From assembly GCA_001664505.1 (NCBI GenBank), contig CP011806.1:1703528-1767527 (forward strand): a stretch of DNA of 64,000 nucleotides, in the 5' to 3' direction. The position numbers were made by a program, and so were the translations under genes. This document shows, piece after piece, positions 1 to 64,000 of the stretch. The stretch's first letter is position 1. Each line of letters starts with the position of its first letter. This stretch comes from Acidobacteria bacterium Mor1 (GTDB lineage: Bacteria; Acidobacteriota; Polarisedimenticolia; Polarisedimenticolales; Polarisedimenticolaceae). The notes beneath the pieces were generated by a model, which saw nothing but the letters and a program-made list of their open reading frames with translations, searched no databases and was not told the DNA's origin.

Positions 1-744
1 TGGGCGGGTTGGTTCGGCCTGGTGCTGTTGATCGCGGCCTGCTGGCGCTTCATCCACGGCCAGACCGTCTGGGAATTCGTCTACGACGCGCCGTATCAGA
101 CCATGGACCTGATGCAACGCTCCTGGCCGCCGGACGTGGCCTACCTCGGCGCCCTGGCCCGACCGGTCTGGGACACCCTGAACATAGCGACTCTCGGCAC
201 CCTGCTCGCGGTGGTGCTCGCGGCGCCGGTCGCGTTCCTCGCGGCCCGCAACACGGCCCCCTCCCGGATACTGCGGGGGGCCGCATTGCTCACCATCGTC
301 TCTTCGCGCTCGATCAACTCCCTGGTCTGGGGACTGGTGCTGGTCGCGGTCTTCGGCCCGGGTGTCCTGGCCGGGATCCTGGCCATCGCCCTACGCTCGA
401 TCGGATTCGTGGCCAAGTTGCTCTACGAGGCGATCGAAGAGATCGATCCGGCACCGGTCGAGGCGATCGAATCCACCGGTGCCCGGCGCCTCCAGGTGCT
501 CGGCTTCGGCATCGTGCCCCAGGTGCTGCCCGCCTTCGCCGGAATCTCGGTCTTTCGCTGGGACATCAACATCCGGGAGGCGACGGTACTCGGACTGGTC
601 GGGGCCGGCGGCATCGGCATTCAGCTCGAAGCGGCCAAGGATTCACTGGACTGGCAGCGGGTCGCTATCATCCTGCTGTTGATCCTGGGGCTCGTGGTGA
701 TCAGCGAGGCGGTTTCGGCGCGGCTGAGAAAAGCCGCGTCCTAG
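1..744 (+). CDS. phnE: Phosphonate-type ABC transporter permease (PhnE-like), 5' end outside window
   Basis: The open frame runs in from the left edge, so at least 247 C-terminal residues are seen and the true start lies upstream; the GTG at 22 is only an internal codon. Several hydrophobic membrane segments flank a cytoplasmic EAA-type loop (EAIEEIDPAPVEAIESTGA), the surface that docks on the ATPase in binding-protein-dependent importers. The late motif GAGGIGIQLEAA and the length fit the PhnE family, which carries phosphonate or phosphate esters across the inner membrane with PhnC and PhnD. Those partners would lie to the left. The substrate could also be another oxyanion. Confidence 0.8.
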   Translation, partial: WAGWFGLVLLIAACWRFIHGQTVWEFVYDAPYQTMDLMQRSWPPDVAYLGALARPVWDTLNIATLGTLLAVVLAAPVAFLAARNTAPSRILRGAALLTIVSSRSINSLVWGLVLVAVFGPGVLAGILAIALRSIGFVAKLLYEAIEEIDPAPVEAIESTGARRLQVLGFGIVPQVLPAFAGISVFRWDINIREATVLGLVGAGGIGIQLEAAKDSLDWQRVAIILLLILGLVVISEAVSARLRKAAS

Positions 745-763
745 GCCGCTCTAACCGATCGAG

Positions 764-2317
764 GTGTCCTTGCCCGCCAAGCCGCGCAGAGTTCGCCATC
801 TCATCCTCGTCTTCGGCGACCAGCTGAACGACGACTCCACCGCCTTCGACGGATTCGACGACGCGCAGGACGCCATCGCCATGCACGAGGTTCGCGAAGA
901 GGCGAGCTACGTGCCCCAGCACAAACAGCGCATCGCCCTGTTCTTCGCCGCGATGCGCCACTTCCGGGACGGCCAGCGGGCCGCGGGACGCACCGTCCAC
1001 TACCGGGAGCTGACCGATCCGGACAATCGAGGCAACTTCGCCGACGAGATCGCGGAGCGCATCCGCAGCCTGCAGCCGGCACGGTTGATCGCCGTCGAGC
1101 CCGGGGACTGGCGGGTCCGGGAGGTCCTGCGGGAGACCGCCAAGCAGCATGGCGTCGAGCTGGAACTCCGGGAGGACGAACACTTCCTTTGCTCCCGGGA
1201 ACAGTTCGAGAGCTTCGCCGAAGGCCGCAAGAACCTGCTGCTGGAGTTCTTCTACCGCGCCGAACGCAAGCGCCTCGACCTGATGATGAACGGGAAGGAG
1301 CCTCGCGGCGGCGCCTGGAACTTCGACAAGGAAAATCGCGAGAACTTCGGCGCCGAGGGCCCGGGCAAGATCCGGCCTCTGCGTTCGTTCCCACCCGACG
1401 CGCTCACCCGGGAGGTCCTGGGGATGGTGGCCCGGGAGTTCCCGGACTCCCCCGGCAAGCTGGAAGGCTTCGACTACCCGGTCACTCCCGCCGACGCCCG
1501 AAAGGCGCTCACCGACTTCATCGAGCACCGCCTGGAGAACTTCGGCAGCTACCAGGATGCGATGGTCACCGGCGAACCCTTCCTCTACCACTCGCGGCTT
1601 TCGAGTTCATTGAACCTGCACCTCCTGGATCCCCGCGAGGCGGTCACCCAGGCGATTCGGGCACTGGACGACGAGCGGGCGCCGATCAACGCCGTGGAAG
1701 GATTCGTGCGCCAGATCGTCGGTTGGCGGGAGTATGTCCGGGGCATCTACTGCCTCAAGATGCCCGGGTACGCCGACATGAACGCGCTGAACGCAGACCT
1801 CGAGGTACCCGGGTTCATGTGGACCGCCGAGACCGAGATGCGCTGCATGGGCGACGCGGTGGGCCAGCTGGTCGACCACGCCTACGCCCATCACATCCAG
1901 CGCCTGATGGTCCTGGGGCTCTACACCATGATGCTCGGCGTACGTCCGTTCGCGGTCCACGAGTGGCACATGTCGATGTACGCCGACGCCATCGACTGGG
2001 TCTCGATGCCCAACGTGGTGGGCATGAGCCAGTTCGGCGACGGCGGCATCGTCGGCACCAAACCCTACTGCGCAACCGGCAAGTACATCGACCGTATGAG
2101 CGACTACTGCAAGAGCTGCCGCTTCGACCCGAAAAAGTCCACCGGCGACGACGCCTGCCCCTTCACCACCCTCTACTGGGACTTTCTGGCGCGGAACCGT
2201 TCGACCCTGAGCAAAGTGCCGCGGATGAATATGCAGCTGCGGAACCTGGACCGGAAGAGCAAGGGTGAGCTCCTGGCGATCCGCGCTGCCGCGGACGGAA
2301 TCCGCCGGGAAAGCTAG
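764..2317 (+). CDS. Fe-S cluster photolyase/cryptochrome (PhrB/CryB, prokaryotic 6-4 photolyase family)
   Basis: This 517-residue protein begins with a photolyase alpha/beta domain (LILVFGDQLN) followed by the helical FAD-binding half. Four cysteines at residues 361, 449, 452 and 465 have spacings of 88, 3 and 13. From memory these equal those of the [4Fe-4S] ligands in Agrobacterium PhrB. Such enzymes use blue light and reduced FAD to repair (6-4) photoproducts in DNA. The GTG start at 764 has a GAGG-like site just before it; the next in-frame alternative is TTG at 770. It follows the transporter gene by 19 bases and could be read from the same message. Family assignment is firm; lesion preference is inferred. 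Confidence 0.93.
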   Translation: MSLPAKPRRVRHLILVFGDQLNDDSTAFDGFDDAQDAIAMHEVREEASYVPQHKQRIALFFAAMRHFRDGQRAAGRTVHYRELTDPDNRGNFADEIAERIRSLQPARLIAVEPGDWRVREVLRETAKQHGVELELREDEHFLCSREQFESFAEGRKNLLLEFFYRAERKRLDLMMNGKEPRGGAWNFDKENRENFGAEGPGKIRPLRSFPPDALTREVLGMVAREFPDSPGKLEGFDYPVTPADARKALTDFIEHRLENFGSYQDAMVTGEPFLYHSRLSSSLNLHLLDPREAVTQAIRALDDERAPINAVEGFVRQIVGWREYVRGIYCLKMPGYADMNALNADLEVPGFMWTAETEMRCMGDAVGQLVDHAYAHHIQRLMVLGLYTMMLGVRPFAVHEWHMSMYADAIDWVSMPNVVGMSQFGDGGIVGTKPYCATGKYIDRMSDYCKSCRFDPKKSTGDDACPFTTLYWDFLARNRSTLSKVPRMNMQLRNLDRKSKGELLAIRAAADGIRRES

Positions 2318-2345
2318 CCCCGAAGTCCCGCCGGCAGTGGGTTTC

Positions 2346-2374
2346 TTGCCATGGACCGGCAAACAGCGTATAAC
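2346..2374 (+). promoter_or_regulatory. Sigma-70-type promoter, probably giving a leaderless mRNA
   Basis: TTGCCA at 2346-2351 and TATAAC at 2369-2374 are separated by exactly 17 bases. Initiation about seven bases downstream falls on the GTG at 2381, the favoured start of the next gene. The match is close to consensus, which is unusual in this GC-rich sequence. No experiment supports it. Confidence 0.5.
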
Positions 2375-2380
2375 GAGGCC

Positions 2381-2656
2381 GTGACCCGCTCGAGACGCAT
2401 CTGGGCCCTAGGTGTGCTCGCCTGCTTCCTGTTCGCAGGCGTTTCGGCCCTTTTGCACGCCCACGAAGGGGAACACCACGCCGATCACGAGCATGACTGC
2501 TCGATCTGCGTCGTCGCCGATCAATCCGCCGACCTCCCAGGCGTCGGCTCGATCCCGGCCGGCCTCCGGGCCATCGACGACACGGCACCGACGGCCTGCT
2601 CCTGCGACCGCCGGCTGCTTGCATCTCCCCGCGTTCCCCGCGGCCCTCCCTGCTAG
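2381..2656 (+). CDS. Small membrane protein with His/Cys metal-binding-like motif (DUF2946-like)
   Basis: The 91-residue product has one hydrophobic N-terminal segment (LGVLACFLFAGVSALLHAH), then a His-rich stretch ending in HDCSICVVA, and a further Cys pair near the C-terminus. Short proteins with an N-terminal membrane anchor followed by HxC-x-x-C resemble the DUF2946 family, often found near copper or zinc handling genes. That resemblance is by eye and no neighbour here confirms a metal role. I chose GTG at 2381 because a good promoter ends at 2374 and GAGG precedes it; an in-frame ATG at 2351 would overlap that promoter. Confidence 0.55.
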   Translation: MTRSRRIWALGVLACFLFAGVSALLHAHEGEHHADHEHDCSICVVADQSADLPGVGSIPAGLRAIDDTAPTACSCDRRLLASPRVPRGPPC

Positions 2657-2685
2657 CCCCGCTCTAGCCTGCCCAAAAACCAGTC

Positions 2686-2742
2686 CGCCTGACACCAGGC
2701 GAGTTGCGCGCTCGGTTTGACGCCGAGGACCGCTGTCCTCGG
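2686..2742 (+). other. Two hairpins in the gap between the small membrane protein and the sigma factor
   Basis: A 6-bp stem (2686-2691 with 2696-2701) and a perfect 8-bp stem with a CGCT loop (2723-2730 with 2735-2742) lie in the 237-base gap. Neither is followed by a T run. They may slow transcription after the upstream gene or sit in the sigma factor leader. No other gene was seen in this gap. Confidence 0.3.
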
Positions 2743-2893
2743 TCGTCTACAGATTCAACAGATCGCGCCACAGACTTCGGATCCCGAACGGCGATCCAAA
2801 CCCGGGCATGCCGGTTCCCCGAGGACTCATCCGTGGCTGCGCAAATCGGCGCTCCCGATGTTCGTCCCGTGTGGTCTCGGCGGAGGAAAGACC

Positions 2894-3460
2894 GTGGCTA
2901 CTCTGCAAGAAAGATCAACCGAGGAGACCCTGATCTCCCTGGTACCGAAACTACAGTTGACTGCAAGCCGCATCATCAATCGCAGCGATGTGGCCGACGA
3001 CGCCGTCCAGGAGGCGTTGATCAAGGCCTCGGAAATGACCTCCGAGCCGGAGAATCTCGAAGGCTGGTTCTACCGCGCGGTGGTTCACCGCAGCCTGACC
3101 GCCCGGCGGGCCAGCCTGCGCCGCTCCCGGAACGAGCGTTCGGCGTCGGAGGCCCATGTCCCCGGCTGCTGGGCCTCGTCCACCCCGGCCGTCGAGCTCG
3201 AATCCAAGGAACTTCAGGAACACATTCTGAGTGCCCTCGACAAGCTCCCGCGGGAACAGCGGGACGCCTTCGTGCTCCACGAAATCGAGGGGATGGAGTA
3301 CCAGGAGATCGCCTCGGTACAGGAGGTGCCGATCGGGACCGTGCGCTCCCGCTTGAACCGGGCCCGCATGTCCCTGCGCCAACACCTGACGATCTACCGC
3401 AGCCGCTGCCCGGCGTGCAACCCGGCTCGGCGCACGTCTCCCGCTCCGATCGACTACTGA
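2894..3460 (+). CDS. ECF-type RNA polymerase sigma factor
   Basis: This 188-residue protein has a sigma region 2 (DVADDAVQEALIKA near residues 32-46) and a region 4 helix-turn-helix (LPREQRDAFVLHEIEGM, then EIASVQEVPIGTVRSRL), the two domains that define extracytoplasmic-function sigma factors. The GTG start has a strong ribosome site, GGAGGAAAG, ending about five bases upstream. No anti-sigma gene is adjacent. The 3' end faces the Tad-linked receiver gene, and both lie next to the pilus locus, so control of pilus genes is possible but unproven. A short Cys-containing tail (RCPACNPAR) follows region 4. Confidence 0.88.
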   Translation: MATLQERSTEETLISLVPKLQLTASRIINRSDVADDAVQEALIKASEMTSEPENLEGWFYRAVVHRSLTARRASLRRSRNERSASEAHVPGCWASSTPAVELESKELQEHILSALDKLPREQRDAFVLHEIEGMEYQEIASVQEVPIGTVRSRLNRARMSLRQHLTIYRSRCPACNPARRTSPAPIDY

Positions 3461-3512
3461 CGATCGACCGAGCCCGAGACGTTTCGGCCGGAGAGCCGGA
3501 GCGAGCTACGGA

Positions 3513-3872
3513 TCAGCAGCTCGCGAGCTGCAGCGCGACATCCTCGGCACTGGGACGGCTGGACAGCCAGCCGTCCACCCGGCCCCGCCCCGCCGGACCG
3601 AAGAGGTCCCGACCGTCGTGCCGGTCCCCGAGCAAGAGGAAGCTCGGAGAAGCGGGCGCCGATCTCAGGTAGTCCATCAGGATACCCGCGCCGTCTTGCG
3701 GAAGGTTGCGGTCGCAAACCAGAACGTGGACCTGGGTGGATTCGAGAATCCCGATGGCGCGCTCGGCCGAGTCGCACTCGAGAACATCGTCCACCGCGAA
3801 ATCCGAGCCGCGGAAGGCACGGTTGACGATCCGGCGCCGTACTGTCGAACCATCGACGATCAAGACGTTCAA
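3513..3872 (-). CDS. Single-domain response-regulator receiver protein, degenerate
   Basis: The 119-residue protein has the receiver fold pattern (MNVLIVDGS, then HVLVCDRNLPQDGAG) with the phosphorylatable Asp in VCDRNLP. The usual acidic pair near the N-terminus is reduced to one Asp, and the conserved Lys near the end is missing (WLSSRPS), so phosphorylation chemistry may be altered. It has no output domain. The TTG start is supported by GGAAGGAG about eight bases upstream. It follows the secretin gene by 91 bases on the same strand, so it is probably the last gene of the Tad locus, perhaps regulating pilus function through protein contacts. Confidence 0.75.
   Translation of the reverse strand: MNVLIVDGSTVRRRIVNRAFRGSDFAVDDVLECDSAERAIGILESTQVHVLVCDRNLPQDGAGILMDYLRSAPASPSFLLLGDRHDGRDLFGPAGRGRVDGWLSSRPSAEDVALQLASC
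3516..3531. other. 16-bp perfect palindrome between converging genes
   Basis: The palindrome has core CAGCTCGCGAGCTG and overlaps the last codons of the receiver gene. The sigma factor ends 55 bases away on the opposite strand. It could form a hairpin in both transcripts. There is no T run, so a terminator role is only possible. Confidence 0.3.
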
Positions 3873-3963
3873 GGCGAGACCTCCTTCCAGTTCGAGGAGT
3901 CTCTTCGGCGAACCCGCGTCGATCTTGAGCCCTGGACCATCGGAATACTCGGCGAGGGAGTCC

Positions 3964-5937
3964 TCAGCGAGCTTCCTCGGTCAACGTCGTCTCCGGCAGC
4001 ACCATGCCCGCCAACTCCGAGAGCGACGGGAAGGCCCAGAGAATGCCTTCGTCGGAGCTATCTCGTTCGATCACCGGGTGGACCACAACGACCAGTTCGA
4101 TCACGTCGTCCTGCTCGCTGAACCCCTCGAAGAGATAACCTAGGCCCGGGACACTGCGCAGACCAGGAGTCGAGGTAGAGCTCACCGAGGCGGTCACCGA
4201 ACCCAGTCCCGCCAGCAACATCGCCTGGCCGTCCTTCAGCCGGGCGCTGGTGCGCAGGGAGCGGGTCTCGAAGGCGGTGCTCGCCTGGGAGCTGCCGGTG
4301 GTGTCGCTCAGCACCGACGTCAGCGTCGGATCGGGAAAACTGATCTGGGGTTGAAGGTCCAGGGTGATTCGATCGTCGGAACCGACCAGCGGCCGCACCG
4401 CCAACTGCACGCCGAAGGGCCTGAAATCGACCGCCTCGAACACACCGGAGTCGGCGTTCCCGAAGGCGGGAGCGAAAGAAGTCGGGATCGGCACCTCACC
4501 ACCCACCTGGAACTGCGCGATCTCTCCCGACAACACCTTGAGAGTCGGCGCCGATACGGTGCGGGCCAGCCCCCGGGTCTCCAGCAGCGAAAGCAGGCTG
4601 TCGAAGGCGAAGCCACCGGCGACGAACTGGGCCTGGCCTCGCAGGCCGCCGGCGATCGATTCCAGCACACCCTGAATATCGTCCTGGCCGGTCGAGAGCC
4701 CGGAGTCCTGAATCCGGTCGGACCCTACCGGGGTCCGAAGCGGCGGCTGATCCTGGTCGGCCATGGCGGCGACCAGGTCCGGCGTGAAGTTCAGCAGCCG
4801 GGTCCGGTTGATCTCGTAGAAGCGCACGTTGACCCGCACCTGAGGCACGTCCGCCACGTGGATCACCGAGAGGATCCGGCCACTGGCAACCTCGAGCATC
4901 GTCCCGCGGGCGATGTTGGACTGAATGTTGTTGTTCAGGTTGATGATGCCGCCGCCACCGCCGAGGCCGCCGCCTCCGAGGCCGCCGCCACCACCTCCTC
5001 CTCCTCCTCCTCCGCCGCCGCCGGCGCCGCCCCCCTGGCCGCCGTTCTGGCCGCGGCCGGAAATGAGGGAGCCCCCTTCGTTGGCCACGACGCGAATGTC
5101 CGAGCGATCGATGCTCTGACCGAGGAACAGGCGCGATGCGAGGGTCAGCACCCGCACAAGGGCGACCTGGTCCTGAACCTCCCCGTGAAGCACCAGCACA
5201 TCTTCGGTGTCGTCCGGCAGGTTGCCGCGCTGGATCCGCGAGACCTCGATGTCATCCGCCCCCATCAACTCGGCGGCGGCACGAATGCGGTCCTCGATGC
5301 GGGCCGGGAGCGTATCCAACCGGATCAGGTTGATCACCTGGCCGGCGCCGCCGGCACCCTCCTGGACACGCAGATCGTCACCAGGCTCCTGCGTCTCCTG
5401 GGGTGTGCTCGGATCCGGATCCCCCGCGGCGCGCACCAGCGGAATCGAACCCCGGGAGCGCCCGCGGGATCCCGCCGACAGATACGAACGGGCCGTAGCT
5501 TCCGCCGCCTGGGAATAGCTGGTATCGGGAACGTTGCCCCGCAGCACCAGGGCGTCCCGGTCGGGCGCCGACTCCACCCGGATATCCGGGTGGATATCGT
5601 TGAGCGCTTGCTCGAGCAGGGAGAGATCCCGCTCGACCGCGAGGCGCTGCCGCACGGTGGTCCCGTCGACGAACCAGATGATCAGCGATGTGCGCCCGGC
5701 CTGCCGCCCGAGCGCGAGCAGCTCACGGCTACTGATCAACTGCACGTCGGCGATCTCACCGTCGCCGACGGCCAGCCGCAGGATGTCCTTGCCGTAGGTA
5801 AGGCGGCGATGGTGCGCCACCTGCAGGGACACCTCGGCCCAGGCCACCGACGCCACCAGCATGAGCCACAGCGGGACCAGCACTCTGAGCCGGCGCAACG
5901 AGGTGAGAAATCCGGATGTAGACGACGGTCGGTTCAT
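3964..5937 (-). CDS. cpaC: Type II/IV secretin, Flp pilus outer-membrane channel (CpaC/RcpA)
   Basis: This 657-residue protein has a signal peptide (hydrophobic run VLVPLWLMLVASVAWA), then a pilus/BON-type N-terminal region (LTYGKDILRLAVGDGEIADV), N-domain repeats and the C-terminal secretin barrel (VSAPTLKVLSGEIAQFQVGG; LRSVPGLGYLF). It forms the outer-membrane gate for the Flp pilus. The ATG at 5937 overlaps the TPR gene's stop as ATGA, pointing to coupled translation. A Gly run of about 30 residues (roughly 299-330) interrupts the protein before the barrel. In many tad loci cpaC lies beside cpaB; here it comes last among the structural genes. Confidence 0.93.
   Translation of the reverse strand: MNRPSSTSGFLTSLRRLRVLVPLWLMLVASVAWAEVSLQVAHHRRLTYGKDILRLAVGDGEIADVQLISSRELLALGRQAGRTSLIIWFVDGTTVRQRLAVERDLSLLEQALNDIHPDIRVESAPDRDALVLRGNVPDTSYSQAAEATARSYLSAGSRGRSRGSIPLVRAAGDPDPSTPQETQEPGDDLRVQEGAGGAGQVINLIRLDTLPARIEDRIRAAAELMGADDIEVSRIQRGNLPDDTEDVLVLHGEVQDQVALVRVLTLASRLFLGQSIDRSDIRVVANEGGSLISGRGQNGGQGGGAGGGGGGGGGGGGGGLGGGGLGGGGGIINLNNNIQSNIARGTMLEVASGRILSVIHVADVPQVRVNVRFYEINRTRLLNFTPDLVAAMADQDQPPLRTPVGSDRIQDSGLSTGQDDIQGVLESIAGGLRGQAQFVAGGFAFDSLLSLLETRGLARTVSAPTLKVLSGEIAQFQVGGEVPIPTSFAPAFGNADSGVFEAVDFRPFGVQLAVRPLVGSDDRITLDLQPQISFPDPTLTSVLSDTTGSSQASTAFETRSLRTSARLKDGQAMLLAGLGSVTASVSSTSTPGLRSVPGLGYLFEGFSEQDDVIELVVVVHPVIERDSSDEGILWAFPSLSELAGMVLPETTLTEEAR
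4948..5040. repeat. GCC/CTC trinucleotide tract encoding a polyglycine linker
   Basis: On the plus strand the tract consists of GCC, CCA and CTC triplets. On the minus strand it encodes an almost pure Gly run with a few Leu residues inside the secretin. Such tracts expand and contract by slippage, so its length may vary between strains or be misassembled. Confidence 0.85.
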
Positions 5938-6656
5938 TGGGTCAACCCTCCAGCCTCGACGCGTAGACCACGCAGTCGGCTGAGCGGTGCGGGCCACTGC
6001 GGCTGCAGGCGAACGGCCTCTTCGTAGAGCACTTCAGCGCCCTTGAGATCTCCGGTGTACTCGGCGATCAGGCCGAGATTGAAGGCGACGCGCCAGGAGG
6101 GGGCGCCGAGGACCTCGGCCACCTGGAGCTCACGGCGGGCTTCGTCGAAACGGCCGACCACGAAGAATCCGGCAGCCTGGCTTTCGCGCAGGCCCGGATG
6201 GTCCGGGCGCAGCAGGATCTGCCGCTCCAACAGCGCCAGGCCCAGGCGAGACCCACCCTGTTCGAAGGCGAGCTTGGCCCGGAGGACCGCCGCCTCGGGA
6301 TGGCTCTTGTCGTCTGCGAGAACCCGGTCCAGCATCTGGATCGCCTTGTGGTTCTCGCCGCGCTGCGAGGCGAGAAGCGCCTGAACCAGCGCGACTTCAC
6401 CCTCGTCGGGGCAGATGGTCGCGAGCCGGTTGAGCTCCCGGTCCATCGCCTCTCGATCCAGTTCGTCGCCCGGGGCCAGCAGGTGGTCCTCACGCCAGGG
6501 CTCGGCGGCGAACCGCACCCCCTCGACGATGCCCGCCAACTGCTTGGCCGGCTGCAGGCACTTGACCTTGGTCTCGGGCCGCTTGCGTGCGCAACCTGCC
6601 ACCAGGATGACGAGCGCGAGCACAACGAGCACGCGCCGGGCGTTTATACAGAACAT
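5934..6656 (-). CDS. TPR lipoprotein of the Tad pilus locus (TadD-like)
   Basis: The 240-residue product starts with a lipoprotein signal (VLVVLALVILVAGC) and continues with tetratricopeptide-like helices (DEGEVALVQALLASQRGE; WRVAFNLGLIAEYTGDLKGA). TPR lipoproteins such as TadD help pilot or assemble the secretin in the outer membrane. The ATG at 6656 is preferred over an upstream in-frame ATG because it places the signal peptide at the N-terminus and has GGGAG upstream. It follows tadC by 13 bases and overlaps the secretin start by 4 bases. Confidence 0.82.
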   Translation of the reverse strand: MFCINARRVLVVLALVILVAGCARKRPETKVKCLQPAKQLAGIVEGVRFAAEPWREDHLLAPGDELDREAMDRELNRLATICPDEGEVALVQALLASQRGENHKAIQMLDRVLADDKSHPEAAVLRAKLAFEQGGSRLGLALLERQILLRPDHPGLRESQAAGFFVVGRFDEARRELQVAEVLGAPSWRVAFNLGLIAEYTGDLKGAEVLYEEAVRLQPQWPAPLSRLRGLRVEAGGLTQ

Positions 6657-6669
6657 TTCCACACGCTCC

Positions 6670-7581
6670 CTAGCCTGCCCGCTGAATCGCACTCTCGGCG
6701 AGCTTGATGAACTCGTAGACGGCTGGTCCCAGCACGACGACGAACAACCCGGGCAAGAAACAGATCACAAGAGGGAAAACCAGCTTGACCGGTAGTGACT
6801 GGGCGCGAAGCAGCACCCGCTCCCGGCGGCGCTGGCGCACATCCAGCGCCTGCTGGCGCAGCGCCTCGGACAGGCCGGCACCCGCCTGCTCGGCCAACAC
6901 CAGCGCCGAAACGAACAGAGACACCCCGGGAACGGCGACGCGGGACGCAAGGTCGCGCAGCGCATGCACACGCCGCTTGCCCGCGACGATGTCTCGCTGG
7001 AAGCGGGCCATCTCTTTCCAGAGCGGCCGATCGGACGCGTCCGCCGCGAGAATGCGCGACAATGCCGCATCGAATCCGAGCCCTGCGTCGGCGAGCGCCC
7101 CCAACAAATCCAGCAGCACCGGCAGGTCCGCCTCGATCTGCTCGACCCGTTGACGGCGGGCCGAGCGAACGACCAGCGTCGGCGTCAGCGCCAGAAACAG
7201 GAACAGGATGTAGGGGGAAGACAGCACCAACGGCGCCATCGCACTGGTCGTGCCTCCGGGGATCTCGAGAAGGAAGTTCGCCAGCTGCTCGGGCAGTTCC
7301 GCGGCGCTCACGGCAACACCGAGCAGCGCACCGGCCAGGGCGAAGGCGGCCGTGATCGCGACGAAGGCACCGGCGGCCGACGGGTGACGGTACCCGGCCC
7401 GGCCGAGCCACGAAGAAAGGGCTCCTCGCGGGGTCGTTGCCGAGTCCGGCTCCTCGGCTTCGTCCATGCCGGCGAAGAGCCGGGAGCGGGCCCGCACCCG
7501 GCGCTCGATGTAGACCGAAGCGGGCACGGCGGCAACAGCCAGCACGACCACGATCAGGATGAAGGCATAGAACCCCATCAT
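6670..7581 (-). CDS. tadC: Tad pilus inner-membrane platform protein TadC
   Basis: The 303-residue protein has an N-terminal membrane anchor (FYAFILIVVVLAVAAVPA), further hydrophobic segments, and the T2SSF/GspF cytoplasmic domain (DLPVLLDLLGALADAGLGFD; LFVSALVLAEQAGAGLSEAL). With TadB it forms the platform on which the TadA motor acts. Two adjacent ATG codons could start it. The one at 7581 overlaps the tadB stop as ATGA; the one at 7578 has better spacing from GGAGGG. Both ends touch neighbouring genes, consistent with one operon. Confidence 0.93.
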   Translation of the reverse strand: MMGFYAFILIVVVLAVAAVPASVYIERRVRARSRLFAGMDEAEEPDSATTPRGALSSWLGRAGYRHPSAAGAFVAITAAFALAGALLGVAVSAAELPEQLANFLLEIPGGTTSAMAPLVLSSPYILFLFLALTPTLVVRSARRQRVEQIEADLPVLLDLLGALADAGLGFDAALSRILAADASDRPLWKEMARFQRDIVAGKRRVHALRDLASRVAVPGVSLFVSALVLAEQAGAGLSEALRQQALDVRQRRRERVLLRAQSLPVKLVFPLVICFLPGLFVVVLGPAVYEFIKLAESAIQRAG

Positions 7582-8421
7582 CCCTCCAGCCGGCTGAGGC
7601 GGGACATCCAGGCCAGGCCCAGCGCCTGCAGGATCATGGCGCTCCCCAGCAGCATCGCGCCGAGGTCGGTCACGAGGAAGCCGAGGAATCGCTCTTCGTT
7701 TGTCCGCCACATCCCGAGGGCCAGCAGGTAGCCGATGATCAGGATCGCGACGGCCGAGAGCTGCGCCTGGACCGACTGCGCCCGGGCTCGCTGGGCCAGC
7801 TCGATCCGGTCACGAATCGTGCGTGCCACGCCGACGAGCACATCGACGAGACTGCCGCCCGCCTCGATATTGACCGCGATACTCAGGGCAAAAAGGCGAA
7901 CGGTAACAAGCGGCAAGCGGCGCTCGAGATCGGCAAAGGCGCGGCCCGGCGCCTCCCCCATGCGCAACCGGCCCGCGAGGTTCTCCAGCAGGGGCCGAAG
8001 CGGCTTGCGCGATTCTCCGATCGCACTCTCGATACCCACCGGGAGACTCGCACCGGCGCGCAGAGCGCCGATCATCAGGTCGATCGCCTCGACCAGCTGG
8101 GTTTCGATCTTGCTGGTCAATTTCTCCACCCGCATCTCCTCGAGCAGGAGCAACGCGACCAACAGCTGCACGGTGATCGCCACGCAGTAGAAGGCGCGCA
8201 AGCCGAGGAGGTAGGCGATCAGCCCGACTGCAGCCGCCACGAACCAGACCAGTGCCCGGCGCTGCTTGAGGACCGAGCCGACCACCGGCGCCGGGGCCGG
8301 CTCATCGGCGATCTCTCCGGTTTCAGCCGCGAACCGCTCGAGCACTTGCTGACGCCGCGCCTGGACGTACAGGTAGCCGCCGGTCGCGACGGCGCCGGCG
8401 AGCAGCAAGATGAGCCCGAAC

Positions 8422-8429
<8 letters not shown>
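7578..8429 (-). CDS. tadB: Tad pilus inner-membrane platform protein TadB
   Basis: The 283-residue protein has an N-terminal helix (FGLILLLAGAVATGGYLYV), two central hydrophobic segments, a T2SSF domain (EAIDLMIGALRAGASLPVGI; NIEAGGSLVDVLVGVARTI) and C-terminal membrane helices. It is the partner of TadC in the inner membrane. I chose GTG at 8429, which overlaps the end of tadA by eight bases. No clear ribosome site precedes it, so translation is probably coupled to tadA. Confidence 0.92.
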
Positions 8430-9770
<1,341 letters not shown>

Positions 9771-9774
<4 letters not shown>

Positions 9775-10946
9775 GATTCGACCTCCCGCCGCGTCTGTCC
9801 GGGCAGACCGACGATCTCGTCCCGCACGCCGCCCAGCGCGCGGCCGAACCCGAAGCGTCCTCGGAGCCTCAGCCCCAGCGGCGAACCGGCGTTGGAGGCA
9901 ACAAGCAGCTGCTTGTTGTAGGGAATGACGTGGTCGATATCCCGCTGGAGCCGCCGGGCAATATCCTCGGGACGCAGCTCGCCGACGAAGCGCGGATAGT
10001 TCTGGTTGAGAATCAGGCGCCGGCGATCCGGCGGAATCTGCAGGCCGTCCAGGGTATTGGCCAAGGCCTCGGCTCCCAGCGCCGCGGGCACCATGCCGTG
10101 GAACACCAGATAGATCAGATCCGACAGGTCGACCAGTTCGACGACGAGCTCGTCGAGCAGCGGGAAGGTGTCGACGATCACGATGTCGAACGCCCGCCTG
10201 GAGAGCCCCAGGATCCGGGTCAGGGCCGAGACGGTCACTTCGGCAGCTTCGTCGGGATTGGTCGGAGCGGCCAGCAGCCGAAGACCCGACGAGTGGGAGG
10301 TACACATCTGCTCGAGCATCGTCTCGTCGAGACGATCGTGTTCGCGCACCGCGTCGACGATGGTGGTGCTCGGAGCCAGATCCAGCATCGAAGCGCAGAC
10401 GCCGAGCTGGAGCGAGAGATCGACCAGCAACACCCGCATGTCGGTGACCGCGGTAATTGCCGTAGCGGTATTGACCGCCATGGTCGACTTGCCCACGCCC
10501 CCCTTGTTGCTGATGAACGAGACGATCGCCCCCGAACGGCTCGACCGTCGATGGGGCCGCATGATCCAGCGGTCGTAGATCGAGCTCAGTTCGGTGCTCG
10601 AAACCGGGCGGCGCAGGAAGTCTCGCGCATGGGAACGGAGCGCCGCGATGATCCGGTCGGTCTGCCCGTCGCTCATCCGGTCGTCCTGGAACACCCCGAC
10701 GACGACCGATTGGGGCGATACCGTCTCGACCTCATCGCAGAAGGACTTGAGCGCGTCGATCCCCTCATCGAGATCGGCGAAGACCAGCGCCGGGCTTCGC
10801 GCCCGCGCGGACTCGATCGCCTGGCGATAGTCCGAGGCGAAGGTCAGCTGCGGATGCAGGCTGGCTGTGCTGTCGACGGCGGCGGTGAACTCCGACCGCA
10901 GCAGCGGGTCGGAGGTCACGACGAGGAGGCGTTTGGTCCGTTCCAT
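9771..10946 (-). CDS. cpaE: Tad localisation ATPase CpaE/TadZ
   Basis: The 391-residue protein has an N-terminal atypical receiver domain (residues 5-115, LVVTSDPLLRSEF; ALVFADLDEG) and a MinD/ParA ATPase domain with a deviant Walker A (SNKGGVGKSTM, near residue 140). Members of this family place the Tad machine at its site in the cell and recruit TadA. ATG at 10946 follows the previous stop by one base. An upstream in-frame start would run deep into the neighbouring gene and was rejected. Confidence 0.92.
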
Positions 10947-10947
10947 C

Positions 10948-12162
10948 TCAGCGCACCAGCGCCGCGGCGAGCAGCGGCTCGTCCAGGGCGTCGAAGGAGG
11001 CGAGGACCTGAGCCAGATCGGCGGCATCCAGCCCCACCAGCGAATCCCCGGGCCGGGGCGCCGCGTTGCGACGGGCCATCCGGCTTGCCTGTTTGGTAAA
11101 GGTCAACTGACCGGCGATGATCGCCACGTCTTCCAGGTAGCCGAAACCGACCACCCGCTCGACTCCGGAGACCAGCTCGTAGATCGGCACGTAGCCCTCG
11201 CCGGCGGCAGTGGGCGCCGGCCCGGATCGCTGCACTACGGCGCCGATGTCGAACGAACCGTCGAGGAACGTGCCGACGGGAAGGATGCTGCCCGTGACGG
11301 TCACGACTCCGACCGGCTGGATATCCAGAACCGTCGGGGCGCCTGTGGTCAGCCCGTCCCAGAAGGTGCGGGTCAACCCGAAGTCGGTGCGACCAAGGAG
11401 CGCCAGGCCACCGTCCCGCGCCCCGATCGAACCGGCGCGGCGGGCATCGGCGATGGCGACCGCCCGTAGCCCGATACCGTCGCGGCGAGCCGAGGCACCG
11501 TCAACCTCCTCGAAAGACATCACACTTCCCTGGCCGAAGAGGAAGGGCAAACGCGGACCACTCGAGCGAGTGCCGGCCACGTTCTCTACATCCCCGACCC
11601 GGCGCAGGCGCACCAACATCGAGAATGCGGTCGGTGCGTCGGGGGTGGCGGCCGGGAGGAAGTCGCCTCGAGTGAAATCAATGTCCTCGACGGACGCGCC
11701 CCCATCGACGAAGGAGCCGGCGACCATGTCTCCGCCGATCTCGTTCACCAGATTGAGCTCCAGCAGCGGGTCGTAGACGCCGTTGCCCGACTGGCCCAGC
11801 TGACGAATCCAGGGGGAGCCTGCTCCCGCGACTTGCTGAAGCTCGAGGGTCGGCCCAGCTCCCAACCGCAGCGCATCGGCGGTGAGGTCTCCGTCATCAT
11901 CGAAGATCGTCGAGACCAGTGACTGGGCGTCGAGCCGGCGCTCGCAGTCCGCTGTCGAGGGAGCACATCCCGGGATGACTCCGGACTCGTCCCGGCCCTG
12001 AAGGGCGAGCAAGCTCGCTCCATCGGCGGCGACCTGCATTTGCCCCCGGCTCCAGCTCATCAACGCCAGATCGACGGTGAGCGCCGCCACCGCCATCAGG
12101 GCAAACATGAACAGGGCGACCTGCACCAGGGTCGCTCCCCGCTGGGAATCGGCACGACTCAT
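10948..12162 (-). CDS. TadG-like membrane-anchored pilus protein
   Basis: This 404-residue protein starts with the TadE/TadG pattern: a short basic leader ending in QRGATLVQVALFMFALMA, a membrane helix, and DLALMSWSRGQMQVAADGAS, as in 'putative Flp pilus-assembly TadE/G-like' proteins. The rest is a large periplasmic domain with two Cys near its start. It probably acts as a minor pilin or as a structural anchor. It overlaps cpaB by 4 bases (ATGA) and precedes cpaE. Confidence 0.82.
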   Translation of the reverse strand: MSRADSQRGATLVQVALFMFALMAVAALTVDLALMSWSRGQMQVAADGASLLALQGRDESGVIPGCAPSTADCERRLDAQSLVSTIFDDDGDLTADALRLGAGPTLELQQVAGAGSPWIRQLGQSGNGVYDPLLELNLVNEIGGDMVAGSFVDGGASVEDIDFTRGDFLPAATPDAPTAFSMLVRLRRVGDVENVAGTRSSGPRLPFLFGQGSVMSFEEVDGASARRDGIGLRAVAIADARRAGSIGARDGGLALLGRTDFGLTRTFWDGLTTGAPTVLDIQPVGVVTVTGSILPVGTFLDGSFDIGAVVQRSGPAPTAAGEGYVPIYELVSGVERVVGFGYLEDVAIIAGQLTFTKQASRMARRNAAPRPGDSLVGLDAADLAQVLASFDALDEPLLAAALVR

Positions 12163-13112
12163 CGATCAGGTCCGGACCGCGGCACCGCCCGGAATCCCCG
12201 CTCGGCGCCGCGAATGGTCTCCACGACCGACATGCCCCCGGGTCCGATGCCCGGGTGCGCGGTACCGTTCCCGTGAAGATTAGAGGGATCCGCGACAGGT
12301 TCTTCCGAATTTCCGGAGCGAGGCACACAGGTCAGCTCCGCCTTGACCGCCAGCGCCTGGGTCACGGCGAACACCTCCTGAGGCGCCACCGCGATCACGA
12401 TCTCCTGGATCGGACGGGACTGGTTGATCGCACCCCGGGTCAGGGTCTGGCTGAAGACCGGCGCCGCGCGGGTCCCGATCGGCGAGACCACGTAGCCGTT
12501 TTGCACGATCAGCTGAACCGACGCACTCATTCCCGAAGCGGAGAGCCCACCCTGGCCGCCGAGGACACCGGTCATGTCGATCTCACCGCCGACGCTTCGA
12601 TTCAGCGGCACCGTGGAAACGAGGTCGAAGCGATCTCCCGCGCGCAATCCGAACAGCCCGTCGACCCGCTCCGCCGGCAAGCGAATCGCCCGCATTCCCG
12701 GGGGGATACCCGCGACCAGACCTTCCCGGGTGCCCGGGGGCAGGAAATCGTTCTCCGTAAAGGCGTACCCGGAGGCCTTGTCCCGGGCCAGGACCCGCCC
12801 CAGGATCTCCGACGTGGTCATGATCCCCTGGGCTCGCACGTCCTCGGGATCCAGGTAGGCCACGCTTGGGTTGGTCGTGCCGGGAACGAACAGGTGCTCG
12901 CGGCGAATCTTCTCGAACGCTCGCAGCGGCACCGAACTCAGGGGCACCACCACCTGGCCGGGCGGCGGGCCGGAAGCCCGCCTGGGGGGCTCGGGCCACA
13001 AGTCGAACAAGGCGATGACCAGGACCGCGACCAGCACCAGGCCGAGCAGCAACGCCACCAACCAGATCCAGGCCCGGGAGGCCGGACTCCGTCGCGCACG
13101 AACTGCGCTCAT
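12159..13112 (-). CDS. cpaB: Flp pilus assembly protein CpaB/RcpC
   Basis: The 317-residue protein has an N-terminal membrane helix (WIWLVALLLGLVLVAVLVIA), an SAF-type domain (MRAIRLPAERVDGLFGLRAG with DRFDLVSTV following) and a C-terminal RcpC region (EIVIAVAPQEVFAVTQALAV). CpaB acts in the periplasm, probably helping the secretin and modifying pilin. It overlaps both neighbours by four bases, so it is translated with them. Confidence 0.92.
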   Translation of the reverse strand: MSAVRARRSPASRAWIWLVALLLGLVLVAVLVIALFDLWPEPPRRASGPPPGQVVVPLSSVPLRAFEKIRREHLFVPGTTNPSVAYLDPEDVRAQGIMTTSEILGRVLARDKASGYAFTENDFLPPGTREGLVAGIPPGMRAIRLPAERVDGLFGLRAGDRFDLVSTVPLNRSVGGEIDMTGVLGGQGGLSASGMSASVQLIVQNGYVVSPIGTRAAPVFSQTLTRGAINQSRPIQEIVIAVAPQEVFAVTQALAVKAELTCVPRSGNSEEPVADPSNLHGNGTAHPGIGPGGMSVVETIRGAERGFRAVPRSGPDR

Positions 13113-14050
13113 CTGAAAACCTCCCGGCGAAATGCAGCCTGAGCCGCCAACAGCCGTCGATAAGGGCGAACGTCCCGAACCAGCACCGCCTGCCGTCCGA
13201 GACCGTAGCGGCCCGCGTAGGGGCCGTAGGCGTTATCCGGGTCCCGCAGGGACTGCCCCGCCTCAGGCAGGTCCGGGTTCCCGTCTCCGTCCACGTCGAG
13301 GATCGTGACCCCGCCGGCAGTTTCGTCTGCCGCTTCGATGGGAAACGCCAGGTTGGGTTCGATCGGACCGGCGGCCAGGCTCTGGCGATACCCCGAAAGA
13401 GCTGCGGACTGGAAGGGATAGTTGATTCGAAGCACCGCCGTGCCACGGAGCGGGCCCGCCGCGAGCATGCTGAAGTTGCCGGATCCCGGGACCGAGTTAT
13501 CCCGAACTTCTTCCAGAACGGGAACCCACTCGATGGTCTCGACCCCGTTGAGCTCCCGGGTGACCACCCGCGGGACGCCCACCGCCAGGCCCGACGGCGT
13601 CGACGGGTCGATCAACAGCGCCCCCGGGTAGCGCAGCAGGTTCCGGGTGGTCCCGTCGATCTCGACGGACTCGTTGATCATCACCGGGCGCAACAGCTGA
13701 TTGACCAGCGGCAGGTTCGCCAGGAAGTTGTCGAGGTCCGCCTGGGTCGCGAAGGCGGCCCGATCGATGACCAGTTGGTCGGGATCGAAGACCCGCGCGC
13801 GCACCTCCGGTTGCTGGAGTGCCTGATCGAAGGTCATGCCGGCGGGCAGTGGAATGGTCGCGATTTCCCGGGCACCGGCGCGTGCGGCCTCCTGGATGAC
13901 CTGGGCGACGAAGACCACCCGGCCGATCTCGATGGTGGCCGCGATCATCAGGTACAGAACCAGGGAGACCAGGGCGAACTCGACCAGCGCCGAGCCGCGC
14001 TGGCTCCGTCGCTTCGCTTCGTTGCGATCGGTGCCGGCCGGAGAGGTCAT
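13109..14050 (-). CDS. TadE-family minor pilin-like protein
   Basis: The 313-residue protein has the TadE signature: RGSALVEFALVSLVLYLMIA with the invariant Glu of type IV pilin-like leaders, then GRVVFVAQVIQEAARAGARE. The N-terminal helix anchors it and the long remainder is exported. Typical TadE proteins are under 200 residues, so this one carries an added domain of about 150 residues, including DVDGDGNPDLPE, which resembles a calcium-binding loop. It overlaps tadV and cpaB by four bases each. Confidence 0.88.
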   Translation of the reverse strand: MTSPAGTDRNEAKRRSQRGSALVEFALVSLVLYLMIAATIEIGRVVFVAQVIQEAARAGAREIATIPLPAGMTFDQALQQPEVRARVFDPDQLVIDRAAFATQADLDNFLANLPLVNQLLRPVMINESVEIDGTTRNLLRYPGALLIDPSTPSGLAVGVPRVVTRELNGVETIEWVPVLEEVRDNSVPGSGNFSMLAAGPLRGTAVLRINYPFQSAALSGYRQSLAAGPIEPNLAFPIEAADETAGGVTILDVDGDGNPDLPEAGQSLRDPDNAYGPYAGRYGLGRQAVLVRDVRPYRRLLAAQAAFRREVFR

Positions 14051-14454
14051 GTCTCGAATCTCCAGACGTATGCCAGGAGCCCGACCGCAATGGCCGGGAC
14101 GTAGGCGAAATCGTCGCGCTTGCGCGCAAGGGCCCAGAGGGCCAGGACGCCCCCGGCAAGGGCGATGTAGATCAGGAGGTTGAGAAAGCCCAGGGGCCCG
14201 ACGCTCGCCGCCAGCGCGCCTACCAGCTTGACGTCACCGCCGCCGAAGCCGGCAAACGCATAGAGCAGTGAAACGATGACCAGTCCGAGAAGAAGACCGC
14301 TACCCGCCGTGAGCCAACCGATCGATCCGGTGGCGACGCGGGCGGCGGCGATCAGGAGGGCGGCCACCCAGACCCAGTGGGGAACCTCACGAGTGCGCAC
14401 ATCGATCACGGCCGCTATCGAGACGACGCCGAGCAGTGACCAGAAGGCCCACAT
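14047..14454 (-). CDS. cpaA: Prepilin peptidase TadV/CpaA
   Basis: The 135-residue membrane protein is an A24-family aspartic peptidase. The two catalytic Asp motifs are visible: IDVRTREVPHW near the N-terminus and FAGFGGGDVKL in the middle. It removes the leader from the Flp pilin and probably from the TadE/G proteins. I chose ATG at 14454 because a GGGGG site lies six bases upstream; an in-frame ATG seven codons earlier would bury that site. The stop overlaps the TadE gene start. Confidence 0.92.
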   Translation of the reverse strand: MWAFWSLLGVVSIAAVIDVRTREVPHWVWVAALLIAAARVATGSIGWLTAGSGLLLGLVIVSLLYAFAGFGGGDVKLVGALAASVGPLGFLNLLIYIALAGGVLALWALARKRDDFAYVPAIAVGLLAYVWRFET

Positions 14455-14483
14455 ACCATTCCCCCGAAAACACAAAGAGGCGC

Positions 14484-14512
14484 CCCGGGCGAAGGCGCGG
14501 CCTGCGCCCGGG
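14484..14512 (-). terminator. Leaky terminator/processing hairpin between pilin and tadV
   Basis: CCCGGGCG at 14484-14491 pairs perfectly with CGCCCGGG at 14505-14512. Reading in the gene direction, the stem is followed by CTCTTTGTGTTTT. Such a hairpin would stop some polymerases or protect the pilin message, allowing far more pilin than assembly machinery to be made. Strength is inferred. Confidence 0.5.
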
Positions 14513-14577
14513 ACGCTTCACCATCTCCGCCGACCCGCAGGTAAGAGGGGCTGGGGCCGGCGAGACGCCAGAGTCGC

Positions 14578-14955
14578 TTAGGGCTCGACGATCAGCGAGC
14601 TGATCTGACCATCGGCAAGGCCGAGGTTCGATCCGAGACGCTCGGTTTCCGAGTTCTCGAGAATGCCCGGCTCGGTCGCGTTGGTGATGTTCAGGGAGAT
14701 GGTGTCCGGAGTCGCGGCGTCACCATCGGCGTCCTGCGGCAGGGTTTCGATGATCTTGCCGCTCAGGATCGGAGCGTTGTCATCGGCGTGGGCGCCCGGC
14801 AGCACCGCAGCGACGGTACCGACGAGGTCGTTGGTCTTGTGGCCCATGACGGCCACGGCGGCGGAGGCGATCAGCGCGACGCCGGCAACCAGCAGGCCGT
14901 ACTCGACAAGGGCAGCCCCCCGCTTGTCGCGGAGCATTCCACGGAAGAACTTCAT
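14578..14955 (-). CDS. flp: Flp-family type IVb major pilin
   Basis: The 125-residue precursor has a short basic leader ending in Gly, then AALVEYGLLVAGVALIASAA, the Flp cleavage site with its Glu and Tyr and the hydrophobic polymerisation helix. The prepilin peptidase encoded next should cleave it. At about 110 mature residues it is longer than classic Flp pilins; the extra C-terminal part is acidic and lacks Cys. The ATG has AGGAG seven to eight bases upstream. A long leader with a hairpin precedes it, and a second hairpin follows it before tadV. Confidence 0.95.
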   Translation of the reverse strand: MKFFRGMLRDKRGAALVEYGLLVAGVALIASAAVAVMGHKTNDLVGTVAAVLPGAHADDNAPILSGKIIETLPQDADGDAATPDTISLNITNATEPGILENSETERLGSNLGLADGQISSLIVEP

Positions 14956-14998
14956 TGCGAACTCCTATTCGTCGACGAAGAGTCTGAATCAGGTCCCT

Positions 14999-15029
14999 GA
15001 GCCCACATGAGCACCGTGCCGGTGGGCTC
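14999..15029 (-). promoter_or_regulatory. Inverted repeat upstream of the pilin gene
   Basis: GAGCCCAC (14999-15006) and GTGGGCTC (15022-15029) are perfect complements. Inside them GCAC and GTGC can also pair. The element lies 44 bases before the pilin start, so it could be a leader hairpin that stabilises the abundant pilin mRNA, or an operator for a dimeric regulator. Confidence 0.4.
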
Positions 15030-15406
15030 CCACTGTCTTGGTGCCCTCCGCGGCGCCGGAGTTCCCGAGAACCCGTCCGGATCGCCGGAATCCCGGCTCC
15101 CCCGCCCTCCGGCCCGTCAAAATGCCGCACTTTCCGGGTCTGCCGGATCGTCGCTTTAGGCCTGTTTGACGCCGTGCCGTCCTCTGTCGGACACACTGCC
15201 ACCCCCCGTCGGCGGGTGCCGAATCGGGAACTCCGATCCTGTGACGCCGGAAGGCCCGGAAACGGGCCAACTAGGGGTGAAACCTTTCTTTTTCAATCAT
15301 TTAGTAGCAGTCGACAGGTAGGAACGGGTCCGAATTTCCGGCCCCGGGATGTCCCCTGACTGAAACGATTCCCGTTAAGGAAGGACTAAGGCATCGAGAG
15401 CTGCGG

Positions 15407-15422
15407 CGGCACCCACCTTGCA
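15407..15422 (+). promoter_or_regulatory. Sigma-54 (-24/-12) promoter candidate for the lytic transglycosylase
   Basis: CGGCACC at 15407-15413, four bases, then TTGCA at 15418-15422 match the consensus TGGCACG-N4-TTGCA at the key GG and GC positions. Predicted initiation near 15434 lies 20 bases before the ATG and just upstream of the AAGGAG ribosome site. No sigma-54 activator gene is in the window. Confidence 0.42.
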
Positions 15423-15453
15423 ATTCGAGGGGGTCGATGCCAAGGAGACGGTC

Positions 15454-16119
15454 ATGAAGAGGTTTCTGATCCTCAGTCTTGTCGCCATCGGGGCCCTGGC
15501 CGGCTACGCCGCCGCCACGGCTCTGCCCGGACAGGACACCGAAGACAAGGGCCCGACGCCCGCGACCATCACGGCCCCCGAGGTGCGGGTCGCTCCGCCT
15601 GTGGTCGAAGAGCCACCGGTGGACCACCAGTTGATCCTCGATCTGGTGCGCCAGCACCGCCGAACCGCGAGCGACCACTGGCGCCAGGCCCTGGCCGATG
15701 CCGTCTACAGAGAGTCCGTGGAAGCGGGAGCCGACCCGCTACTGGTCGCCGCCATCGTCGCCCGGGAGAGCTCCTTTCAGAGCCGGGTGGTCAGCCGCGC
15801 CGGCGCCGTGGGCCTGATGCAGATCCGGCCCTTCGTCGCCGAGGACGTCGCCCAGCGCAACGCCTACCCCTGGGAGGGAGACACCACCCTGCACTCCCCC
15901 GAGCACAACGTGCGCCTGGGAATCACCTACTATCAGGAGTTGATCGAGCGTTTCGACGGAGACGAGGCGATCGCTCTGACCGCATACAACCGGGGTCCGT
16001 CGATCGTGAGCCAGGAGCTGCGCGGCGGCGAATTTCAAGCCAACCGCTACTCGCGGGAAGTGATCGACCTCTACGAACGCTTGCGCGCCGAGCGGGAATC
16101 CAAGGCCGACAACTCCTGA
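15454..16119 (+). CDS. Exported lytic transglycosylase, SLT domain
   Basis: The 221-residue protein has a signal/anchor segment (FLILSLVAIGALAGYAAATA), a Pro-rich linker, and an SLT lysozyme-like domain with the catalytic Glu in VARESSF, GLMQIRPF, and the AYNRGPS motif. It cleaves peptidoglycan to make room for envelope machines. Its place opposite the Flp pilin suggests it opens the wall for the pilus, but it is on the other strand with its own promoter. ATG at 15454 has AAGGAG upstream. Its last 49 bases overlap the end of the converging glycosyltransferase gene. Confidence 0.9.
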   Translation: MKRFLILSLVAIGALAGYAAATALPGQDTEDKGPTPATITAPEVRVAPPVVEEPPVDHQLILDLVRQHRRTASDHWRQALADAVYRESVEAGADPLLVAAIVARESSFQSRVVSRAGAVGLMQIRPFVAEDVAQRNAYPWEGDTTLHSPEHNVRLGITYYQELIERFDGDEAIALTAYNRGPSIVSQELRGGEFQANRYSREVIDLYERLRAERESKADNS

Positions 16120-16874
16120 GCCGGGTCGCCGGTGACCGCCGGCTTGACCCGCACCGCCGAGACCTCGATCACGTTGTCCGGGTCGATGTAGCGCGCCCTG
16201 AGCCAGCGCACGCCGAACAGATCGAGAATGCCCCGCCACAGCCGGTTGCCCACGCCGTACTTGGCCTCGCCGTAGCGCCGGGCCCGGTGATGCACCGGCA
16301 CCTCGACCACCCGGGCTCCCCGCCACTGGACCACTGCAGGCAGGAAACGATGCAGGCCGTTGAACGCCGGCAGATCCCGCACGAAGCGAGTGCGGAACGC
16401 TTTCAGCGAACAGCCGACGTCGCACATCCCGTCGCCCAGCGCGAACGAGCGCACGGCGTTGGCGATCCGCGACGAGGCCCTGCGCACGAAGGTATCCCGC
16501 CGGTCGACACGCACGCCGCAGGCGACGTCGCAACGGTCGAGTTCGGCGATCAGCCGCGGAATGTCAGCCGGGTCGTTCTGCAGATCGGCGTCGAGGGTCA
16601 CGACGATCTCCCCCCGGGCGCGCTGGAATCCGGTGACGAAGGCCGCCGACTGACCGGCGTTGCGAGCGTGTTTGAGCACCCGGATGCGGGAGTCTTCCCG
16701 GGCGTGCTCCTGCATCACCTCGAGGCTGCCGTCGGTGCTGCCGTCATCGACCAGCAACAACTCGTAGTGCAGCGGCGTCTCGCCCATGGCCTGGCGAATC
16801 TCACGGCACAACGGCTCGAGGCTCTCCACCTCGTTGTACACGGGAACGACGATCGAAACGTCGGTATCAGCCAC
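16071..16874 (-). CDS. Family 2 glycosyltransferase (DPM/undecaprenyl-phosphate sugar transferase type)
   Basis: The 267-residue GT-A enzyme starts SIVVPVYNEVESLEPL and has LLVDDGSTDGS and the metal-binding LDADLQNDP motif. The later part (ADIPRLIAELDRCDVACGVR; RYGEAKYG) is typical of enzymes that load a sugar onto polyprenyl phosphate at the membrane. No C-terminal membrane helices are seen, unlike ArnC and GtrB. The GTG start has GAGGGGAG upstream. Confidence 0.85.
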   Translation of the reverse strand: MADTDVSIVVPVYNEVESLEPLCREIRQAMGETPLHYELLLVDDGSTDGSLEVMQEHAREDSRIRVLKHARNAGQSAAFVTGFQRARGEIVVTLDADLQNDPADIPRLIAELDRCDVACGVRVDRRDTFVRRASSRIANAVRSFALGDGMCDVGCSLKAFRTRFVRDLPAFNGLHRFLPAVVQWRGARVVEVPVHHRARRYGEAKYGVGNRLWRGILDLFGVRWLRARYIDPDNVIEVSAVRVKPAVTGDPAQELSALDSRSARKRS

Positions 16875-16948
16875 GCGACTCCCCTCTCACAACAGCGCGC
16901 AGATTATGCCTCACAGTTAGAGGTGGGGAAAGGGGCGAACCCTTCGGG

Positions 16949-17872
16949 TCATTCGAGATAGGGCTGAAAATCCTGGGGAAGCTCGGCGAGGATCTCCAGC
17001 GCTCGGCCCGGCACCGCCGGATCGGGCAGGACCAACCGAGCACAGTGCAGAAGATGGCGGACCGGGCCCGGCTCCCGCTCCCGTGGATCGCCGCGGCCCT
17101 CGACCATGTCGAGAAAACCCTGAGGATCGCGGCCGTAGAGAATGTCCCCGAGAATCGGATGGCCCATCGCGTCCAGATGAACCCGTAGCTGGTGCCGGCG
17201 CCCCTGGCGGGGATAGAGGCGCAACAAGGTGTGGTTGACGCCGCGGCCCTCGACCTGCCACCCGGTCCTGGCCTGTTGCCCGGCTCCTGCCCGGCGCTTG
17301 TCGCGAATCGGCGAGTCCGGGTCATCTTCGATGGCGAGTTCGATCTCGCCCCGGTCCTCCGCGACCCGACCGCGAACCACAGCCAGGTACTCCTTGGCCA
17401 CCGCATGGCGCTCGAAAGCTCCCGCAAGCTTGCGGGATACCTCCGGGGTCGCCGCGATCAGCAGCACCCCGGTGGTCTCCCGGTCCAGGCGATGCACCAG
17501 CCGCAGTTCCTCCACCCCCTCCTGGCGGCGCAGCATGCGGATCAGGCTGTTCTCCTTGACCTTGTTGACCGGGTGCACCGGAAGGCCCGAGGGCTTGTCG
17601 ACTGCGAGCCACCCGTCACCCCGGCGCAAGACCGGGATCGGCACGTCCCGCACGATCTCGTCCGAGGGCTTCGGTTCGATGCGCACCTCGCCACCGGGCA
17701 TCACCGGGCGCGAGGGACGGGGTTCGTCGCCCCAGGAGAGGCTGACCCGCTCGCGAATCGCCTGCTGGATGCGGGAACGGGAGACCCCTGGGATGCGCTC
17801 CTGCAGGAAACGATCGAGACGCTTGCCCGCATCCTTGGGTCCGACGGGGAAGACGGTACGGGGTTCGCTCAT
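16949..17872 (-). CDS. RluA-family RNA pseudouridine synthase
   Basis: The 307-residue protein has an S4-like RNA-binding N-terminus (residues 15-65) and a pseudouridine synthase domain with the catalytic Asp in LVHRLDRETTGVLL. The later motif GRRHQLRVHLDAMGHPILGD is also family-typical. It isomerises uridine in rRNA or tRNA; which site cannot be told. The start overlaps the Nudix gene stop by four bases, so it is the last gene of the thiolase operon. Confidence 0.93.
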   Translation of the reverse strand: MSEPRTVFPVGPKDAGKRLDRFLQERIPGVSRSRIQQAIRERVSLSWGDEPRPSRPVMPGGEVRIEPKPSDEIVRDVPIPVLRRGDGWLAVDKPSGLPVHPVNKVKENSLIRMLRRQEGVEELRLVHRLDRETTGVLLIAATPEVSRKLAGAFERHAVAKEYLAVVRGRVAEDRGEIELAIEDDPDSPIRDKRRAGAGQQARTGWQVEGRGVNHTLLRLYPRQGRRHQLRVHLDAMGHPILGDILYGRDPQGFLDMVEGRGDPREREPGPVRHLLHCARLVLPDPAVPGRALEILAELPQDFQPYLE

Positions 17873-18273
17873 CGACCGCCCAGCGCGGCGAGCAACGCCT
17901 CGACGATCGGACGGTTGGCCGCGGGCATCTCCAACCCGGCGAGGTCCGTGGGCGCGACCCAGGCGTGCTCACGGCCGCCGTCGATGCTCAGCGTACCGCT
18001 GCAGTCGACCGCCAGGAACACGTGCAAACGAACGGTGCGATCGGGGTAGTCGTGCTCGATCTTGATCAGCGACCGGAAGCCTGCGGCGCGGAGCCCGGTC
18101 TCCTCGGAGAGTTCACGAGCCGCGGCTTCGGCGGCGGTTTCGCCCGTCTCGAGCTTGCCGCCGGGAAACTCCCAGAGGCCGCCCTGATGGGCATCGCTGC
18201 GGCGCCGGGCCACGAGCACGGCGCCGTCACGCAGTGGGACGGCCAGCGCGATCTCGAGCCGCACCGTCCCCAT
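17869..18273 (-). CDS. Nudix hydrolase, MutT type (8-oxo-dGTP pyrophosphatase-like)
   Basis: The 134-residue protein carries a complete Nudix box from GGKLETGE to RELSEETGL (about residues 38-60), preceded by GGLWEFP, the context typical of MutT. Such enzymes remove oxidised dGTP from the nucleotide pool. Substrate is inferred from small size and box context. It begins six bases after the dehydrogenase gene and overlaps the pseudouridine synthase by four. Confidence 0.88.
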   Translation of the reverse strand: MGTVRLEIALAVPLRDGAVLVARRRSDAHQGGLWEFPGGKLETGETAAEAAARELSEETGLRAAGFRSLIKIEHDYPDRTVRLHVFLAVDCSGTLSIDGGREHAWVAPTDLAGLEMPAANRPIVEALLAALGGR

Positions 18274-18279
18274 CGAGCG

Positions 18280-19134
18280 CTACTTGGAGTAGTCGTAGAA
18301 GCCGCGGCCGGTCTTGCGGCCCAGCCAACCGGCCTCGACGTGCTTGCGCAGCAGCGGGCAGGGGCGGTACTTGGGATCGCCCAGCCCCTCGTGGAGCACC
18401 TCGAGAATCGCGAGGCACGTATCGAGGCCGATGAAGTCGGCCAGGGTCAGCGGCCCCATCGGATGGTTCATCCCGAGCTTCATGATGGTGTCGATGGCTT
18501 CCGGTTCGCCGACGCCCTCGTAGAGGCAGTAGATCGCCTCGTTGATCATCGGCATCAACACGCGGTTGCTGACGAACCCGGGGAAGTCCCGGCATTCCAC
18601 CGCGGTCTTGCCCAGCTTCTCGGCCAGCTCCAGCGTGGCCTTGGTGGTCTCTTCGGAGGTACCCAGCCCGCGGATCACCTCGACCAGCTTCATCACCGGC
18701 ACCGGGTTCATGAAGTGCATGCCGATGACCAGTTCCGGGCGCTCGGTGGCGGCTGCGATCTTGGTGATGGAGATCGACGAGGTGTTGGTCGCGAGGATCA
18801 CGCCGGCGCGGCAGACCGAATCGAGCTCGGCGAAGATCTTGGTCTTCACGTCGAGGTTCTCGACCACTGCCTCGACGACGAAGTCGCAGCCGGCCAGCTC
18901 CTTCAGACTGGTCGCACCGCTCACGCGGCCCATCACGGCGGCCTTTTCCTCGGCGGTCATGCGTCCCTTGTCGACGCCCCGCTGCAGGTTCTTGTCGATG
19001 GTGGCCAGGCCCTTGTCGACGAAGGCCTGCTGGATGTCGCACATCACGACGTCCAGCCCGGCAGCCGCCGTGACGTGGGCGATGCCGTTACCCATCTGGC
19101 CGGCGCCGATCACTCCGATCTTCTGAATGCTCAC
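18280..19134 (-). CDS. 3-hydroxybutyryl-CoA dehydrogenase
   Basis: The 284-residue NAD(P)-dependent enzyme has a Rossmann motif ([16 protein letters not shown]) and the 3HCDH signature region ([35 protein letters not shown]). It interconverts acetoacetyl-CoA and 3-hydroxybutyryl-CoA in butyrate, polyhydroxybutyrate or fatty-acid pathways. GTG at 19134 lies two bases after the thiolase stop with GGAG six bases upstream; a longer reading frame would run into the thiolase gene. The two genes encode consecutive steps. Confidence 0.94.
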
Positions 19135-19136
19135 AC

Positions 19137-20321
19137 TCAACTCCGCTGGACGGCCATGGCAACCGCGTTGCCGCCGCCGAGGCACAGGGCCACGATGCCC
19201 TTCTTGGCACCGCGGTCTTCCATCGCATGAATCAGGGTCGTGAGGCAGCGGGCGCCGGAGGCGCCGATCGGGTGACCGAGGGCCACCGCACCGCCGTGGA
19301 CGTTGTGCTTGGAGGCGTCGACGCCGAGCACCTTGCCGAGGGCGACCTGCTGCACCGAGAAGGCCTCGTTGAACTCGTAGAGGTCGACCTCGTCGGCCCC
19401 CCAGCCGGTCTTCTCCCAGACCATCCGCACGGCGGTCTCGGGCGCCATCATCACCAGCTCCGGCGCCAGGCCGCTGGAGGCGTAGGCCACGATCTCGGCC
19501 ATCGGTTCGAGACCGAGGGCTTCGGCCTTGGCCGCCGAGCAGACCACCGTGGCGGAGGCGCCGTCGTTGACCCCCGGGGCGTTGCCCGCGGTCACCGTGC
19601 CGCCGTCCCGCTTGAACGCCGGGCGGAGCTTGCCCAACGCTTCGAGGGAGGTCTCACGCCGGGGGGACTCGTCGGTGTCGAAGACGATCGGATCTTTCTT
19701 CCGCTGGGGCACCTCGACGGCGACGATTTCCTTCTTGAACTTGCCCGCATCGATGGCGGCTACGGCGCGTTGGTGGCTCTGCAACGCCCAGGCATCCTGC
19801 TGCTCGCGGGTCACCTCGTAGCGTTCGGCAACCACCTCGCCGGTCATGCCCATGTGGTAGTCGTTGTAGCAATCCCACAGGCCGTCGTGGATCATCGAAT
19901 CGACGATCTTCTGGTGGCCCATGCGGTAGCCGTTACGCGAGCCGAGCAGCATGTGCGGGGCGTTGGACATCGATTCCATGCCTCCGGCGACGATCAGCTC
20001 GGCGTCGCCGGCCTTGATCGCCTGGGCGGCGAACATGACCGTCTTGAGGCCGCTGCCGCAGACCTTGTTGACCGTGGCGGCGGGGATCGTCTCGGGCAAG
20101 CCGGCGCCCATGGCCGCCTGGCGCGCCGGGGCCTGGCCCAGACCGGCTCCGACGACGTTGCCCATCAGGACCTCGTCGATCTCGCCGTGGTCGATGCCCG
20201 CCCGCTGGACCGCCTCACGGATCACGATCGAGCCCAGCCGGGTAGCCGGAATGGACGAGAGGGTTCCCTGGAACTTGCCGATCGGCGTTCTGACGGCACT
20301 GACGATCACGGGATTCCGCAT
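19137..20321 (-). CDS. Acetyl-CoA acetyltransferase (thiolase)
   Basis: The 394-residue thiolase shows all three active-site motifs: [10 protein letters not shown] (acyl-carrying Cys), [17 protein letters not shown] (His) and [10 protein letters not shown] (second Cys). It condenses or cleaves acetoacetyl-CoA. ATG at 20321 has GGAGG upstream; the upstream in-frame ATG is not needed for the fold. It heads a four-gene operon with the dehydrogenase, Nudix and RluA genes. Confidence 0.95.
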
Positions 20322-20427
20322 GAAGGGCCTCCGGGTGGGGTTCACGCCGCAGCCCATGGAGGGGATCGGCGCGTCGGTCGCGTTAGAAGCTTCAGATAGC
20401 AGGTAGAACGGGGATTCTAGCCCAGAC

Positions 20428-20772
20428 TCAACCGGGCGGCCATGCCAGGCCCCGCCCCCCGAGCAGGTGCACGTGGAGGTGGTGGACGGTCTGGCCGCCG
20501 TCCTCGCCGCAGTTGTTGACCAGCCGGTAGCCGCCCTCGGCGATTCCCAGCTTTGCCGCCACTTTCCGGGCCGCCAACAGCAGTTTCCCCAACAGCGCGC
20601 CGTCGGCCTCGGAGGCGTCGTTCATCGAGGCGATGTGCTTGCGTGGGATCAACAGCACGTGGACCGGCGCCTGGGGGCTGATGTCGTGGAAGCCGTAGAC
20701 CTCCTCGTCAGCGTAGGCCTCCTCGGAGGGGATCTCCCCCGCCGCGATCTTGCAGAACAGACAGCCGCTCAC
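20428..20772 (-). CDS. HIT-family nucleotide hydrolase (HinT-like)
   Basis: The 114-residue protein has the zinc/Cys-type start [14 protein letters not shown] and the histidine triad [10 protein letters not shown] near the C-terminus. HinT enzymes hydrolyse adenosine phosphoramidates and aminoacyl-adenylates. The GTG start overlaps the murA stop as GTGA, so it is translated with murA. Confidence 0.94.
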
Positions 20773-22028
20773 GAGCGGATCCTCTCGATCGACGCCCCCA
20801 GCGCCCCGAGCTTGTGCTCGATCGGCTCGTACCCCCGGTCGAGGTGGTAGACCCGGTCGATCACCGTGACCCCGTCGGCCACCAGCCCCGCCAGCACCAG
20901 GCTGGCCGAGGCGCGCAGGTCGGTGGCCATCACCTGGGCACCGGTCAGCTTGGTCGGGCCGACCACCACGGCGGTGTGGCCGTCGATGCGGATGTCCGCG
21001 CCCATGCGCAGCAGTTCACCCACATGCATGAAGCGGCGCTCGAACACCGTCTCGGCGATGACCGAAGTGCCGTGGGCCTGGGTCATCATCGCCATGTACT
21101 GGGCCTGCATGTCGGTGGGGTAGCCGGGATGGGGTGACGTCCGCAGATCCCGGGCCTCGATGCGATCAGGGGCGGTGACGGTGATCGTCCGCTCCGAAAC
21201 TTCGATATCGACCCCGGCTCCGCTGAGCTGTTCGAGCACCGGCCGCATGTGGAACGGATCGCAATCGACCAGTTCGAGCCGGTCCCCGGCCATGGCGCCG
21301 GCGATCAGGTAGGTCCCCGCCTCGATGCGGTCGGAGATGACCCGGTGTTTCGCGCCGTGGAGGAACGGCCGACCCTCGACAAGGATCTCGTCGGTGCCGG
21401 CGCCGTGAACCGACGCGCCCATGGCGTTGAGCAATTCGGCCAGGTCGACGATCTCCGGCTCCTCGGCGCAGTTGATCAGGGTGGTCGTGCCCTCGGCCAG
21501 GCAGGCCGCCATCATCAGGTTCTCGGTGGCGGTCACCGACTTGGTCGGGAAGCTCAGCCGCGCCCCGTGGAGCTTGCCCTCGACCCGGGCCTCGACGTAG
21601 CCGTGCTCGAGGGTCACGTCGGCGCCCATGCGCTGCAGCCCCTCGATGTGGAAGTTGATCGGGCGCTCGCCGATGGCACAGCCGCCGGGCAGCGAAACCC
21701 GGGCCCGGCCGTAGCGGGCCAGCAACGGCCCGAGCACCAGTACCGAAGCCCGCATGGTCTTGACCAGATCGTAGGGCGCCTCGTGGGAGGCGTAGCGATC
21801 GGCGGTGATGATCGAGGAGCCGCTCTCGGTCTCGGTGACCGACGCGGCCAGTTGCTCCAGCACCCGCAGCATGGTGCGAACGTCCCGAACCTTGGGGAGC
21901 TTCGAGAGCTCGACCGGCTGGTCGGTCAGCAGGCAGGCGGCAAGGGCGGGAAGGGCGGCGTTCTTGGCACCGGCGATCTCGACACGGCCATTCAGCCGGG
22001 CGCCTCCGGTGATCTTCAGCTTGTCCAT
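20769..22028 (-). CDS. murA: UDP-N-acetylglucosamine 1-carboxyvinyltransferase MurA
   Basis: The 419-residue enzyme begins LKITGGARLNGRVEIAGAKN and carries the catalytic Cys loop PGGCAIGERPINFHI, the site attacked by fosfomycin. It makes the first committed precursor of peptidoglycan by adding enolpyruvate from PEP. ATG at 22028 is chosen from homologous starts; an in-frame ATG six codons earlier has no better ribosome site. It is divergent from serS, with only 63 bases between them. Confidence 0.97.
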   Translation of the reverse strand: MDKLKITGGARLNGRVEIAGAKNAALPALAACLLTDQPVELSKLPKVRDVRTMLRVLEQLAASVTETESGSSIITADRYASHEAPYDLVKTMRASVLVLGPLLARYGRARVSLPGGCAIGERPINFHIEGLQRMGADVTLEHGYVEARVEGKLHGARLSFPTKSVTATENLMMAACLAEGTTTLINCAEEPEIVDLAELLNAMGASVHGAGTDEILVEGRPFLHGAKHRVISDRIEAGTYLIAGAMAGDRLELVDCDPFHMRPVLEQLSGAGVDIEVSERTITVTAPDRIEARDLRTSPHPGYPTDMQAQYMAMMTQAHGTSVIAETVFERRFMHVGELLRMGADIRIDGHTAVVVGPTKLTGAQVMATDLRASASLVLAGLVADGVTVIDRVYHLDRGYEPIEHKLGALGASIERIRS

Positions 22029-22059
22029 GAAGCCCCATGATAGCACCGGAAGCGCGCGC

Positions 22060-22065
22060 TATAAT
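22060..22065 (+). promoter_or_regulatory. Consensus -10 box (TATAAT) for serS
   Basis: TATAAT stands out in a GC-rich stretch 26 bases before the serS start. No good -35 was found at the usual distance. Confidence 0.45.
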
Positions 22066-22091
22066 GCGCCGTTTCCGACCAGGAGACCGCC

Positions 22092-23363
22092 ATGCTCGAC
22101 CCGACTTTCGTCCGGGAGAACCCTGAAGCCGTCGAAACCGCGCTGCGCAACCGCGGGATGGACGCCTCTCTCGAACCGGTGCAGGCCCACGACCGGCGCC
22201 GGCGGGAACTGCTCGTCGAGGTCGAGGACCTGCGGCGGCAGCGCAAGGAAGCGTCGAAGTCGATCGGAGAGCGGATCAAGGCGGGCGAGGACCCGGCCAA
22301 GGCCAAGGACGAGGTGCGCCAGATCGGTGACCGGATCACCACCCTCGAACAGGAGCTGAACGACGTCGAGCAACAGCTCACCGACCAGCTCTCCACCTTT
22401 CCCAACCTGCCCGACGAGAGCGTGCCGGTGGGCAAGAGCGAGGAGGACAACCCGGTCACCCGCACCTGGGGCGAGCCGCGGTCTTTCGACTTCGAGCCCA
22501 AGGCGCACTGGGACCTGGGACCCGAGCTGGGCATCATCGATTTCGAGCGGGCGACCAAACTGACCGGCGCCCGCTTCGCGGTGATGATGGGGGCGGGCGC
22601 GCGGCTCGAACGGGCGCTGATTCAGTTCATGCTCGACATGCACACCGGAGAGCACGGCTACACCGAGGTGTTGCCCCCGTTCATGGTCAACGGCAATTCC
22701 CTCTACGGCACGGGACAGCTACCGAAGTTCGAGGAGGACCTGTTCAAGGTCCACCCCCACGACTTCTACCTGATCCCCACCGCCGAGGTGCCGCTGACCA
22801 ACCTCCACAGCGACGAGATCCTCGACGTGGAGCAACTGCCGATTTCCTACACCGCCTACACCCCCTGCTTCCGCAGCGAGGCCGGGTCCTACGGCAAGGA
22901 TGTGCGGGGGCTGATCCGCCAGCACCAGTTCGACAAGGTGGAGCTGGTTCACTTCACGACGCCGGAACAGTCCTACGAACAACTGGAGAAGCTGACCTCC
23001 CACGCCGAGGAGGTGCTGAAGCGTCTGGAACTCCCGTACCGGGTGGTGACGCTCTGTACCGGCGACATGGGCTTCGGCGCCGCCAAGACCTACGACATCG
23101 AGGTCTGGCTGCCGGGGCAGCAGGCCTACCGCGAGATCTCCTCCTGCTCCAACTGCACCGACTTCCAGGCCAGGCGGGCCAAGATCCGCTACCGCGCCGA
23201 AAAGGGCGCGAAGCCGCGGCTGGCCCACACCCTGAACGGCTCCGGGCTTGCGGTGGGTAGAACGCTTCTGGCGATTCTGGAGAACTTCCAGCAGGCCGAC
23301 GGCAGCGTGGTGATTCCCGAGGCGCTGCGGCCGTACATGGGTGGGATGGAACGGATCGGCTGA
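22092..23363 (+). CDS. serS: Seryl-tRNA synthetase
   Basis: The 423-residue class II synthetase has the N-terminal coiled-coil arm that grips the long variable arm of tRNA-Ser (about residues 30-105), motif 2 ([20 protein letters not shown]) and motif 3 ([17 protein letters not shown]). It charges serine onto the two tRNA-Ser species encoded in this window. The ATG has AGGAG upstream. Confidence 0.98.
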
Positions 23364-23528
23364 AGCCGAGCGAGTCTCCGGCAGTCCTGCGCGAACCCGC
23401 GGTCCGCAACCTCTGGCCGGGTGGCGATGGTTTGCCCATCGGCTTCGACGTATGATCCAGGTATCGCGCCGGGTTCCCCGCGCGGCCGGGGGCCTCGGCG
23501 CCACCAGCGCCATGAGGGGGGGCTTCTG

Positions 23529-26075
23529 ATGAGATACTTCGTCTCGACCGTCTGCGCCTTGGCCCTGAGCGTGGTTCTCTCCGGAGACCTGAGCGCCCAG
23601 GTGACCCGCCAGTGGACCCACGTTGAATCGAGCCGGTTCGGCCCGGCGGCCATCGACGGCAGCGGTGCGACGATCTACGTCTCCGACTCGGCCGACGCGT
23701 TCGGGACAAACCCGGAACGGGCCTGGCAGCTCGTATCGTGGGACGGCTCGACCGGCGCAGGCTCCCAGTTGAGCAGCTTCGGCGACGGCGTCTCACCCTT
23801 TGGCCGGGTCTCGGTCAGCGATGACGGGCAAAAGCTGGCATTCCTCTCGGCGTCGGACCTGACCGGGCAGAACCGGGACCAGAGCGTCGAGGTGTTCCTG
23901 ATGAACTCCGACGGCACCGGAATCGTTCAAGTCACCGACAACCCGGCGGGCTCGGATCCGATCGACGACGCCATCCTCTCCGGGTCCGGCAATCGGGTGC
24001 TGTTCCGTTCGGCGATCGACCCCCTCGGCACCAACCCGGGGCGGGGCCGCCAGATGTTCATCATCGACGTCGACGGCACCAACCTACAGCAACTCACCTC
24101 GGCGCCCTCCCTGTTCCTCGGCGGCGGCATGTCGATCAGCGACGACGGCTCCCGCATCGTGTTCCACGACACCAACGATCTGACCGGCCAGAACGCCGAC
24201 CGGAGTTTCGAGATCTTCACGGTGCTGGCCGACGGGACCGGCCTCCGGCAGTTGACCACCGACGGCGGCACCGAAGGCCACCTTAGCGGTAACGGCTCCC
24301 GAATCGCCTTCGCCAGCGAGTTCGACTACACCGGTGGCAACCCTGACGAATCGAACCAGGTGTTCCTCGTCGACTGGGACGGAAGCAACCTGACCCAGGC
24401 GACGCTGCAGGACTCCTGGGCCGAACTACCCCGGCTGACCGACGACGGATCGGTCCTGTTCTACCTGGATACGCTGGTCGACCCCGTCGAGAACCCCGAC
24501 GGATTCCGTGAAGTCTGGCGGGTCAACGCCGACGGCAGTGCGCGTAGCACTCTGACCGACCACTCCACCTTCTACGGCATCGACGATCTGGCCGTTGCCG
24601 GAGACGGGAGCCGCGTGGTCTACCGTCAGTTCGGAGCCGATATCTCCTTCGGCAACAACCCCGACGGTGGGTTCGAACTGGTGATCCGCGACGGAAACGG
24701 CGCGAACCCGCGACAGCTGACCGACAACCCGATCCACCCGCTGTCGATATTCCCGCCCACCCTTTCCAGCGACGGCAGCCGCCTGAGCTACGTTCAGACC
24801 TACGACGTCGTCCGCGTCGACGAAGGCCAGGCCCCGGTGACGCTGGTGACCCTGACCGACGCCCTCGCCGACCGTTCCTCGATGACCGGCGACGGCCAGA
24901 CGATCGTGTTCGAGACCCAATCCAACATCCTGGGAACCAACCCGGAACAGGACCACATCCTGCTCGCGGTGGACGCCGACGGCTCCAACCTGCGCCAGGT
25001 GCTTCCGGAGCCGCTGTCCTCGGGCGGGGTGTGCGGAGATCAGACGCCTGCGGTGGCGCGCGACGGCAGCTGGATGGTGTTTCAGTCCTGCCACGTCTAC
25101 ACCGGGGATTTCCGGGAGTTCGGCGCCGAGCTCTACGTCGCGCGCCTCGACGGCAGCGGTATCCAGGTGATCACCGATGACAACGACAGCCAGTTCAAGT
25201 TCCCACGTATTTCAGGAGACGGCTCCTGGGTCGTGTTCAGCAACGGGAGCGGGATGTATCGCGTCCGGAACGACAGCACCGGACTGCAGCTGATCGACGC
25301 CCTGGGGAGCAGTCCCGACATCGACGGCGACGGAAGCCATATCGTCTACAGTTCGCGGGCCGACCCGCTGGGCACCAACGCCGACGAGAACTTCGAGATC
25401 TTCCTGTTCCAGCCGCCGGGACTGATCACACAGCTCACCGACACCACCGTGGTCGCCAACTCGATCCCGACCATCAGCGAGGACGCCGCCTACGTCTACT
25501 GGAGTTCGGACGCTCCGTTCTTCGGGGCAACCAGCGGGACCGATCTCTACCGGCTCGAGTTGGCCGGCGGGACGATCGAGCGTGTCGGAGCGCTGCGCCG
25601 GGCGCCTTCGAGCTACAAGGCGGCCTTCCCCGGCGGGCTCTCGCTGACGTCCGACGGCCGTGCGGCAGCGTTCACCAGTGCCGGCAACTGGATCGACGAC
25701 AACGCGGACCATTCCACCGAGGTCTACGTCAGCGATTTCGGAGCCGTTGCCTCCATCAGCGTCGGGCAAGCCTCCCCCACCCTGGTCAGCTGGGACGCCG
25801 ATCCCCGCTGGCGGACCTACGACGTCATTCGTGGAGATGTCGCCGAGCTGCAGGCCGGGGCCGGAGACACGGTGGAACTGGGAGCCGTGACCTGTATCGA
25901 GGACGACTCGGCGGATCTCGACACGGTGGGCTCGGAAGACCCGGACGATCCGGTCCCCGGGCAGGTGTTCTTCTACCTGCGCCGTGGATCCCCGGGTCCC
26001 GCCGGACCCGTCGGCGACTACGGCCAGGGCAGCGGAAGTAAGGAGCGCCTCCCGCTCTCCGGAGATTGCCTCTGA
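23529..26075 (+). CDS. Exported PD40/TolB-like beta-propeller protein with shared C-terminal module
   Basis: The 848-residue protein has a signal peptide (STVCALALSVVLSGDLSAQV). About ten propeller-blade repeats follow, each with a variant of DLTGQNADRSFEIF followed by an ADGTGLRQLT-type strand, as in PD40/TolB-like repeats. This suggests two fused propellers (residues 30-730). The last 110 residues differ: a WDADPRWRTYDVIRGDV segment, an internal Cys, FFYL and a Cys next to the C-terminal residue. That end matches the two LVIVD proteins of this window. It is probably cell-surface or periplasmic; ligand unknown. I placed the start at 23529, where the signal peptide begins after a G-rich ribosome site. 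Confidence 0.8.
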   Translation: MRYFVSTVCALALSVVLSGDLSAQVTRQWTHVESSRFGPAAIDGSGATIYVSDSADAFGTNPERAWQLVSWDGSTGAGSQLSSFGDGVSPFGRVSVSDDGQKLAFLSASDLTGQNRDQSVEVFLMNSDGTGIVQVTDNPAGSDPIDDAILSGSGNRVLFRSAIDPLGTNPGRGRQMFIIDVDGTNLQQLTSAPSLFLGGGMSISDDGSRIVFHDTNDLTGQNADRSFEIFTVLADGTGLRQLTTDGGTEGHLSGNGSRIAFASEFDYTGGNPDESNQVFLVDWDGSNLTQATLQDSWAELPRLTDDGSVLFYLDTLVDPVENPDGFREVWRVNADGSARSTLTDHSTFYGIDDLAVAGDGSRVVYRQFGADISFGNNPDGGFELVIRDGNGANPRQLTDNPIHPLSIFPPTLSSDGSRLSYVQTYDVVRVDEGQAPVTLVTLTDALADRSSMTGDGQTIVFETQSNILGTNPEQDHILLAVDADGSNLRQVLPEPLSSGGVCGDQTPAVARDGSWMVFQSCHVYTGDFREFGAELYVARLDGSGIQVITDDNDSQFKFPRISGDGSWVVFSNGSGMYRVRNDSTGLQLIDALGSSPDIDGDGSHIVYSSRADPLGTNADENFEIFLFQPPGLITQLTDTTVVANSIPTISEDAAYVYWSSDAPFFGATSGTDLYRLELAGGTIERVGALRRAPSSYKAAFPGGLSLTSDGRAAAFTSAGNWIDDNADHSTEVYVSDFGAVASISVGQASPTLVSWDADPRWRTYDVIRGDVAELQAGAGDTVELGAVTCIEDDSADLDTVGSEDPDDPVPGQVFFYLRRGSPGPAGPVGDYGQGSGSKERLPLSGDCL

Positions 26076-26125
26076 CGACCTGCCCGCCGGGTCACCCTGC
26101 GCTAGACTACCGGCGCGTGCCCTGC

Positions 26126-26211
26126 GGAGGGGTGGGTGAGTGGTTGAAACCGCCGGTCTTGAAAACCGGAAAGCGCAAGCTTCGCGGGTTCGAATCCCGC
26201 CCCCTCCGCCA
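26126..26211 (+). tRNA. tRNA-Ser(TGA)
   Basis: This 86-base gene has a 7-bp acceptor stem (GGAGGGG with CCCCTCC), anticodon loop CTTGAAA giving TGA, a class II long variable arm and encoded CCA at 26209-26211. It reads UCA and related serine codons. Its last 20 bases are repeated in inverted form just downstream. Confidence 0.97.
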
Positions 26212-26250
26212 TGGCGCGCGGAGCGCGCCGTGGCGGAGGGGGCGCGATTC
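26192..26250. repeat. Inverted partial copy of the tRNA-Ser 3' end forming a 28-bp hairpin
   Basis: Bases 26192-26219 pair with 26223-26250 across a 3-base GGA loop. Of 28 positions, 26 are Watson-Crick, one is G-T and one is mismatched (26197 with 26245). The left arm begins in the T-arm of the tRNA and includes its acceptor 3' strand and CCA. No T run follows on the plus strand. Confidence 0.9.
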
Positions 26251-26420
26251 TCGGCGCCTCGCACTGTGTGCTCGGCGGCGAATCCCCTTTTGCCGGTTTC
26301 CGGAGCTACCGCACAGCCTCCCAGGTCCTCGCGCTGCGCGCTCGACGTCTGCGGCAGGAAACACCGTTGGGGCTCCTCATCTCTGACTCTCAATAATGCA
26401 ACAGCAAAGGCAGAGTTTTG

Positions 26421-28703
26421 ATGCTTGATGCGGTTCGGGAGTTGCTCTCCGGTTCGTATGGGGTCGACGGGGAGCTGAAACGGCTTCCCGGGGAGAACGA
26501 AAACTACTCGGTGACCGCCGGAGAAGGCGGGCGCTACGTGCTCAAGCTCGCCGATGCCGGGCTGCGGTCCGACGAGTTGGAGCTCGAGCACCAGGCGGTG
26601 GAGCATGCCCAGGCCGCGACCCTGGGGGTGGCGCTGCCTCGAATCAGGCCGACGAAACGTGGGAGCATCGAGGCCAGATCGGCGGGAGCCGGCGGCTTGC
26701 GCGGCCGGCTGCTGGAGTTCGTCAGCGGGTCGGCGTGGTGCGATCGGGAAACCCCGCCTGGAACCGAGACGCTGCGGGCGTTGGGCAGCCTGCTCGCGCG
26801 GCTCGACCTCGCCCTGGCCCGGGTCTCTCATCCGGCGGCGATACGGACCCACCGCTGGGATCTGACCGCAGCGCGGCAGCACCGCCCCAAGATCGGGCTC
26901 GTCGAGGATCCTGCCCGGCGCCGTCTGCTCGAGCAGGCGTTCCATCTCTACGGCGCCTGTGCCCTGCCCCGACTGGGTAACCTGCCCTGGTCGTTGATTC
27001 ACGGCGACGCCAACGACGAGAACATCCTGCTCGACGGCGATCGCATCTCCGGTCTGCTGGACTTCGGCGACTGCCTGCACAACCCGACGGTCTGCGAGGT
27101 CGCCATCGCCCTGGCCTACGTCATGCTCGAACGGGAGGACCCGGTCGAGGCAGGCGCCGCGATGGTCGGCGGCTATCACTCGGTGCGGCCGCTGAGTGCC
27201 GACGAACTGGCGGTGCTCTACCCGCTGATCTGCGGCCGGCTGGGCACCACGGTGACCGTGGCCGCCGAGCGGCGGCAGATCGATCCCGACCACCCCAACT
27301 GGTTCGTCAGCGAGGGGCCGGCCTGGCGGCTACTCGAGAAGCTCGGTGCCGACGACCCGGCGGAGATCGGTAGTGCCCTGGCCGCCGAAACCGGAATCGA
27401 TCCCTTCGCCGACCGGGGCGCTCCGCTGATGAACCTGCGGGAGGCGAGGCGGCGGCATATCGGGCCGGCGCTGTCATTGAGCTACCGGGAACCGCTGAAG
27501 ATCGTGCGAGGCGCCGGCGCCTATCTCTACGACCAGCGGGGCCGTCCCTACCTGGATCTGGTCAACAACGTCTGCCATGTGGGCCACTGCCATCCCCGGG
27601 TAGTCGAGGCGGGACAGCGGCAGATGGCGCAGCTGAACACCAACACGCGCTACGTCTACGACGGACTGACCGCCTACGCCGAACGGCTGAGCGGCAAGCT
27701 GCCCGCCGGGCTGGACGTCTGTTTCTTCGTCAACTCGGGCAGCGAGGCCAACGAACTGGCGCTGCGCCTGGCCTGGACCGCCACCGGCCGCAAGGATCTC
27801 CTGGTGGTCGATGGCGCCTACCACGGACACACTTCGACCCTGATCGACATCAGCCCCTACAAGTTCATGGGCAAGGGGGGCCGGGGCCGCCCCGAGCCCT
27901 GGGTCCACGTGGTGCCGGTGGCCGACGGCTACCGGGGCGTCCACAAGGGTATGAGCAGCGAGACCGGCCGGGCCTACGCCGACGACCTGGGCCGGGTGAT
28001 CGGCGACATGTCCACGCCGCCTGCGGCGTTCATCAGCGAATCGCTGCTCGGCTGCGGAGGCCAGGTCATCCCGCCGGCAGGCTACTTTCAGCGCGCCTAC
28101 GAACATGTCCGGGCCGCCGGAGGCATCTGCATCGCCGATGAGGTCCAGGTCGGTTTCGGCCGGGTCGGCAGCCGCTTCTGGGCCTTCGAGCTCCAGGATG
28201 TGGTCCCCGACATCGTGGTGATGGGCAAGCCCATCGGCAACGGCCACCCCATGTCCGCGGTGGTCACCACCCGGGAGATCGCCGACGCCTTCGCCAACGG
28301 CATGGAGTTCTTCGCCACCTTCGGCGGCAACCCGGTTTCCTGCGCCATCGGCATGGCGGTCCTGGACGTGGTCGACGAGGAGGGGCTGCAGCAGCACGCC
28401 CTCGAGGTCGGCAGCCGCTTCAAACGCGGATTAGAATTAATCAAAGAAAAGCACGCCCTGATCGGGGATGTCCGCGGGGAGGGGCTTTTTCTCGGGATCG
28501 AACTGGTCCGGGACCGGAAAACCCTGGAACCCGCAGATACCGAGGCCGCGGAGCTGATCGAACGGATGAAGCGCCGGGGTGTCCTGCTCAGCGTCGACGG
28601 CCCCCTTCATAATGTGCTCAAGATCAAGCCGCCGATGGTTCTGAGCGCCGACGACGTCGATATGGTCCTCCGGACCCTCTCCGACGAGCTGACCGTCTTA
28701 TAA
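26421..28703 (+). CDS. Fusion of APH-type kinase and class III PLP phospho-lyase (hydroxylysine kinase + AGXT2L-like)
   Basis: The 760-residue protein joins two enzymes. Residues 1-330 are an APH/choline-kinase fold with the catalytic loop LIHGDANDENILL and metal motif GLLDFGDCLHN, closest in pattern to hydroxylysine kinase. Residues 345-760 are a class III PLP enzyme with the lysine motif VVMGKPIGNGHP and the tail LLSVDGPLHNVLKIKPPM, very close to animal AGXT2L1/AGXT2L2. These are ammoniophospholyases acting on phosphoethanolamine or 5-phosphohydroxylysine. The protein would phosphorylate an amino alcohol and then eliminate phosphate and ammonia. If hydroxylysine is the substrate, the product is 2-aminoadipate semialdehyde. 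ATG at 26421 has only a weak ribosome site; TTG at 26418 is possible. Confidence 0.88.
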   Translation: MLDAVRELLSGSYGVDGELKRLPGENENYSVTAGEGGRYVLKLADAGLRSDELELEHQAVEHAQAATLGVALPRIRPTKRGSIEARSAGAGGLRGRLLEFVSGSAWCDRETPPGTETLRALGSLLARLDLALARVSHPAAIRTHRWDLTAARQHRPKIGLVEDPARRRLLEQAFHLYGACALPRLGNLPWSLIHGDANDENILLDGDRISGLLDFGDCLHNPTVCEVAIALAYVMLEREDPVEAGAAMVGGYHSVRPLSADELAVLYPLICGRLGTTVTVAAERRQIDPDHPNWFVSEGPAWRLLEKLGADDPAEIGSALAAETGIDPFADRGAPLMNLREARRRHIGPALSLSYREPLKIVRGAGAYLYDQRGRPYLDLVNNVCHVGHCHPRVVEAGQRQMAQLNTNTRYVYDGLTAYAERLSGKLPAGLDVCFFVNSGSEANELALRLAWTATGRKDLLVVDGAYHGHTSTLIDISPYKFMGKGGRGRPEPWVHVVPVADGYRGVHKGMSSETGRAYADDLGRVIGDMSTPPAAFISESLLGCGGQVIPPAGYFQRAYEHVRAAGGICIADEVQVGFGRVGSRFWAFELQDVVPDIVVMGKPIGNGHPMSAVVTTREIADAFANGMEFFATFGGNPVSCAIGMAVLDVVDEEGLQQHALEVGSRFKRGLELIKEKHALIGDVRGEGLFLGIELVRDRKTLEPADTEAAELIERMKRRGVLLSVDGPLHNVLKIKPPMVLSADDVDMVLRTLSDELTVL

Positions 28704-28848
28704 GAATTAACAACGCCTACCCCATCGGCGTCGTTGACACGACAGCCATATGAACGTAAAAACCGCGTGTCCCCGGAATTCTCGGGGTCGCGCGGCACGA
28801 TCCGTCCACGGTGCCGCTGCTTAAGGGTCACCGCCAAGGGGGGCTTTC

Positions 28849-31800
28849 ATGCTCAAGGGTTCCGGGACCGGCGCGGTCCGTCTGAATCGTTGCTATCACG
28901 TCATAATTGCACTGCTCGTCGCCGCCGTATCGCTTCCGGCCATGGCGGCGCCCGACTGCTACCAGGGGATCAACACGCTGACCCTCGAACCGGGGCAGAC
29001 GATTCATCTGGGCGACCGGGAAATCCACGCCCGGGCCGAACGCACCACCATGTTGAACGACGACGACGACGTGATCCCTGCAGTGGCCGTCGACCTGCTG
29101 ATCCGTTGGCGGGACACCCGGCAGCACAAGAGCCGGGTCGGCACCTACCTGCCCCACCTGGCCGTCGAGTACGACGCGACCTGGCAGAGCGGCAGCTCCG
29201 AGTCCGGCGACCTGCAGTTCCGGTTGACCAACGACGGCCCGGGATACGGTAAAGACCTCGTCATTCCCGAGACCGCTTTCGACCAGGACAGCCTGCGGCT
29301 CTCGTTCCGCATCTCGAAATGGGCCAGCAACGCCGGCAACGCGGAGACCGAAGACAGCTGCCCGCTGCCGACGACTCTGGGCATGGAGATGGTGCTCGGC
29401 GAGCTGAACCAGGCCCCGGCGATCGACTACGGGACCAGCCTTGGCGAGGTGGACGAAGATCCGCTGCGCATGCGCCTGGTGGGTAGCCTCGACCCGCGCG
29501 CTCCCGACAACTACAACGACATCTGGGGCTGGAACAACGGCACCACCTTCCTCGCCATCCTCGGTGGCGTGAACGGCACGTCGTTCGTCGACATCACCGA
29601 TCCGACCAACCCGGTGGAAGTCGCCTACTTCTCCGGCGTCAACAGCTCCTGGCGCGACATGAAGGCCTTCGGCAACTTCGCCTACGTCGGCTCCGAAGGG
29701 GGTAGCAGCGGCATCCGGGTGTTCGACCTGAGCGACCCGCTGAACCCGGTGCTGGTCCAGACCTACACCGGCGGCATCTCGACCTCGCACAACGTGGCCC
29801 TCAACGAGGACCTCGGTCATCTGTACGTGGTCGGCGCCAACAACGGCACCCGCATCCTCGACGTCGCCACCGACGGTGCCAACCCGGTGGAACTGGCCGA
29901 TTGGCAGGTCCGCTACGTCCACGACGCCTACATCACCGGCAACACCGCCTACTTCTCCGAGATCAACAACGGCGTGCAGGAGATTCTCGACTCCACCGAT
30001 CTGAACAACCTGCAGCAGCTCAAGATCTGGTCGACTCCGCTGAACTTCACCCACAACGTCTGGGCCAACGACGACCAGAGCGTCTGCGTGACCACCGATG
30101 AGACCACCAGCTCGCCGGTCGCCGCCTACGACATCTCCGACCTCTCGGCACCCGGCGATCCGCCGCTGCTGTCGGCGTTCCAGCCGAACGCCTCGACGAT
30201 TCCGCACAACGCCTACTTCGACGACGCGCCGTTCAACACCCGCGTCGCCGTGTCCCACTACGGAATCGGTCTGCAGTACTTCGACCTGACCGACCCGCGC
30301 AACCCGGTGACTCTGGGTAGCTACGACACCCTGCCGTCGGGCGACACCGGCACCGCCGGCGCCTGGGGCTGTTACCCCTACGACCCCCGCGGCTACATCC
30401 TGATCAGCGACATCTCTACCGGTCTCTACATCTTCGAGTACGAGCCCACCGGCGGCGTGTTGACCGGCTCGGTCACCGACGGCGGCAGCGGCAACCCGGT
30501 CGAGAACGCCCGGATCGTCGTGCTTGCCGACGGCCAGGAGACCTTCTCCAACGACGCCGGCGGCTTCGGCCTCTACGCGCCGGAAGGCCCGGTGCAGCTG
30601 CGGATCAGTGCTCCGGGTTACAGCACCGCGCTGATTTCCGGCGAGGACATGCTGCTCGACGGCAGCGTCCAGGTCGACGCTCAGCTGGTGCGCCTGCCCA
30701 CCGGGCCCCTCGACGGTGTCGTACGCCGGGCGGACAACCAGAACCCCATCGCCGGCGCCACCGTCGAGATCCCGGCGCTGAACCTCTCGTTGACCACCGC
30801 TGCCGACGGCACCTTCACCATCGGTGACGTGGCGGTCGGCGGCTACGTGCTGACCGCCAGCGCCTTCGGCTTCTCGCCGGAGGAAACCCGCATCCTGCAA
30901 ACCACCGGCGGCACCAGCGGCATCGTGCTCGAACTCGGTGCGGCCTTCCTGGCCGACGATGCCGAGACCGACCAGGGTTGGTCCCAGGGCGTCGGTGGCG
31001 ACACGGCGAACACCGGTATCTGGGAACGGGGCGACCCGATCGGCAAGAGCGGCGGCAACGTCCAGCCGGAGGACGACGCGACTCCGGCCCCCGGCGTCCA
31101 GTGCTTCGTCACCGGCAACACCGGCGGCGGCAACGACACCGACGACGTCGACGGCGGCGTGACCACCCTGCTCTCCCCCAGCTTCTCCCTGGCCGGCGTC
31201 GATGCCGCCCAGATCGAGTTCGCCCGCTTCGTCTCCACCGACGGCGGCTTCTTCGGCGGCGGCGGTACCTTCCGCGCCCAGGTCTCCGACAACAACGGCG
31301 GTAGCTGGATTCCGCTGGAGCAGATCTCCGACGACGAAAACCAGTGGACCCGGGTCCGCTTCGACCTCGGTGCCTTCACCAGCTTCACCAACACCATGCA
31401 GATCCGCTTCCAGGCCCAGAGCACCGGCTCCAGCAACTTCAGCGTGCTCGAGGCCGCGGTCGACGACATCCAGATCACCCGGGCCTGCACCCCGGCGTTC
31501 AACCAGAACGCCAACGACAGCGACGCCGACAACCTGGTCGACGCCTGCGACCTTTGCCCGGCCGACCCGGACAACGACATCGACGGTGACGGCCTGTGCG
31601 GCAACGTCGACAACTCCCCCTTCGACGCCAACGCCGACCAGATCGACACCGACCTGGACCAGATCGGCGACGCCTCGGACAACTGCGTGGCCGACGCCAA
31701 CCCGGCCCAGCGCGACCTGGACGGTGACGGCATCGGCGACGCCTGCGATGACGACATCGACGGCGACTCGGTGCTCAACGGCACCGACACCGACGACGAC

Positions 31801-32193
31801 AACGACGGCGTGGACAACGCCTCGGACAACTGCCCGACGGTGCCCAACGACACCCAGCAGGACGAGGACCTGGACAACATCGGCAACGCCTGCGACGACG
31901 ACGACGCTCTGGTACAGGGTGTGATCGTCGACGGCAACCAGATCCGCTGGGAGCCGGAAGCCGACGCCGACAGCTACAACGTCTACCGCGGCGACCTGGG
32001 CACTCCGGCGCTGCTGCCGCTGGCGGATTGCTTCGCCAACGGCCTGACCACCCGCTACGTCAACGACCTCGATATCCCGACCCGGGGCGACGGCTTCTTC
32101 TACCTCGTCTCGCGGGATGCCGGCGGCACCGAAGGGTCGCTGGGCGATCAGTCCAACGGCGCCCTGCGCGTCGTGAACAACGCCTGTCCGTAA
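28849..32193 (+). CDS. Secreted LVIVD/choice-of-anchor-B protein with thrombospondin type 3 repeats
   Basis: This 1114-residue exported protein has a signal peptide (HVIIALLVAAVSLPAMAA), then a domain at 40-190 whose pattern (GTYLPHLAVEY; TNDGPGYGKDL) recalls the P19/Tp34 fold. LVIVD repeats follow at 200-540 (SFVDITDPTNPVEVAYF; IRVFDLSDPLNPVLVQTY). Two carboxypeptidase-regulatory-like domains lie at 535-695, a jelly-roll-like domain at 700-880, calcium-binding type 3 repeats at 885-1020 (DIDGDGLCGNVDNSPFDANA) and a C-terminal module with SYNVYRGDL and a final Cys-Pro. It is probably displayed on the surface; ligand unknown. ATG has AAGGGGGG upstream. It follows the kinase/lyase fusion and precedes the duplicated-domain gene by 14 bases. 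Confidence 0.85.
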   Translation: MLKGSGTGAVRLNRCYHVIIALLVAAVSLPAMAAPDCYQGINTLTLEPGQTIHLGDREIHARAERTTMLNDDDDVIPAVAVDLLIRWRDTRQHKSRVGTYLPHLAVEYDATWQSGSSESGDLQFRLTNDGPGYGKDLVIPETAFDQDSLRLSFRISKWASNAGNAETEDSCPLPTTLGMEMVLGELNQAPAIDYGTSLGEVDEDPLRMRLVGSLDPRAPDNYNDIWGWNNGTTFLAILGGVNGTSFVDITDPTNPVEVAYFSGVNSSWRDMKAFGNFAYVGSEGGSSGIRVFDLSDPLNPVLVQTYTGGISTSHNVALNEDLGHLYVVGANNGTRILDVATDGANPVELADWQVRYVHDAYITGNTAYFSEINNGVQEILDSTDLNNLQQLKIWSTPLNFTHNVWANDDQSVCVTTDETTSSPVAAYDISDLSAPGDPPLLSAFQPNASTIPHNAYFDDAPFNTRVAVSHYGIGLQYFDLTDPRNPVTLGSYDTLPSGDTGTAGAWGCYPYDPRGYILISDISTGLYIFEYEPTGGVLTGSVTDGGSGNPVENARIVVLADGQETFSNDAGGFGLYAPEGPVQLRISAPGYSTALISGEDMLLDGSVQVDAQLVRLPTGPLDGVVRRADNQNPIAGATVEIPALNLSLTTAADGTFTIGDVAVGGYVLTASAFGFSPEETRILQTTGGTSGIVLELGAAFLADDAETDQGWSQGVGGDTANTGIWERGDPIGKSGGNVQPEDDATPAPGVQCFVTGNTGGGNDTDDVDGGVTTLLSPSFSLAGVDAAQIEFARFVSTDGGFFGGGGTFRAQVSDNNGGSWIPLEQISDDENQWTRVRFDLGAFTSFTNTMQIRFQAQSTGSSNFSVLEAAVDDIQITRACTPAFNQNANDSDADNLVDACDLCPADPDNDIDGDGLCGNVDNSPFDANADQIDTDLDQIGDASDNCVADANPAQRDLDGDGIGDACDDDIDGDSVLNGTDTDDDNDGVDNASDNCPTVPNDTQQDEDLDNIGNACDDDDALVQGVIVDGNQIRWEPEADADSYNVYRGDLGTPALLPLADCFANGLTTRYVNDLDIPTRGDGFFYLVSRDAGGTEGSLGDQSNGALRVVNNACP

Positions 32194-32207
32194 GGAGAAA
32201 CGCAGTC

Positions 32208-34187
32208 ATGAGACTCCGTAAGCAATCCTTGCTTCTCGCCGGCACCGCCCTGGTCGCGGTCGGATGTGTTATCGCGGTGGGTTCCGACTTCGGACGGCGC
32301 ACCCTGGATCTGGTTCCCGGCGTACCCGGACCGGCAAGCCAGGAAGCGATGACCACCACGGTCACCGGCGAGACGTTGGCCGGAAAGGCCAAGAACCACC
32401 ATCACGGTCCCGCCGACGCGTTGGCCGGTCTGCCGACACCGTCGCCGACCGCCCGGCCGGCGATCGGGAGCGGTCCGATTCGCTACACCATCTTCGGCCG
32501 CAGCCCGCGGGTCAACCGCGAGGTGACCGGCGAAGTAACCCATGAACTGCACGGCATCCCCGCCCGCCCGGTCGACTCCTTCGTCTGGGATGGGGAGGGG
32601 TCCACGCCGGTCGATGGAGAGCTGCTGCTCAGCATCGACCCGGTCACTGAACAGGGTGTGCTTCAAGCCTCCTGGAAGGACCGGCACGGCGACTGGCTCT
32701 ACGAGCAGTTCACTCACTACCACCCGCACCACCCCTCGGGTGTCCGCTTCGGCACGTCGAAGTCCGCCCGGGACATCATGCTGAATGAGGCAGCCATCGG
32801 AAACGTCTACCTTCACGGAGACACCACCGCAGGCCTGCCCGTACTCCCGACCGTCTACACCTACTTCGGACTGTGGGGTAAGGGCACCAGCACCCTCAAC
32901 GGTTCCGAGTTCCCCAACGTCTACGGGCTGCCCTCCCCCTACTGGGACGGTCACCTGATGGCGACCATCGGCGCGCGGCAAAACGACGGCACCGTGCGCA
33001 CGCTCGACGGGGGTATCTACAACCCCAGCCAGGGTGCCAACGGCATGCTGACCAACGACGACATGGAAGTGCACCTGACCTGGCACGACGAGCGCTTCCC
33101 GATGGCGCCGGGGAACTTCCCGCCGATCTTCGACTTTTTCTACCACCTGGTGTTCGAGGACGTGATGATGCAGATCGTCCAGATCGACACCATCGGCGGC
33201 CCGTCCCGCTCCTTCGCCGCCGGGCTGCCCCAGACCACTCTGGGGAGCAGCGGCAACAACTTCGGTCCCGCACCCCAGGCCGGTGCTCCGGTGAATCTCG
33301 ATGAGGCGCGTCCCGCGCTGAATCGGGCCTTCTCCCGGCTGGCCGCGCTGGATCCGGCAGCCGCCACCGCAAGCCGCTCCAACGACGACAGCATCGGCCA
33401 TCTCGGCGCCATGCGCTTCCATGCCGAGGCCGCCTCGCCCCGGATCAACCGCCGGGCCACCGGCGAGAGCCTCAGCTCCGTCGGAGGCGTGATCGCGTCG
33501 CCGGTGGATAGCCGGGTGGTCGACGGTCAAGGTTCGGTCCGTAGCTCCGGCAACATCCAGATGCTGGTCGACCCGGTGACCAACGCCGGAGTGATCGAGG
33601 CGAGCTGGACCGACGACAACGGCACCTGGACCTACACCCAGAACGTGTTCGCCATGCCCTCCGATGAGGCCTCGGGCCTGCGGATGGACACCAGCGTGGC
33701 CAACGAGGTGATGCAGTACGGCGACCCGGTGTTGATCAACGCGATGCGGCACGGCGACACCGAGGCAGGAACCGACGAACTCCCGACGGTCCACAGTTAC
33801 CTGACGACCCAGGGCCCGGCGCAGATCACCTTGAACGGCGTGCCCTTCGAGAACACCGTCGACGGACCGGGGGCCCCCTGGATCGGTGAGATCGAGATCA
33901 CCGAAGGAATCCGCAACCCCGACGGCACGATCAAGACCCGCCGAGGCGGTTTCTACGGCCCCGAGAACTCCGACGACGGATTCGTCGAGCGCTACGACCT
34001 GGAACTCCACCTGACCTTCCGCGACCAGGCGGGCCTGCCCGGCGAGAACGTCCCCGCCGAGCATGACTTCTTCTACAACGTCACCTTCGAGGACGTGCTG
34101 CTCGAGATGGTCCAGGCCGACCGCGTCAGCTTCGACGTCTCGAGCCCGGGTTCGGTCAACCAGAGCGACCGCATCCAGCGCCAGTAG
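32208..34187 (+). CDS. Exported protein of two tandem copies of an unrecognised ~235-residue domain
   Basis: The 659-residue protein starts with a hydrophobic signal (SLLLAGTALVAVGCVIAVG), possibly a lipoprotein signal although the lipobox is imperfect. Residues 94-328 and 401-645 are homologous. Each has PRxNRxxTGE, PVDSxVxDGxGS, a SIDPVTEQGVLQASW or LVDPVTNAGVIEASW strand, HGDTxAGxxxLPTVxxYxxxxG, DDxxELHLTxxDxxxxP and FFYxxxFEDVxxxMVQxD. I do not recognise the family. The AAGGAG ribosome site overlaps the preceding stop codon, so it is co-transcribed with the LVIVD gene, and a strong terminator follows. A surface partner of the LVIVD protein is a reasonable guess. Confidence 0.75.
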   Translation: MRLRKQSLLLAGTALVAVGCVIAVGSDFGRRTLDLVPGVPGPASQEAMTTTVTGETLAGKAKNHHHGPADALAGLPTPSPTARPAIGSGPIRYTIFGRSPRVNREVTGEVTHELHGIPARPVDSFVWDGEGSTPVDGELLLSIDPVTEQGVLQASWKDRHGDWLYEQFTHYHPHHPSGVRFGTSKSARDIMLNEAAIGNVYLHGDTTAGLPVLPTVYTYFGLWGKGTSTLNGSEFPNVYGLPSPYWDGHLMATIGARQNDGTVRTLDGGIYNPSQGANGMLTNDDMEVHLTWHDERFPMAPGNFPPIFDFFYHLVFEDVMMQIVQIDTIGGPSRSFAAGLPQTTLGSSGNNFGPAPQAGAPVNLDEARPALNRAFSRLAALDPAAATASRSNDDSIGHLGAMRFHAEAASPRINRRATGESLSSVGGVIASPVDSRVVDGQGSVRSSGNIQMLVDPVTNAGVIEASWTDDNGTWTYTQNVFAMPSDEASGLRMDTSVANEVMQYGDPVLINAMRHGDTEAGTDELPTVHSYLTTQGPAQITLNGVPFENTVDGPGAPWIGEIEITEGIRNPDGTIKTRRGGFYGPENSDDGFVERYDLELHLTFRDQAGLPGENVPAEHDFFYNVTFEDVLLEMVQADRVSFDVSSPGSVNQSDRIQRQ

Positions 34188-34210
34188 GCGCCGGCCAAGC
34201 CGACACGAAG

Positions 34211-34238
34211 ACGCCCCGCTTCGGCGGGGCGTTTTTTT
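34211..34238 (+). terminator. Intrinsic terminator after the LVIVD operon
   Basis: A perfect 9-bp stem (ACGCCCCGC with GCGGGGCGT) around a TTCG loop is followed by seven T residues at 34232-34238. It is the best terminator in the window and closes the plus-strand unit. The antiporter stop codon on the other strand begins inside the T run. Confidence 0.93.
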
Positions 34239-36237
34239 ATTGCTTGGTGCCCGGCTCGAACAGGTCGATGGCCAGGTCGAGAGCCTCTTCGGTCCCCAGG
34301 AGGTAGACCTCGTCTCCCACGTGGAAGCTTTCGGTCGGGTCCGGTTTTTGGAGCAGCCGGCCATCGCGGCGAGCCCCGACCACCAGCGCCCCGGTCACGC
34401 TGCGTAGCCGCATGCTCACCGGAGATTTGCCGACCACCGGCGCCCCCTCGCGAACCAAGACCGTCTCGACCTTGAGCTCGTCGAGACCCCGGGTCTCTCC
34501 GACCCGGGACCGGGGAATCGTCTGACGGCGATCACTGGTCTGGGAGATCGCGCGCACGTCGCGGATCCGCTCCTCGATCACGTTGCGCGGCACCTCGATC
34601 CGCCGCAGCATGCGGGCGATGACCTCCACCGCCCCCTCGACCTCCTCGGCGACCACGTCCCGGGCGCCCAGCTTCAAGAGCGGCTCCCGCTCGAGCAGGT
34701 AGTGGCTGCGGATCAGGATCGGCACGTCTGGCGCCACCCTGTTGACGGTGTCGACGGTCCGCTGGGCGGCGGCAGGGTCGTTGATCAGTACCACAACCAG
34801 TTGCGCATCCTCGACGTGAGCGTGGTGCAGCGCCTCGGTGCTGGTGGCGTCGGCGTAGTACACCGGCAGCCCCTCGGCGCGGGCGGACCGCACGTTGTCC
34901 GAGTTGAGCTCGAGCCCGACGAAGGGCTTGTCGATCTCCCGCAGCGAGCGGGCCGCCAGACGGCCGGCGAGACCGAATCCGATCAGGACCACGTGGTCCC
35001 TGAGCGTGGCGTGGGAGGGTTCCGCTTCATCGATGCCCCGCACCCCGATCAACCGCTCCAGCGGCGCCAACAGCTTCTCGCCGGCGGTCACGTGAGGTGC
35101 GGCCCGCACCAGGATCGGCGTCAGGAACATCGAGAGCACCCCGGCGGCCAGCAGCGGCCTCACCGCGGTGTCCCCGATCAAGCCGCTGGCCTGAGCCTGC
35201 TGGGTCAGCACGAAGCCGAACTCACCGAACTGGGCCAGGCCGACACCGGCGAGCCACGCGACCCGGGCCGGGAAGCGCATCGCCATGGCGGCCAGGGTCG
35301 CCACCGCCCCCTTGGCCAGCAGGAACCCGGCGAGCAACCCGCCGACCAGGATCGGCTGGGCCAGCACCACCCGGATATCGAACAGCATGCCCAGCAAGAC
35401 GAAGAACAGGCTGACGAAGGCATCCCTGAGCGGCAGGATGTCCCCCATCGCCCGGTGGCCGTACTCGGTATCGGCGACCACCATGCCGCCGAGAAAGGCC
35501 CCCAGCGCCAGGGACAGGCCGACGTGGGAGGTCAGCCAGGCGGTACCGATACAGATCCCGAGAATCGCGATCAGGAAGACCTCGCGGCTGCGGCTGGCGT
35601 CGACCAGAGCCAGCAGCTTGGGCACCACGAAGCGGGAAACCGCCACGATCCCGATGAGCACCAGTGCCGCCTTGCCCAGGGCCATCAAGACCGCCCCGGC
35701 GGCGCCTCCCGCCGAGCCCGCCTGGGCCAGCAGCGGCACGATCAACACCATCGGAACCACGCAGAGGTCCTGGAAGATCAGGGTGCCGACGATGAATCGG
35801 CCGTGGGGAGCATCCAGTTCCCGGCGCTCGACCAGGGCCCGCAGCACGATCGCCGTCGACGACAGGGCGAAGACGAAGCCGTAGAAGGTCGCGCGACCCG
35901 GCGGCTGCCCCAGTGCCGTGGCGACCAGCGCCGCGATCCCCGCGGTCAGGCCGACCTGGAGAAAACCTCCCAGGGCCACCCGGCGGAAGATGTCCTTGAG
36001 CCGGGCGAGGGAAAACTCGAGACCGATGGAGAAGAGCAGCAGAACGACGCCGACCTCGGCCAGCACCTCGATCGAGTCGATGGAGGTCGCCAGACGCAGG
36101 CCGTAGGGGCCCATCAGCGCGCCGGCCGCCAGCAACCCGGCCACGGTCGGCAGCTTGAACCGCGACAGCAGAATCGTGACCGCCACCGCCAGCGCGGCGA
36201 CGACGACGAGCTCATCGAGAAGCGGTAGATGCCCCAT
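34237..36237 (-). CDS. CPA2 cation/proton antiporter with TrkA domains (KefB/KefC-like)
   Basis: The 666-residue membrane protein has about twelve helices (residues 1-395), including VGVVLLLFSIGLEFS and SSTAIVLRAL, an RCK/TrkA-N NAD-binding domain (HVVLIGFGLAGRLAARSL, near 415) and a TrkA-C domain at the end (VGDEVYLLGTEEALD). Such proteins exchange K+ or Na+ for H+ and are gated by the nucleotide-binding domain. It is a single gene facing the terminated LVIVD operon. ATG at 36237 lacks a clear ribosome site. Confidence 0.93.
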   Translation of the reverse strand: MGHLPLLDELVVVAALAVAVTILLSRFKLPTVAGLLAAGALMGPYGLRLATSIDSIEVLAEVGVVLLLFSIGLEFSLARLKDIFRRVALGGFLQVGLTAGIAALVATALGQPPGRATFYGFVFALSSTAIVLRALVERRELDAPHGRFIVGTLIFQDLCVVPMVLIVPLLAQAGSAGGAAGAVLMALGKAALVLIGIVAVSRFVVPKLLALVDASRSREVFLIAILGICIGTAWLTSHVGLSLALGAFLGGMVVADTEYGHRAMGDILPLRDAFVSLFFVLLGMLFDIRVVLAQPILVGGLLAGFLLAKGAVATLAAMAMRFPARVAWLAGVGLAQFGEFGFVLTQQAQASGLIGDTAVRPLLAAGVLSMFLTPILVRAAPHVTAGEKLLAPLERLIGVRGIDEAEPSHATLRDHVVLIGFGLAGRLAARSLREIDKPFVGLELNSDNVRSARAEGLPVYYADATSTEALHHAHVEDAQLVVVLINDPAAAQRTVDTVNRVAPDVPILIRSHYLLEREPLLKLGARDVVAEEVEGAVEVIARMLRRIEVPRNVIEERIRDVRAISQTSDRRQTIPRSRVGETRGLDELKVETVLVREGAPVVGKSPVSMRLRSVTGALVVGARRDGRLLQKPDPTESFHVGDEVYLLGTEEALDLAIDLFEPGTKQ

Positions 36238-36544
36238 CGCCGGGCATCATACGGCATTCTGAAGAGAGCAGCTGGCGCTCGGTACCGTGGCTGATCAGCC
36301 TCGGCTCAGGAGATGCGACAGCTTCTCGGGAGCTCGCGGAAACAAGCAGCAAACTGTCTTGCTGGGATCAGATTTGCTTGGACGGGTAGACCTTGAGCTC
36401 CATGGATTACATCGAGTTGCGGGTCGGCACCCCGCGCCCTTCAAAAGTACGGGCAGTGAGAATTAGCTCGCCAACGTGCGTCCTCAAGCGTATCATTCGC
36501 GAAGATTCAGAATTGCTCGGCACTCCGACATTGAGGTCGCCTAC
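36238..36544. other. 307-base intergenic stretch at the edge of an AT-richer islet
   Basis: No gene or RNA was recognised. Base composition shifts here from strongly GC-rich to mixed, starting near 36250 and persisting to about 38560. I looked for a copy of the tRNA-Ser(GCT) 3' end as an attachment site and found none. Confidence 0.5.
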
Positions 36545-37006
36545 ATGCGTACTTCTCACATACTCGTCGCAAGCCTGATTTTCCTAGCTTCCGTTGGCGG
36601 AGCAACTGCGGAAACGCCTCCCCTTGAGGAAATCGTAGACCGTCAACCTCTTGCGCTCGACCGCATGATCGAGGCGGAAACGGCCCGCCAGTTTCGCGAT
36701 CTCATAAGGGAAGTTGCGTTGGAGCTTCCAGAACGCGACAGGAAGTACATCGAGGCCGCTCTAGTGAGAATGTCCTTGCGAGAGACTTGCGACGATGGGA
36801 CCCCATTGAGGGGCCTGCCGCAGCAGCTATTCGTCGAACTTTCACCCGAAACAGCAACTCGCGTTGCGAGCCGAGTAATGAAGCGACTAGAGTCTAGAGT
36901 TGTCGTGGAAGTCCAACATTCGCCCGAACGATACTCCAACCTGATCAATCGTCTGCCCGAACTGCGACGGGCCGTCCGATCCGCGACGAAAACTGCTAGG
37001 CGGTGA
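36545..37006 (+). CDS. Hypothetical exported protein, islet gene 1
   Basis: The 153-residue product has a clear signal peptide (SHILVASLIFLASVGGATAE) and a mature part rich in Arg and Glu that looks mainly helical. A single Cys is present (RETCDDG). I do not recognise a family. The ATG has GAGG about eight bases upstream. Codon third positions are far less GC-biased than in the neighbours, consistent with recent acquisition. Confidence 0.6.
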   Translation: MRTSHILVASLIFLASVGGATAETPPLEEIVDRQPLALDRMIEAETARQFRDLIREVALELPERDRKYIEAALVRMSLRETCDDGTPLRGLPQQLFVELSPETATRVASRVMKRLESRVVVEVQHSPERYSNLINRLPELRRAVRSATKTARR

Positions 37007-37287
37007 GCCCAGCATACATTCGCACGACCACTGGCGATTCTGCCATTCCACCAGAACCGAAGACGTCTCGAGCAGCACTCCCCAGATTGGCGCCGCCGCC
37101 AGAACCGACGCTCGCAATGAATGTCAGTTTTTTGGGGTTGTGGTGTCCGGGTTCGACTTCAAGTTCACTAAGCTAGTAGTAACTGCGGGATAACTCTGGG
37201 CCGTTCCGGAGGCATTCAGTCCTTCTGCCAGGACCATCGTTCAGCGGGCAGAAAGACTTAACGCAGCTCACGACGCAGGAGATGGCA

Positions 37288-38109
37288 ATGAGAGTAGTTC
37301 TTCTTTTTGTTTTGGTCGTAGTTACGCTCGGCTGTCCGGCAGGTGAATCCTCCGTGGAGACAACCCAGGCCGATTCGAACTCATCTTACCTGCCAGAGGA
37401 GACTTTGGAAGGTGATCGACCCCGTACTGGTTCACCCAACATCAATGTCGACCCTCGTAGAGACTGGCACCCAACAATTGCAGGGGGCACGGACGCCCGG
37501 GCCGCCCTGGAACGGGGGGTGCGGCACGAAACCGACTGCAGACCTTTCTCCACTCGCGGCCTCGCGCTTGGCATGAGTTTCGGAGAAGTCGAAGATTCCT
37601 ACGGAGCCGCCCCTACAGCCGGCGTGATCCTACACAACAAATATTGCTACTCGTGGTCTGGAGGATCGTCGAAGGAGTCGGAAGTACTCTGTTTTGATCC
37701 TATGTCGTGCTCTCTCAAGACGTTCGCGGTGGAGTTTCCCGGCGGCGATTGGCAGGCACAATGCCCGGACGATCTAGTTCAGGCGGTGAGCAAGAGGTTG
37801 CCTGGCGTAGAGTGGCACGAAGAAGTTGGCCTAGGCATGCTTACCCATGATTCTCGACCTGCAATCGCCTGGAGTGATAGCAGGTGCAAGCGAGAGGTCC
37901 GGATGGTCTGTGGAGCGGGAAGAATCCGCCTTGTGGTGGGCGACACATCAACTCAAAGTGTCGACGACCTCTTGTTTGGGGACCGCCGTGAGCAGAATCG
38001 TCGATGCGTGGTGCAAGGCGTTTTGAAGGAACCCGAGATCCACGTCGACCCCAGAGTCTTGGAACAGCTCCGTCACCACTTCGATCCCGACTCCGACTAC
38101 ATCGATTGA
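37288..38109 (+). CDS. Hypothetical lipoprotein, islet gene 2
   Basis: The 273-residue protein begins with a hydrophobic signal (VVLLFVLVVVTLGC) whose Cys could be lipidated, though the lipobox is atypical. After a low-complexity stretch, residues 85-130 contain STRGLALGMSFGEVEDSYG, resembling the short repeat of BamE/SmpA-like outer-membrane lipoproteins. Six or more further Cys suggest disulfides. ATG at 37288 has GGAG six bases upstream; ATG at 37282 is too close to it. Composition matches islet gene 1. Function unknown. Confidence 0.58.
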   Translation: MRVVLLFVLVVVTLGCPAGESSVETTQADSNSSYLPEETLEGDRPRTGSPNINVDPRRDWHPTIAGGTDARAALERGVRHETDCRPFSTRGLALGMSFGEVEDSYGAAPTAGVILHNKYCYSWSGGSSKESEVLCFDPMSCSLKTFAVEFPGGDWQAQCPDDLVQAVSKRLPGVEWHEEVGLGMLTHDSRPAIAWSDSRCKREVRMVCGAGRIRLVVGDTSTQSVDDLLFGDRREQNRRCVVQGVLKEPEIHVDPRVLEQLRHHFDPDSDYID

Positions 38110-38566
38110 CGTATGTGGTTGGGCTGATCGCCATCGCCTTCTAGCTGCTCCACAGCACATTTCGAGTCGAGCTGAACGGGACTTAGCGGGAAGAACTTCT
38201 CCGGCGTCGTCCGGAGGTCCGCGCATGAGATCGGCCTGCGCAAGCCAATCGCAGCTGAACCCAGCCCTGCAACCGGAGACACCACCTCGAACTAGCTGCC
38301 CCGAACAATTCGAGTTCGGCCTCTCGCGGCTTCACGCCTTTCGCTGAGATAGGAGACTGCTCGCATTCGCGACAAGCGTCGATGTGCTTGAGCCGGATTG
38401 TGTTTTGTCGGCCTCGGTGGCGAGTATGTGGCAAGACTTAGAACCGCGAACGGAAGTGACGCGGCGCAGGGGAAGGCAAATCGAGATGAACAAGCCGCCC
38501 TGGGCCGACCGTCGGCAACAGTGAGACCGAAGAGCTACCCTGGATCAAGGCCACATTGGCGTGCGC
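38110..38566. other. 457-base gap between islet gene 2 and tRNA-Ser(GCT)
   Basis: Only short open frames without ribosome sites, signal peptides or family motifs occur, so I see no supported gene. Composition stays AT-richer until about 38560. The stretch may be decayed islet sequence. Confidence 0.45.
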
Positions 38567-38656
<90 letters not shown>

Positions 38657-38793
38657 GGGCACGCTGTCTTCCCGCTTTTTGGACGCGGGAACCGGAGGAT
38701 TCTAGCGCTTTCAACGGGTCCGTCAACAGGCCCCCGGGCGTCCACGGCGTGGGCGCCACGCTTTTGCTATACTCCGCGATTCCGCGACAGTAT

Positions 38794-38867
38794 TGGGGTG
38801 TCGTCCAATGGCAGGACATGCGGCTCTGGACCGTAGAATCGGGGTTCGAATCCCTGCACCCCAGCCA
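38794..38867 (+). tRNA. tRNA-Gln(CTG)
   Basis: The 74-base gene has acceptor TGGGGTG/CACCCCA, anticodon loop CTCTGGA giving CTG, a normal T-arm and encoded CCA. It is divergent from tRNA-Ser(GCT), with 137 bases between them. Confidence 0.96.
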
Positions 38868-38886
38868 CCCCCGTACCGCGCCTGAT

Positions 38887-39522
38887 CTACCCCCCGCCCC
38901 GGCCCTGGTCCGCCGCCAGAGCTTCCTCCAAGGCCCGTCGTCCATTCTCCGGCTCCGGATCCCCGTGGGCGGGACAAAGCACGTCAGGAGACGTCTCCAG
39001 CAGCCGGCGCACGCTCTCCCGGCTGCGCGCCGGATCCTGTTGATGGTCGTCGGGAACGAAGAAGAAGGTCTCCCGGGCCGCCCGCATCAGCAGGTCCGCG
39101 ATGAACAGCACCCTGCGCCTCCCGGGACTGGTCCAGTCCAGCACGAAATGGGGAGAGGTCGGCCCGGGCCGGTCCAGCGCCGTGAGCCCCCCGGGCAGGC
39201 TGGCTCCGTCGCCGAACCAGGCGTCCGGCCGGCCCCCGACCCGGGCGCCGCTTGGGGCCCAGACCGGCACCTCGAGCTCACGCTGCAGCCGCCAGGCGGA
39301 CCGCTGGTGGAAGCCTCCGGTGAGGCAGATCGCCTGCACGGGCCCCAGCGCCTCGGCAGCCATCGGGTCCAGGGGCAGCGGATCGATCAGAATCGCTCCC
39401 TCAGGGCCCGCCACGGCGTAGGCCTCGCTGCGAAAGTCGATCCGCTCGTCGTGGATCGACCAGTGCCACAGCCCCGGCTCGATCGGGTCCAGGCGCTCGG
39501 CTCGGGTCATCGGCTCGGACAA
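38887..39522 (-). CDS. Degenerate metallo-beta-lactamase-fold protein
   Basis: The 211-residue protein follows the MBL-fold pattern: GLWHWSIHDERIDFRSEAYA, the strand turn ILIDPLPLDP, and late motifs LFIADLL and LCPAHGDP. The metal-binding HxHxDH motif is absent; its position reads CLTGGFHQRSAW, so hydrolytic activity is doubtful. Proteins of this type may bind small molecules or have lost the metal site. The TTG start has GAGGT five bases upstream; an in-frame ATG lies four codons later. The gene ends 20 bases after tRNA-Gln on the opposite strand. Confidence 0.7.
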   Translation of the reverse strand: MSEPMTRAERLDPIEPGLWHWSIHDERIDFRSEAYAVAGPEGAILIDPLPLDPMAAEALGPVQAICLTGGFHQRSAWRLQRELEVPVWAPSGARVGGRPDAWFGDGASLPGGLTALDRPGPTSPHFVLDWTSPGRRRVLFIADLLMRAARETFFFVPDDHQQDPARSRESVRRLLETSPDVLCPAHGDPEPENGRRALEEALAADQGRGGG

Positions 39523-39644
39523 CGGGCACCTCGTCTTGCGGCGATGTCATGACGCGCCACCGGGGTCGGGATATGCTAGCGTGCGGGCGGCCTTGCAGGA
39601 CAGGCACCCTGTGAGGAATCCAGAACATTTCGGGGAGGCACCGA

Positions 39645-40652
39645 ATGGGTGAGCGGGTAGCGCTGATCACGGGCTCGGGCGGCGAGATGGGACACGGGGT
39701 GCTCCCCCGCCTGCGCGATCAGGGTTTCCGCATCGTGGCCCTCGACCTCTACGACCTACCCGAGACCCTCGGCCGCTACTGCGTCGAAACCGTCCGCGGA
39801 GATATCCGGGACGAGGGCCTGATGGGTGACCTGGTCCAGCGCTTCGCCCCCGACTGCGTCTACCACCTGGCAGCCATGCTCTCGGCCCACTCCGAGGCCG
39901 ACCCGTTCATGGCCCACCAGGTCAACGTCGACGCCACCTGCAGCCTGCTGCGCCAGTGCGAGGAATCCGCCCGGCAAAAGGGCCGCCCGGTCCGCTTCCT
40001 GTTCCCCAGCAGCATCGCCGTCTACGGCCTGCCTGATGCGGCGACCAAGGTCGAGGCGGGAGCGGTTGAGGAAAGCGACTGGAACCACCCCAGAGGCATG
40101 TACGGCTGCAACAAGCTCTATATCGAGCTGTTCGGCACCTTCCTCGGCCGCCGAGCGGGCAAGGCGGGCGAACCCGGGGTCGATTTCCGTTCGATCCGGT
40201 TCCCCGGCCTGATCAGCGCCGAGACCCTGCCCACCGGCGGCACCACCGACTATGCCCCGGAGATGATCCACGCGGCGGCTCAGGGCAAACCCTACAGCTG
40301 TTTTATCGACGAGCATTCCCGGCTGCCGTTCATGACGATGCCCGATGCGGTCCAGGCGCTACTGGACCTTGCCGAAGCGCCGCCCGAGTCCCTCTCGACC
40401 CGGGTGTACAACATCCGTGGCTTCAGCCCGAGCCCCGCGGAGATCCGCAAACGGGTGCTGACCCATTTCCCCGACGCGCAGATCGGCTTCGACCCGGTTC
40501 CCTCGCGGCAGGCGATCGTCGACTCCTGGCCGGCCGACGTCGACGACTCCCGAGCCCGCAGCGACTGGGGCCTCTCGCCGGAGCATGACCTGGCGGCGGC
40601 GATCGACGACTACCTCGTCCCCGCCCTGCGCAAACGCTACGACGGCGACTGA
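39645..40652 (+). CDS. SDR-family L-threonine 3-dehydrogenase-like NAD-dependent dehydrogenase
   Basis: The 335-residue protein has an N-terminal NAD motif (ALITGSGGEMGHGVLPRL), the catalytic Tyr-Lys in MYGCNKLYIE and a Ser-rich strand (FLFPSSIAVYG). The later segment RFPGLISAETLPTGGTTDYA matches extended SDR threonine dehydrogenases, which oxidise threonine to 2-amino-3-oxobutyrate. The usual partner, the KBL ligase, is not adjacent, so another UDP-sugar-epimerase-like activity is possible. ATG has GGGGAGG upstream. Confidence 0.82.
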   Translation: MGERVALITGSGGEMGHGVLPRLRDQGFRIVALDLYDLPETLGRYCVETVRGDIRDEGLMGDLVQRFAPDCVYHLAAMLSAHSEADPFMAHQVNVDATCSLLRQCEESARQKGRPVRFLFPSSIAVYGLPDAATKVEAGAVEESDWNHPRGMYGCNKLYIELFGTFLGRRAGKAGEPGVDFRSIRFPGLISAETLPTGGTTDYAPEMIHAAAQGKPYSCFIDEHSRLPFMTMPDAVQALLDLAEAPPESLSTRVYNIRGFSPSPAEIRKRVLTHFPDAQIGFDPVPSRQAIVDSWPADVDDSRARSDWGLSPEHDLAAAIDDYLVPALRKRYDGD

Positions 40653-40700
40653 ACCCCACTTCGATCGAGTTTCTTGCTGCGGCCTCTCACGAGGTCTCGC

Positions 40701-40706
40701 TATAAT
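40701..40706 (+). promoter_or_regulatory. Consensus -10 box for the H1-like gene
   Basis: TATAAT lies 43 bases before the ATG, with tandem ribosome sites (AAGGAGG, then GGAG) between. No -35 at normal spacing was seen; the nearest TTGCTG is 21 bases away. Confidence 0.4.
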
Positions 40707-40749
40707 CTCGCGGGTTGTCCGCTAAGCAAGCAAGGAGGTCTGGAGAACC

Positions 40750-41574
40750 ATGGCTAAAGCACGGTCCAAGAAGCGCCCGGCCAAGAAGGCTTCCAAGCGG
40801 AAGCCGGCGGCGCGCAAGACGGCAAAGAAGAAAACCACCAAGAAGAAGGTCGCCAAACGCAAGGTGACCAAGAAGAAGACGGCCAGGAAGAAGGTCGCGA
40901 AGAAAAAAGCCGCCAAGAAGAAGGTGGCGCGCAAGACCGCCAAGAAGAAGGTAACCAGGAAGAAGGCCGCCAAGCGCAAGGTGGCCAAGAAGAAGACCGC
41001 CCGCAAGGCCACCAAGAAGAAGGCTACGCAGAAAAAGGCCGCCAAGAAGAAAACGGCCAAGAAGAAGGTGACCAAGCGCAAGGCGGCCAAGAAAAAGACC
41101 GCGAAGAAGAAAGCCACCCGCAAGGCGGCGCCGAAGAAGGCTGCGAAGAAGAAAGCCGCCAAGAAGAAGGTAACCAAGAAGGCCACCAAGAAGAAGGCCG
41201 CGAAGAAGAAGACGGCCAAGCGCAAGGTCGCCGGGAAGGCGGCTGCCAAGAAGACCACCAGGAAGAAGGCGACGCGGAAGGCAGCGCCGAAGAAGGCCGC
41301 GGCCCGCAAGGCTCCTGCGCGGAAGGCACCGGCCCGCAAGGCGGCCTCTCGCCGAGCCCCGGCGCCGGAAAAGGCGATCAGCGTGGCCCCCAAGGCCGAG
41401 CCGGTGTCGCCGCCGCTGAAGGCCCGCAAGCCGCTCCAACCCGAACTGCTCACTCCGCCGCCGCGCCCGGTGGTCGACATGCCGGTGCCGGTTTCGACCA
41501 CCGCTCCGATCCGGCCCGACGACGTGATCAGCCCTCGGGAGCGGGGTGGCGGCCTGCCCCCGATCGAGGACTAG
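40750..41574 (+). CDS. Histone H1-like Lys/Ala-repeat DNA-binding protein
   Basis: About the first 200 of 274 residues are short repeats of the form AAKKKxAKKKVTKR, the composition of bacterial H1-like proteins such as AlgP and HctB. They bind DNA without sequence specificity and may compact the nucleoid. The last 70 residues are acidic and Pro-rich, ending PPIED, an unusual tail for this class. A strong terminator follows. Repeat number may vary between strains. Confidence 0.88.
   Translation: MAKARSKKRPAKKASKRKPAARKTAKKKTTKKKVAKRKVTKKKTARKKVAKKKAAKKKVARKTAKKKVTRKKAAKRKVAKKKTARKATKKKATQKKAAKKKTAKKKVTKRKAAKKKTAKKKATRKAAPKKAAKKKAAKKKVTKKATKKKAAKKKTAKRKVAGKAAAKKTTRKKATRKAAPKKAAARKAPARKAPARKAASRRAPAPEKAISVAPKAEPVSPPLKARKPLQPELLTPPPRPVVDMPVPVSTTAPIRPDDVISPRERGGGLPPIED
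40760..41345 (+). repeat. Degenerate AAGAAG-rich tandem repeats within the H1-like gene
   Basis: The DNA is a patchwork of Lys (AAG) and Ala (GCC) codons in imperfect repeat units. This region is prone to copy-number change and to assembly collapse. Confidence 0.8.
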
Positions 41575-41602
41575 GCAACCTCCAACCAACTGCAAACAAA
41601 GG

Positions 41603-41630
41603 AAAAGGCCGGCGCATCGCCGGCCTTTTT
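41603..41630. terminator. Bidirectional intrinsic terminator
   Basis: A perfect 10-bp stem (AAGGCCGGCG with CGCCGGCCTT) and CAT loop has T residues after it and A residues before it. It can end both the H1-like gene and the converging membrane protein gene, whose stop is at 41675. Confidence 0.9.
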
Positions 41631-41674
41631 CATATCTGCCCGAACCCGGCGCCACCGCCGGGCGCTGCCCACGG

Positions 41675-42439
41675 CTAGAGCTTCCAGTGCTCCAGGTTGC
41701 GCTCGAGGCCGGCAATCTCGTCCACCGGCTCCCCGCCGGCGATGTGCCGGGTGCTGTAGACCACGATCAACAGCCCGAGATAGAAGGCAACCACCGTCGA
41801 CAGCACGAACAGCGGCGGCAGGTTGCCCACCGCCATCCGCGGCAGGAAGTCCGAGAAGTGCTGCACCATCTGGGGGTGCTGCGCCTGCCCCGGCAGCGGG
41901 TGCATCATCAGCTTGACGAACCAGCCGCCGAGCATGATCAGGAAGATCCAGGCGAAGTTGCGGCGCAGCCGGAAGCCGACCGCCTCGAGGAAGGTGGTCT
42001 TGTACTTGGGCAGGTCGAGATCCATCGCCACCATCTCCCGCCAGGAGAGCATCGGCGATTCGAGCTGCCGGGTAACGACGGGCACGAGGAAGTTCTCCTC
42101 GAGCATCCGCACCCGCGCCCGGTAGACCTCGAAGTAGCGGAACCGCCGGGCCTCGATCATCAGGAACACCAGGATGATCAGGTTCGACAGCAGGATCATC
42201 ACGTGGGGGTTGTCGATCGAGCTGAACGAGAAGGAGAGCATGCCCGCCGAGGTCAGCACCGCCCAGTTGGTGGTCGCGTCCAGCCGGTGCCGCCACGAAG
42301 TGGAGCGTCCCACCTCGCCACGGTAGAAGTGCACCATGACGCTGAAGTATTCCTGCCGGGTGAGGTCGTAGTCCTCGAAGCCGGGCTTCTCCGGCTGGGG
42401 CGCCGCGCCGGCGGCGTCCGGATGGGGCATCCCGCTCAC
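41675..42439 (-). CDS. DUF2270 integral membrane protein
   Basis: The 254-residue protein has four hydrophobic segments and the family pattern HFYRGEVGRSTSWRHRLDAT, TTNWAVLTSAGMLSF, and EARRFRYFEVYRARVRMLEE typical of DUF2270. Its role is unknown. The GTG start overlaps the stop of the histidine kinase gene as GTGA, so the two are translated together and may act together, for instance as sensor and effector. Confidence 0.82.
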   Translation of the reverse strand: MSGMPHPDAAGAAPQPEKPGFEDYDLTRQEYFSVMVHFYRGEVGRSTSWRHRLDATTNWAVLTSAGMLSFSFSSIDNPHVMILLSNLIILVFLMIEARRFRYFEVYRARVRMLEENFLVPVVTRQLESPMLSWREMVAMDLDLPKYKTTFLEAVGFRLRRNFAWIFLIMLGGWFVKLMMHPLPGQAQHPQMVQHFSDFLPRMAVGNLPPLFVLSTVVAFYLGLLIVVYSTRHIAGGEPVDEIAGLERNLEHWKL

Positions 42440-44973
42440 TTGCTCGAGGCCAGGGCCTGATTCAGCACCCGGCGGACCGTCTCCACCTGGAGCGGCTTGG
42501 TCAGGATCCGATTGGGAAGCCCCTCGAGGAAGCGCACCGTGTCCTGGCGCACCATGTCCCCGGTGGCGAAGACGAAGCGCCGCAACAGCTCGGGACGCTC
42601 CTCGGCGACCAGCTCGTAGAGACGCTGGCCATCCATCCGGGGCATGCGGATATCCGCCACCACCAGATCGAACTCGGCACCCTCCAGGCGCTGCCAGGCC
42701 TCCTCGCCATCCCGGGCAAGGATCACCTCGGCACCGTCTTCCCGCAGGATGCGAGAGAACAGGTCGAGCACCACCGGCTCATCTTCGGCCACCAGGACCC
42801 TCATGCCGTGGAAAGGGCTGTCGTCCTCCCGGGAGGGGGATATCTCGTCCTCGATGACCTCGGCGATCGGCGCCCCGGAGATCGGAAGCGCGATCTCGAA
42901 GCAGGCGCCCCGCTCGGTGTTGCGCACCAGAATCTCGCCGCCGTGCTCCTGCAGGATGCCGTAGGAGAGGGAAAGACCGAGGCCGGTGCCTTCGCCGATG
43001 CCCTTGGTGGTGAAGAACGGGTCGAAGATCTTGTCCCGCACCTCTTCGGAAACACCCGGACCGCTGTCCTCGATCTCGAGGCAGACCCGGCCGTTTCGCA
43101 CCAGGGTTCGCGCAATGACCACACCGGGCTCCCCGGTGCCCTGAATCGCTTGCTCGGCGTTGTTCAGCAGATTGAGCACAACCTGCTCGATCTGGTGATA
43201 GTCGAACGAGGTCTGGGGCAAGTGGGGATCGAGTTCGAGCTGGACCTCGACCCGGGCGGAGCGGAGCTGGTACTCCTTGAGCTCCAACAGCCCTCGCAGA
43301 CAATCGTTGAGATCGTTCCACTTTTTCTCGAGCGGATGTTTGCGCGAGAAGGACAGCAGGTTCATCACGATCTTCTGGCAGCGGCGGGCCGACACCAGGA
43401 TCCGCTCCAGATCCCGCTCCTGCGACGGATTGGCCTCCTGGCGCAGCAGTTCGGCGTAGCCGACCACGCCGGAAAGCGGGTTGTTCAGTTCGTGGGCCAC
43501 GCCGGCGACCACCTGGCCGAGGCTCGAGAGCCGCTCGGCCTGAACGAGGCTCCGCTCGGCCTGGCGCAGCCGGGTCACGTCGCGACCGATCCAGACCTTG
43601 CCCGAGGTCTCACCCCGAGCGTCATGGAGCGGAGCGGTGATCAGGTCCATCTCGAGTTCGCCGTCGGCCCCCTCGATCCGCACCTCGGAGCGTTCGATCC
43701 CCTCCTCACCGGAGAGGGCCTCGGGGCCCCGCTTGCATTCCATCGGAATCACGTCGGTCAGCCGCCGCCCGACCACGGCCTCGGAAGACAACCCGACCAA
43801 CCGTTCGGCGCCGTGGTTGAACTCCCGGATGCTCCCGGCGGTATCGGTGGCCACGATCAGATCGGGGCTCCCGTCGAGGATGCTGCGCAGGGTCTCGCCG
43901 GTGGCCCGAAGCTTCTCAGCCTCGTCGGCGACGTCCCGGTAGAGCAGCGCATTCTTCAAGGCGTTGGCCGATGCACCCGCGGCCACCTTGCAGAAGCGGA
44001 TCTCAGCCGGAGTGAACGGGGTCTCCCGCCGGGTGCGCAGGAACAGACAACCCAGCACCTCGCGGCCGAACATCAGGGGCAGCACCAGAACGGCGCGGTA
44101 GCCCTTCTCCAGCAGCACGTCCCGCACCGGCTCGACCACCGGATCGCTCTGGACGTCGTCGATCACCACAGGCTCCCGGGTCTCCAGGGCCTTGCGGATC
44201 TCGGGATACTTGTCGATCTCGATCTCGAGCATGTCGACATCGGGCCGATCGCTGGACGCGACGACGAAGCCGTGCTCGTGGGAATCGTCAGCCAGCAGGA
44301 TCGAGCAGCTGCGACTCCCGGCGAGCTTGCCGACCCAGTTGACGATCTGGGTCATGACCTGCTTGAGGTCGAGGCTGCGGGTCACGGTGTCGGTGATCTC
44401 GAGCAGGGCCCAGAGCTGGGCGCTCTCCCTGCGGGCCCGGGCCACCAGGGTGCTCTCGCCGGAGATGCGCTCACCGAGCGCCCCGAAATAGAAGCCCGCT
44501 GCGACGATGGTCAGGGCCGGCGTCATCACACCGGCGAGCAGGTCCTGCCCCGAGAGGCTGAAACTACCGAAGCCGCTGACCAGGTAGACCGCCAGGGCCG
44601 CGAGCACCGCCGCCAGTGCCCGGCTGCGATCCCCCATCAGGCCGGCGAACAGCACCAGGCCGAACAGAGACACCGCCAGCACCGTGGATGCGGGGGTGAT
44701 GGCCAGCACCACCGCCAGCAGCAGGGCGTCGACCAGGAACAGGTTCTTTTCGAACCGGCCGGGTTCGACCCGGGCGCGGGGCATGAAGTGGATCGCCGCA
44801 GCGGCGACCAGGGGTATCAGGACCGCGAGTATGGCGCGGGTCGGGCTGACGGCGGCGAAGCCGCCGGTGACCGCGAGCATGGACAGGAATAGCCATCGTG
44901 TCGGATAGACCAGTCGGGTCGCCGGCACATCCCAGAATCTCACCCAGTCCTCCCCTGCAGTCCGTTCAGCCAT
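42436..44973 (-). CDS. Hybrid sensor histidine kinase with GAF, PAS and C-terminal receiver
   Basis: The 845-residue protein has N-terminal membrane helices (20-165), a GAF domain (about 190-340), a PAS domain (about 355-470, [20 protein letters not shown]) and HisKA with the phospho-acceptor His in [12 protein letters not shown] near 492. HATPase_c ([20 protein letters not shown]) and a receiver at 724-845 with Asp in [12 protein letters not shown] follow. It is a membrane sensor that passes phosphate to its own receiver; no separate regulator gene is adjacent. ATG at 44973 is preferred over GTG at 44988 because GGGG precedes it. Confidence 0.92.
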
Positions 44974-45099
44974 CGGAACACCCCGCACTACAAGGACTTG
45001 GGGCGTCCCAGGAGGCCGAATATTGGGCGGGGTCCACAGGGGGTCAAGCTGCCTTGACAGGAGGGCTTCGGGCAGCCAAAATCTCGTGGTTGTAATCCA

Positions 45100-45174
45100 G
45101 GGGCTATCGTCTAGGGGTTAGGACGGGTGGTTCTCAGCCACCAAACCGGGGTTCGAATCCCCGTAGCCCTACCA
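45100..45174 (+). tRNA. tRNA-Glu(CTC)
   Basis: This 75-base gene has acceptor GGGGCTA/TAGCCCT with a G1-T72 wobble, anticodon loop TTCTCAG giving CTC, the TC-GTCTAG D-arm typical of tRNA-Glu, and encoded CCA. The terminal wobble pair is unusual. Confidence 0.94.
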
Positions 45175-45199
45175 ACCCATCACAACTCGAACGTGTCGA

Positions 45200-45538
45200 T
45201 CAGGCCGGTTCTTCGGACCCCGTCGTGCTTGTGGCCTCGCCCACGGGCGGGCAGACGATGATGTCCAGGTGGGTCGGGAAACGGGTGTCGGGACAGATCC
45301 GGGTCAGGATGCTCAATACGTTGCGGCGCACGTCGTCCACCCGGTCGGTGGTCATCCGGTCCTCTACCAGCTTGCCCACATAGCTGTCCTCGCCGATGCG
45401 GCAGATGGTGAGGAAGTCGGAGCTCTCCTCGGAGACGTAGCGTTTGTCGGCTCCCTGGAGGTACTGCAGCTGGCGCTTCAGCGAGCCGTCCATCTTGAAG
45501 CCGACGAACAGCCGGTGCCGATCCAATAGCTCGAGCAA
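45200..45538 (-). CDS. Small hypothetical protein
   Basis: The 112-residue protein (MLELLDRHRLFVGFKMDGSL, then DSYVGKLVEDRMTTDRVDDV) has no signal peptide, membrane segment or family motif I recognise. The pattern of alternating strands and a helix suggests a small globular cytoplasmic domain. The TTG start has GGGAGAG upstream. It lies between tRNA-Glu and the phosphomannomutase gene. Confidence 0.6.
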   Translation of the reverse strand: MLELLDRHRLFVGFKMDGSLKRQLQYLQGADKRYVSEESSDFLTICRIGEDSYVGKLVEDRMTTDRVDDVRRNVLSILTRICPDTRFPTHLDIIVCPPVGEATSTTGSEEPA

Positions 45539-45607
45539 GATCTCTCCCTAAGCGAAGGCTCAGCTTACCCCAAGAACGTCCCGCGTCCCAGAATCCGGCG
45601 GGGGCGG

Positions 45608-46972
45608 CTAGGCCGGCACCCCACCGACGAGGCCCAGGACCTCTTCGGTCTTGGCGGCCAGCAACCCGCGGTCGCCCCGAGTCTCCACGTTGAGCCGGAT
45701 CAGCGGCTCGGTGTTGGACATCCGAAGATTGAACCGCCAGTCAGCGAAGTCCAGCCCGACACCGTCGGTCTCGTCCACCCGCAGGGCGCTCCCGGCGTAG
45801 TGGGCCTTGACCTGCTCCAGCACGGCCCGGGCGTCTTCCACCCGCCGGTTGATCTCGCCGCTGGCAGGGAAACGCTCCACCCGCTCGCCGACCAGGTCGG
45901 CCAACGACTTGCCGGTCACCGCGATCAGCTCGGCGACCAGCATCCAGGGGATCATCCCGCTGTCGCAATAGGAGAACTCGCGGAAGAAATGGTGGGCGGA
46001 CATCTCACCGCCGTAGGCGGCGTCCTCCCGGCGCATGACCTCCTTGATGAAGGCGTGGCCGCTCTTGCACTGGTACGGGCGCCCACCCGCCTCGTCGACG
46101 ATCTCGACGGTGTTCCAGGTCATCCGCGGGTCGTAGATGATCGTGGCGCCCGGGTGGCGGTCCAGTACCCGCTGGGCCAGGAGCCCGACGATGTAGTAGC
46201 CCTCGATGAATTCGCCGTTCTCGTCGAACAGGAAGCAGCGGTCGTAGTCCCCGTCCCAGGCGATGCCGAAGTCCGCCTTTTCCCGGCGCACCGCGTCGAC
46301 GGTGGCCTGGCGATTGTCGGGCAGCAGCGGGTTGGGGATCCCGTTGGGGAAGTTTCCGTCGGGCTCGTGGTGGATCTTGATGAACTCGAAGGGCAGGTGC
46401 GGTTCCAGCAGATCGATGATGGCGCCGGCGCCGCCGTTACCGGCGTTGACCACGATCTTGAGCGGCTTGAGCTTGTCCCGATCGATGTAGGTCAGGAGGT
46501 GCTCGACGTAGGCCGCGTGGATGTCGACGCTCTCACGCTTGCCTTCGCCGGTGGACGGTGCGTACTCCCCGGTCAGGATGATCTGCTCGATGTCCTTGAG
46601 CCCGGTGTCGCTGCTGATCGGCTTCGACTCCTCGCGCACGAGCTTGAGCCCGTTGTAGTCGGCGGGGTTGTGGCTGGCGGTGACCATCACGCCCCCGTCC
46701 AGCTTCAGATGCGCCGTGGCGAAGTAGACCATCTCGGTGCCCCCCCGGCCGATATCGACGACGTCGACGCCCGAGGCCTGTAGCCCCTTGCACAGGGCCT
46801 CGGCGAACTCGGGGCTCGACAGCCGGATGTCGTGGCCGACGGCGATCCGCTTGGGCTTGAGGAAGGTGGCCAGGCCGCGACCGATGTTGGTCACCAGCTC
46901 CGGATTGAGTTGATCCGGCACCCGTCCCCGGATGTCGTAGGCCTTGAAACTCGCGAGCTTGTCCTGTGCCAT
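45608..46972 (-). CDS. Phosphomannomutase/phosphoglucomutase (AlgC/ManB-type)
   Basis: The 454-residue alpha-D-phosphohexomutase has the phosphoserine loop VMVTASHNPADYNG (about residues 96-109), a metal loop (DYDRCFLFDENG), the sugar-binding loop (GGEMSAHHFF) and the C-terminal phosphate loop (RMSNTEPLIRLNVET). It moves phosphate between C1 and C6 of mannose or glucose, supplying sugar nucleotides for envelope polysaccharides. The ATG has GGGGGAA upstream. It is divergent from fumC. Confidence 0.95.
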   Translation of the reverse strand: MAQDKLASFKAYDIRGRVPDQLNPELVTNIGRGLATFLKPKRIAVGHDIRLSSPEFAEALCKGLQASGVDVVDIGRGGTEMVYFATAHLKLDGGVMVTASHNPADYNGLKLVREESKPISSDTGLKDIEQIILTGEYAPSTGEGKRESVDIHAAYVEHLLTYIDRDKLKPLKIVVNAGNGGAGAIIDLLEPHLPFEFIKIHHEPDGNFPNGIPNPLLPDNRQATVDAVRREKADFGIAWDGDYDRCFLFDENGEFIEGYYIVGLLAQRVLDRHPGATIIYDPRMTWNTVEIVDEAGGRPYQCKSGHAFIKEVMRREDAAYGGEMSAHHFFREFSYCDSGMIPWMLVAELIAVTGKSLADLVGERVERFPASGEINRRVEDARAVLEQVKAHYAGSALRVDETDGVGLDFADWRFNLRMSNTEPLIRLNVETRGDRGLLAAKTEEVLGLVGGVPA

Positions 46973-47136
46973 GGTTCCCCCGTTTCTTAGCGGAACTGGA
47001 CCTTATCAAACCCGCAAGCCAGATCAAGCCTGGGTTCGTCACATCCCGGCGACAGCCTGAAATCCGGCCCCCGGGCCCCCGGCTGGTGAGCCCCCCGGAC
47101 CAGGAGATATCCTGTGGTTCCTGGAGGATCCTACGC

Positions 47137-48534
<1,398 letters not shown>

Positions 48535-48546
48535 ATCGAAGGCGAC

Positions 48547-48574
48547 GGCGGTGCCCGGCTACTCGGGCATCGCC
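48547..48574. terminator. Convergent hairpin between fumC and the VOC gene
   Basis: An 11-bp stem (48547-48557 with 48564-48574, one G-T pair) encloses a 6-base loop and overlaps the VOC stop. There is no T run, so termination strength is uncertain. Confidence 0.4.
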
Positions 48575-49347
48575 GCCAGCTTGATCACCGACAGCGCGGC
48601 CCCCTGGGGGTCCCGGATCATGCAGAACCGCCCGACCTGGGGAACGTCCATCGGCGGCACCAGCACGCCGCCCCCAAGCTCCTTGGCCTTGGCGGCCGTG
48701 GCGTCGCAGTCGGCGACGGAGACGTAGCTCATCCAGTGCGGCGGCACCTCGCCCATCTCCTTGGTGATCGCCATCATGCCGCCGATCCGGGCCTCGCCCA
48801 GGGTGAACATCGTGTACATCCCGGTGGGCATCGGCATCTCGTTGGCCTGCCAGCCGAAGAACTCGCCGTAGAACTGCCGGGCCGCCGCGGTGTCCCCGGT
48901 CATCAGCTCGTTCCAGCAGACCGCACCATGGTCGGCGTTGGGGACCCGCTCCCCTTTCGGTGTCTTGGGCTGCCACAAGGCCACTGCCGCTCCGGTCGGA
49001 TCGGTCAGGACCCCCAGGATGCCCGCGTCGCCGGCCGGATAAGGCCCCATCACGACCTTGCCGCCGAGACCGGCCGCCCTCTCCAGAGAGGCCGCCGCGT
49101 CTTCCACGGTCACGTATGGCATCCAGTGCGGCGGCACCCCCGCCTGCTTCATCTCGTCACTGAGGCTGTACATCCCGCCCAACGGGATCTCGCCGTTGCG
49201 GATATGGGAGTAGACGCCGACCGGCGTCTCGTCATCGGTCGTGGTCCAGCCGAAGAGGCCGCCATAGAAGCTCTTGGCTCCGGCGGCGTCGCTGGTGGCC
49301 AGGTCGTACCAGCAGAAGTGCCCCGGAGTGGGCGATGGGTGGCTCAT
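48559..49347 (-). CDS. Two-domain VOC (glyoxalase/dioxygenase fold) protein
   Basis: The 262-residue protein repeats the VOC unit twice. GHFCWYDLATSDAAGAKSFY begins one half and GAVCWNELMTGDTAAARQFY the other, each followed by FGW, PHWMPYV or PHWMSYV, and a closing segment (DPTGAAVALW; DPQGAALSVI). Enzymes and resistance proteins of this fold bind metals or small hydrophobic molecules; the substrate cannot be told. The ATG is preceded by GGAGC. Confidence 0.88.
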   Translation of the reverse strand: MSHPSPTPGHFCWYDLATSDAAGAKSFYGGLFGWTTTDDETPVGVYSHIRNGEIPLGGMYSLSDEMKQAGVPPHWMPYVTVEDAAASLERAAGLGGKVVMGPYPAGDAGILGVLTDPTGAAVALWQPKTPKGERVPNADHGAVCWNELMTGDTAAARQFYGEFFGWQANEMPMPTGMYTMFTLGEARIGGMMAITKEMGEVPPHWMSYVSVADCDATAAKAKELGGGVLVPPMDVPQVGRFCMIRDPQGAALSVIKLAAMPE

Positions 49348-49396
49348 GGCGTGTTGCTCCTATTCGGCCGCCGGGACCCCTGGGTTGCAGGGCCCC

Positions 49397-51175
49397 CTAG
49401 AACGGAAACAGCTGGGGAATCAGGAAGGTCGCGGCCAGCCAGTACATCAGGGCCAGCGGAGCTCCCACCCGGAAAAAATCACTGAAACGGTATCCGCCCG
49501 GACCGTAGACCAGCAGGTTGGTCTGGTAGCCGATGGGCGTGTAGAACGCCGCCGAAGCGGCAAAGGTAAGCGCGATCAGGAACGGCCGCGGACTGACCTG
49601 CATCTCCCCGGCACAGACGATGGCAAGGGGCGCCAGGAGTGCCGCCGTGGCGGTGTTGGACATCACGCCGGTCAGGCCCAGCGCCATCAGGAAGAACGCC
49701 CCCAGCACCGCTGTCGGCCCGAAGTCTCCGACCAACCACAACACGCCGTTGACCGCGGCCGAGGCCGCGCCGGAGTCTTCCAGGGCGACCCCCACCGGGA
49801 TCAAGCCGGCCAACAGGAACACGACCCGCCAGTCGACGTCCCGGTAGACCATCCGGGCGGGCAGGCTGCCGGTCAAGACCATGGCCACCGACCCCATGAC
49901 CGCCGCAGACGAGATCGGATACAGCTCGAGTGCCGCCACGGCGACGACACCGACCACGATGCCGATGGCGGTCAGCGCCGCCCGCGGATTGATCACCGGA
50001 AGCTCGAGCTCCTGCAGCACGACGAACTCGGAGTGCTGTTCGAGCCGCGGGATGTTGTGGCGATGGGCCAACAGCAGCAGCTCGTCACCGGTGCGCAGCC
50101 GCACGCGGCCGATCTTTTCCCGGATGTCCGAGCCGTGGCGGCGGATCGCGAGCGCCGTGGCGCCGAAGCGGCGGCGGAAATCGAGCCCCTTGAGCGAGCG
50201 GCCGTCGAGCACCGAGTTGGGCGAGATGACCACCTCGATCAGGGCGGAGTCGGCGGAGTTGAGATCGGCGTCGTCGGGATGCCGGCCCGGCTTGACGCCG
50301 AGCCCCGCCGAATCCCGCAGCCGCACCAGCGCCGCAGCCGGGGCCTTGACCAGCAGGACGTCCCCTTCCTGGAGCATCTGCTGCTCACCGGGCAAACCCA
50401 TCATCTCCGAACCGCGAATCAGGCTCAGCACCTCGAGGTCGTAGCGTTCCCCGAGGCGGGCCTCCCGCAGGGACTTGCCGGCCAGCGACGTTCCGGGCAG
50501 CAGCACCACCTCGCTCAGGTAGCGGTTGAGGTGGAACCCCTCGGTCATGCTCTGGGGCTGGACCCGCTCCGGAATCAGGCGGTGCCCCAGCACCAGCATG
50601 TAGGCGCCGCCGGCGAGGAACAACAACACCCCGAGATTGGAGAACTCGAACATGCCGAAGGGTTCCTGGCCGCTCTTCTCGGCCAGGGAACTGACGAGGA
50701 TGTTGGTCGAGGTGCCGATCAGGGTGCAGGTCCCGCCCATCATGGCGAAGAACGACAGCCCCAGCAGCACGCGGCTGGGGCTGATGCCCCGGTCGTTGCA
50801 GGCACGCAGCGCGATGGGCAGGAAGATCGCGACCGCGGCGGTGTTGTTGATGAAGGCCGAGACCGGCCCGATGATCACCGCCATCAGCAGCATCAGTCCC
50901 AGCGGATTGGAGGGTCCGTACTTGAGCAGGCGGTCGCCGATGAACTGCACCACCCCGCTGGCCTGGAGCCCGGCGCTCAGCACGAACATGCAGGCGACGG
51001 TGACCGTGGCCGCGTTGGAGAACCCGGAGAGGGCCTGGTCCGGCGTGACCACGCGGAACGCCACCAGCACCGCCAGGGTCAACATCGCGACGAGGTCGGC
51101 GCGGAGCCGTTCGGTCACCAAGAGGAACATGGCGACCGCCAGCAGTCCCAGCACCAGGATGGCGTCGTTGCCCAA
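49397..51175 (-). CDS. SLC13/DASS-type anion permease with two TrkA-C domains
   Basis: The 592-residue protein has helices at both ends (LVLGLLAVAMFLLVTERLRA; TAVLGAFFLMALGLTGVM), the conserved SNTATAAL region and the paired VLSAGLQASG motif. Between the halves, at about 205-375, lie two RCK-C/TrkA-C domains (LPGTSLAGKSLREARLGER; ISPNSVLDGRSLKGLDF). Such proteins move sulfate, phosphate or dicarboxylates with Na+; the soluble domains probably regulate transport. Confidence 0.92.
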   Translation of the reverse strand: MGNDAILVLGLLAVAMFLLVTERLRADLVAMLTLAVLVAFRVVTPDQALSGFSNAATVTVACMFVLSAGLQASGVVQFIGDRLLKYGPSNPLGLMLLMAVIIGPVSAFINNTAAVAIFLPIALRACNDRGISPSRVLLGLSFFAMMGGTCTLIGTSTNILVSSLAEKSGQEPFGMFEFSNLGVLLFLAGGAYMLVLGHRLIPERVQPQSMTEGFHLNRYLSEVVLLPGTSLAGKSLREARLGERYDLEVLSLIRGSEMMGLPGEQQMLQEGDVLLVKAPAAALVRLRDSAGLGVKPGRHPDDADLNSADSALIEVVISPNSVLDGRSLKGLDFRRRFGATALAIRRHGSDIREKIGRVRLRTGDELLLLAHRHNIPRLEQHSEFVVLQELELPVINPRAALTAIGIVVGVVAVAALELYPISSAAVMGSVAMVLTGSLPARMVYRDVDWRVVFLLAGLIPVGVALEDSGAASAAVNGVLWLVGDFGPTAVLGAFFLMALGLTGVMSNTATAALLAPLAIVCAGEMQVSPRPFLIALTFAASAAFYTPIGYQTNLLVYGPGGYRFSDFFRVGAPLALMYWLAATFLIPQLFPF

Positions 51176-51284
51176 GAAGACTCCTACCCCGCCGTGTCCG
51201 CCGGCGAAGCAGGAATTCTACTTGACCGCTAGAGATTCGTGACGCCCCGAATTCCACGGCCTCCGAGCGGGGCCGGAACGAGGA

Positions 51285-51581
51285 TCAGGCCTGAACGATC
51301 ACCGGTCTGGGGCGGATCAGCCGGATGAACAGCATCAGGATGCCACCCAGCAGCAGCAGCGGCAGCAGGGGCACCAGCACCACCCCGAAGACCACGGCCA
51401 GCAGGGCCAGAACGGCCGAAACCGCCGCCCCCAGCACCCCGGCCAGCACCCCGAACAGGGCCCCCACCAGCTTGAAAGGCAGCAGAATCAGGCGGATAGC
51501 CAGCTTGGCCAGGAACGTCAGCAGCAACACGGGCAGCAGGATCAACCCGCCCAGGATCACGATGGTCGCCAGAATTTCCAT
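51285..51581 (-). CDS. Small hydrophobic membrane protein
   Basis: The 98-residue protein is almost all hydrophobic with three to four membrane segments (ILATIVILGGLILLPVLLLT; VVFGVVLVPLLPLLLLGGIL). The ATG has GGGGAGG upstream, which supports real translation. I do not recognise a family; it could be a stress or envelope peptide. Confidence 0.65.
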   Translation of the reverse strand: MEILATIVILGGLILLPVLLLTFLAKLAIRLILLPFKLVGALFGVLAGVLGAAVSAVLALLAVVFGVVLVPLLPLLLLGGILMLFIRLIRPRPVIVQA

Positions 51582-51660
51582 GCGGTTCCTCCCCGGGGCC
51601 GGCCCTTGCCGCGCCCGGCTTCGATGGAGGGAACGGCCGAGGGGCCCGAAGGGTTCCCGG

Positions 51661-51696
51661 GGAATTCGGCCGGGAGCTCGGCCGGGAATTCAGCCG
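51661..51696. repeat. Three 12-bp tandem repeats at the end of the diguanylate cyclase gene
   Basis: Units GGAATTCGGCCG, GGAGCTCGGCCG and GGAATTCAGCCG are contiguous. The last overlaps the TGA stop of the cyclase gene (51690-51692). Gain or loss of a unit would not change the stop. Confidence 0.75.
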
Positions 51697-53348
51697 CGGA
51701 CGATCGAGGGACGGGCGTTGCGATTCGACAGCTGGACCCGGTTGCGCCCGTCGTGCTTCGCCCGGTAGAGCGCCTCGTCGGCAGCCTCGATGACCGCGTC
51801 GGCATCGTCGCCGTGCTCGGGGAACGAGGCGACCCCGATGCTGACGGTGACCGGCTTGCGCAGAGCTTCCCGGGTCGATTCGGCCACCCGGCGGCGAATG
51901 CGCTCGGCGGTGTAGACCGCTTCCGACGGGCCGCTCTCGGGGAGCATCAACAGGAACTCCTCCCCTCCCCAACGGGAGGCGTAGTCGCTGTTGCGCAGGC
52001 ACTCGCGGAAGACCTCGGAAACGTGGACCAACGCTTCATCGCCGAGCGGGTGACCGTAGGTGTCGTTGTAGGCCTTGAAGTGATCGATGTCGATCATCAA
52101 CACCGCCAGCTCGTGACCGTAGCGGCGGGCCCGGGAGATCTCCTGGACCAGGATCTCCGACAGGTACTTGCGGGCGAACAGCCCGGTCAACCCGTCGGTG
52201 ATCGACAGGGCGTGCAACCGGCGGTTGTTTTCCTGAAGTGCCCGGTTCTTGGCGGCAAGTTCGTCCTGGGCCTCGCGGAGCCGCTCGACCATGTCGTTGA
52301 ACACGCGGGTCAGGTAGCCGGTCTCGTTGCGCGAGGTGACCGGCAACCGGACATTGAAGTTACCCCGGGCGACCGCCTCTGCGCCGGCGGTGAGACGAGC
52401 CAACGGGCGAACCAACATGACCGAGAGCATGTAGGCCACCGCACCGACCACCGCGAGCATGATCGCGGTGATCACCACGGCGGTCCAGCGCAACCGATCG
52501 AGATCGGCGTAAGCCACCGCCTGCTCACGCTCGGCGACTACGCCCCAGCCGGCCAGGGTTACCGGCCGCACCATGCCGATCACCCGGGTACCGCGGATCC
52601 CGTCGAACCGGTGCTGCAGCGCCTCGCCGGTGAACAGGGCCTCGGCGGCGGCGGGCCCCAGACGTAGTTGCCTGGCTCCGTCCCCGGGCCGGCCCGAGGT
52701 CGCGATTACGTAGCCGGACTCGTAGGCCAGGTAGAGTTCGGTCCCCTCCCGGGAAGCCAACGCTGCCAGGACACGCTGCACGACCTGGAAGTCCATGCTG
52801 GCCACCAGCAATCCCGTCCGGCCGGCTTCTCCTTCGATCGGCTCGGCCAACATCAGGGTCAGCGTGCCGTCTCCGGCGTTGCGGGTGGGTTCGCCTACCA
52901 GCGGTCCGTCGTAGTCGGGGCGCAGCCAATGCTCGGGAATGCGGTCCGCCAGGGGTTCGCCGGAGGTGCCGGCAAGCTCCTCTCCGTCGGGACCCAAGAT
53001 CCACAGGGCGCGCTGATCGGGGTTTCGGCGGCTCACCTCGGCGAGCGCCCCGGCCAACGCCTCCGGATCGCCGGCGTCTTGCCGGGCGAGTTCGGCTGCA
53101 CCGGCACTCAACTCGTAGGAACGGCTACGCAGCCAGAGATCCACCTCGAGCGTGCTGTGGTCGGTAATGCGCCGCAGCTCTTCCGCGATGCGCCCTTCGA
53201 GCAACTGCCGGGAGCTGCCGTAGTACAGCCAGCCCATGGTCAGCGACGGAATCAGCGTGGCCGCCAGCGAAAACACCAGCAGCTTGCGCCAGATGCCGCG
53301 GACCGCGATGCGGTCGAAGATCGTCGCGACCGATGATTCCAGATTCAA
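51690..53348 (-). CDS. Membrane diguanylate cyclase (sensor domain, HAMP, GGDEF)
   Basis: The 552-residue protein has an N-terminal helix (LLVFSLAATLIPSLTMGWLY), a periplasmic dCache-like sensor (45-295), a second helix (AVVITAIMLAVVGAVAYML), HAMP (RPLARLTAGAEAVARGNFNV), a short coiled coil and a GGDEF domain. The active site reads RWGGEEFLLML, and an inhibitory RxxD site (RNSD) lies five residues before GGEEF. It should make cyclic di-GMP in response to an outside signal and be product-inhibited. The TTG start has GGAGA upstream. Cyclic di-GMP often controls pili. Confidence 0.93.
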   Translation of the reverse strand: MNLESSVATIFDRIAVRGIWRKLLVFSLAATLIPSLTMGWLYYGSSRQLLEGRIAEELRRITDHSTLEVDLWLRSRSYELSAGAAELARQDAGDPEALAGALAEVSRRNPDQRALWILGPDGEELAGTSGEPLADRIPEHWLRPDYDGPLVGEPTRNAGDGTLTLMLAEPIEGEAGRTGLLVASMDFQVVQRVLAALASREGTELYLAYESGYVIATSGRPGDGARQLRLGPAAAEALFTGEALQHRFDGIRGTRVIGMVRPVTLAGWGVVAEREQAVAYADLDRLRWTAVVITAIMLAVVGAVAYMLSVMLVRPLARLTAGAEAVARGNFNVRLPVTSRNETGYLTRVFNDMVERLREAQDELAAKNRALQENNRRLHALSITDGLTGLFARKYLSEILVQEISRARRYGHELAVLMIDIDHFKAYNDTYGHPLGDEALVHVSEVFRECLRNSDYASRWGGEEFLLMLPESGPSEAVYTAERIRRRVAESTREALRKPVTVSIGVASFPEHGDDADAVIEAADEALYRAKHDGRNRVQLSNRNARPSIVRG

Positions 53349-53456
53349 AGGATTCTCCGCGCAGGGGGCGCGGTACGGCCCGGGGGAACCCCGGCCGGGT
53401 TGCCCTCCGATACCCCCACATGCGGGGCGAAAGATGGGTCCCGGCGGAGGCTCGGG

Positions 53457-54830
53457 TCAAGCCGTGGTAGCGCGGAGAAGCCCGATCTGGCGCCGGATCT
53501 CGGCGCTCGCCGTCCCTCCGCGCGAGGTGCGGCGCTCCGCGGCGGCGCGGGGGTCGATCCACAGCTCCCGGTCGGCCTCGGCCAGCAGCGGATGGAAGTC
53601 CGCCGCGGCCTCCGGGGAGAGGCTGGAAAGATCGGTCCCCTGCTCGTCGCAGTGGCGCACCATGCGGCCGGAGACCTCATGGGCCTCGCGGAAAGGCACG
53701 CCGCGGGAAGCCAACCAGTCCGCCACCTCGGTGGCGAGGCTGAAGTCCCCGCGCAGCTCCTGTTCGAAGCGGTCCCGGCGGAAACTCAGGGTGTTCCAGA
53801 CGCCGGTGGCGATCCGCACCGACTCCCGGGTGCTCGACACCACCTGGAACAGGAGCTCCCGGGTCTCCTGGAGATCCCGGTTGTAGGCCATCGGCAACGC
53901 CCGGCAGAGGCTGAGCAGGCCGGTGACGCCGGCCTGAATCCGCGCCGAGCGACCACGCAGCAGCTCGGCGGCATCGGGGTTGCGCTTCTGGGGCATGATG
54001 CTGGATCCGGTGGCGTAGCGCTCGGACAGACGCACGAAGCCGAACTCCGTCGACGACCACAGCACCAGCTCTTCGGCCATGCGCGAGAGATGTCCGGCGA
54101 CGATGGCGCAAAGCGCCGCCACCTCTTGCTCGTGATCCCGGGCGGCCACCGCGTCCATGGCGTTTTCGACCATGCCCCCGAAGCCCAGCAGCTCGGTGGT
54201 GCGTTCGCGGCGGATCGGATGGGGCGTGCCGGCCATGGCGCAAGCGCCCAGCGGGTTGAGGTCGATACGGGTCAGCGCGTCGGCGACCCGCTGCCTGTCC
54301 CGTGACACCGGCCAGGCGTGGGCCAGCAGCAGGTGCCCCAGCAGGATCGGCTGCCCCCGCTGAAGGTGGGTGTATCCCGCCATCAGCACGTCGCCATCGG
54401 ATTCCGCCCGGCTCAGCAGCGCCGAGAGCAGCTCTCCCAGTTCGTCGGAGAGCGCCTGCAGGTTGCGGCGCAGCCAGAGGCGGACGTCGGTAGCGACCTG
54501 GTCGTTGCGGGAGCGGGCGGTGTGGACCTTCTTGGCCGGTTCGCCCAGGCGCTCGACCAACCGGGCCTCGACCGCCATGTGGATGTCTTCGAGCTCGTCA
54601 CCGGGCACCCAACTGCCGGCCCGCAGTTCGGCGCGGACATGTTCGAGCCCTTCGAGCAGCCGCGCAGCCTCGTCGTCGCCGAGCATGCCGGCCTCGGCCA
54701 GCATGGTCACGTGGGCCCGGGTGCCGTCGATGTCTTCGTCGAGCATCTCCAGGTCGATCTCGATCGACGAGGAGAACCGCTGCATGTCGTCGCCGGTGGG
54801 TTCGCCGAAGCGCCCGCGCAACTTGCTCAT
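53457..54830 (-). CDS. argH: Argininosuccinate lyase
   Basis: The 457-residue enzyme has the superfamily signature GSSIMPQKRNPDAAE, plus HTARSRNDQVATD and GYTHLQRGQP. It splits argininosuccinate to arginine and fumarate, the last step of arginine synthesis. No other arg gene is adjacent. It is separated by 40 bases from the end of the upstream LVIVD gene. Confidence 0.96.
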   Translation of the reverse strand: MSKLRGRFGEPTGDDMQRFSSSIEIDLEMLDEDIDGTRAHVTMLAEAGMLGDDEAARLLEGLEHVRAELRAGSWVPGDELEDIHMAVEARLVERLGEPAKKVHTARSRNDQVATDVRLWLRRNLQALSDELGELLSALLSRAESDGDVLMAGYTHLQRGQPILLGHLLLAHAWPVSRDRQRVADALTRIDLNPLGACAMAGTPHPIRRERTTELLGFGGMVENAMDAVAARDHEQEVAALCAIVAGHLSRMAEELVLWSSTEFGFVRLSERYATGSSIMPQKRNPDAAELLRGRSARIQAGVTGLLSLCRALPMAYNRDLQETRELLFQVVSSTRESVRIATGVWNTLSFRRDRFEQELRGDFSLATEVADWLASRGVPFREAHEVSGRMVRHCDEQGTDLSSLSPEAAADFHPLLAEADRELWIDPRAAAERRTSRGGTASAEIRRQIGLLRATTA

Positions 54831-54870
54831 GACCGCCCTTCTTCGCCCGCGAGGCCCCAGAAGAGGGGCC

Positions 54871-57800
54871 CTAGGGGCAAACGCCGTTGACCGTGCGTTC
54901 GTTGCCGCCGCTGTCCGGGCCGAGACCGCCCTCGAAGTCGCTCTCGACCTCGATCTCGTTGATCACCTCGGTCTTGAGCCCGACGGCGCTCACCAGATAG
55001 AACAGCACCTCGTCCTCGACGAACCCGGGACGCGCGGCGTCGTAGAGATCGGTGGTCGCGAGCTCCGAGGCAAAGCAGGAAGGCGGCGTGTAGAAGCTGT
55101 CGGTGGCAAACCGCTTGGACAGCAGTGCTCCGCGGTAGACGTTGTAGGTCTGCACCGGGTAGAGCTGCAGCATCATGTCCACGGTCTCGGGCACGTCGGA
55201 CTCGGCCAGCCAGCGCAGCCGCTCGCCGCCGGGGCGGCCCAGCACCACGATGCCGTCGTCGAGATCGCAGGCGTCCCCTTCGCCGTCGCCGTCGCCGTCG
55301 GCCTGGGTGCCGTTGGCCCGGTCGGGGCAGTTGTCGGTGAGGTCGTCGACGCCGTCTCCGTCCCGATCGGCATCGGCGGCGTTGTCCAGTCCGTCGCCGT
55401 CTATGTCAGCATCGCAGGCGTCGCCCTCGCCGTCACCGTCGGCGTCGAACTGGGTGACGTTGGCGATCGCCGGGCAGTTGTCCCCGGCATCGCCGATGCC
55501 GTCGCCGTCGCCGTCGGCCTGGTCCGCGTTGGCCGCTCGCGGCGCGTTGTCCACGTCGCCGCAAACACCGTCATCGTCGGCATCGTCGGCCGGGTCCAGC
55601 GGGCAGGCATCGCACACATCGGCGATCCCGTCTCCATCCGAATCACCCGATGCGGTGTTGTTGGCGGCGCGGCAGGCCGGCCCGCCTCCGACGCCGTCAC
55701 CCAGGTAGACCTCGACCTCGTCGACGGCGCACTCGAGCACCCTCAGTTCCGGAGAACTCGAGGGAGAATCCGCGACGAAGCGCAGTTGGATATCTCCGTT
55801 GCCCGACCCCGGATCGGAGAGGTCGACAACAGATCCGAGATCGAAGCTCACCCGGTTCCAGGCCGCGGCCTCGTCGGTGATTGATTCGAGGACCGTCCAG
55901 GTGGTTCCTCCGTCATTGGAGACTTCGGCCTGGCAGGTACCGCCGGCGAACAGCCCCGCCTGATTGGAGGCCCAACGGCGGAAGCTCACCGAAACGGTCT
56001 GTTGCGGCCGGGAGACCAGCGTCGGCGACTCGAGCGCGGTGAAGCCCTCGTCGACGTCGTCGTCCTCGATGATGTTCGGTTGCGCGGGGTCATTCCCGGT
56101 CACGAAAGCACTGCCGCTTCCAGACGCGTCGACACCCGGCTGAATGGTCCCCTCGAAGTCTTCTGGACCGGTGCCGTTAGGCACGCCGTGCTCCCAGAAA
56201 CCGTCGGTAGCCGTGTCGACCATGGCATCGACGGTCCAACCGCCGTCGCCGCCGTCGAAGTCTTCAGCCGAAGCGGCCGGGTCCAGTTCGAGGAACACCT
56301 GTGTCGATACGGACAGATCGAGTCGGCGCTGGCCGAGGGCGAAACCGAAGCGCTCCGCCATGAGCAGCTGCCGGCCGACCGGAGCACCGGCCAGGGTGAA
56401 ATCACCGTTGGCGTCGGTCACCGCGGAGATCGTTCCACCCTGGAGGCTCACCGTCGCACCGTCGACGCCGGTACCGTTGGCCGCGTCGCAGCCTCCCGTC
56501 CCCGCCTCGCAGATGCGTCCGCTGAGGGTCACCCGGTCGAGAGGCTCGAGGGCGACGTCGAAGTCGAGCCGGCCTCCCAGGGGCATGCTGCCGGCATCGA
56601 CCACCGTGGGGCGGTAACCCCAGGCCGAGACCCGCATGCGCACCGGGCCCTCAGGCGCGTAGATGCCGTAGGTCCCTTCGTCCCGCAGATCGCCGTGGAT
56701 CGCGTCGGCGATGGAGAACGCCTCACTGCCGTCTTCCAGCAGGATCCGCGCACCGGCGATCCCGCAGTTGCCGCTGCAACCGGCCTCCCGGACGAAGCCC
56801 GAGAGGGTGCCGCCGGTGGGGTTGTAGCGAGCCACGCTCAAACCGGAAACCGAGTCGACCAGGTAGACCTGATTGACCGGGTCGCCGTTTTCATCGCGCA
56901 CGAAGGGATAGACACCGACGGCTCCCAGGAAGCCGTCGTCCCCGGAAGGGAAGGTGTCGATGGCCGCCAATACCACCGGCGCCTGGGGCCGATGGAAGTC
57001 GACCAGGAAGAAGCCCAGGCCGTAGTGGGCGATCCAGACGTTGTCGTCGTCGTCGACCACGACGTTGTTGACCGACGCTTCGGGGTTCGGCTGGAAACGC
57101 CCGATCAGCTCCGGAGCCATCGGGTCGGTAGCGATGTCGTAGACGGCGACGAATCCACCGTCGCTCTGATCGCTGGTGTACAGCCGGGTGCGGTCGGCGT
57201 TGGGCCACGCGTTGTTGGTTGCATCCCCCGGGGTCGTCGTCTGGGAGCGCATCACCGCATCGATCGTGTCCAACTCGGGAGGCGTGCCCGGCACGACCAT
57301 CCGGTCGGCGACCTCGAGCTGGCCATCGTTGACCTGGGAGAGAAACACCAGGGCGGGATCGACGAACACATCGTGGGCGAACCGGTCGGTGGTCACGCCG
57401 GTCACGTCGCAGGGCATCGCCGGACCGCATGGCGGATCGGTCGATTCCGCCAGGCTGAGTACCCGGGTGCCGGTGTCCGCGCCCGCGACCCACAGTTCCA
57501 GTGTCGTCGGATCCAGGAACAGGTTCTGCCCCCGGTTCAGGGTCGCGTTGAAATCAGGCTCGGTCGTGGGGAACAGCGGCACGGCCATGTTGACCACCTG
57601 CACGCCGACGTTCCCGCTTCCGCCCCCGATGATGTACAGGAAACCACCCTGGTCGCCGAGCTCCAGCGACTTGACGTCACGGGAGGAGTTGAAGGGGCCG
57701 GTGAAATCCTGGATCTCATCGGGCAGGGCCGGATCGGTGACGTTGATCAGGAGCGCGCCCGAGGAATAGGTCACCAACGCCAGGTCGGTCCGCTCCATTT

Positions 57801-58428
57801 CTTCGCTGGACGTATCGACGCCGGAGAAGCCCCAGGCGTCGATGTAGCGGAAGCCGGCGCGGGGGTTGAGGACGCCGACGATCTCCAGGCGATCGGCGGG
57901 AACCGTCGAGGCGCTGACTGCCTGAGGCTGCGGCGGCGCCGTGGGCAACTCACTCGGCTCGAGGGTCACGTCGAGGCTCAGGCCGGCGGCGCGAGTCGAG
58001 CTCCCCTCGAGCCCCCCTTCGAGCACCAGCTCGAGGGACACCGGTCCACCGGAGCCGGGCCAGGGCAGGTCGGCACCGTAGGCCGGGCCCCGGGGCGACA
58101 TGCGAAAATCGAACGACCCTTCCTGCACCGCCCCGGTGCCGTCGACCATACGGTAACGAACGTCGAGGTACGGGACGTAGGAGCCGGACCGAGGAGTCCG
58201 GGCGATCGGGTCGAGCTTGCGTGCCAGCAGGTCGATGGACAGGCCGTCGACCTCGCCACCCGGCCCCGGGAGGACACGATGCCCCGCAGGCAGGCGCTGG
58301 GCGGTCACCTGGTAGACGTTGCCTTCCAGGTTGAGCCGTTCTCCGAGTTCCAACCGGTAGTGGGTCGAGGGAGCCGCGGCGCCCAGACACAGCAGACTAA
58401 CGGCGATCAGCCATCCGAATCGCTTCAT
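54871..58428 (-). CDS. Secreted LVIVD protein with thrombospondin type 3 repeats, second paralogue
   Basis: The 1185-residue protein has a signal peptide (FGWLIAVSLLCLGAAAP), the same P19-like N-domain as its paralogue (GSYVPYLDVRYRM; PRGPAYGADL), an LVIVD region (about 195-535), regulatory-like domains (540-700), a jelly-roll-like domain (715-900) and calcium-binding type 3 repeats (920-1055, many DGDGDGEGDACD units). The C-terminal module has TYNVYRGAL, LFYLVSAVG and a final Cys-Pro. ATG at 58428 is chosen because the signal peptide starts there. It lies directly after the antiquitin-type dehydrogenase gene on the same strand. Confidence 0.85.
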   Translation of the reverse strand: MKRFGWLIAVSLLCLGAAAPSTHYRLELGERLNLEGNVYQVTAQRLPAGHRVLPGPGGEVDGLSIDLLARKLDPIARTPRSGSYVPYLDVRYRMVDGTGAVQEGSFDFRMSPRGPAYGADLPWPGSGGPVSLELVLEGGLEGSSTRAAGLSLDVTLEPSELPTAPPQPQAVSASTVPADRLEIVGVLNPRAGFRYIDAWGFSGVDTSSEEMERTDLALVTYSSGALLINVTDPALPDEIQDFTGPFNSSRDVKSLELGDQGGFLYIIGGGSGNVGVQVVNMAVPLFPTTEPDFNATLNRGQNLFLDPTTLELWVAGADTGTRVLSLAESTDPPCGPAMPCDVTGVTTDRFAHDVFVDPALVFLSQVNDGQLEVADRMVVPGTPPELDTIDAVMRSQTTTPGDATNNAWPNADRTRLYTSDQSDGGFVAVYDIATDPMAPELIGRFQPNPEASVNNVVVDDDDNVWIAHYGLGFFLVDFHRPQAPVVLAAIDTFPSGDDGFLGAVGVYPFVRDENGDPVNQVYLVDSVSGLSVARYNPTGGTLSGFVREAGCSGNCGIAGARILLEDGSEAFSIADAIHGDLRDEGTYGIYAPEGPVRMRVSAWGYRPTVVDAGSMPLGGRLDFDVALEPLDRVTLSGRICEAGTGGCDAANGTGVDGATVSLQGGTISAVTDANGDFTLAGAPVGRQLLMAERFGFALGQRRLDLSVSTQVFLELDPAASAEDFDGGDGGWTVDAMVDTATDGFWEHGVPNGTGPEDFEGTIQPGVDASGSGSAFVTGNDPAQPNIIEDDDVDEGFTALESPTLVSRPQQTVSVSFRRWASNQAGLFAGGTCQAEVSNDGGTTWTVLESITDEAAAWNRVSFDLGSVVDLSDPGSGNGDIQLRFVADSPSSSPELRVLECAVDEVEVYLGDGVGGGPACRAANNTASGDSDGDGIADVCDACPLDPADDADDDGVCGDVDNAPRAANADQADGDGDGIGDAGDNCPAIANVTQFDADGDGEGDACDADIDGDGLDNAADADRDGDGVDDLTDNCPDRANGTQADGDGDGEGDACDLDDGIVVLGRPGGERLRWLAESDVPETVDMMLQLYPVQTYNVYRGALLSKRFATDSFYTPPSCFASELATTDLYDAARPGFVEDEVLFYLVSAVGLKTEVINEIEVESDFEGGLGPDSGGNERTVNGVCP

Positions 58429-58543
58429 CACCCGATTTCCCAGCCCCCTCTGACTTTCGATCGTACCGCCCTCCGGAGCGGGGCGCGACCGAACGCGCCC
58501 TCCTCCGCGGTGTGCCGGCCGCAAGACGACCGGCCGAACCGGC

Positions 58544-60055
58544 CTACAGGTCGAACTTCACACCCTGGGCCAGCGGCAATTCGGTGCCCCAGTTGATGGT
58601 GTTGGTCTGGCGCCTCATGTAGAGCCGCCAGGCGTCGGAACCGGACTCGCGGCCGCCGCCGGTCTCCTTCTCGCCCCCGAAGGCTCCGCCGATCTCGGCT
58701 CCGGAGGTGCCGATGTTGACGTTGGCGATCCCGCAGTCGCTGCCCCGATGACTGAGGAAGGTCTCGGCAGTGATCAGGCTGTCGGTGAAGATCGCAGAGC
58801 TCAGCCCCTGAGGCACGTCGTTATGGTGCTTCATCACCTCGTCGAGGGTCTCGAACTCGATGACGTAGAGCAGCGGCGCGAAGGTCTCTTCCTTGACCAT
58901 GGGCAGATCGTGAGTCGTCTTGACGATGGTCGGCTCGACGTAGTGCCCGGGCCGGTCGACCCGGTTGCCGCCACAGAGCACCTCGCCCCCCTGCTCCCGC
59001 ACCTTGGCAACGGCGTCGAGCATCATCTGCACCGAGCCCTCGTCGATCAGCGGTCCCATCAGGGTGTTCTCGTCCAGCGGATCGCCGATGCGCACCTGGC
59101 CGTAGGCCTTGACCAACTTCGCGGTGAAGTCGGCGGCGATCCCCTTCTGCAGGAACAAGCGGCGGGTCGTGGTGCAGCGCTGGCCGGCGGTGCCGACGGC
59201 GCCGAACAGCACGCCGCGCAGGGCCAGATCGAGGTTGGCGTCGTCCATCACGATCAGGGCGTTGTTGCCGCCGAGCTCCAGCAGGCTGCGGCCCATCCGC
59301 TCGGCGACCACGGTTCCGACCCGGCGGCCCATGCGGCAGGAGCCGGTGGCGGAGATCAGCGGCAGCCGGCGGTCGGCGATCATCCGCTCGCCGATCTCGT
59401 CGTTGTCTCCGATCACCAGGGAGAACAGTCCCTCGAGACCGTTGCGCTCCATCACCTTGTTACAGATCTGCTGGACCGCCACGGCGGTCAGCGGCGTCTT
59501 GGGCGACGGCTTCCAGATCATGCTGTTGCCGCAGACGGCGGCGATGGCCGCGTTCCAGGCCCAGACGGCAACGGGGAAGTTGAAGGCGCTGATGATGCCG
59601 ACCGGTCCGAGGGGATGCCACTGCTCGTACATGCGGTGGGACGCCCGCTCGGAGTGCATGGTCAAACCGTAGAGCTGGCGGGAAAGACCGACGGCGAAGT
59701 CGCAGATGTCGATCATCTCCTGGACCTCACCGAGGCCCTCGGAGTAGATCTTGCCGCACTCCATCGTGACCAGCTTGCCCAGGGGTTCCTTGTTGGCCCG
59801 CAGCTCCTCGCCGAGCTGGCGGATCACCTCACCGCGTTGGGGCGCGGGCATCATCCGCCAGGTGGCGAAGGCACGCTCTGCGGCGGCGACCACCGCCTCG
59901 TAGTCCGCGGCCATCGCCTGGGTGACCGCAGCGATCGGTTCACCGTCGGCGGGGTTGTGGGACACGAGCTCCGGCCCCGATGTCTGGATCCAGGAGCCGG
60001 TGCAGGCTCCGGAGTTCCGGGGCTGGACCCCGAGCGATTCGAGTAGCTCGTTCAA
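58544..60055 (-). CDS. Antiquitin-type aldehyde dehydrogenase (ALDH7; 2-aminoadipate semialdehyde dehydrogenase)
   Basis: The 503-residue enzyme has NFPVAVWAWNAAIA, the catalytic Glu in LLELGGNNALIV and Cys in GTAGQRCTTTRRL. The closing segment NVNIGTSGAEIGGAFGGEK, then GRESGSDAW, is characteristic of the ALDH7A1/antiquitin group. That group oxidises 2-aminoadipate 6-semialdehyde in lysine and hydroxylysine breakdown, and betaine aldehyde in some members. The TTG start has GGAGGT six bases upstream. The downstream gene is the LVIVD paralogue, 115 bases away. Confidence 0.92.
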   Translation of the reverse strand: MNELLESLGVQPRNSGACTGSWIQTSGPELVSHNPADGEPIAAVTQAMAADYEAVVAAAERAFATWRMMPAPQRGEVIRQLGEELRANKEPLGKLVTMECGKIYSEGLGEVQEMIDICDFAVGLSRQLYGLTMHSERASHRMYEQWHPLGPVGIISAFNFPVAVWAWNAAIAAVCGNSMIWKPSPKTPLTAVAVQQICNKVMERNGLEGLFSLVIGDNDEIGERMIADRRLPLISATGSCRMGRRVGTVVAERMGRSLLELGGNNALIVMDDANLDLALRGVLFGAVGTAGQRCTTTRRLFLQKGIAADFTAKLVKAYGQVRIGDPLDENTLMGPLIDEGSVQMMLDAVAKVREQGGEVLCGGNRVDRPGHYVEPTIVKTTHDLPMVKEETFAPLLYVIEFETLDEVMKHHNDVPQGLSSAIFTDSLITAETFLSHRGSDCGIANVNIGTSGAEIGGAFGGEKETGGGRESGSDAWRLYMRRQTNTINWGTELPLAQGVKFDL

Positions 60056-60139
60056 CGCGATACCTCCAAGGGGATGCCCCGTAAAGCCGGTGTGGCAGGG
60101 GTGCTGCCGGAAGCGTTCGATTCTAACAGAGGGCGGGGA

Positions 60140-61171
60140 TCAAAGCCGCGGGGGCTCCAGCAGGAAGCGGACGCTGCCGCCGGCCCGCTCCAGGGCGCCG
60201 GAATCCAGCTCCAGGCGCTCCCGCAGGGAGGCCGAACCGAGCAGGTACGGCCCCTCGGGGCCCCGGATCAGCAGCAGGGCCTCGACCCGCCGGGACCGGG
60301 AGATCAAATCGGCCGACGCCTGGGGGCCCAGGCCGGCCATGGCCTCGGCGATCACCTGGGCATCGCCGGCGCTGTCCGCCGTGACCAGGACCGCCTCGAG
60401 GCCCCCCGCCCCGGGAGCCGGAGCCGGGTCGCCTCGAAGAGAGGCCAGACTGCCGTGGACCGCCATTCCCCGGGTGATCAGGCGCAGGCGGCCCACAGGC
60501 TCCGCAGCATCGTCGCCATCCCGCAGGGGCACCACCCAACCGTCGGTTCCCGGGGGCGCCATGCCGGCGTAGAGCACCGGGCCCAGCTCGATCTTGCCGG
60601 CCTGGACCCCGAAGGCCACGAAGGAGCGCCGGGCCAGATCGATGGCAAAGCCCTCGGCCACCGAGGACAGGTCGACCTGCAGCCGTGGATCCGCCAGCCG
60701 CACCGCCTGGGCCTCGTCGTAGAAGCGGACGCTGCGGTAAGTCGGCACCAGGGCCCCCTCGGGGGCCACGAAACCGGGCGGCTCGATCAGGTAGGTCGGG
60801 TCCCAGTCCCCCCGGGTCGCCCGGGCCCAGGTGGTGACCAGCTTCAGGCAGCGGTAGAAGTCCTCGTCCTCGACCGGGTGGGGCCCGGCGACCGCGTCCC
60901 GGTTCAGCCGGCTGAGACGGCTCTCGGGATCGCCGGCGTCGCTGTCCTTCTCGAAAGCCTCAAGGGCCTCGCCTACCCGCCGAAGGGTCTCCTGACCGGA
61001 TTGCTCGGTGCCCACGAAGAGGTGCGCCCTGGCCTCCCGGCCGAAGACCGGCCAGTCGCCATGGACCTCCCGGGGCTCGGAGCAACCCGCAAGGGCCGCG
61101 AGCAGGATCGGGAGAACCGGCAGGAGCCGGCTCAAATCGAGGCTTCTAGGGCCAAAGTAAGGTAATTGCAT
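60140..61171 (-). CDS. Degenerate ApbE-like (FAD:protein FMN transferase family) lipoprotein
   Basis: The 343-residue protein starts with a lipoprotein signal (LLPVLPILLAALAGC). It has ApbE-like landmarks: SRLSRLNRDA, then VDLSSVAEGFAIDLARR, matching the DLGGIAKGYAVDRA-type segment of ApbE. The Gly-Gly-Asp/Asn turn that follows in active enzymes reads IELGPVLYAGM here, and the ending is also divergent, so flavin transfer is doubtful. ApbE normally attaches FMN to Nqr/Rnf-type proteins. It may be an inactive paralogue. It is divergent from kgd. Confidence 0.65.
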   Translation of the reverse strand: MQLPYFGPRSLDLSRLLPVLPILLAALAGCSEPREVHGDWPVFGREARAHLFVGTEQSGQETLRRVGEALEAFEKDSDAGDPESRLSRLNRDAVAGPHPVEDEDFYRCLKLVTTWARATRGDWDPTYLIEPPGFVAPEGALVPTYRSVRFYDEAQAVRLADPRLQVDLSSVAEGFAIDLARRSFVAFGVQAGKIELGPVLYAGMAPPGTDGWVVPLRDGDDAAEPVGRLRLITRGMAVHGSLASLRGDPAPAPGAGGLEAVLVTADSAGDAQVIAEAMAGLGPQASADLISRSRRVEALLLIRGPEGPYLLGSASLRERLELDSGALERAGGSVRFLLEPPRL

Positions 61172-61230
61172 CGCCGCGATACTATTGTAGACAGCCTGCG
61201 GCTTCTCGCGAATCAGAACCAGGGAACGGC

Positions 61231-64000
61231 ATGAGTACTCAGGACAAGTACGGTTTCAACCTCGGCTACATCGACGAACTCTACGCCCGCTATCGCAACG
61301 ACCCCGGGTCGGTCAGCGAAGCCTGGCAGGAGTTCTTCGCGGACTACCAGCCCGGGACCGGCCCCGCGGCTCCTGCGGCTGCCGCCCCGGCAACGGGAAG
61401 CACCCCGGCGCCGGCAAAGCCGGCTCCCGCTGCGGCCCCCGCCGCGCCTGCGGCCAAGCCCGAGGAAGCCCAGGTCATCGTCGGCCCCGCCGCGGCGATC
61501 GCCTCGAACATGAACGAGAGCCTCGGGGTCCCCACCGCGACGTCGGTGCGCCAGGTCCCGGTCAAGCTTCTCGAGGAAAACCGCCGGGTCATCAACCAGC
61601 ACCAGGCGGTCACCGCCGGCGCCAAGATTTCATTCACTCACCTGATCGCCTGGGCCATCGTCCAGGCGCTGGGCCGCACCCCGTCGATGAACGACGGCTT
61701 CCGCGAGATCGAAGGCAAGCCCCATCGCCTGCGCCGGGACAAGATCAACCTCGGCCTGGCCATCGACATCGAGAAGCGGGGCAAGCGCCTGTTGATGGTG
61801 CCCAACATCAAGGACGCCGCGACCCTCGACTTCCCCGGTTTCGTCGCCGCCTACGATGATCTGGTGCAGCGCGCCCGGGCCAACGAGCTGAAGCTCCCGG
61901 ACTTCGAGGGCACCACGGTGACCCTGACCAACCCGGGGATGATCGGCACCGCGCTCTCGGTACCGCGCCTGATGGCCGGCCAGGGCACGATCATCGGCGT
62001 CGGCTCCATCGGTTACCCCGCCGAGTACACCGGTATGGCCCCGGAGGTCATCTCCGAGCTGGGCCTGTCCAAGATCATGTCGCTGACCAGCACCTACGAT
62101 CACCGGGTGATCCAGGGCGCCGAGTCCGGCGCCTTCCTCCAGATCATCGGCAAGCTGATGCTGGGCGATGACGGGTTCTTCCACCGGGTGTTCCAGGAGC
62201 TGCATGTCCCCCACGAGCCGGTGCTCTGGGCCGGCGACCAGAACCCCCAGGTCTTCGCCAACAGCGGCAACAGCGAGGCGATCGCCAAGCAGGCCTCGGT
62301 GCTGCAGCTGATTCGGGCCCACCGGGTGCGAGGGCATCTCTACGCCCATCTGAACCCGCTGGGCTACGAGCCCCAGCCCCATCCGGAGCTGGAGCTTTCC
62401 CACTACGGGCTCAGCGTGTGGGACCTCGACCGCCGTTTCATTTCCGGCGGACTTGCCGGCAAGAGCGACACCCTGCCCCTGCGGGAGATCGTCGACACGA
62501 TTCGGGACACCTACTGCCGGCACATCGGCGCCGAGTTCATGCACATCACCGATCCCGAGCCCCGGCGTTGGCTGACCGACCGCATGGAAGCCTCCCGCAA
62601 CGCCGAGCCCTTCGATCTCGAGCAGCAGAAGCAGATCCTGCGCAAGCTCAACGGGGCCGAGGCCTTCGAGAAGTACCTCCACACCAAGTACCTCGGCCAC
62701 AAGCGCTTCTCCCTGGAGGGCGCGGAGTCGCTGATCCCGATGCTGGATTTCCTGCTGCAGGACGCAGCCCGGGACGGCGTCGAGGAAGTACTCGTCGGCA
62801 TGGCCCACCGCGGGCGGCTCAACGTCCTCGCCAACACCGTGGAAAAGAGCTACGCCCAGCTGTTCGAGGAGTTCGAGGAACGCCCCGACGCCAGCACCTC
62901 TCACGGCTCCGGCGACGTCAAATACCACCTGGGAAGCGAGGGCACCTTCGAGGACAAGGAAGGGCGCTCGGTCCGGGTGCGAGTGGCCTCGAACCCGTCC
63001 CACCTGGAAGCGGTCGACCCGGTCCTGGAAGGCATTGCCCGGGCGCGCCAGGACGTATCCGGAGACAAGGACCGGGAACGCATCGTGCCGGTGTTGATCC
63101 ACGGCGATGCCGCCTTCGCCGGACAGGGTGTGGTCGCCGAGACCCTCAACCTCTCGAAGCTCAAGGGCTATCGCACCGGCGGCACGGTGCACATCGTGGT
63201 CAACAACCAGATCGGCTTCACCACCGGCCCCGCCGACGCTCGTTCCTCGATGTACCCGACCGACCTGGCCAAGATGGTCCACGCGCCGATCCTGCACGTC
63301 AACGGCGACCAGCCCGAGGACGCCGTTCGGGTGATCCGCCTGGCGATGGCCTACCGCCAGCGCTTCAAGCAGGACGTGGTGGTCGACCTGGTCTGCTACC
63401 GCCGCTGGGGTCATAACGAGGCGGACGATCCCTCGTACACCCACCCGATCCTGTACGCCAACATCAACAAGCGCCGCTCGGTGCGCAAGCTCTACACCGA
63501 GCAACTGCTGCGCCGCGGGGACATCGACATCGAGACCGCCGAGAAGGCACTGGCCGACTACCACGAGCGCCTGCAAGAGGTGCACGACGAGGTCAAGGCG
63601 ATGGAGCCGGCGGAACACTGCGCCAAGGACGACGTCGCCGACGACGCCGACCGGGTCGTCATCACCTCGTCTACCGGCGAATTCGACACCGCCGTCGATC
63701 GCGAAGCCCTCGAAGAGGTGATCGCCGGCCTGCAGCGGGTCCCCGAGGGTTTCAACCTGCATCCCAAGCTGGGCAAGCAGCTGGACCTGCGCCGCACCCG
63801 CTTCGAGCAGGACAACATCGACTGGGCCCTGGCGGAGTCCCTGGCCTTCGGCTCGCTGGTCCTCGAGGGCACCCCGGTGCGGCTCAGCGGTGAGGACAGC
63901 GGCCGCGGCACCTTCAGTCAGCGCCACGCGGTGCTCTACGACTACAAGAACGCCGAACCCTACACGTCGCTGGCCAACCTGCGTGAGGGCCAGGCGCCGT
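61231..64000 (+). CDS. kgd: Multifunctional 2-oxoglutarate decarboxylase/dehydrogenase E2-E1 fusion (Kgd type), 3' end outside window
   Basis: At least 923 residues are visible and the frame is open to the right edge. Residues 1-45 match the E1 N-terminal helix (YIDELYARYRNDPGSVSEAW). An Ala/Pro linker follows, then an E2 succinyltransferase catalytic domain at about 90-330 with the active His at 291 in TYDHRVIQGAESG, then E1 with GMAHRGRLNVLANT near 524 and YRRWGHNEADDPS. No lipoyl domain is seen, as in mycobacterial Kgd, which borrows lipoyl groups from a separate E2. It links 2-oxoglutarate to succinyl-CoA in the TCA cycle. The start is the ATG at 61231; AGGGAA precedes it. Confidence 0.94.
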   Translation, partial: MSTQDKYGFNLGYIDELYARYRNDPGSVSEAWQEFFADYQPGTGPAAPAAAAPATGSTPAPAKPAPAAAPAAPAAKPEEAQVIVGPAAAIASNMNESLGVPTATSVRQVPVKLLEENRRVINQHQAVTAGAKISFTHLIAWAIVQALGRTPSMNDGFREIEGKPHRLRRDKINLGLAIDIEKRGKRLLMVPNIKDAATLDFPGFVAAYDDLVQRARANELKLPDFEGTTVTLTNPGMIGTALSVPRLMAGQGTIIGVGSIGYPAEYTGMAPEVISELGLSKIMSLTSTYDHRVIQGAESGAFLQIIGKLMLGDDGFFHRVFQELHVPHEPVLWAGDQNPQVFANSGNSEAIAKQASVLQLIRAHRVRGHLYAHLNPLGYEPQPHPELELSHYGLSVWDLDRRFISGGLAGKSDTLPLREIVDTIRDTYCRHIGAEFMHITDPEPRRWLTDRMEASRNAEPFDLEQQKQILRKLNGAEAFEKYLHTKYLGHKRFSLEGAESLIPMLDFLLQDAARDGVEEVLVGMAHRGRLNVLANTVEKSYAQLFEEFEERPDASTSHGSGDVKYHLGSEGTFEDKEGRSVRVRVASNPSHLEAVDPVLEGIARARQDVSGDKDRERIVPVLIHGDAAFAGQGVVAETLNLSKLKGYRTGGTVHIVVNNQIGFTTGPADARSSMYPTDLAKMVHAPILHVNGDQPEDAVRVIRLAMAYRQRFKQDVVVDLVCYRRWGHNEADDPSYTHPILYANINKRRSVRKLYTEQLLRRGDIDIETAEKALADYHERLQEVHDEVKAMEPAEHCAKDDVADDADRVVITSSTGEFDTAVDREALEEVIAGLQRVPEGFNLHPKLGKQLDLRRTRFEQDNIDWALAESLAFGSLVLEGTPVRLSGEDSGRGTFSQRHAVLYDYKNAEPYTSLANLREGQAP

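Follow-up and report, generated by a model that had tools for sequence, protein, structure and literature searches.

Three genes in the window (the whole 64,000-nucleotide stretch of DNA that was analysed) encode proteins that are otherwise of different construction and that end in a common module. The gene for a PD40 propeller protein lies on the plus strand at 23529..26075, with a start, judged from sequence, at MRYFVSTVCALALSVVLSGDLSAQ that resembles a signal peptide, and its C-terminal module is encoded at 25749..26075 on the same strand (108 aa and the stop). LVIVD protein 1, also on the plus strand (28849..32193), comprises choice_anch_B, CarboxypepD_reg, and TSP_3 domains followed by the module at 31900..32193 (plus strand; 97 aa and the stop). 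LVIVD protein 2 lies on the minus strand at 54871..58428, its start likewise being judged from sequence at MKRFGWLIAVSLLCLGAAAP and likewise resembling a signal peptide, and it contains a weak choice_anch_B match that falls under the cut-off, CarboxypepD_reg, TSP_3, and the module. The original prediction placed this last module at 54871..55260, and those limits are exact: read on the minus strand, they encode the last 129 residues and the stop of LVIVD protein 2, with the corresponding match of the genome profile at 1758401-1758757. In an alignment of the three window modules (97-129 residues), 18 columns are invariant, and these cover W, Y.V.RG, one internal Cys, F-Y-L, G..G, R, and the Cys near the terminus, among others. 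The three protein ends represent one real domain, far beyond chance. One module is thus common to the three ends, as had been proposed, and the layout first described for it stands with respect to W, Y.V.RG, and the internal and near-terminal Cys but not with respect to F[FY]YL, since LVIVD protein 2 has LFYL. The parts in front are indeed unrelated between the PD40 protein (a PD40 propeller) and the LVIVD proteins (choice-of-anchor B, CarboxypepD_reg, and TSP_3); LVIVD proteins 1 and 2 are related to each other.

With an E limit of 10, a profile built from the three window modules matched 129 genomic places; a refined profile of 30 rows, for which 150 of 262 candidates were scored, matched at least 148 places at an E limit of 1. 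Using the refined profile, at least 143 copies, most of them with E below 1e-6, were identified in 142 ORFs of the 5.985 Mb genome, and the set analysed below consists of 143 places taken with flanking DNA. The search of the complete genome that had been proposed as a check therefore recovered considerably more than a few further members. Among relatives, the module was detected in 31 of 31 genomes (the genome itself and 30 others), with 6-143 copies in each. In a wider sample of the phylum, 44 of 198 genomes were positive, among them 22 of 22 from the same class; positive genomes outside the class mostly had few or weak matches, with two having about 20. Additionally, a Rokuibacteriota MAG contained six copies. 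Four genomes that were picked up solely via ordinary fibronectin type III (Fn3)-like sequences had zero modules, indicating that the profile is not simply responding to Fn3. With every sampled genome of the class positive and few elsewhere, the module is, as far as profile matches can tell, lineage-specific. Two modules of the genome (G000), at positions 4503464 (L165; 878-aa ORF) and 5706607 (L192; 783-aa ORF), are identical across the whole matched stretch, an identity that points to recent duplication or domain transfer.

Comparison of 30 module copies with Pfam and NCBIfam returned no significant match; the NCBIfam sorting-domain models did not match at E up to 10, nor did Pfam fn3 (PF00041) even at E 10. 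Further, none of the 20 places at which Pfam fn3 matches the genome overlaps any of the 143 modules. Most of the Pfam fn3 content of the genome resides in a single 2935-aa ORF with ten ordinary fn3 repeats (G000 3056575-3061773; L197). A search of the literature found no paper on this domain.

AlphaFold2 models were generated for the modules of LVIVD protein 1 and of the PD40 protein, in that order, with only window and genome contig sequences as input, and had pLDDT values of 77 and 78. The closest structures to the LVIVD protein 1 model were Fn3 domains, among them those of CtXyl5A (5g56; Z 8.4, with 76 residues aligned at 2.1 A), 3mpc (Z 7.8), and titin, the Fn3-fold match spanning residues 1-81 of the module, and the PD40 model matched Fn3 structures at up to Z 6.3 (CtXyl5A, Z 6.0). 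Foldseek E-values were weak on their own (best 0.012); independently of the fold match, the sequence profile of the module showed weak homology to the solved Fn3-like 3mpc (E 0.0015, positions 4-73). Profile-profile comparison did not connect the module significantly to the tandem fn3 repeats of the genome (probability 0.95 on a scale of 0-100, E 0.057), and the Fn3 homology therefore rests on 3mpc and on the fold. According to the models, the module has a fibronectin-III-like, two-sheet, seven-stranded fold. It shares with Fn3 (PF00041; 3mpc, 5g56) the core pattern of W, Y.V.R, and F/Y-L-V strands, with the canonical strands up to the F strand represented by W, Y.V.RG, and P..G..FFYLV, but differs in its closing segment, G..G..S.G..R, in its conserved Cys-Cys pair, and in being single and terminal rather than tandem. 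The last 20-25 positions (G..G..S.G..R and the Cys, corresponding to the closing G strand) were modelled with low confidence and lie largely outside the structural matches. Identity with ordinary Pfam fn3 was ruled out at the level of sequence by the lack of any score and was accepted for the fold alone. The module is a real, abundant, and unannotated terminal domain of about 85-130 residues that is derived from Fn3 and has a closing segment of its own, G..G..S.G..R....C.

The distance from the end of the module to the stop was at most 12 residues in 94 copies, 13-40 residues in 28, 41-150 residues in 9, and greater in 12 (n = 143). That is, 122 of the 143 modules end within 40 residues of the stop, where random placement expects 10.2. 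Among relatives, 49 of 62 modules were C-terminal; for another 9, the available locus ended too early for the placement to be assessed. A single module was present in 141 of the 142 ORFs and two modules in only one; tandem modules were seen on one related contig (L220). The remaining copies, about 15 percent, are not C-terminal: eight begin 33-60 residues after the predicted start of a signal peptide so that the mature protein has the module as its first domain, and about thirteen more lie elsewhere. Carriers with the module next to the signal peptide include those of loci L194, L102, L106, L117, and L191 (G000 positions 5843922, 5850163, 1664704, 1875456, 2319453, and 5693919); those at 5843922, 5850163, and 1664704 have one common kind of C-terminal domain at their end, and in those at 1875456 and 2319453 the remainder resembles a YD-repeat protein. 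The idea that the module is always C-terminal on signal-peptide proteins thus holds for the large majority, nearly all of which are exported, but not for this minority. Copies directly after the signal peptide indicate a domain rather than an obligatory C-terminal tag and, together with the internal copies, rule out a tag of that kind that is cleaved. The original prediction was also to be abandoned if the profile matched an established Fn3-like domain found equally at internal positions; the fold did prove to be Fn3-like, but Pfam fn3 gave no score and the module is not equally internal.

Starts resembling signal peptides were recognized, by a simple home-made rule, in 128 of 138 carriers versus 126 of 758 other long control ORFs, and most of the ten remaining carriers show a signal peptide by eye. 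In 65 C-terminal carriers, the front part has Pfam matches, which together span 68 families, including TSP_3, MopE, sortilin-like, FG-GAP, Kelch, BNR, PD40, spondin, MauG, and subtilase. The description of the module as belonging to exported proteins with unrelated fronts, made from three proteins, therefore applies across the genome. The name of the choice-of-anchor families reflects the differing sorting signals found behind one shared domain, and in other bacteria it is MYXO-CTERM or PEP-CTERM tags that follow choice-of-anchor domains. Here, 9 of the 9 choice_anch_Q places of the genome fall within module ORFs, with the nearest module following 28-322 bases downstream. Of two choice_anch_B places in the genome, one is without a module, and a query with choice-of-anchor B found no relative. 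Multi-repeat FG-GAP ORFs carry the module in 8 of 11 cases and lack it in 3. Because the module occupies the slot where choice-of-anchor proteins elsewhere carry sorting signals, it is reasonable to read it as a secretion or surface tag, and this suggestion of the original prediction appears plausible.

The main rival to a role in export or display is that the module is an inert or adhesive cap, an accessory domain that contributes to adhesion or stability and takes no part in sorting. Such a disulfide-locked, Fn3-like cap could protect protein ends or bind polysaccharide or neighbouring proteins, and would have spread among exported proteins by domain shuffling. Fn3 domains often serve as spacers or ligand-binding domains, and those of bacterial extracellular enzymes commonly have roles of the adhesion or stability type. 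The Fn3 fold, the existence of N-terminal and internal copies, and a copy number that varies from 6 to 143 among relatives, as that of a shuffled accessory domain might, are all consistent with a cap, which we regard as a serious possibility, if on the doubtful side. It accounts less readily for a module that is single and strongly terminal, unlike the tandem ordinary fn3 of the genome (10 in one ORF), that is present on every choice_anch_Q protein (9 of 9), and that keeps a single conserved closing motif behind fronts of 68 families.

The near-terminal Cys had been proposed to form a disulfide or serve as an anchor. In 90 of the 123 C-terminal modules a single residue follows this Cys, and 72 end in CP; this could be taken to favour an anchor that is lipidated, as has been proposed for the Cys of MYXO-CTERM, or that forms an intermolecular disulfide with a surface partner. 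Against this, the internal and terminal Cys occur together: both are present in 130 of the 143 copies, neither in 10, only the terminal Cys in 3, and only the internal Cys in 0 (Fisher p 4e-13, to be taken as indicative given that paralogues are not independent). This co-occurrence indicates an internal disulfide between the internal and the terminal Cys. A third Cys follows FFYLV in 52 copies, and an upstream Cys is found within 60 residues in 52 of 52 three-Cys modules versus 24 of 41 two-Cys modules, making it the likely partner for the extra Cys; the front part has an odd number of Cys in 37 of the 52 three-Cys copies. Moreover, the near-terminal Cys is kept in internal and N-terminal copies, and the module is not followed by a membrane helix or an Arg cluster, in agreement with the original observation that these elements of known sorting signals are missing. 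Disulfides appear to account for most of the cysteines, and a terminal Cys left free as an anchor is unlikely; a lipid or disulfide anchor was rejected as a candidate on the basis of the co-occurrence with the internal Cys and the upstream partner for the third, and we consider it highly improbable. A subfamily of about 20 copies has four Cys, with the extra ones located before a Y.VYEG-type strand and near the end, which takes the form ...C.......CP; these copies probably form two disulfides (loci L091, L093, L109, L124, L126, L139, L142, L143, L145, L161, L165, L175, L177, L182, L192, and L196).

The module can also be compared with established sorting systems. MYXO-CTERM and PEP-CTERM tags resemble it in being carried by dozens of unrelated exported proteins per genome and, in the case of MYXO-CTERM, in having an invariant Cys (PMC11980579). 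Unlike these tags, the module is a folded domain of about 95 residues that has neither membrane helix nor Arg cluster, in a genome that has no exosortase. Membership in the PEP-CTERM/exosortase system was excluded because no helix or Arg cluster follows the module and exosortase PF09721 is absent from the genome (one control genome was positive), and membership in MYXO-CTERM, where the Cys motif precedes a membrane helix and an Arg-rich end, because in 104 of 123 C-terminal modules just 1-2 residues follow the final Cys. The search for a dedicated processing enzyme, which covered exosortase, found none in the genome. The export signal of type IX secretion is a C-terminal seven-stranded beta sandwich (PMC4804311), and the type IX C-terminal domain, as known from RgpB, resembles the module in that, within one genome, many Sec-exported proteins that are otherwise unrelated end in such a sandwich (PMC4804311). 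That the module is such a domain in an unexpected phylum nevertheless has next to no likelihood, given that 30 copies matched no NCBIfam sorting-domain model, that SprA was without a match in the genome (in a search lacking a positive control), that the papers identified describe the system as one of Bacteroidota, and that the module differs in its Cys pair and in its ability to occur N-terminally.

A further precedent is provided by PelI and Pel3, in which the signal for type II secretion is loop 3 of an Fn3 domain (PMC7949064). As with the module, a domain of Fn3 fold is located at one end of a secreted protein; in the account given there, however, that domain is N-terminal and belongs to one enzyme group, and the disulfides are in the catalytic domain and linker rather than forming an Fn3 staple (PMC7949064). 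The two are linked by fold only. This precedent fits better than the type IX domain because the C-terminus is not needed and because secretion follows periplasmic disulfide formation.

The interpretation we favour, to which we give about an even chance, is that this lineage-specific, disulfide-stapled, Fn3-derived domain is a handle for the outer-membrane export or surface display of Sec-exported proteins. The module is added a single time to a protein, in nearly all cases at the C-terminus and in some immediately behind the signal peptide, and a Cys-Cys bond would tie its closing segment to the middle of the sandwich. Following export by Sec, it would fold and form its disulfide in the periplasm, and the folded module would then be recognised by an outer-membrane route, possibly a type II-like GspE/GspF/secretin machinery, or by a surface receptor. 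Unrelated propellers, proteases, and repeat proteins would thereby either be delivered to the cell surface or stay attached to it. We infer that the module is an export or display determinant, and which machinery would read it. It is distributed in the manner of sorting domains, being single, terminal, carried by all kinds of exported proteins, and placed in the anchor slot. Counting against an export role, the eight modules behind a signal peptide and the about thirteen others at non-C-terminal positions mean that the C-terminus is not required. GspE-, GspF-, and secretin-like genes are located at 483-494 kb of the genome, with scores under the curated equivalog cut-offs; four secretin-like genes are encoded in total, and the better-matched gene set is that of a type IV pilus as compared with the type II-like set. 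Within the window, a secretin domain is encoded on the minus strand at 4051-4875 in a 689-aa ORF (type II GspD model, E 3.8e-34, under the cut-off).

A broader version of the favoured interpretation, that Acidobacteriota across the class use an Fn3-like, disulfide-locked domain as a general and movable signal for outer-membrane export or display, is tentative and in our estimation rather unlikely. If true, it would represent a kind of sorting domain that lies outside the family libraries and serves more than 100 unrelated proteins in some genomes. More than 140 proteins of one genome carry a domain that is missing from Pfam and NCBIfam, leaving the ends of more than 100 exported proteins unannotated in bacteria that are widespread in sediment and soil. 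With the module profile, a large part of the proteins exported by Ca. Polarisedimenticolia can be marked, and the module offers one testable handle on how proteins are placed on or beyond the outer membrane in uncultured Acidobacteriota.
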